Positions 1 through 23,218 of a stretch of DNA of 23,218 nucleotides are shown in pieces; position 1 is the first letter of the stretch; each line of letters opens with the position of its first letter. Below the pieces are notes generated by a model. That model worked only from the letters and a program-made list of their open reading frames with translations, was not told the origin of the DNA and did no database searches. Both the position numbers and the translations under genes were made by a program. This DNA comes from a virus: positions 1-23,218 of IMG/VR virus record IMGVR_UViG_3300020392_000088, one strand, 5' to 3'.

Positions 1-1494
1 GGTCAAGCAGGACCAGCAGCACAAGCACTGGCTGCAATAGCAGGACAAACTGCAACAGCAGAAGAAATTGCTGCTATGACACCAGCGCAGTATCAGGCAT
101 ACGAATCGCAGCAAGCCTTACAAACAGCTTTACAAAACTATTTAGCTGCCCAAGGACAATTAAGTCCTGATTCTATTGTTGACCCTGCACAAATGAACCC
201 ATTAACAGCAGCAGCATTACAACTACAAGCTGCACAAATAGGACAGCCGCAAACAGTAGATGCTCCTGACCCATTGAAGGTAACACAAGATCAACTAATA
301 TCTGGCTCTACTGTAGATCAGGGAAGAGTAGATTCTACTATAGCAAAGAACGAAGCTGCATCTGTAAAGACTGAGCTAGATACTTTGATGCAGGACTTTC
401 AAGGTGGTAATCCACCCTCATGGGCAGCAGGTGCTATGCGTAATGCAGCAGCAGCAATGGCTGCACGTGGATTGTCAGCTTCTAGTATGGCAGGTATGGC
501 TATTGTACAGGCAGGTATGGAAGCAGCACTACCTATCGCACAGATAGATGCATCCAACAAACAGGAAGTAGCTTTACTTAATGCTGAACAACGTGCCACC
601 TTCTTAGGCATGGAGTTTGATCAAGAGTTCCAAACAAAAGTAAGAAATGCAGCACGTATATCTGAGATAGCAAACATAAACTTTAGTGCAGAACAACAGA
701 TAGCACTAGAGAATGCTAGGATGGCGCAGACTGTAGACTTAGCTAACTTAGATAACAGACAAGCAAAAGTTATGGCAGATGCTGCTTTACTATCACAGAT
801 AGATTTAGCTAACTTAAACAACAGACAGGCTGCTAATGTACAGAATGCTAAGTCTTTCTTACAAATGGACTTGTCTAATTTAAGCAATGAACAGCAGATG
901 CAGGTTCTTAAAGCTCAAGAAACTTCTCAGTCTATACTAAGCGATTCTGCTGCAATAAATGCCGCACTGCAATTTAATGCTACATCCCAAAATCAAACAG
1001 ACCAGTTCTTTGCAGGACTAGGTTCACAGGTACAAAGGTTTAACGCAGAGCAGATTAATGCTATCAACCGTTTCAATGCTGGAGAGGTCAATGCTATTTC
1101 TCAATTTAACGCTGCACAGAATAATGCACGTGACCAGTTCAATGCACAGAATCACTTAATAGTTGCACAAGCAAACGCTGCATGGGCGCAAGCTATTACT
1201 ACAGCAGCTAACGCAGCAGCTAACCAAGCAAACAGAGATGCAGCACTAGTTGCAAACAATCTTACATCTACAATGTATAATAATGCTATACAACGTGAGC
1301 GTGATCTGTTAGCATGGGCATGGCAGTCTGGCGAAAGCGAAAGAGACAGAATAACAAAATTAGCAGAGGCACAAATAGACGCAAGTGGAGATGCAAATAA
1401 TCTTCTTGAAACTGCTGCTGGTAGTTTTGTTGGTGAGCTTGTTACAGGCGCAGCCGCTTATATTATCGGCAAGTACCTACCAATCAAATTATAA
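1..1494 (+). CDS. Partial virion protein with hendecad repeats
   Basis: The frame is open from the first base, so the gene begins upstream; 497 residues are visible and the first in-window ATG (76) is probably internal. The protein is very rich in Ala, Asn and Gln and looks almost entirely helical. Bases 667-930 encode four 22-residue units and bases 970-1167 encode six 11-residue units with the consensus (R/Q)FNA...NA. The C-terminal 25 residues are hydrophobic (AAGSFVGELVTGAAAYIIGK), resembling a membrane segment. It heads a co-directional run with a peptidoglycan hydrolase and large ejection-type proteins, so it is probably a virion component, perhaps an internal or DNA-conduit protein. 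I do not recognise a named family. Hendecad repeats are known to form long helical bundles, for example the DNA pilot protein H of phiX174; that comparison is mine. A tail-fibre or scaffold coiled coil is the alternative. Confidence 0.8.
   Translation, partial: GQAGPAAQALAAIAGQTATAEEIAAMTPAQYQAYESQQALQTALQNYLAAQGQLSPDSIVDPAQMNPLTAAALQLQAAQIGQPQTVDAPDPLKVTQDQLISGSTVDQGRVDSTIAKNEAASVKTELDTLMQDFQGGNPPSWAAGAMRNAAAAMAARGLSASSMAGMAIVQAGMEAALPIAQIDASNKQEVALLNAEQRATFLGMEFDQEFQTKVRNAARISEIANINFSAEQQIALENARMAQTVDLANLDNRQAKVMADAALLSQIDLANLNNRQAANVQNAKSFLQMDLSNLSNEQQMQVLKAQETSQSILSDSAAINAALQFNATSQNQTDQFFAGLGSQVQRFNAEQINAINRFNAGEVNAISQFNAAQNNARDQFNAQNHLIVAQANAAWAQAITTAANAAANQANRDAALVANNLTSTMYNNAIQRERDLLAWAWQSGESERDRITKLAEAQIDASGDANNLLETAAGSFVGELVTGAAAYIIGKYLPIKL
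667..930 (+). repeat. Four tandem 66-base (22-residue) repeats
   Basis: Units run 667-732, 733-798, 799-864 and 865-930. The last three are clearest: each begins (V/I/M)DL(A/S)NL followed by an N, Q-rich helix. The first is degenerate but keeps the Asn and Gln positions. Each unit is 22 residues, twice the 11-residue period found further downstream in the same protein. Confidence 0.85.
970..1167 (+). repeat. Six tandem 33-base (11-residue) repeats
   Basis: Units start at 970, 1003, 1036, 1069, 1102 and 1135 with no spacing change. Examples are RFNAEQINAIN, RFNAGEVNAIS and QFNAAQNNARD. Phe, Asn and Ala recur at positions 2, 3 and 4 and an NA pair at 8 and 9 in the central units. An 11-residue period fits a hendecad helical bundle. 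Confidence 0.9.
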
Positions 1495-1504
1495 GGGTAT
1501 AACA

Positions 1505-3253
1505 ATGTACGATCCAAAGTTTTCACAAAAACAAATGTATGATCAGTATGGTAGGTCACGTCCATCTACTAAAAGGACAGACCCTAAACCATCTAGGTCT
1601 AGTGGTTTTAGTGGTATGGGAGCAGACCCTGCAGAACGTTTTGGTGGTAGCCCTACAAAAGGCATAGGCGCTAAACCAGTGTCAAGACCTTTTGAACGAG
1701 GTAGTACATATGATGAAGTTCCTACGCCTACACCAAGTAAACCTGCAGATCCATCCAATATAGAAAAAGTAAAAAATAAATTTATTGACTTAATGAAATC
1801 ATTTGGTGCAGAAGATCCAAAGGAAGTAAAAGTAGATGGTAAGGCTGTATATAAAGGGCCAATGTTTAAACCTTATGAAGGTAGGATAGTAAGTTCGTAC
1901 CCCTTTATGACTATGAAAGAAGTGCGTGACAACATACCTATAGATGTTGCAGCAATGGATGCCAGAATAAGGGACGCAGTGGATTATAGTAAAGCGCCAC
2001 CCCTTGTTTATACGGCTTACGGTAGTACGTATGATGAAATACCACCTTCTAGCGCTAATAAAAACTTAGTTAAGAATGCTGTCAATACTTTCTTAAAAGA
2101 AAGAGGACTAGGTGGCAAAGAGTACACCATAAAAAGAGGAGATACTCTATCTGAGATTGCTCAAAGGGAAGGTGTTACTGTAGATGACTTAGTAAAGATA
2201 AATAAAATAGAAGACAAAGATCGTATATATACAGGTGAAACTCTTATTATACCACCACCTCAAGAAATAGAAAGAGTAAAAGATCTTGTTGATAGCGTAG
2301 ACCCAGACGCAAAGTTCTCTCAGTCTGGTGTACCTATGGATCAACGTATATTTGAACCAGAGCTAGGCGAAGACGCACAATCTGTAACAGGATATGATGA
2401 TGTGCCGCAAATGGTCAGAGGACTTATGTCAAAAACAAATATTGTTGAGGATGACTTTGATACATCAGATGTTGAATCTGATCGTGTAGCTTATGAATCG
2501 GTAAAAAAGGTTCAGAAAAGATTGAATGATCTAGGATACACAACACTTATTGGTGATCTAACAGTAGATGGTAAATTAGGTAGAGGAACAGCCAGACAAC
2601 TAAGAAAGTTTCAGGCAACAGCAGGTCTACCAGTAACTGCAGCAGCAGGGCAACCAGTTGATGAAGCTACTGAAAAGGCATTAAAGAATAATAGATTTAA
2701 TAACAAAGAAGGTAAAGACTCTACAGCTACAGTAACACCTTTGCAAGATGGACTGTTTGAAATAATAAAAGCACCTATAGCAAAAATAGAAAGTGGTGGT
2801 GAGGCTGAACCTTATGCAGCAATAGGTGGCTTTAACAACGCATATGATGGAAAATATCAACTAGGTAAAGATGCCAAGGACACCATAAAAAATAGAAGGG
2901 TAGAAGATGCAGATGGCAACATGGTAGATGTGTTTACTGCTGCAGAAAAAGTTAAACTAAATCACCCTTCTAATCGTGCTGATTATAGAGGAGATAGTGA
3001 ACTACAGGAAAAAGCTTTTAGACAGCTTACAGAATTTAATCATAGTGAATTAACTAAAAACTCTGCAAAATATAGAGCAATGGATCAAGCAAATCAACTT
3101 GCTGTTTTAGGTTATGCACACAATCAAGGCGCAGAAGCTGCACTTGAATGGTTGACTACAAGCGTAGTAGGAACTGACGCTTTTGGTACTGGGGGAGATG
3201 AGTATTCAGAAGCAATAACAGAAATATTTACAAAAGATGATATGCTAGGATAG
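1505..3253 (+). CDS. Modular virion peptidoglycan hydrolase (LysM, PG-binding, lysozyme-like)
   Basis: This 582-residue protein probably opens the cell wall, either as a virion-associated lysin during DNA entry or as an endolysin. The N-terminal 200 residues are Pro- and Gly-rich and carry a duplicated GSTYDE(V/I)P motif (bases 1700-1723 and 2021-2044). A LysM domain follows at about residues 206-255 (YTIKRGDTLSEIAQREGVT), then a PG_binding_1-type domain at about 330-400 (KKVQKRLNDLGY, DGKLGRGTARQLRKFQ). The last 160 residues look like a lysozyme or transglycosylase fold with IESGG (E429 a candidate acid) and DGKYQLG. The ATG at 1505 is preferred to upstream in-frame starts because those overlap the previous gene by over 100 bases and because AAGGG lies a few bases upstream of 1505. 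A holin-like gene follows directly, which favours a lysis role. No signal peptide is seen. Confidence 0.75.
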   Translation: MYDPKFSQKQMYDQYGRSRPSTKRTDPKPSRSSGFSGMGADPAERFGGSPTKGIGAKPVSRPFERGSTYDEVPTPTPSKPADPSNIEKVKNKFIDLMKSFGAEDPKEVKVDGKAVYKGPMFKPYEGRIVSSYPFMTMKEVRDNIPIDVAAMDARIRDAVDYSKAPPLVYTAYGSTYDEIPPSSANKNLVKNAVNTFLKERGLGGKEYTIKRGDTLSEIAQREGVTVDDLVKINKIEDKDRIYTGETLIIPPPQEIERVKDLVDSVDPDAKFSQSGVPMDQRIFEPELGEDAQSVTGYDDVPQMVRGLMSKTNIVEDDFDTSDVESDRVAYESVKKVQKRLNDLGYTTLIGDLTVDGKLGRGTARQLRKFQATAGLPVTAAAGQPVDEATEKALKNNRFNNKEGKDSTATVTPLQDGLFEIIKAPIAKIESGGEAEPYAAIGGFNNAYDGKYQLGKDAKDTIKNRRVEDADGNMVDVFTAAEKVKLNHPSNRADYRGDSELQEKAFRQLTEFNHSELTKNSAKYRAMDQANQLAVLGYAHNQGAEAALEWLTTSVVGTDAFGTGGDEYSEAITEIFTKDDMLG

Positions 3254-3256
3254 ATA

Positions 3257-3703
3257 ATGTTTGGACTACCACTAGAACTAATAACAATGCTTGGCTCTAC
3301 CGTACTAGGTGGAGTGATGTCCATATGGGGGCAGAGCATGAAGATGAAACAAGAGCAGAACAAGATGCTCATGGAACGTGCCAACGCAAACGCAAGCTTT
3401 GTAGCTGACGCACGTAACGCAGGAAAGAACGATAAACACTTTGCATGGACAAGAAGACTTATTGCATTATCTGCAGTCTTTGCTATAATAGTGTTGCCAA
3501 AGCTGGTTGCTGTGTTCTACCCTGAAGTAGGCGTATACGTAGGCTACACTGAGATACAGGTAGGCTTCTTAGATTTTATCTTTGGGCCAGGCCAAGAGGT
3601 AGTCAAGTGGCAGTATGCTGAAGGATTTGTAATAACACCACTAGATACACACATTGTGTCAGCTATTGTAGGCTTATACTTTGGTGCAGGATTTACTAAG
3701 TAG
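3257..3703 (+). CDS. Holin-like membrane protein
   Basis: This 148-residue protein has a hydrophobic N-terminus (about residues 4-24), a charged amphipathic stretch, a clear transmembrane segment after WTRRLIAL (about 66-90), and a hydrophobic C-terminal segment (about 130-146). Size, topology and position directly after the wall hydrolase suggest a three-segment holin of the gene-transfer-agent or marine-phage type that would form pores in the inner membrane. The start is preceded by TAGGATAG, in which the TAG stop of the hydrolase gene is part of the ribosome-binding site. The call rests on topology and context, with no catalytic motif to confirm it; a virion membrane-binding protein is possible. 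Confidence 0.55.
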   Translation: MFGLPLELITMLGSTVLGGVMSIWGQSMKMKQEQNKMLMERANANASFVADARNAGKNDKHFAWTRRLIALSAVFAIIVLPKLVAVFYPEVGVYVGYTEIQVGFLDFIFGPGQEVVKWQYAEGFVITPLDTHIVSAIVGLYFGAGFTK

Positions 3704-3712
3704 GATAACAAA

Positions 3713-4252
3713 ATGAAGACAATAGCTATATTTGATCAACCAATTCCAGGCCAGTCTTTGACAGGTGAACCTAAGAATAATCCTTGGGAACAGCCAGCAG
3801 AAATCTCTAGCGTAGAGGATGCTGTTGCTTATTACATAGAGGGCATGGCTAACCAAGATGTTATAGATGATCTTGCTGCTTGTTGTGAGGCAGGGCTGTC
3901 CCTCAAGCCTATAGTAAATACTATTGTAAGTGCATCAACTATGAGTGGTATTCACTCAGTGGACGTGGGTATGCTAGTCAAGCCAGTCATACATGAGTTC
4001 TTGAAACAAGCCATTACAAGTATGGGAGTAGAGGTTAAGGATGATGGTAAGGACTATCAGAAAGAAGCTGAAGAAAGAGAGCTACAACGTTTCCAAGCTA
4101 TAGTAGGTTCATACCTAAGTGATAATCCTGATGATGGCACAGACCCAGGAAAGAGAATGTTAAGTGAGTTGGTTGAAAAACAACCAGAGGAAGAAGACAC
4201 ACCAGAGGACATACCAGAAGAGAAGCCTAAAGGCTTGATGGCGAAAGGTTAA
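3713..4252 (+). CDS. Acidic hypothetical protein of the virion operon
   Basis: This 179-residue soluble protein starts after TAGGATAACAAA, so its ribosome-binding site overlaps the previous stop codon. The N-terminal part holds a Pro-rich segment (FDQPIPGQSLTGEPKNNPWE), the middle (about residues 30-115) looks like a compact helical domain, and the tail is rich in Glu, Asp and Pro and ends GLMAKG. I do not recognise a family. Its place between the holin-like gene and the two large ejection-type proteins suggests a minor virion or morphogenesis protein, or a chaperone for its neighbours. No membrane segment or metal-binding cluster is visible. Confidence 0.7.
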   Translation: MKTIAIFDQPIPGQSLTGEPKNNPWEQPAEISSVEDAVAYYIEGMANQDVIDDLAACCEAGLSLKPIVNTIVSASTMSGIHSVDVGMLVKPVIHEFLKQAITSMGVEVKDDGKDYQKEAEERELQRFQAIVGSYLSDNPDDGTDPGKRMLSELVEKQPEEEDTPEDIPEEKPKGLMAKG

Positions 4253-4256
4253 GAAT

Positions 4257-5744
4257 ATGGAATTTGATTGGAAAGCTTTTGGAGCAGCCTTTCTGGACAA
4301 GCAGACAGAGGGTATCAGAAAAAGAAGACTGAGAGGCGAAGAGTATGAAGAAGAGCAGGAAGAGCTAGCTAGAGAAAATAAAAGAGAGATAGCTAAGAGA
4401 AGACTTTTAGCAGGTGAGTATGGATCTTTAGCTCAAAAAGCTATGGCACTTGGTGCTACTAAGGAGCAAGTCATGGCTGCTATGGGTTCTGGTGCGCTCG
4501 GTATAAAAACTTTCTATGATAAACTACTAGCTGCAGTAAATCAAACAGGTATGAAAACACTTGGCCCTGCTGATGTAGAACAGATTATAGGTATGCCAGA
4601 AATATTTGAAGTGAACCCTAAATTTGTGGACATGAGTCTTCAAGAGATGGCTGACATACAATATGGTGCTGCCTTAATGCCTGGAACTGAAACAGCCGAA
4701 GTTGAAACAAGTGGCAATATACTTGCTTCTATGTTTGGTACAAACGCTATGAGTCAGGCAAAGAAAAACCTACAAGACAGAACGTTTATGGGTAAGATGT
4801 CCATAGCTGATGTAAATGAGCTTGCAAGACAAGGAGAATATAATTCTTTATTTCCTAACTTGGGTGTTAACTTTTTTGACAAAGACTTTTATGGACCAGC
4901 AACAGCAGGTGATTTCCTAAAAACTATTAGTGAGATAGAAATAGAAGCTGGTACTGGGAAGGTAGCAGAAGCTTATATTAGAAGTGCTGGTAATGAGTTT
5001 GCAGATAGGATCAATCCAAAAAGTGAAAAGTATGATGAGGCTTTTGCAAAAAGACAAAAAGAATTGGGTAGAACAATAATAGATGCGGAAGCAGACGCTA
5101 AAGAGTTTCTGATTCAAGAAAGAGCTAGAACAGTAATTCAAACTCTTGTGGATCAATATGGTCAGACTGGACTGCTTAATCATCAACCATCCGTAGATAT
5201 AATAAATAGAATTATGGGTGAAGAGTATTTGGCTGGAGAAGAAGAGTTAATAAAAAGTTTTAATCAACCAGAAAAGGAATTATCTGATAGAGAGAAAAAC
5301 CTTGGTAGCCCAGAAGCAATTAAAACTGGAATGGATGAAGCCGAAGCAAGAACACAAGCAGGTGTCATCGAACAGACGGAAGATACCCAAACGCAAACGT
5401 CCGATACAAAAACTAAAGAAACAACGATACCTTCAGAAGATTCAGACTTCACTCCTATACCAAGGCCAGAAAGTAAAGGCACGATAAAAGATGCCCTAGA
5501 TGCTGGAGGAGTAAAAGCTTGGGATAGAAAATACAAAGGTAAACTAGATCCTATTACAGGTCAAAAGATTATTGTAGAACCAAGACCTGCTGCTGGTGGA
5601 CCTAAAGACAAAGAGGTAGAGGCTGTAAATCAGTTTGGTATTAGACAACCAGGTAAAACTAAAAAAGTTACAGCGCAAGAAGAGTGGGATGTACTCTACG
5701 GAGACACACACAATCCTGATGGAACACCTGATTTAGAGGACTAA
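4257..5744 (+). CDS. Probable internal virion protein, 495 residues
   Basis: The first 60 residues are a highly charged helix (runs of Glu, Arg and Lys with RKRRLRGEEYEEEQEELARE), likely a coiled coil. The middle is mixed helical with no motif I can name. Residues around 365-395 form a Thr-, Glu- and Gln-rich linker (EDTQTQTSDTKTKETT), followed by a basic, Gly/Pro-rich C-terminal section ending DGTPDLED. It starts five bases after the stop of the previous gene, and its stop lies one base before the next ATG, so the pair is surely co-translated. By position next to the 1150-residue protein it resembles the internal-core or ejection proteins of T7-like podoviruses (gp14-gp16 equivalents), but no sequence match can be claimed. 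Confidence 0.7.
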   Translation: MEFDWKAFGAAFLDKQTEGIRKRRLRGEEYEEEQEELARENKREIAKRRLLAGEYGSLAQKAMALGATKEQVMAAMGSGALGIKTFYDKLLAAVNQTGMKTLGPADVEQIIGMPEIFEVNPKFVDMSLQEMADIQYGAALMPGTETAEVETSGNILASMFGTNAMSQAKKNLQDRTFMGKMSIADVNELARQGEYNSLFPNLGVNFFDKDFYGPATAGDFLKTISEIEIEAGTGKVAEAYIRSAGNEFADRINPKSEKYDEAFAKRQKELGRTIIDAEADAKEFLIQERARTVIQTLVDQYGQTGLLNHQPSVDIINRIMGEEYLAGEEELIKSFNQPEKELSDREKNLGSPEAIKTGMDEAEARTQAGVIEQTEDTQTQTSDTKTKETTIPSEDSDFTPIPRPESKGTIKDALDAGGVKAWDRKYKGKLDPITGQKIIVEPRPAAGGPKDKEVEAVNQFGIRQPGKTKKVTAQEEWDVLYGDTHNPDGTPDLED

Positions 5745-5745
5745 T

Positions 5746-8700
5746 ATGCCAAGTTACCTAGAAAATAAAAGGACAATGGAAGAACTGTTTGGCGGTTCTA
5801 CTGTTAGTGCTGACAGGCAAGAGGACTTTTATATAGACAAAAATACTACTCTTAAAAAAGACGATCTTATGAAGTATGAGTATCTAACTCCCATACGTTC
5901 TTACATGATAGATCGTAAAGGAGTTGGCTATAGAAACAAAGATGCCGAAGAAGTAATAGAAGATTTTGTACAGCACATGAGATACTTCAATGCTAACTCG
6001 GTTAGTACGACAGGTGAGCTTAGATTTATAAATAAGGCAGACCAAGGAACTAAAGACAGAGCAAGTAAAGCTTATCAAATATATGAACAGCTAGGTAACG
6101 TCTTTCAGAATGACGGAGCTATGGGTGCTGTTGACGGTGTAAAGGATTACATATTTGCTGCTGCTAAAGACCCAACAAACTATGTGGGTTTAATTACTGG
6201 TGGTCTTGGTAGGTTTCTTGCTGGTGGATACACACTAGCAGGTAAAAAGTTTATACAAGAGTCCGTAAAGAAAGCAGGACTAGAAGCAGCTAGACAGGGC
6301 GCAACATCTGCACAAATTAAAAAGGCTGCAGAAAAGGCTGGACTAGAGGCGGCTAGAAGAGCAGCCAAGGCTGGGCTATCTAAGAATCAATCAAAGAAAG
6401 CAGCAGAAAAAGTTAGTCAACAGGTTACCAAAGAAGGACGTAGAACTCTTATAACTGATGCTATGAGAGATCAGCAAAGACAGTTATTTGAAACAGCAGG
6501 TAGAAAGGCTGTAAAGCAAACGCTAGTAGCAGATGCAGGGTTTGCTATGCTACAAGATGGACTGGCACAGAATACTTTGATGGAAGCTGGGGCGCAGGAA
6601 CAGTTTAGTAAAACACAAACAGCGTTCTCTTCTTTGTTAGGTGGTGTAGCAGGTGCAGCACAGCTAGGCTTTGGAAAGTTTCGTGGAGTGTCAGGACTAG
6701 ATGAGCCAGAGACTACACTAGATGATGTTGCTAATTCAGTTATAAAAAACAATTCACCAATACTATCCAGGACAGATGGCAAAAAAGTTACTAAGCAAAT
6801 TCTAAAAGACGTTGAAGATTGGAACACAAAGGTAGACAGAGGATTAAAACTGGATGAAGCTAATATGCCATCCGATTTGTTTAAAAACATAGTACTAGGG
6901 GCAGATGGTAAGGGTGGACTAGCAAAGCTTATGCATGATAGGGGTATGAAGATACACTCTAATAAACTTACAGCAGATGTCCTAACAAATGTCGTTAGAT
7001 TTTTACCCGAAGAGGATCTTGCAAGCATAAATAAAGCTATGGGTAGATACACATCTTTGACACTAGGTGAAATGGCAGACACCAAGCTTATTAACCTAAG
7101 AGATTTAGTAGCTAAAAGTGCTAGTGAAGGAGCTAAAGTACTTAATGTATTGTCACAAGCAAAAAATATTGTTAACAATGGTATTGTAGCTGCTGGTTCA
7201 AAGACTAGAAAAACTTTAGAGGAGGACATAGCAGAGGCTACCAAAGAGGTAGACAATATGGATAAGTCACAGCCTTTGAAGTATGGACAGTCTGTGTGGA
7301 AGCGTCTACTTGTTTCATCCCCTGCCACTACCATGATTAACGTGGCTGGCTTTGCTCAGTACTATGTGGGCCAGTCTATGGCTGACTTGTTCAACTTCGG
7401 TATGCTAAGTTTCAAAGCTTTGAGTCAGTCAACATATGATACTGCTGCTGCTAGAGAAACATTTAGACAAGCACGTGCATACACACAGATACAATCACAG
7501 AAGCTTAGAAACTTATTAGATCCATACACTACACATGATTCATACATGAGATTCTTATCAGAGGCTAACAATGAAGCAACACGTAAGAAACTATTTGAAA
7601 CTATGTCTGGTGGTGTGGAAGTTCAAGCAGATAGATTTGGCATAAATCCTGAAAGTAAAATATTTAGAAATATAGAAGCTGGTGCTAACGCAGCAAGCAA
7701 TATATCTGGTGTACGTATACAGGATAGCTTTACTAAGTCTCAGATGTTTATGACTGAGATGGATAAATACATGCGTATCAATAAAGGTAAAACTTTAAGG
7801 GAATCTATAATAGCAGGAGATGAGCCTGAACTAGAAGTTATCCAAGGTGCGCTTGATGGTACACTCAAGTCTGTATATTCAAAAGACTACACAAATACAG
7901 AGCAGCCAGAGCTACTTAGGACTGCTGCTAAAATGGCTGAAACATTTTCTAATACCCCAGGCTTCGGTACACTTTTGCCTTTTGGTAGGTTCTTTAACAA
8001 TGTTGTAGCTACAGCTTATCAGTGGTCATTCTTGTCTACACCAGAAAACTTTTTTAGGTTTGCTAGAATCTTGTATAAGAAAGAACCTGAAGCAACAGAA
8101 TTGGATGCCTTTGCTCGTTATGCTGTAGGTAATACAGCTTTGTTTCTGTCTATGCAATTTGATGAAGAAAGAAGAGAACAAGGGTTAGATGTGTATGAGG
8201 TGGATGTAGGTGGTGGCACTATTGTAGATGCCAAGAACACATATCCATTCTCTCTATGGCTTGCTGCAGGTAGGGTACTAAACACTATGAGAAATGGTGA
8301 GCAAGTCTCAGCAGATTTACAAAGAGAGATAGGTACACAGTTAGCTGTTGGTCAGCTTGCACGTGATACACAGTTTGCTAACGATATAAATAATGCACTA
8401 GATGTGTTAACTAACGTAGACATAGACAAGAGAGCAGCAGCTATAGATGGTCTATATAAAGTTACAGGAAACTTTGCAGCAGGGTTTACCAGACCCCTAG
8501 ATGTACTAAACAAAGCTGTAGGTTTTGCAACAGGCACAGACACAGCAAAGGATGTACGTCAAGCAGATGGTATTAATACATTCACACAGACTGCTACCAA
8601 GTACATAGACAATATATTAGAAGCGTTTGTTGATAAGACGGATGCTATAACAGGTGAGGAGTTGTCTGTAGCTACTAGACAAGGAGAGGTCTATGACGTA

Positions 8701-9198
8701 AATCCTTTTGCAAGAATGTTTGGTCTTACAATACAGCCTAGCAAGACAGCTACAGAAACAGTATACTCAATGGCTGACATGGCTGACTGGAAAGCTAGCG
8801 AAAGAACTAACATACCTGCCTATGATAAAATCTTTAATGGTATGCTAGCACCGATGCTGGAAACATATACGCAACAGTTGTTAGACGATCCTAGATTCCA
8901 GAAAGCAGACATAAAGACTAAACGTGGTATGCTCAAGAAAAGAATATCTGATGTCAAGTCTAGAGTAAGAGAGAGTATGGACAGAGGATATAGCGGTTAT
9001 GAGGGACGTGTGTTAAACAAAGCAGCCCTAGCAACCAGACGCTTTAGTAAAGAGACTAGGAGACAAGCACTTCAAATGTTAAGGCGAGACTATGGTGTTA
9101 CTGGAAGACTAGAGGATCTTAACTTTAGAGAGCTTGAATTGTTTATGCGATACGCAGAATATATAAAGGATGCAGAAGAAGAAGTAGGCCGCATTTAG
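5746..9198 (+). CDS. Large internal virion (ejection) protein, 1150 residues
   Basis: This is the longest gene in the window and the last of the late arm. A Gly-rich hydrophobic stretch near residues 145-165 (VGLITGGLGRFLAGGYTLAG) is followed by an Ala/Lys-rich helical repeat (about residues 170-230). The middle is long and helical, with a possible membrane-active segment near residues 525-550 (SSPATTMINVAGFAQYYVGQ). The C-terminus is basic with many Arg-rich helices (KRGMLKKRISDVKSRVRE). The start is fixed by AGAGGA a few bases before ATG, inside the end of the previous gene. Size, helical content and position fit a podoviral ejection protein of the T7 gp16 class that enters the cell envelope ahead of the DNA. 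No lytic transglycosylase motif is evident here; the wall-degrading function seems to sit in the gene at 1505. The functional call is inference. Confidence 0.7.
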   Translation: MPSYLENKRTMEELFGGSTVSADRQEDFYIDKNTTLKKDDLMKYEYLTPIRSYMIDRKGVGYRNKDAEEVIEDFVQHMRYFNANSVSTTGELRFINKADQGTKDRASKAYQIYEQLGNVFQNDGAMGAVDGVKDYIFAAAKDPTNYVGLITGGLGRFLAGGYTLAGKKFIQESVKKAGLEAARQGATSAQIKKAAEKAGLEAARRAAKAGLSKNQSKKAAEKVSQQVTKEGRRTLITDAMRDQQRQLFETAGRKAVKQTLVADAGFAMLQDGLAQNTLMEAGAQEQFSKTQTAFSSLLGGVAGAAQLGFGKFRGVSGLDEPETTLDDVANSVIKNNSPILSRTDGKKVTKQILKDVEDWNTKVDRGLKLDEANMPSDLFKNIVLGADGKGGLAKLMHDRGMKIHSNKLTADVLTNVVRFLPEEDLASINKAMGRYTSLTLGEMADTKLINLRDLVAKSASEGAKVLNVLSQAKNIVNNGIVAAGSKTRKTLEEDIAEATKEVDNMDKSQPLKYGQSVWKRLLVSSPATTMINVAGFAQYYVGQSMADLFNFGMLSFKALSQSTYDTAAARETFRQARAYTQIQSQKLRNLLDPYTTHDSYMRFLSEANNEATRKKLFETMSGGVEVQADRFGINPESKIFRNIEAGANAASNISGVRIQDSFTKSQMFMTEMDKYMRINKGKTLRESIIAGDEPELEVIQGALDGTLKSVYSKDYTNTEQPELLRTAAKMAETFSNTPGFGTLLPFGRFFNNVVATAYQWSFLSTPENFFRFARILYKKEPEATELDAFARYAVGNTALFLSMQFDEERREQGLDVYEVDVGGGTIVDAKNTYPFSLWLAAGRVLNTMRNGEQVSADLQREIGTQLAVGQLARDTQFANDINNALDVLTNVDIDKRAAAIDGLYKVTGNFAAGFTRPLDVLNKAVGFATGTDTAKDVRQADGINTFTQTATKYIDNILEAFVDKTDAITGEELSVATRQGEVYDVNPFARMFGLTIQPSKTATETVYSMADMADWKASERTNIPAYDKIFNGMLAPMLETYTQQLLDDPRFQKADIKTKRGMLKKRISDVKSRVRESMDRGYSGYEGRVLNKAALATRRFSKETRRQALQMLRRDYGVTGRLEDLNFRELELFMRYAEYIKDAEEEVGRI
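6271..6414 (+). repeat. Ala/Lys-rich imperfect helical repeats
   Basis: Inside the 1150-residue protein, KAGLEAAR is encoded at 6271-6294 and again at 6334-6357, 63 bases apart. A third partial copy (KAGLSKNQ) begins at 6367, and KKAAEK occurs twice. The spacing of 21 and 11 residues suggests an amphipathic Ala/Lys helix. Confidence 0.6.
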
Positions 9199-9211
9199 CG
9201 GCCCTTTTTTT
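9187..9211 (+). terminator. Intrinsic terminator of the late arm
   Basis: The stem GGCCGC (9187-9192) pairs with GCGGCC (9198-9203) around the loop ATTTA, and seven T residues follow one C later (9205-9211). The TAG stop codon of the 1150-residue protein (9196-9198) lies within the hairpin. On the minus strand the same hairpin is followed by TACTTCTTC rather than a T run, so it should work well only for plus-strand transcription. It sits exactly at the convergence of the two arms. Confidence 0.9.
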
Positions 9212-9404
9212 ATCTCCAGTATAACAGTAAGAATGTATCACAAGTATTGCAACTAAAGTTGCTACATATAAAATCGTTTGGATCATCCTCTATCTCTGCA
9301 TCGTGATCCCCACCTTGTATCATTTCGGTGTCACACTTAGGGCAGATTATTTTTCCTCTACGCTTTGATTCCATAAATGCTTTTGCCTCAAGTTCCAAAT
9401 CCAT
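9210..9404 (-). CDS. Small zinc-ribbon protein
   Basis: This 64-residue protein has the cysteine pair CPKC at residues 21-24 and a second group CSNFSCNTC near residues 47-55, enough for a four-cysteine zinc ribbon. It is the last gene of the minus-strand arm; its TAA stop overlaps the T run of the facing terminator. Its ATG overlaps the TAA of the GIY-YIG gene by one base (TAATG), indicating coupling. Small zinc ribbons of this size are common phage accessory proteins that bind nucleic acid or host transcription proteins, but the target here is unknown. Confidence 0.7.
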   Translation of the reverse strand: MDLELEAKAFMESKRRGKIICPKCDTEMIQGGDHDAEIEDDPNDFICSNFSCNTCDTFLLLYWR

Positions 9405-9976
9405 TAGCCTGTCTTTTCTAAATCTGTGGTTATGTTATTTAGTATAGTTTGAGCTTGTTCTATATCTAACCTAAACCATTCCCCTCTTGTTTCTACTGCT
9501 ACTTTAGTTGCTAACTTGTGTGCCTCTGCTTCAGCAGCACGTCTGTTTTTTGTCGCAACTACGTGTTCTACTTTGTAGTCTCTAAAAGGGCTACTAGTCT
9601 GATAACCATTACACCTATCGTCAGCATCTATAGCCATTCCTATCTTGACCCACTCAGGCCAAGCAGGATTAGTTATGGCATACACGTACCCCTCTTTAAT
9701 AGATTCTAACTTATATGTACCATCAAAGGCTGCATCACTAAAAGTTTTGTATTTCCCAGGCTTATAAAGTGGGTGTGACTTTGGTATGTACTTACCATTC
9801 ACGTACATTCTCTTAGGATTATTTTTTAAATTCCATCCCTTAGAGCCATTCAAGTATTTATTATTGTAACAAGGCTTACATATTTTCCAGGGAATTTTTG
9901 CATAAGTTGGATTCCAGTTACCTGCACCTTTGTATCCTGCAACTAACTCTACATTACAATGATCACAACAAGCCAT
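9404..9976 (-). CDS. GIY-YIG (T5orf172/MUG113-type) protein with N-terminal zinc finger
   Basis: This 190-residue protein has an N-terminal pair of cysteine couplets (CCDHC at residues 3-7 and CKPC at 33-36) and a C-terminal domain from about residue 95. The latter shows the GIY-YIG hallmarks: GYVYA (96-100), VKIG (110-113), a candidate catalytic Arg (R121), a Glu in the AAEAEAHK helix (149-151) and the closing EWFRL. It should therefore be a nuclease of the T5orf172 subgroup, found in many large phages, either free-standing or homing. A GGAGG ribosome-binding site lies at the end of the upstream 66-residue gene. It is not inserted in a recognisable intron, so mobility is only a possibility. 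Host or phage DNA could be the substrate. Confidence 0.75.
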   Translation of the reverse strand: MACCDHCNVELVAGYKGAGNWNPTYAKIPWKICKPCYNNKYLNGSKGWNLKNNPKRMYVNGKYIPKSHPLYKPGKYKTFSDAAFDGTYKLESIKEGYVYAITNPAWPEWVKIGMAIDADDRCNGYQTSSPFRDYKVEHVVATKNRRAAEAEAHKLATKVAVETRGEWFRLDIEQAQTILNNITTDLEKTG

Positions 9977-9977
9977 T

Positions 9978-10178
9978 CTATACCTCCTGTGGCATCTGAC
10001 TGCACCATACCCAGTAGTCTGCCTTAAAATCGTACTTAGGTTTTGTAGCTTCTAGTATGTCTCTACGTGCTTGTGCTGCTTCTTTACACTGCTCTTCTGT
10101 GTGATATAGAATATTATCGCTCATAACCATTGGCTTATTGTCAAAGATAAATAGAGCTATTAAAATCCAGGGTGTCAT
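9978..10178 (-). CDS. Small secreted-type protein with two cysteines
   Basis: This 66-residue protein begins with a hydrophobic segment (WILIALFIF) after only three residues and has two cysteines, C31 in TEEQC and C59 in VWCSQ. The layout resembles small exported phage proteins of the DUF1482 type: a signal peptide or anchor followed by a short domain held by one disulphide. A related arrangement is seen in the product of 22753-22980. The ribosome-binding site AAGGA lies in the 14-base gap after the ribonucleotide reductase gene, and the stop is one base before the next ATG. Periplasmic location is predicted; the function is unknown. Confidence 0.6.
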   Translation of the reverse strand: MTPWILIALFIFDNKPMVMSDNILYHTEEQCKEAAQARRDILEATKPKYDFKADYWVWCSQMPQEV

Positions 10179-10192
10179 ATCTTATTCCTTTA

Positions 10193-12091
10193 CTATGTTA
10201 TATCCACTACCTCACACACGTCACCAGAGCAAGCAAATGTCTGACTCGATTTCGTGTTGTCTTCTTGTTCATACTCTGAAAGACTGTTCCAGTCAATCTT
10301 TTTTGGCATAGTCTTGAGTAAATCTTCATACTCTTCCTTGCTGCAATCTTGATAAGGAGCTTGCTGATAAGTATGGTCTGAGTGTGGTAAGAATGAAACA
10401 CCTGACATCTCGTCAAAGTGTTTGTAAACGAATGCTCCCACATCAAGCCACTCGTCATCTCGTACTGAAATTGTTACGCTTGGTTTATGCTCACACCAGT
10501 AGCGTTGGTACATAAGCCAAGTCTCTAGCTGATCAATAGCAGTCATATCGTCACGTGTCATAGCCATCGGAGGTGATTGTACTGGAAAGCTAAACACAGT
10601 TGTAGTGTCTGCTTTGAATACACACGGCTCGTTAGGTACTCCCTTGTCTATCATAAACTGTGTAAGGGGATCTTTATTATCACCTCGTACAGTACGGATG
10701 TAATATGGAGAGTGACGAGCATGTATACCACTGGCACTGTCCACCAACTGCGAGACAGTACCCGAAGGTTTGACGCAGGTAATAGCAGCAGAAGCAGGTA
10801 TATCAAGCAGAGCAGCGTATTCAGCATTAGTATCCACTGCGACATTTCGTAATCCATCTAGCACTCCTGCAAGTTTGTGGTTTTCTGTAGTCATTAGTTG
10901 GTTGTCCATGATACCTGTCAGAGACACACCAAGCAGACGCTCTTCTTCCGTATTACGTTGCCACACTTTTCGCAGGTACGGAAACTTTGTGTACGAGCTT
11001 TGGATTGTCCCAAGTATTGTGGCGAGTTTGACTTTACGCTCCAGGTCTTTAATCGTATCAGTGGCACGAACAACAACCTCCGTAAGATTACAAAACTGGT
11101 AGGGTCTAAGTATGATTTCACTGCATGGATTAGTCCCGAACTCGTGGTTAGGATCACGCCTACCATACTTCGCAGCCTGTTTCTTAGATGCTTCACGATT
11201 AAATATACCTCTCTCTCCTGACTTACTTTCTATCAAGGCAGTCCACTCACGCATGAATGTTTCGATGTCTGGCTTCTCTGTGTAGGACACACTGTTGTTA
11301 GCCAACGCCCTGTGTGCTGCTGTTTCCCACCACTGCCCTGACTTAGCGTGACGCATACGGTCATCACTAAGGTTAGACAGAGAGATCATAGCACTACGTC
11401 TTACACCACCAGACACAACTATCTGACCAATGAAACACATCAAGTCATGGCACTCCATAGAGGATAGTTTGCGTCCTTGTGCATTCTTGAATGTTTGTAC
11501 AGTAAAGTTGAACAACTCAACAAGAGGTGCAGGACCACTGGCTCTGCCACCAAACGTCTTGAGTCTAGCTCCTTGTGGACGCACACGTGACACGTTCCAC
11601 TTAGGTATCTCACCTGCCCAGAGTAGTGCAAGTATCTGTCTGTACGCTTTAGCCCAGCCCTCCTTGCTGTCCCTGACAACCACAGTAGTCTCGCTGTCAA
11701 ATAGTTCAGGCACTTCTGGTAGCTGCTGAATGAACTGACGCTCCACACTGAAGCCAACACCAGTACCACACAGTAGTATGAACATAGCTTCATCGAAAGA
11801 CTTAGGGTCATCGACTGGCAGATAGCTACAGTTGTACCCTGCTGTGTTATCCCTGTCCAACGCAGCACCACTAGTCATCATAGCTCTCATGCTTGGCATA
11901 ACATCTAAGTTAAGTATGGCTTGCTCTATCTGATTTACCCAGGAGTCGTTGCCTAGCTTCGGACGTACCACGTTGTCAACGTAGCGTCCTACTGTCTCAG
12001 CCCATGACTCACGGCCTTTGCCATCAATGTACTTGGCATAGCGTGATTGGTGTATAAATGATTGATAGTCTGTTGGTAATAAATTGCTCAT
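10193..12091 (-). CDS. nrdJ: Adenosylcobalamin-dependent (class II) ribonucleotide reductase
   Basis: This 632-residue enzyme would reduce ribonucleotides, probably triphosphates, to deoxyribonucleotides using a B12 radical, in the cytoplasm and in both oxic and anoxic conditions. The motifs of the monomeric RTPR type are intact. They are C88 in GYNCSYLP, C323 and E325 in GTNPCSEI, C334 in FCNLTEV (redox pair of C88), KPSGTVSQLVDSASG near 441-455, and a C-terminal dithiol C621/C626 in ACSGDVC. At 632 residues it is shorter than the bacterial RTPR of about 740. The ATG overlaps the stop of the upstream membrane gene (ATGA). No separate small subunit is present, as expected for class II. Marine roseophages and cobaviruses carry this class; a B12-competent host is implied. 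Confidence 0.93.
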   Translation of the reverse strand: MSNLLPTDYQSFIHQSRYAKYIDGKGRESWAETVGRYVDNVVRPKLGNDSWVNQIEQAILNLDVMPSMRAMMTSGAALDRDNTAGYNCSYLPVDDPKSFDEAMFILLCGTGVGFSVERQFIQQLPEVPELFDSETTVVVRDSKEGWAKAYRQILALLWAGEIPKWNVSRVRPQGARLKTFGGRASGPAPLVELFNFTVQTFKNAQGRKLSSMECHDLMCFIGQIVVSGGVRRSAMISLSNLSDDRMRHAKSGQWWETAAHRALANNSVSYTEKPDIETFMREWTALIESKSGERGIFNREASKKQAAKYGRRDPNHEFGTNPCSEIILRPYQFCNLTEVVVRATDTIKDLERKVKLATILGTIQSSYTKFPYLRKVWQRNTEEERLLGVSLTGIMDNQLMTTENHKLAGVLDGLRNVAVDTNAEYAALLDIPASAAITCVKPSGTVSQLVDSASGIHARHSPYYIRTVRGDNKDPLTQFMIDKGVPNEPCVFKADTTTVFSFPVQSPPMAMTRDDMTAIDQLETWLMYQRYWCEHKPSVTISVRDDEWLDVGAFVYKHFDEMSGVSFLPHSDHTYQQAPYQDCSKEEYEDLLKTMPKKIDWNSLSEYEQEDNTKSSQTFACSGDVCEVVDIT

Positions 12092-12501
12092 GTTCTGTTT
12101 CCTCTCAACGCAAAAAATAGTCCTCCAAAATACAACATGACATGAAGGTTGTCATACAATAAAACATCCCAAACACTTTCTGGTTGTCCTATCCAAATGA
12201 CACCAGTCATAATACAACAAATAGTTATACCAGAGAATCGTGTTAGCATGTCCCCTAGAGTCTTCATCCAAGACTTCATTATATCTAAGTTTAGAATACC
12301 ACCAACTAGTATGCCCAGCGCAGCACCTACTTCACCATAGGCTACGATCCACCAAACTAGGTAGGGTAAATCCCAAGACTCTGCGCCCTCCACAGTAACA
12401 GGCATCTTATCCATGCCCTGCTGAAAGAACACAACCATCAAAGGTATTCTAATTAGCCAATGACTAAATCCTGCATCGGCCATCTGTCTTAAAAACTTCA
12501 T
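12088..12501 (-). CDS. Four-segment membrane protein, DoxX-like
   Basis: This 137-residue protein has about four membrane segments: IRIPLMVVFFQQGMDK, YLVWWIVAYGEVGAALGILV, ITICCIMTGVIWI and LHVMLYFGGLFFAL. The spacing, the GMDK turn after helix 1 and the E-x-x-x-A-L-G-I-L pattern in helix 2 resemble the DoxX/DoxD family of small inner-membrane proteins, linked in bacteria to quinone or thiol redox. That assignment is by eye and tentative. It overlaps both neighbours by ATGA junctions and lies directly upstream of the ribonucleotide reductase, being the last of five consecutive membrane-protein genes. A superinfection-exclusion or membrane-remodelling role is equally possible. Confidence 0.6.
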   Translation of the reverse strand: MKFLRQMADAGFSHWLIRIPLMVVFFQQGMDKMPVTVEGAESWDLPYLVWWIVAYGEVGAALGILVGGILNLDIMKSWMKTLGDMLTRFSGITICCIMTGVIWIGQPESVWDVLLYDNLHVMLYFGGLFFALRGNRT

Positions 12502-12824
12502 TCGTGTTCACCTCCCATACCACGTGAGTTGTAGTTTTGTGGCGCACTATACTTCTCTGCACTATCATACACTATAGCTGTAATAAAGATACCAAAGATT
12601 ACTATTAAATGTCCCCCTGCAGATATACCAAATGCGTATGGGTTATTTATTATAGCTGCAAAGATACCACTCCACATTATAGCTAATATTGAAAACACCA
12701 TCAGTCCTAACTGTGGTGGTAGGTTACGTAGTGGAGAGTTCTTTATAGTCATTATACCTTTCCACGCATCTTTTGCGCCTAGCAGAGTTCTTCCCCACCC
12801 TATAGGCGTTACTTTATTATTCAT
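12498..12824 (-). CDS. Two-segment membrane protein
   Basis: This 108-residue protein has a basic N-terminal region of about 38 residues (TLLGAKDAWKGI), two hydrophobic helices (LGLMVFSILAIMWSGIFAAI and HLIVIFGIFITAIVYD) joined by a short NNPYAFG turn, and a polar C-terminal tail rich in Asn and Gly. Inner-membrane location with both ends in the cytoplasm is predicted from the positive N-terminus. It is coupled by ATGA overlaps to the genes on both sides. I do not recognise a family; a holin-like protein is conceivable from topology, but it lies in the replication arm, not with the lysis genes. Confidence 0.65.
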   Translation of the reverse strand: MNNKVTPIGWGRTLLGAKDAWKGIMTIKNSPLRNLPPQLGLMVFSILAIMWSGIFAAIINNPYAFGISAGGHLIVIFGIFITAIVYDSAEKYSAPQNYNSRGMGGEHE

Positions 12825-13036
12825 TTTTTTACCTTTATGTTGCTTGGGTTATATTGTTCACCATTATATTTAGAACCAGTAGCATTCTTACCAGTCTCAA
12901 CACCATTGTTACATTTAAAAACTACCAGCAACAAAAAGAATATAGCTACCAGAGTTACTCTCTTTGACCAAAGTATAAATGCTTCAAATGTTTTTTCAGC
13001 TTCTTCAAGTGCAGCTTTCTTTACATCTAATTCCAT
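12821..13036 (-). CDS. Single-span membrane protein with charged N-terminal helix
   Basis: The 71-residue product has a charged helix (MELDVKKAALEEAEKTFEAF), then one transmembrane segment (VTLVAIFFLLLVVF) ending in a cysteine, then a polar, Lys/Asn-rich outer tail. I chose the ATG at 13036 over an in-frame TTG at 13063, because a GGAG lies upstream and the ATG version overlaps the previous small gene by only 10 bases. The start remains uncertain. Coupling to the next gene is by ATGA. The layout of helix, anchor and tail suggests a small scaffold or modulator of other membrane proteins; a spanin-like role is possible but there is no clear lipobox. Confidence 0.55.
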   Translation of the reverse strand: MELDVKKAALEEAEKTFEAFILWSKRVTLVAIFFLLLVVFKCNNGVETGKNATGSKYNGEQYNPSNIKVKK

Positions 13037-13167
13037 TCTACTGGCTCCGTCCACGGATAACAAGGTATAATACTTTGTCTACAGTATTTTGCATTGTCTA
13101 CTAATAGCACAGGCAAAATACAAATAACAAAGAAACAAAAAAGAAAAGGCCATAGTATACCTTTCAT
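13027..13167 (-). CDS. 46-residue membrane or secreted peptide
   Basis: The reading frame begins with ATG at 13167, overlapping the TGA of the 29-residue gene (ATGA). The product begins MKGILWPFLFCFFVICILPV, a strong hydrophobic segment, followed by an external tail with two cysteines (CRQSIIPC) and a Trp/Pro-rich end (YPWTEPVEWN). It overlaps the following 71-residue gene by 10 bases. Its exact fit between coupled neighbours is the main evidence that it is real. The function is unknown; it could be a cleaved secreted peptide or a one-span membrane peptide. Confidence 0.5.
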   Translation of the reverse strand: MKGILWPFLFCFFVICILPVLLVDNAKYCRQSIIPCYPWTEPVEWN

Positions 13168-13253
13168 TTTTTATACCACACTAAATATACAATCATTACA
13201 ACTAACCAAAACAGTATAGTTGCAGCCATGTATATGTCTGTCATGTCTGTCAT
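13164..13253 (-). CDS. 29-residue membrane microprotein
   Basis: ATG at 13253 overlaps by one base the TAA of the upstream 55-residue gene, and its TGA overlaps the next ATG. The product starts MTDMTDIYMA and contains one transmembrane segment (ATILFWLVVMIVYLVW) followed by YKK, giving a positive-inside end. The junctions on both sides are of the same type as in the long genes of this operon, which supports real translation. No function can be assigned from a single membrane helix. Confidence 0.5.
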   Translation of the reverse strand: MTDMTDIYMAATILFWLVVMIVYLVWYKK

Positions 13254-13420
13254 TATCTCTCCTTGACAATCAAGTTTTGTATCTTAACATCATCCACATC
13301 ATGCATGACATTGCTTACTAAATCATGTACGTCTTCTGTATGTCCTTCTTCGTGAGCAGACAAGAAGTTGTTGTCCTCATCTACCTCCATGACATACGTC
13401 ACACTAAATCTGCGTATCAT
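13253..13420 (-). CDS. Small acidic hypothetical protein
   Basis: The 55-residue product (MIRRFSVTYVMEVDEDNNFL...) starts with a beta-like segment and is rich in Asp, Glu, His and Val. I chose the ATG at 13420 over an in-frame ATG at 13465, because it overlaps the TGA of the DUF3310 gene as ATGA, the arrangement used throughout this operon. The longer version would overlap by 49 bases. No membrane segment or known motif is seen. It lies between the DUF3310 gene and the membrane cassette. Confidence 0.55.
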   Translation of the reverse strand: MIRRFSVTYVMEVDEDNNFLSAHEEGHTEDVHDLVSNVMHDVDDVKIQNLIVKER

Positions 13421-13704
13421 TTGTGAGTCTCTTTGTACACCTCTATTAGTTTGTTCAAGTACCATTGTGCTTTCTTGAGATCCTCCATACCATTCTTATA
13501 CCTGTATCTCCATAGATACTTTATAATGTTACCCTGTAGGTATCCCTCACGCATCTCATGCGTTGCAGATAGTATAGCGTCAATACACTCGACACTTGAT
13601 TGGCGATAGTGATAGGGGCTGTTTACCACCTCTTCTATCTTTTCATCATCAAATTCATTCAACATATCGTCTATGCTAAATTCTTCTTCTAAGTCTTTGC
13701 TCAT
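13417..13704 (-). CDS. DUF3310 protein
   Basis: This 95-residue protein carries the DUF3310 pattern from about residue 28: SPYHYRQSSVECIDAI, then GNIIKYLWRYRYKNGMEDLKKAQWYL. Its first 27 residues are very acidic. The family is widespread in phages; I recall that T7 gp1.7, reported as a nucleotide kinase, belongs to or resembles it, and a role in nucleotide metabolism would suit the nearby ribonucleotide reductase. That function is not established by this sequence. It is linked to both neighbours by ATGA overlaps. Confidence 0.8.
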   Translation of the reverse strand: MSKDLEEEFSIDDMLNEFDDEKIEEVVNSPYHYRQSSVECIDAILSATHEMREGYLQGNIIKYLWRYRYKNGMEDLKKAQWYLNKLIEVYKETHK

Positions 13705-14057
13705 GCTTCACCCAGTGTTTTTGTCCATTTAGTTAATTTAATTACATTACCCTCAGTTGTATACTCTCTATCCTTCTTGAGTTCAAGCTCTGATTGTGCA
13801 TACTGATCGGGGAACATTTCTTTTAGTATCTTATGTCTTGCATCATCAAAGTATTCAATCAACTCAGGATAATCTTCTAGTACTTCTGATGCTGCTGCCA
13901 TAGTAAGAGCATAGTCCATTGCAGAACGCATAGCTGTTTGGTTTTTAGATTCACCAAAGACCATACCTGTTCTGAGTATACCCTCCCAGTCACCATCCTC
14001 ATTTATCTGAGGGCTTATGACTATGGCAACGTCACCATCTTTTAATTCGTAAGACAT
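13701..14057 (-). CDS. Hypothetical protein, 118 residues
   Basis: This soluble, acidic protein begins with a beta-rich part (MSYELKDGDVAIVISPQINE) and continues with helices rich in Ala, Glu and Asp. The ending TTEGNVIKLTKWTKTLGEA could be a separate strand pair. I do not recognise a family. Its ATG overlaps the stop of endonuclease I (TAATG), and its stop overlaps the DUF3310 start, so it is part of the same translationally coupled block. Phage genomes often carry such a small gene of the replication region, but no role can be given. Confidence 0.7.
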   Translation of the reverse strand: MSYELKDGDVAIVISPQINEDGDWEGILRTGMVFGESKNQTAMRSAMDYALTMAAASEVLEDYPELIEYFDDARHKILKEMFPDQYAQSELELKKDREYTTEGNVIKLTKWTKTLGEA

Positions 14058-14488
14058 TACGATCTCCTTTTAACTAGGACACGCTGATGTTTCATCCGCT
14101 TGCCTTTCTCTAACAACCACCCTTCAGGTATGACACGATGCGCCCACTTAAATTGTTTCTGCTCACACCAGTCACAGTACCTAGACTTAGCTCCTTTGTA
14201 TAATCTAGCCTTTGCATTACTAAAGACAAATCTAATGTCTAACTTTGGGTGCTGTCTTTGTATCTCTATGTGCTTACGCCTATCGGCTGCACTAAATATT
14301 CCTTTTGTTTCTATTATTATTCCGTTGTCCAATTCAAAGTCTGGTGTGTATGTGCGATAGCGTAAGTCCTCCCACTCTATCTTTATCTTCTCATACTCTA
14401 CCTTCTTTTGTCTCAGCTTTAAAAACGCAGCAGCCTCCTGTTCAAGGCCGCTACGATATAACTTTTTGTTATGTCTTCTAGTAGTCAC
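14057..14488 (-). CDS. T7-type endonuclease I (Holliday junction resolvase)
   Basis: This 143-residue protein matches T7 gene 3 closely in pattern and length. The catalytic core reads YTPDFELDNGIIIETKG, giving the Asp and the E-x-K of the PD-(D/E)XK site. It is followed by DRRKHIEIQRQHPKLDIRFV and LYKGAKSRYCDWCE, as in T7. The N-terminal SGLEQ supplies the further Glu. The enzyme resolves branched DNA made during recombination and replication and, in T7, helps degrade host DNA. The basic C-terminal tail (KRMKHQRVLVKRRS) fits DNA binding. The ATG overlaps the exonuclease stop (ATGA). Confidence 0.92.
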   Translation of the reverse strand: MTTRRHNKKLYRSGLEQEAAAFLKLRQKKVEYEKIKIEWEDLRYRTYTPDFELDNGIIIETKGIFSAADRRKHIEIQRQHPKLDIRFVFSNAKARLYKGAKSRYCDWCEQKQFKWAHRVIPEGWLLEKGKRMKHQRVLVKRRS

Positions 14489-15231
14489 TTAGAAGGGTCA
14501 TAGTTTTTAAACAGCTTCCAGTATGTCAGTAAACTTTTAAACATCTGTAAGTGTTTAGGGTGTGTTTCTTTGTCCCATTTGTATGGAACTATTAACTCTG
14601 GATCTTCTCTGTCAACAAAGATAGAAACTCTTTCAGGGTCATTGAATCCACAGCCATTGGCATAGGCTGACAACTGCATACCATGCTCATCAAACACAAG
14701 CCTGGCTCCTTCTTTACCACTCAAGTTGTCTTTTGTTTTAAAGTCAACAAAGATACCCGACTCAGAATGTAAGTCTATCTTGCCACCATAACCATCTTCA
14801 GCACAGAACGAAGCCTCTGAAGTCCACTTCTCATTGGGAAACTTTTTATCCAAGTACTCTTTTATTTTGATATAGGGTTTTGTTTCTTCTCCACCCTCAA
14901 AGCCTTGCTCTATCATAGCATGGATAATCGTACCCTTTTCTGCTGCTTCTTTACCCACACTTCTTGAGTACTCTTTACATCTGTATAGAAACTGTGTGTC
15001 TGTTTCACCTTTTCTTTTTTCTAATGCAAGTGCAGCATTTATGGCTTGGTTAACTTTCCAATTCTCAAGTGAGGGCTTGGCCGCAACACCAAGGATAGTA
15101 GTAACAGACGGTACATATCCGTGTTTTCTAGCATCCCTTAGATTGGTGCTGCGCTCCTTACCTTTAGAGTCCAGAGTTGTGTATGCAGCTTTACCTGTTT
15201 TGTCATACCAGTGGTTAGACTCTTTGCCCAT
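14485..15231 (-). CDS. RecB/Cas4-like PD-(D/E)XK exonuclease
   Basis: This 248-residue protein has the motifs of the RecB-type nuclease superfamily: H104 in KGTIIHAMIE, D153 in GGKIDLH, D163 and K165 in VDFKTKD, and a QxxxY motif (QLSAY, 186-190). It probably acts as a 5'-3' or double-strand exonuclease in recombination and host DNA breakdown, taking the place of T7 gene 6 exonuclease. It sits between the candidate ssDNA-binding protein and endonuclease I with TAATG and ATGA overlaps, the arrangement expected of a recombination module. The N-terminal 40 residues resemble a small substrate-binding hairpin and are not recognised. Confidence 0.8.
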   Translation of the reverse strand: MGKESNHWYDKTGKAAYTTLDSKGKERSTNLRDARKHGYVPSVTTILGVAAKPSLENWKVNQAINAALALEKRKGETDTQFLYRCKEYSRSVGKEAAEKGTIIHAMIEQGFEGGEETKPYIKIKEYLDKKFPNEKWTSEASFCAEDGYGGKIDLHSESGIFVDFKTKDNLSGKEGARLVFDEHGMQLSAYANGCGFNDPERVSIFVDREDPELIVPYKWDKETHPKHLQMFKSLLTYWKLFKNYDPSK

Positions 15232-16106
15232 TACTCGTCAACCTCAACAAAGTCATTATTGAGAATAGCCTCAACAAGCTCTGTGTCACCATCTGTACCA
15301 ACTTTAGCACGTTCATGGTGTAGGTCAAGAATCCTGCCATTGTTATACTCAATTAGTTCAATAAAGTCTTTGAGTGTGTCATTGTCCGTGCCACTTATCT
15401 CACAAGGCGTACCTAATTTAGCACTTATCTTACCAAACTTAGCACCACTGGCTACCGTACCAGTAATACCTTCAAGTTCTATTGTGGACATAATAGGTAG
15501 TAATTTTTTCTTTTTAAGGTGATTCATCACACCATTAATACTTTTCTTACTATCGTTGTTCTTGATGTCCATAACAAATGGCACGTCTTCTATGTCAGCC
15601 ACAGTTGTACCCTCGTTGTTTATAGGGTTCTTCATTGTAACTGTGCCATATATAACACTAACAAGCTTCACTGAACGTATAAGCTGTTTGGTTTCTTCAG
15701 GTAAAGACTCAAAGTCTTGGATGTAACCTGCTGGTCTGCCTAAGTTGAAACCACCAATGCTATCTTTCAAGTCGCCATTGGTGTCGTTAGCCATCACAGA
15801 CTTTTCCATCTCTTCTGTCTCACTATTCCAGCGTTGTAGTTGTTTGCGCTGGGCAAAGACACGTACCGTGGCAGTCTCACTGTATACTGTTTTATCTCCA
15901 GTATCCAGCTTGAACGAGCCAATAGGTACTACCTCGGTCTTTATCTTCTTACCATTGAGTTCTACTTCACCCATAATAGGCTGCATTTGCTGTAGTGATA
16001 AACGTGCTATCGTTGGCATGAGATCCTGTGAGGGTGCAGACGACACTCCCATTAGTTCTGCCATTGATTTACCACGCTCTGTTGCTATTGCTAGTTCATT
16101 ACTCAT
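15231..16106 (-). CDS. Candidate ssDNA-binding protein
   Basis: This 291-residue protein is beta-rich and ends with an acidic tail with a terminal hydrophobic group (ELVEAILNNDFVEVDE), as seen in many phage ssDNA-binding proteins. Its location between polymerase and exonuclease is where T7-like phages keep gene 2.5. I cannot point to an OB-fold motif, so the call is from position and the acidic tail. The interior contains many short strands, a KKKK run and several Gly turns. The start is preceded by AAAGGATATAGA. The 41 bases upstream of it are the second-largest gap in the window and might hold a promoter, but no convincing one is seen. Confidence 0.5.
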   Translation of the reverse strand: MSNELAIATERGKSMAELMGVSSAPSQDLMPTIARLSLQQMQPIMGEVELNGKKIKTEVVPIGSFKLDTGDKTVYSETATVRVFAQRKQLQRWNSETEEMEKSVMANDTNGDLKDSIGGFNLGRPAGYIQDFESLPEETKQLIRSVKLVSVIYGTVTMKNPINNEGTTVADIEDVPFVMDIKNNDSKKSINGVMNHLKKKKLLPIMSTIELEGITGTVASGAKFGKISAKLGTPCEISGTDNDTLKDFIELIEYNNGRILDLHHERAKVGTDGDTELVEAILNNDFVEVDE

Positions 16107-16147
16107 TCTATATCCTTTTCATAGAGTTAAAGAGCTTTAGTTATACA

Positions 16148-18199
16148 CTATATATCAACTGTGTCAAGCCAGTTTTTTCCTATTTTTGCTTCTAAAAGCA
16201 TAGGCACGTTCATTTCAATTCCGTATGTCTCCTCTATAATTTTGTTTAAGTCTTGGTTAAGTGTCCACACCAGTGATAGCACTAGGTCTTTCTCATCGGG
16301 ATGCACATCAACCACCATAGAATCGTGTACAGTATTAACCAAACACGACTGCATATGCCGCAAGCGTTCATGCATTTCATTAAGTATCACTGGTACTACA
16401 TCACCTGTAGCAAAGCCCTGCACTGGGTAATTCTTTATCATAGTAAAGTGCGTTGGTGTGCCACTGCTACGTCTTGTCACATCAGGAAAGGCGTACTGTC
16501 TGCCTGATACGTTTGTTATCTTTAGGAATTGTAGTGCCTCTTCAGCTAACTTCTTGTGCCACCTGGCTATGCCTTTGTACTTATTGTTGAAGTGTTCGTA
16601 GTAGGTTGCTTCTGCTTTTGATCTTCCGTAACCTGTTGCTCCAAAAAGCGGAGCGAACGTGTGTTCTTTAGCTGCTTGACGTGACGTTGGTTGTCCTGCA
16701 TCAGTAATAACTTTTGCTGTGTAAGCATGTACATCGAAACCAGTTGAGATTTCTCCCATCGCTGTTTCATCCTGTGCCAAGAACGCTGCTGTCCTAAATT
16801 CGAGTTGTGCAAAGTCGGCCTCCATAATTAATCCGTTGTCAAATCTTGATATAAATACTTTCTTTACAGGGAATGTACCTCCACGAGGCATGTTCTGCAT
16901 GTTGGGGTTGCGTCCACTGAAACGTCCAGTAGCTGTAATATGTTGGGTGAGTCCAACGTGCAGGAATCCATTGGGTTTTGTATAGGCACGTATTCCGTTG
17001 ACAAAAGAAGATAGGTAAGAGCTAACAGCATTATGGCGTTTAAGATCAGAAATGAAACTAAGAGCCTCGTCCATTCTATTGTTCTTAGCAGTTGCAGATA
17101 GTACATCTAGTTCATCCTTTCCTGTGTTAAATCCATTGGCACTGACCCACTTCTTACTGGGTGCAGTAAAGCGTAGCCCTGCTACTTGCTTGCCCTCTTT
17201 TAGTTTGTATCCTTTCGCATTACAATCTTTGCATTTATTAGGTCTAGCAAACTTTGTTCCATCTTTTTTAAGTCGGTATACTTTACCCTGCCCCTCGCAA
17301 GTAGGACAGGTGTATGCCGTAGTCCTGTAGATCGGTGACGAGTTTGCTTTAACGGCATCCTTAAACTCTTCTTGTGTCGATGTGAACTCGAAGAGATCAG
17401 ACCATTCTTTTTTGTCATGTACCCTTCTGCTGAAGAGGACTTGCGACTTCTGTTCAGGTGAGCGTAGGTTGATCGGAGTGTCGCCCATAAGTTCCCTGAC
17501 TTTCTTTTGCAGCCTTGTTTCAATCTCCGCTTTCTCATTCTCAAACTCCTTTGCTACTCGCCCCAACTCTTGAAGATCGACTTTGAATCCTGTCCTATAA
17601 ATTTCGGTGAGGGTCTTACAGGTATTAAAGGTAACTCTCTTGATTGTACTAAGGGAAGATGCTTCGGGAAGTGAAAAGTCTCTCTCTTGGGCATGGAACA
17701 ACTCGCAAGTAGTAAACAAGTCATGCTTGAGATAATGACAAAGTTCCTGCAAGGGTATTTCATTTGTGTTCTTACCTTCCTTAAAATATTTCTTGAGTGT
17801 GTCATCCTTCTGTACCCCTAGTTGTCTACGTTCTGCACAAGCCTCTAAGCTTAGCCCATTTCTCTGTCCACGATCTAGTATATACTCAGCGAGCATGGTG
17901 TCATAGATGTCACCGTCATACTTGTAGCCACACTCCCACAGCCACATCAAGTCATGCTGTGCGTTGTGCATAATGAGTAGCTTGGTATTGTCCAGCGTCC
18001 ACTGTATGTCAAGTGACTGAAAGCCTGTGAAGTCTGTGAGTTCGTTGTGATCTAGTGTCTTAATAGTGAAGGTAGCTTTAGGGTCATCGGCATCCAGCAT
18101 ACCTACCTGCACCAAGTGATTACTAGGCTCGAAAGGATCTAGGTGAACCTTATCGTCACGCTTGGTGACGGTGTTCTCTACATCTAATACTAATCTCAT
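16148..18199 (-). CDS. polA: Family A DNA polymerase with 3'-5' exonuclease and a Cys4 insertion
   Basis: This 683-residue replicative polymerase has the proofreading domain at the N-terminus: D6/E8 (LVLDVEN), N79-D83 (NAQHD) and Y156/D160 (YLKHD). The polymerase domain has motif A with D462 (EADFAQLEFR), motif B R507-x3-K511-x3-F515 (RQAAKEHTFAPLFG) and motif C H625-D626-S (VHDSM). The residue equivalent to Phe762 of E. coli Pol I is Phe (F515). An insertion at residues 298-326, in the thumb-side linker, contains CPTCEGQG and CKDCNAKG, a DnaJ-like zinc-binding pattern. The gene overlaps the helicase stop by ATGA. It copies the phage genome with the adjacent helicase and primase. Confidence 0.95.
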   Translation of the reverse strand: MRLVLDVENTVTKRDDKVHLDPFEPSNHLVQVGMLDADDPKATFTIKTLDHNELTDFTGFQSLDIQWTLDNTKLLIMHNAQHDLMWLWECGYKYDGDIYDTMLAEYILDRGQRNGLSLEACAERRQLGVQKDDTLKKYFKEGKNTNEIPLQELCHYLKHDLFTTCELFHAQERDFSLPEASSLSTIKRVTFNTCKTLTEIYRTGFKVDLQELGRVAKEFENEKAEIETRLQKKVRELMGDTPINLRSPEQKSQVLFSRRVHDKKEWSDLFEFTSTQEEFKDAVKANSSPIYRTTAYTCPTCEGQGKVYRLKKDGTKFARPNKCKDCNAKGYKLKEGKQVAGLRFTAPSKKWVSANGFNTGKDELDVLSATAKNNRMDEALSFISDLKRHNAVSSYLSSFVNGIRAYTKPNGFLHVGLTQHITATGRFSGRNPNMQNMPRGGTFPVKKVFISRFDNGLIMEADFAQLEFRTAAFLAQDETAMGEISTGFDVHAYTAKVITDAGQPTSRQAAKEHTFAPLFGATGYGRSKAEATYYEHFNNKYKGIARWHKKLAEEALQFLKITNVSGRQYAFPDVTRRSSGTPTHFTMIKNYPVQGFATGDVVPVILNEMHERLRHMQSCLVNTVHDSMVVDVHPDEKDLVLSLVWTLNQDLNKIIEETYGIEMNVPMLLEAKIGKNWLDTVDI

Positions 18200-19419
18200 C
18201 TTTTATATATACCACGCTTCACATCAAGCATAGCTGGTATTTTACCATGCCATCCAGTAAGTTTATTTTTTGCTACGTTAATATACCGCATACTATTTTG
18301 CTCTTCACCCTCTGTTTCAGCAGCCATACCAATTAGTATCATTAGGTCAGCTTCAGCAGCTTTACCTGTTTTACTACCCTCTAGCATTGACATGTTAGGG
18401 GCAACCCTGTCTTGTGCTTCAGCAGATAATTGTGACATCCAAAACACAGCACAGTTATATTCTTTTGCTATGTTACGTGCGTGTATCGCAGCAATTCTAA
18501 GAGTTATATCTGGGCGATCAGTGGTCGGTGTAGCAAACTTATCTCCCATGTCCAGTATAACAATGTCAGGTCTTTCTTGCTTTACTACAGACTCAACCCA
18601 GTCCATGTTTTTGCCAGTTGAATCTTTAATCTTTATTTTATCAGCCACAGGTTTATATCTAGCTTGAGCCAGTGGTATATTTCTTGGTAGCTCTTCTTTG
18701 ATACACATCTTTGATGATGCACCTATATAACGTAACACTACACGATTATATGCTTCTTCGTTTGTAAGCAATATACATTTAGCACCCTGATGTGCGAAGC
18801 CACCCTCTGCTGCTACAAGTGAGGAATGAAAAGAAGTCTTACCAGAATTAGGTCTAGCACCAACCACAACGAAATGACCGCCACTGATTCCTTCCACCCT
18901 ATCAGCCAGGGGAGGGATGTTAATTTTCCATCTGGCTTCTTGCTGAGATAAAGCAAGCACAGTATCAAAACTGTGATCATCCCACTCGATACGTGTATTT
19001 GGAGTAAAGTCATCTTTATATTCCTCTAATATTTTACGCAATGGTTCAAGGGTATTTTCTGTACCGTTCACAAAATTAAAACCAAGGTTAGCTACAAGGT
19101 CACCTACGTGTTGCTGAAACAACTGAGACAATGTATCCTTTGCTATCTCACTTTTGATAGGTTCAGCTATGTTGATACGCTTAAACAAATCTTCATATGC
19201 TGTCTTTGTGGATGTAGTCATACTTGCATTCATGCGATTGAACACAGCCTGTAAGTCAGACACAGACAGGTCACCATCGTATGTCTCCATAGCCGTATCC
19301 AACGCTTGCTTTATCTTACGCACATCCTTACTGAATATACGTTCAGGGCAATGCACACCCTTGTGTTTGTCATAAAACTCTCTATTGAGTAGAGTTTTGA
19401 CCAGTGCTAGTTCCATCAT
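18196..19419 (-). CDS. DnaB-type replicative helicase
   Basis: This 407-residue RecA-fold ATPase has a Walker A motif at 187-196 (GARPNSGKTS), a Walker B at about 286-291 (IVILDMGD) and the MSQLSAEAQ motif near 328-335. The first 170 residues are helical and lack a zinc finger, so priming is done by the separate protein encoded upstream, unlike the fused T7 gp4. It unwinds DNA ahead of the polymerase as a hexamer. The gene begins inside the end of the 93-residue gene (38-base overlap), with GAGGAGA upstream of two consecutive ATG codons; either could be used. Its TGA overlaps the polymerase ATG. Confidence 0.9.
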   Translation of the reverse strand: MMELALVKTLLNREFYDKHKGVHCPERIFSKDVRKIKQALDTAMETYDGDLSVSDLQAVFNRMNASMTTSTKTAYEDLFKRINIAEPIKSEIAKDTLSQLFQQHVGDLVANLGFNFVNGTENTLEPLRKILEEYKDDFTPNTRIEWDDHSFDTVLALSQQEARWKINIPPLADRVEGISGGHFVVVGARPNSGKTSFHSSLVAAEGGFAHQGAKCILLTNEEAYNRVVLRYIGASSKMCIKEELPRNIPLAQARYKPVADKIKIKDSTGKNMDWVESVVKQERPDIVILDMGDKFATPTTDRPDITLRIAAIHARNIAKEYNCAVFWMSQLSAEAQDRVAPNMSMLEGSKTGKAAEADLMILIGMAAETEGEEQNSMRYINVAKNKLTGWHGKIPAMLDVKRGIYKR

Positions 19420-19663
19420 CTCTGTTCATCTCCTCTCGCTCTTTCGCTCTCTGTCTTTCCTCATCATTGAACGGTCTAATTGTAGGCACAGTCTTGTTGT
19501 TATTGTCAAGGTCAACAATTATACCAGTGTTCCACTTGTCACGTTCCTCTTCTGCGTCTGCAATATTGTCAAATACCTTTGGTGCTGGAAAGTTTGGAAA
19601 CACTTTACCCTCTGGTACATACATGATGTCACCGTCCACGTCAATCACTACTGCTAATTTCAT
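19382..19663 (-). CDS. Hypothetical protein between primase and helicase
   Basis: This 93-residue acidic protein starts MKLAVVIDVDGDIMYVPEGK, a beta-rich part, followed by a helix-forming segment (ADAEEERDKW) and a strongly charged, polar C-terminus (EERQRAKEREEMNRDD). It overlaps the primase end by 23 bases and the helicase start by 38 bases. No family is recognised. Its place between primase and helicase suggests an accessory protein, perhaps linking the two or loading the helicase; that is only inference from context. Confidence 0.65.
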   Translation of the reverse strand: MKLAVVIDVDGDIMYVPEGKVFPNFPAPKVFDNIADAEEERDKWNTGIIVDLDNNNKTVPTIRPFNDEERQRAKEREEMNRDDGTSTGQNSTQ

Positions 19664-20456
19664 TTACCAACTCCTTTAGTTTTTCCATATCTTCAAACTC
19701 ACGATACTTTATGTCGTCTATAAGATTCATTGCTGTTGTCTTGCGTCCTGTCCACAGTTCTATCTCTCTGCGATACTCAACTGTCTTGCCTACAGCGTCA
19801 GGGTCAAGAGCTATGATAGTCTTGTCATACTCTCCTATCTTCTCAAAGTGTTTAGGGTTCATGCTAGTACCCAGGATAGCCATAGCTGTGATGTATGGTA
19901 TCTCTTGTGCCGCAACTATAGCAGACACTACATCCTCTACTATCACCAGTGTCTTGCCAATACCTATGGTGTAGTAATCGGCCTCGCCTGTGTAGCGATA
20001 CCACTTGGGGTGTTGCTTCTTACCAACTGCTCTACCCACTGCATCAATTATCCTACCATCATACTTGATAGGAAAGACAACACGTTCATCTTTTACGTCA
20101 TACATGGTGTCGCCTATTGCTATGCCCCATCGCCTTACATAGCGTTGGTACTTGGTGTGTGATGCTTTTGGTGTCACCACGTATTCAGGTATCTCCATAC
20201 TCTCCTTCGCTTTCGTTATGTTTGTATACGCACGTTGAAACTGTTGCTCACTCATGCGTAGGAATATCTCTGCTGCTGTCATGCCAGTGTCGTAGATGCC
20301 ACCAACTCTACAACCCAACTTAAAACAGTTGTACTTTATCTCACCAAATATATTGGCAACGGTGAATGTATTTCTACCTCGGCACTCAGGGCAGTCACCT
20401 CTGTGTCTCTCGCCATCCTTGAGATTAAGATTGTCAATCAACTCACGCATCTTCAT
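19641..20456 (-). CDS. Stand-alone primase (zinc ribbon and Toprim)
   Basis: This 271-residue protein has an N-terminal zinc ribbon (C22, C25 in CPECRGR; C43, C48 in NCFKLGC) and a Toprim domain with VIVEDVVSA (Glu near 171) and ALDPDAVGK (the DxD pair near 217-219). It corresponds to the primase half of T7 gp4, here separate from the helicase. It makes short RNA primers for lagging-strand synthesis. GAGG lies a suitable distance upstream of the ATG at 20456, which overlaps the recombinase by 14 bases, so integrase and primase are translated from the same message. Confidence 0.88.
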   Translation of the reverse strand: MKMRELIDNLNLKDGERHRGDCPECRGRNTFTVANIFGEIKYNCFKLGCRVGGIYDTGMTAAEIFLRMSEQQFQRAYTNITKAKESMEIPEYVVTPKASHTKYQRYVRRWGIAIGDTMYDVKDERVVFPIKYDGRIIDAVGRAVGKKQHPKWYRYTGEADYYTIGIGKTLVIVEDVVSAIVAAQEIPYITAMAILGTSMNPKHFEKIGEYDKTIIALDPDAVGKTVEYRREIELWTGRKTTAMNLIDDIKYREFEDMEKLKELVNEISSSD

Positions 20457-21357
20457 CTTGCTTACCTCTTGCCGCTAGTGCCTTGCTTGCACCACTAAAT
20501 GTGTTGACCATGTAAGGCTTGACTGATGCGGCATTCTGGTGTCCTGTCACTTGCATAATACCTGCCAAGTCAACACCACCTTCCATCATTTCTGTGACCG
20601 CTGTCCTACGTAAATCCATAGCCGTAAGCTCTTTAGGTAGATTAGCTTCTTCCAGGATCTTATTGATATGTAACGAGATTTCTTCTTTGTCATAGGGTGT
20701 ATATGCTCCTGCTCTAGGCTTCACTCTTGGTACTACGTACTCTTGAAAGCCAAACTCCTCCTTCTGCTGACGTAGCATGGTACACAAACCCTGCGATATA
20801 GGGAGATGTATTTCTGCATTACGTTTGCTTTGTGTCATATCTATTCTGCATTCGTTTAAGTCTAAACTATTCCATGTAAGAAGTCGAACATCTCCTACAC
20901 GTTGACCCCAGTCGTATGCCATATGCACAATCAAGCCAATGCTACGCCAGCGAAAGTCGCTGTAAGCTGTGTCAAGAAAGATTGACACTTGTTCACGTGT
21001 CCAGTGTACTCTCCTTGGTTTCTCAGTGACGGTCTGCACCAAAGAGATTGGATTGTGAATGAACACATCATGTCGCATGGCATGTTTCCACGCAGCAGAA
21101 AGGACACTGCGTCTGTAGTTGGCAGTACGTGTACCAACTGTCAGCCATTGCTCGTATGCTTGTGTTATGTGTCGAACCTTCAGGTTCTTACAGCGATATG
21201 CCCGAAGCATCTTGCCCTCTACCTCAGTAGTGAGTGTAGCTGACAAGTGATTATCGTAGTCTTTTTGTGAGGAGGAGGACAACCTACGATAAACATCTGA
21301 GTTACGATAGAAGTCTATCACCTCTTCCAACGTACAGTTATGCTTCGGGATATTCAT
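20443..21357 (-). CDS. int: Tyrosine recombinase / integrase
   Basis: This 304-residue protein has an N-terminal SAM-like DNA-binding region and a C-terminal catalytic domain. Visible catalytic residues are R153 (GQRVGD), a candidate K178 (QSKRN), R250 (MDLRRTAVTEM), H273 (TGHQ) and Y282 (KPYMV). The first position of the H-x-x-R box is Met, not the usual His or Lys. The start is the ATG at 21357, since AGGAGG lies eight bases before it; an in-frame ATG at 21390 would place the site inside the coding region. Most such proteins insert phage DNA into a chromosomal site, often a tRNA gene. No repressor or excisionase is seen in the window, so lysogeny is possible but unproven; dimer resolution is an alternative. 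Confidence 0.9.
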   Translation of the reverse strand: MNIPKHNCTLEEVIDFYRNSDVYRRLSSSSQKDYDNHLSATLTTEVEGKMLRAYRCKNLKVRHITQAYEQWLTVGTRTANYRRSVLSAAWKHAMRHDVFIHNPISLVQTVTEKPRRVHWTREQVSIFLDTAYSDFRWRSIGLIVHMAYDWGQRVGDVRLLTWNSLDLNECRIDMTQSKRNAEIHLPISQGLCTMLRQQKEEFGFQEYVVPRVKPRAGAYTPYDKEEISLHINKILEEANLPKELTAMDLRRTAVTEMMEGGVDLAGIMQVTGHQNAASVKPYMVNTFSGASKALAARGKQDEDA

Positions 21358-21441
21358 TACCATTTCCTCCTTACCTTCCAGTATGCCCATGATCTACTGC
21401 AATGACCATCGCCTAGCAATGTGTCCAATAGTCGCACTAGA
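21358..21441 (-). promoter_or_regulatory. Intergenic gap upstream of the recombinase, with strong RBS
   Basis: This is the largest gene-free stretch in the window (84 bases). It holds the AGGAGG site at 21366-21371 that fixes the recombinase start at 21357. A possible phage attachment site or recombinase-binding sites may lie here or near the gene. I see no convincing -35/-10 promoter and no obvious inverted repeats. Confidence 0.4.
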
Positions 21442-21630
21442 TTATTTCTTCCGTTTCGTTTCCATTCCCAGTTTCTTGCGGAGAATGTTTGATTGAGTCT
21501 GCCACCAAGAATAACGTTTAAGAGTACGCTTAGTACTATCATTATTCTTGTCAGGTAGGTTACCCACCCAATGTGTGACATCATCAAAAGGCGCATTCTT
21601 ATCTTGTGCATTGTCACTTTCCTCTTGCAT
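21442..21630 (-). CDS. Small basic hypothetical protein
   Basis: The 62-residue product has an acidic N-terminus (MQEESDNAQDKNAPFDDV), a central THWVGNLPDKNN and a basic helix with a very basic end (KRTLKRYSWWQTQSN, ending METKRKK). I take the ATG at 21630 as the start, with GGA six bases upstream; the frame is open further upstream to a TTG at 21651. No known family. Placement in the early region suggests a host-takeover or DNA-binding role, but that is a guess. Confidence 0.55.
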   Translation of the reverse strand: MQEESDNAQDKNAPFDDVTHWVGNLPDKNNDSTKRTLKRYSWWQTQSNILRKKLGMETKRKK

Positions 21631-21715
21631 GTGCAATCCATAACAGGACAAAACCTATTGTCCAGCCCACTGATATTATAATTGGAAACGCTGCCGCTAA
21701 AAGTTCGGAACCCAA
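21614..21715 (-). CDS. 33-residue membrane microprotein, TTG start
   Basis: A GGAGGG site (21722-21727) lies six bases before a TTG at 21715. The frame runs 33 residues: GSELLAAAFPIIISVGWTIG, then FVLLWIAHARGK. It is one hydrophobic helix with a basic C-terminus, so a membrane peptide with the C-terminus inside. It overlaps the upstream gene by 19 bases and the downstream one by 17 bases. The strong ribosome-binding site with perfect spacing is the reason to accept a TTG start. Function unknown. Confidence 0.45.
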   Translation of the reverse strand: MGSELLAAAFPIIISVGWTIGFVLLWIAHARGK

Positions 21716-21885
21716 AGTACACCCTCCTCTTTATCCTTCTCGTATAGCTTCTGTTCTTGCTCGTGTAGTTTGGCCTCTTCATCGTTACCATCCCACCAAG
21801 CATCGTCTGCTCTGCGCCTACAGTCGTTGATCACCCTGTCTATGGGTGTGACTTTGTATCGCCATCCATCGGGACTAACTCGCAT
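21697..21885 (-). CDS. Small charged hypothetical protein
   Basis: The 62-residue product begins MRVSPDGWRYKVTPIDRVIN and continues with a highly charged helix (DEEAKLHEQEQKLYEKDKEE). The start at 21885 is decided by GGAGGAGAG at 21889-21897; the in-frame ATG at 21906 would lie upstream of that site. It overlaps the preceding 50-residue gene by 11 bases. The charged helix could be a coiled coil. No family is recognised. Confidence 0.65.
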   Translation of the reverse strand: MRVSPDGWRYKVTPIDRVINDCRRRADDAWWDGNDEEAKLHEQEQKLYEKDKEEGVLWVPNF

Positions 21886-22027
21886 GTTCTCTCCTCCGTA
21901 TCTCAACAGTTAATTTAGGAAACATTTTAAGATACCGTAGCTCGTAGCGTACAGCATCCATGCGGTGTTTGAATGAGTGGTAACCAAACCAGTTACCGTC
22001 TTGTCCAAACCATACTTCATATGACAT
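21875..22027 (-). CDS. 50-residue hypothetical protein
   Basis: ATG at 22027 overlaps the TGA of the upstream gene (TGATG). The product starts MSYEVWFGQDGNWFGYHSFK, a WF-rich strand pair, then has a helix (MDAVRYELRYLKMFP) and a basic end (EIRRREHAS). It is predicted to be a small alpha-beta protein. The tight junctions at both ends and balanced composition support it. No family is recognised. Confidence 0.6.
   Translation of the reverse strand: MSYEVWFGQDGNWFGYHSFKHRMDAVRYELRYLKMFPKLTVEIRRREHAS
21889..21897 (-). promoter_or_regulatory. Strong ribosome-binding site
   Basis: The site reads GGAGGAGAG on the minus strand, three bases before ATG at 21885. It lies inside the end of the 50-residue gene and is the reason for choosing the shorter start of the 62-residue gene. 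Confidence 0.7.
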
Positions 22028-22314
22028 CAGCACTTACTCCTCTTCTGTTTGTCACTTCCTATGTAATAAGTTTTATCAGATCCCCAGCAAACGTCAAGAG
22101 GTTTTATCTTTCCGTTAGGCAATGCCATGCCTGGGTACTTGTAGTGTGGGTTCTCTTTCAAGAACTGTCGTAGTCTCTCTACCTCTAGCTTGCGCTGGGC
22201 ATGTCGTAGCTCTTGTACACATGCGGCTCTGCCTGTCCAGTGATCATGCTTGGACATACAATACTTGTGTATCTGGTTGGGTTCCTCAATGACTGAGAGT
22301 AATAGCTCTATCAT
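22027..22314 (-). CDS. Small cysteine-containing early protein
   Basis: This 95-residue product begins MIELLLSVIEEPNQIHKYC and has cysteines at about 19, 32, 76 and 95. A His-rich part (SKHDHWTGRAACVQELRH) is followed by a charged helix (RKLEVERLRQFLKENP) and a C-terminal part that could form beta strands (GKIKPLDVCWGSDKTYYI). A metal site is possible but not clear. It overlaps the upstream gene by 29 bases and the downstream gene by one. Function unknown; early-region accessory gene. Confidence 0.65.
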   Translation of the reverse strand: MIELLLSVIEEPNQIHKYCMSKHDHWTGRAACVQELRHAQRKLEVERLRQFLKENPHYKYPGMALPNGKIKPLDVCWGSDKTYYIGSDKQKRSKC

Positions 22315-22471
22315 CTTTCCATCCTTTCTTCCAAAAACTTACGAGGGGTTTATTCTCTGTAGCTTGACTCACCTCTACGTATATAATGTAGTCCTTTATA
22401 CCTAAGTAACATGAGTTCTCACTAGATAACGTTACCTCTATATTTAACTTCTCAGGTGCTTTCTTTACCAT
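22286..22471 (-). CDS. Small hypothetical early protein
   Basis: The 61-residue product reads as a series of beta strands (LNIEVTLSSENSCYLGIKDY, then IIYVEVSQATENKPLVSF) and ends with a basic, Trp-containing tail (WKKGWKDDRAITLSH). GGAG lies nine bases upstream of the ATG at 22471. It overlaps both neighbours by 20 to 29 bases. No family is recognised. Confidence 0.6.
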   Translation of the reverse strand: MVKKAPEKLNIEVTLSSENSCYLGIKDYIIYVEVSQATENKPLVSFWKKGWKDDRAITLSH

Positions 22472-22775
22472 CTCTTGCTAGCTCCAATCCTTTTCTTAAC
22501 ATTTCTTTTGCATCTTCATACTGTCCTCTACACATACAGTCGTGGCTCCATCGTATCCAAGACATTGCACTTTTGTTTGAAGTATCAATCTCTCCTGTAA
22601 TAGTATCTTGCTTATCGTTACTAGTATAGGAGCCAACCTGATTGAGGTTAAGGAACTTTAATAGGTTAGGCTTGTCGGTTGGTACATCGACAGTACTATA
22701 AGTCTTGCCACACATCTTACGTGCGTCAGCTTGTGTACCTGCCCATACACCCTCAGAGTTTTTGTATAGTCTCAT
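22452..22775 (-). CDS. Hypothetical early protein, 107 residues
   Basis: The product starts MRLYKNSEGVWAGTQADARK, followed by a Thr/Ser/Asp-rich middle and a C-terminal helical pair (CMCRGQYEDAKEMLRKGLEL) that resembles a single TPR-like hairpin. GAGAGGAAG lies a few bases before the ATG. It overlaps the genes on both sides by about 20 bases. No known family; the first 30 residues look like a small strand-helix module of the sort found in phage DNA-modification or anti-host proteins, but no function can be claimed. Confidence 0.65.
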   Translation of the reverse strand: MRLYKNSEGVWAGTQADARKMCGKTYSTVDVPTDKPNLLKFLNLNQVGSYTSNDKQDTITGEIDTSNKSAMSWIRWSHDCMCRGQYEDAKEMLRKGLELARDGKEST

Positions 22776-22980
22776 AAGTCTTCCTCTCTTGTTCAGTTAT
22801 ACATCTCAACTCAGTCAGTCTGGCATTGAAGCCAGCCCTCGATATAACTTCTACAGCTAAATGATCTACGTTGTCAATGCTACTTATGTATGCAATGCAA
22901 TCATCCTCTGTCTCAAAAGGTCTGTCGTCTATCGTAAACGAGTTACCTTGTGTCAGTGCTATGAATATTAACCACTTCAT
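22753..22980 (-). CDS. Small secreted-type protein with two cysteines
   Basis: I take the ATG at 22980 as the start (AGGAC upstream), giving 75 residues, not the longer in-frame ORF from 23058. The N-terminus MKWLIFIALTQGNSF is a signal- or anchor-like segment; C28 sits in FETEDDC and C60 in ELRC. The arrangement of hydrophobic start, T-E-x-x-C and a second cysteine about 30 residues later matches the product of 9978-10178, so the two may be paralogues. It overlaps the upstream gene by 38 bases. Periplasmic location is likely; function unknown. Confidence 0.55.
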   Translation of the reverse strand: MKWLIFIALTQGNSFTIDDRPFETEDDCIAYISSIDNVDHLAVEVISRAGFNARLTELRCITEQERKTYETIQKL

Positions 22981-23218
22981 GCTTAGTCCTCCATCGTCCT
23001 CTTGGTTTACCTTTGTGGATGTACCGCCTGGGTAGCTTGTACTTGTTGTGTCCACCATCTATTTGTTCTTTAGCCCATGAGTATGAAATCTTCCAGTACC
23101 TAGCCGCTTGTGCTACGCTCTCAAAGTCCACACCGAATAGTGTACACTGTCTGCCACGCTTGAGATAGCTAGGCTCATACTTCACACGTTGATGTGCGTT
23201 TATGTTTCTTGGTTGCAT
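22943..23218 (-). CDS. Putative DNA-binding protein (helix-turn-helix), edge of window
   Basis: The 91-residue frame begins with ATG at the very last base of the window, so the true start may be here or beyond. The middle (FGVDFESVAQAARYWKISYS, then WAKEQIDGG) resembles the NUMOD-type helix-turn-helix that accompanies homing endonucleases and also occurs alone. The protein is very basic (KYKLPRRYIHKGKPRGRWRT), fitting DNA binding. It overlaps the next gene by 38 bases. It could be a remnant of a homing endonuclease or a small early regulator. Confidence 0.55.
   Translation of the reverse strand: MQPRNINAHQRVKYEPSYLKRGRQCTLFGVDFESVAQAARYWKISYSWAKEQIDGGHNKYKLPRRYIHKGKPRGRWRTKHEVVNIHSTDTR

Follow-up and report, generated by a model that had tools for sequence, protein, structure and literature searches.

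The phiX174 H protein forms a decameric tube made of three hendecads (11-residue repeats) and 11 heptads, and most of the lining of its lumen consists of Asn, Gln and Arg (PMC7354561). Variable numbers of 11-residue units, marked by Phe or Trp, are found also in some tape measure proteins (TMPs) of siphophages (PMC3271669). The TMP of TP901-1 is composed mostly of 11-residue repeats, with some of 18, and tolerates the removal of several sets of whole repeats with little effect (PMC5099701). It is believed that TMPs are ejected and then form a channel (PMC3271669, PMC5099701). HMO-2011-type phages, considered among the most abundant and widespread groups of marine viruses, are described as short-tailed (PMC9038755), and the CRP phages are short-tailed podoviruses by microscopy (PMC6918029). 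The late-module proteins of these phages are annotated almost only as hypothetical, and we found in the literature no description of the passage of DNA through the envelope in HMO-2011-type phages. Here we describe a family of late-module proteins whose C-terminal half is built on an 11-residue lattice, the length of which varies almost exclusively in whole units.

The source phage and the hendecad gene

The window, that is the whole stretch of 23,218 nucleotides analyzed here, comes from an HMO-2011-type podophage. The same sequence is contained in a record of 56,468 bp (G001), which ends at the identical base. We found the start of the gene encoding the hendecad protein (MAKKFAGFKPETMTNKILPALGY...) at the opposite end of G001. 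In the window this gene is:

1-1494, plus strand: hendecad-protein gene, with the 5' end cut by the contig edge and 497 amino acids visible

The assembly of G001 is circularly permuted, and the contig ends split the hendecad gene inside a variable linker rich in Pro, Thr and Gly. Full-length homologs of the protein (L007-L085) are mostly 590-780 amino acids long. The gene set of G001 is of the short-tailed type, with terminase, portal/head-tail adaptor, coat, tail protein PHROG 10775 and tail fibers. A further protein matches both PHROG 5107 and PHROG 511. Among the scanned proteins of this record, none was identified as a tape measure protein.

On the minus strand of the window, positions 16148-18199 encode a family A DNA polymerase with a partial DnaJ insert (CXXCXGXG), which is a known oddity of HMO-2011-type phages (PMC6918029). 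The same strand encodes a DoxX-family membrane protein (12088-12501, Pfam PF07681), here in a phage genome, and a tyrosine integrase (20443-21390, PF00589). The integrase suggests that the phage is temperate or was formerly so.

A continuous 11-residue lattice

The initial annotation had reported four 22-residue units followed by six 11-residue units with Phe-Asn-Ala at fixed positions. The four longer units are present in frame 1 at 667-930 (IANINFSAEQQIALENARMAQT, VDLANLDNRQAKVMADAALLSQ, IDLANLNNRQAANVQNAKSFLQ and MDLSNLSNEQQMQVLKAQETSQ), and the identity at lag 22 over amino acids 201-310 gives z = 8.2 when compared to 2000 shuffles. The six shorter units, at 970-1167, read QFNATSQNQTD, QFFAGLGSQVQ, RFNAEQINAIN, RFNAGEVNAIS, QFNAAQNNARD and QFNAQNHLIVA, with z = 6.6 for the identity at lag 11 over amino acids 311-400 (2000 shuffles). 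Phe is fixed in all six of them and Asn-Ala in five, the second unit having Phe-Phe-Ala instead. The repeat is thus confirmed, and the observation is strengthened, as the repeat is larger than reported. It is not limited to ten units and extends without interruption from the ALPIA proline (nt 532) to the WAWQSG tryptophan (nt 1315). Positions 532-1314 form one continuous 11-residue lattice of 261 residues, divided into two blocks (A and B):

385-531, plus strand: conserved pre-lattice segment, LMQDFQGGN.P.WAAGAMR...RGLSASSMAG.A..QA.MEAAL, among the invariant columns of the family alignment (A1)
532-939, plus strand: block A, 136 residues on the lattice, which holds the four 22-residue units at 667-930
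940-1314, plus strand: block B, a further 125 residues of this lattice, which begins at an (L)SD junction resembling a helix cap and holds the six FNA units at 970-1167
1315-1491, plus strand: conserved WAWQSGESERDR motif and short Gly-rich hydrophobic C-terminus, with lengths that are not quantized

The hydrophobic segment that had been described at the C-terminus corresponds to this short Gly-rich stretch and falls short of a clear transmembrane helix; the highest Kyte-Doolittle mean over 19 residues is ~1.4 in the closest homolog and 0.1-1.6 across the family. At the DNA level the 33-nt units are diverged, with 33-64% identity between units, and Tandem Repeats Finder reported no 33- or 66-nt array in the window. 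The period is therefore held at the protein level. We also scanned 294 ORFs of 11 phages for 11-residue autocorrelation. Six members of the family ranked within the top seven, and the next-ranked protein was phiX174 H, which acts as a positive control.

Lattice length is quantized across the family

By tblastn, we identified homologs in 27 phage records. The carriers are Roseobacter CRP, Puniceispirillum HMO-2011, Pelagibacter HTVC, Sinorhizobium phiM6, Rhizobium RHph, Vibrio CHOED, Aeromonas MQM1 and 1233 and Pseudoalteromonas Slicky01 phages, together with one spring genome. IMG/VR contains 330 close relatives, plus more distant ones, and a search of genome collections returned two loci, both in MAG contigs that are probably viral. 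No family of PHROGs, Pfam, NCBIfam or PDB sequences covers the hendecad protein, and the Zobellviridae phages RIO-1, ICP2 and PA11 have no detectable homolog either of it or of the 179-aa protein encoded nearby. One homolog (L244, MW202701.1) is annotated as 'huntingtin', evidently a misannotation of an Ala/Gln-rich hendecad protein. HMO-2011 gp25 (L001) bears an extra C-terminal domain of ~80 residues (CWVAREVYGEGDPRW...), unseen in other homologs. In the family alignment, the most conserved part of the protein is the C-terminal half.

When the distance from the ALPIA proline to the WAWQSG tryptophan was compared in 34 diverse homologs, the differences were all multiples of 11. Among the 168 complete homologs (121 distinct sequences in all), the total lattice length is 8 mod 11 in 167, with ten classes that range from 184 to 492 residues. 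The sole off-class lattice (L205) has a 2-residue deletion in block A relative to its closest relative. This lattice, with 710 residues, and that of L201, with 492, are giant. We divided the lattice at the conserved (L)SD junction to measure the two blocks separately. In the relatives, block A is 37, 59, 81, 103, 136, 147, 213, 257 or 367 residues long and block B 114, 125, 147, 158, 169 or 246, and all of these lengths are 4 mod 11. The same holds for both blocks in all 22 genomes of isolates, which added the A length of 257. As a control, we measured the flanks of the lattice: the N-terminal part has 81 different lengths spread across all residues mod 11, and the 25 lengths of the C-terminal tail are likewise spread.

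The tree of the isolates requires at least seven length changes in A and at least five in B, every one of which is a multiple of 11. This minimum of 12 changes is unaltered after branches with support < 70 are collapsed, and the probability that all 12 are multiples of 11 is about 3e-13 if indel lengths are arbitrary. Since the DNA units of the window are so diverged, with no array reported, the phase of the lattice appears to be maintained by selection. For a straight helical assembly, lengths restricted to multiples of 11 in homologs this divergent are an unusually clean signature.

A conserved position in the late module

The gene had initially been placed with a wall hydrolase and large proteins of ejection type. 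The hydrolase and two large proteins do adjoin it, and the term 'ejection-type' reflects only their position and size:

1505-3253, plus strand: wall hydrolase with LysM, PG_binding_1 and an endolysin-like C-terminus (Pfam PF01476, PF01471; PHROG 5867)
3257-3703, plus strand: 148-aa protein with hydrophobic, membrane-like segments as read from the sequence (PHROG 38283, no assigned function)
3713-4252, plus strand: 179-aa protein (IPGQSLT...), which accompanies the hendecad gene more constantly than any other, with homologs in relatives
4257-5744, plus strand: 495-aa module protein, with a positional equivalent of ~500 aa in most relatives and no match to known families
5746-9198, plus strand: 1150-aa large module protein, predicted to be nearly all helical and homologous to HMO-2011 gp22

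Homologs of the 179-aa protein lie near the hendecad gene in every lineage examined (HMO-2011, CRP-207, CHOED, phiM6, MQM1, Slicky01 and HTVC115P), and in every relative examined the hendecad gene is a late-module gene upstream of this companion. Tail-fiber genes are followed by the hendecad gene and then by the genes for the 179-, ~500- and ~1100-aa proteins, at the end of the late module. The hydrolase or small genes intervene between the hendecad gene and its companions, depending on the phage, and in some relatives, such as CHOED, the hydrolase is missing from this position. The 495- and 1150-aa proteins are recognizable in closer relatives only; the gene for the latter is preceded upstream by the hendecad gene in 31 out of 31 loci with enough flank. 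Profiles of the two proteins showed no link to T7 or Zobellviridae internal proteins, and that of the 1150-aa protein matched HMO-2011 gp22 only. Its AlphaFold model is of low confidence (pLDDT 48.2), and the structural comparison of this model returned common helix packings only, with no fold assigned. In HTVC115P, a second protein of the module (gp45, L093 ORF from 10374) also has high 11-residue autocorrelation (z = 5.2).

Hydrophobic core and predicted structure

A simple Fourier test on the window sequence alone gave no clearly significant amphipathic period, and a family-wide phase analysis was needed to see it. Hydrophobic periodicity across the lattice is sharpest at 11 (z = 301 versus shuffles), the next best period reaching 58. 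The hendecad character that the initial annotation had ascribed to the repeat is borne out by a 3-4-4 spacing of the core in both blocks. In both blocks, which share one phase, phase 8 is marked by Asn, phase 3 by Gln and phase 9 by either Ala or Leu. The core occupies phases 6-9-2 in block A and 4-7-0 in block B (Ile/Val, Phe and Leu/Asn/Gln, the third position being often polar), and at the A/B junction the hydrophobic stripe shifts to a different face of the helix. The richness in Asn and Gln noticed at the outset is also real: the two residues account for 26.4% of the lattice, whereas 23.5% is the highest value reached by 255-residue windows in 781 other ORFs. Lys is scarce in the window protein (1.9%).

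The AlphaFold monomer is helical over most of the lattice, at a low overall confidence (pLDDT 49.8), too weak for a fold to be assigned. Block B is modeled as a single helix of 128 residues, with pLDDT of about 60-68 along most of its length. With the rise of 0.15 nm per residue that an ideal alpha helix has, a straight block B would be 17-37 nm long, as computed from the lengths in the family, and a block A of 367 to about 587 residues would extend over 55-88 nm if it formed one straight helix.

A proposed role in genome delivery and its alternatives

The protein had been proposed as a candidate DNA conduit, and our data make this reading plausible and support it in part. Taken together, the quantized lattice, the amide-rich faces, the position in the late module and the large companions make genome delivery the most likely role of the hendecad protein, with a probability that we put at roughly 0.4. 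In such a role, each of the two blocks of the C-terminal half would be folded into long 11/3 alpha helices that are nearly straight. The hendecad cores would probably let several copies pack side by side, which leaves faces rich in amides (Asn/Gln). The protein, probably a virion protein, would be carried in or on the particle and released together with the 179-, 495- and 1150-aa companions. Released copies may then assemble across the envelope, either as an elongated helical conduit or as a supporting sleeve, acting in the manner of phiX174 H or of an ejected TMP. Our data show the lattice, its quantized length, the predicted helicity and the conserved position in the module; the oligomer and its lumen, the presence in the virion, the ejection and the passage of DNA are inferred. 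A helical assembly that is long and nearly straight would require variation in whole units only, because any other indel would be expected to rotate the core out of register. On the lattice model, deletions of whole 11-residue units are expected to be far better tolerated than deletions of other lengths.

Some observations count against a role in delivery. The hendecad protein has no detectable homology to any conduit protein, and its neighbors are not recognizable homologs of gp15 or gp16. Both AlphaFold models are of low confidence, the C-terminus has no clear membrane segment, and one homolog (L106) is fused to a fiber-type S74 chaperone. A block A of 367 to about 587 residues is too long for a single crossing of the envelope, and the literature on these phages returned no proteomic evidence of virion incorporation.

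The fusion in L106 is one argument for a trimeric or few-helix coiled coil forming a fiber or tail appendage, namely a closed rod with no lumen, attached to the tail and with the C-terminus exposed. Hendecads also occur in trimeric fibrous adhesins, and the hendecad gene lies closely behind tail-fiber genes both in the source phage and in HMO-2011. The C-terminus of L106 (3809-3976) is a Peptidase_S74 chaperone domain that scores above the Pfam cut-off, the source phage has S74 on another protein of the tail-fiber region (L087), and HMO-2011 gp25 has its extra C-terminal domain. However, S74 is found on one of about 180 homologs, in a contig of 4.3 kb, and a second search returned no further case. 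The window protein has no Pfam match, hence no S74 or receptor-binding C-terminal domain was found in it, and nearly all members end at most ~70 residues past the lattice, with no receptor-binding domain. Conservation is highest in the C-terminal half, which is the opposite of host-range fibers, and the constant partners are the 179-aa and the large proteins rather than fibers. On the whole, a fiber is unlikely. The late-module position also favors a role inside the particle, as a core, spacer or scaffold along the capsid-portal axis that would organize the large proteins or the DNA in the head and form no channel after ejection. In T7-type podophages the portal carries a stack of ejection proteins (PMC8954989, PMC11440229), and a block A of up to about 587 residues could fit folded in the head, whereas it could not cross the envelope straight. 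Yet the same features suit genome delivery, and we hold a purely internal function to be rather unlikely.

Repeats of 11 residues are used by apolipoproteins and synucleins, and a membrane-binding amphipathic helix of this kind would coat lipid with its 11-mers and perturb the envelope. The Gly-rich hydrophobic C-terminus would be in line with such a function. However, lipid-binding 11-mers are rich in Lys and Glu, whereas the polar faces of the hendecad protein carry Asn and Gln with little Lys, and the core of block B is a narrow 3-4-4 stripe with Phe or Ile, as expected for packing and not for a broad face in contact with lipid. These differences make a lipid-binding helix improbable. Apolipoprotein A-I is cited in the paper on TMP repeats (PMC3271669). 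The multiples of 11 could also be the mere product of 33-nt units that slip or cross over unequally, without any constraint from the structure. Duplication of units explains steps of 11 or 22, and an insert of FNA units is visible in the alignment of L110. Against this origin stand the divergence of the DNA units, the lack of a reported array and the conservation of the phase in highly divergent homologs, where a 2-residue change is the only exception among 168 and the lengths of both flanks vary freely. Steps can arise by slippage, but selection is needed to keep them clean, and we regard slippage as very improbable as the whole explanation.

Block lengths and hosts

A hairpin between A and B, which would imply equal lengths, was dropped because the two blocks vary independently. 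The idea that block A measures the host envelope was also dropped, since the host FZCC0040 is infected by phages with differing A (136 in CRP-207 versus 81 in CRP-3, CRP-235 and CRP-212). Block B is 125 residues long in 11 out of 11 isolates of Rhodobacteraceae phages, 147 in four out of four SAR11 phages and 114 in two out of two Rhizobiales phages. In the three gammaproteobacterial phages it measures 158, 169 and 125, and in the SAR116 phage 125. The SAR11 phages share B = 147 despite A = 213 or 59, and they belong to two lineages that are not sisters on the tree. Block B length is thus uniform within host groups among isolates, which we take as a lead only, because shared ancestry could account for it. 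A more specific form of the delivery role would be a modular hendecad ruler, that is an ejected protein with block B as a straight, amide-lined DNA tube of several helices, fixed in length and spanning the host envelope, and block A as a second, independently variable length. We consider this version doubtful. If it were true, the length of block B would be adapted to the host group, and a principle similar to that of the tape measure would operate without long tails.

Comparison with known systems

With T7 gp14/15/16 (PMC8954989; relatives in Peru-2 and PhiM1), the locus shares a podophage late module with small, medium and very large proteins and a wall-degrading activity. The wall hydrolase differs in being a separate LysM/PG-binding protein. 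The comparison with T7 gp15/gp16 put forward in the initial annotation failed at the sequence level: in profile-profile alignments the hendecad, 495- and 1150-aa proteins all had no match to gp14/15/16 (for the hendecad protein, hhalign probability < 1%, with similar values for reversed-sequence controls), and a PDB profile search of the 1150-aa protein returned none of the three. T7 gp14, of about 200 aa, did not stand out in the 11-residue scan. Trimeric tail fibers of the Peptidase_S74 type are likewise elongated phage proteins, and one homolog of the hendecad protein (L106) has the S74 domain in common with them; the family differs in that S74 is absent from all other homologs seen, which have no receptor domain.

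The likeness to phiX174 H holds for hendecads rich in amide side chains and does not extend to homology. The two proteins share hendecads, high Asn/Gln and a long helical domain, and in both a DNA conduit is the proposed role. In H, three hendecads are followed by 11 heptads, whereas the hendecad protein has about 16 to > 60 hendecads and no heptad block, and H comes from an ssDNA microvirus rather than from a dsDNA podophage. Alignment with hhalign gave a probability of 0.7% (E 0.077), similar to that of reversed-sequence controls, and a search of PDB sequences with the family profile A1 returned no match.

The TMPs of siphophages, unnamed in the initial annotation, are a better precedent than phiX174 H for Phe-marked 11-mers of variable number. 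Like the hendecad protein, they have tandem 11-residue units with an aromatic marker at a fixed position and variable copy number, are largely alpha-helical, differ in length by whole units and are encoded in a late structural module. In contrast, the phages described here are short-tailed according to the literature and so have no long tail to measure, and the lattice is formed of two separate blocks with a switched hydrophobic stripe, with no 18-residue repeats seen. The TMP families in Pfam, PHROGs and NCBIfam gave no match to the hendecad protein, and TMPs diverge quickly. By the sequence comparisons made, the protein founds a new hendecad family, similar in design to TMPs and pilot proteins and a member of neither. 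If it lines a DNA tube, it would tie phiX174 H and siphophage TMPs together in design, within a third, unrelated type of phage.
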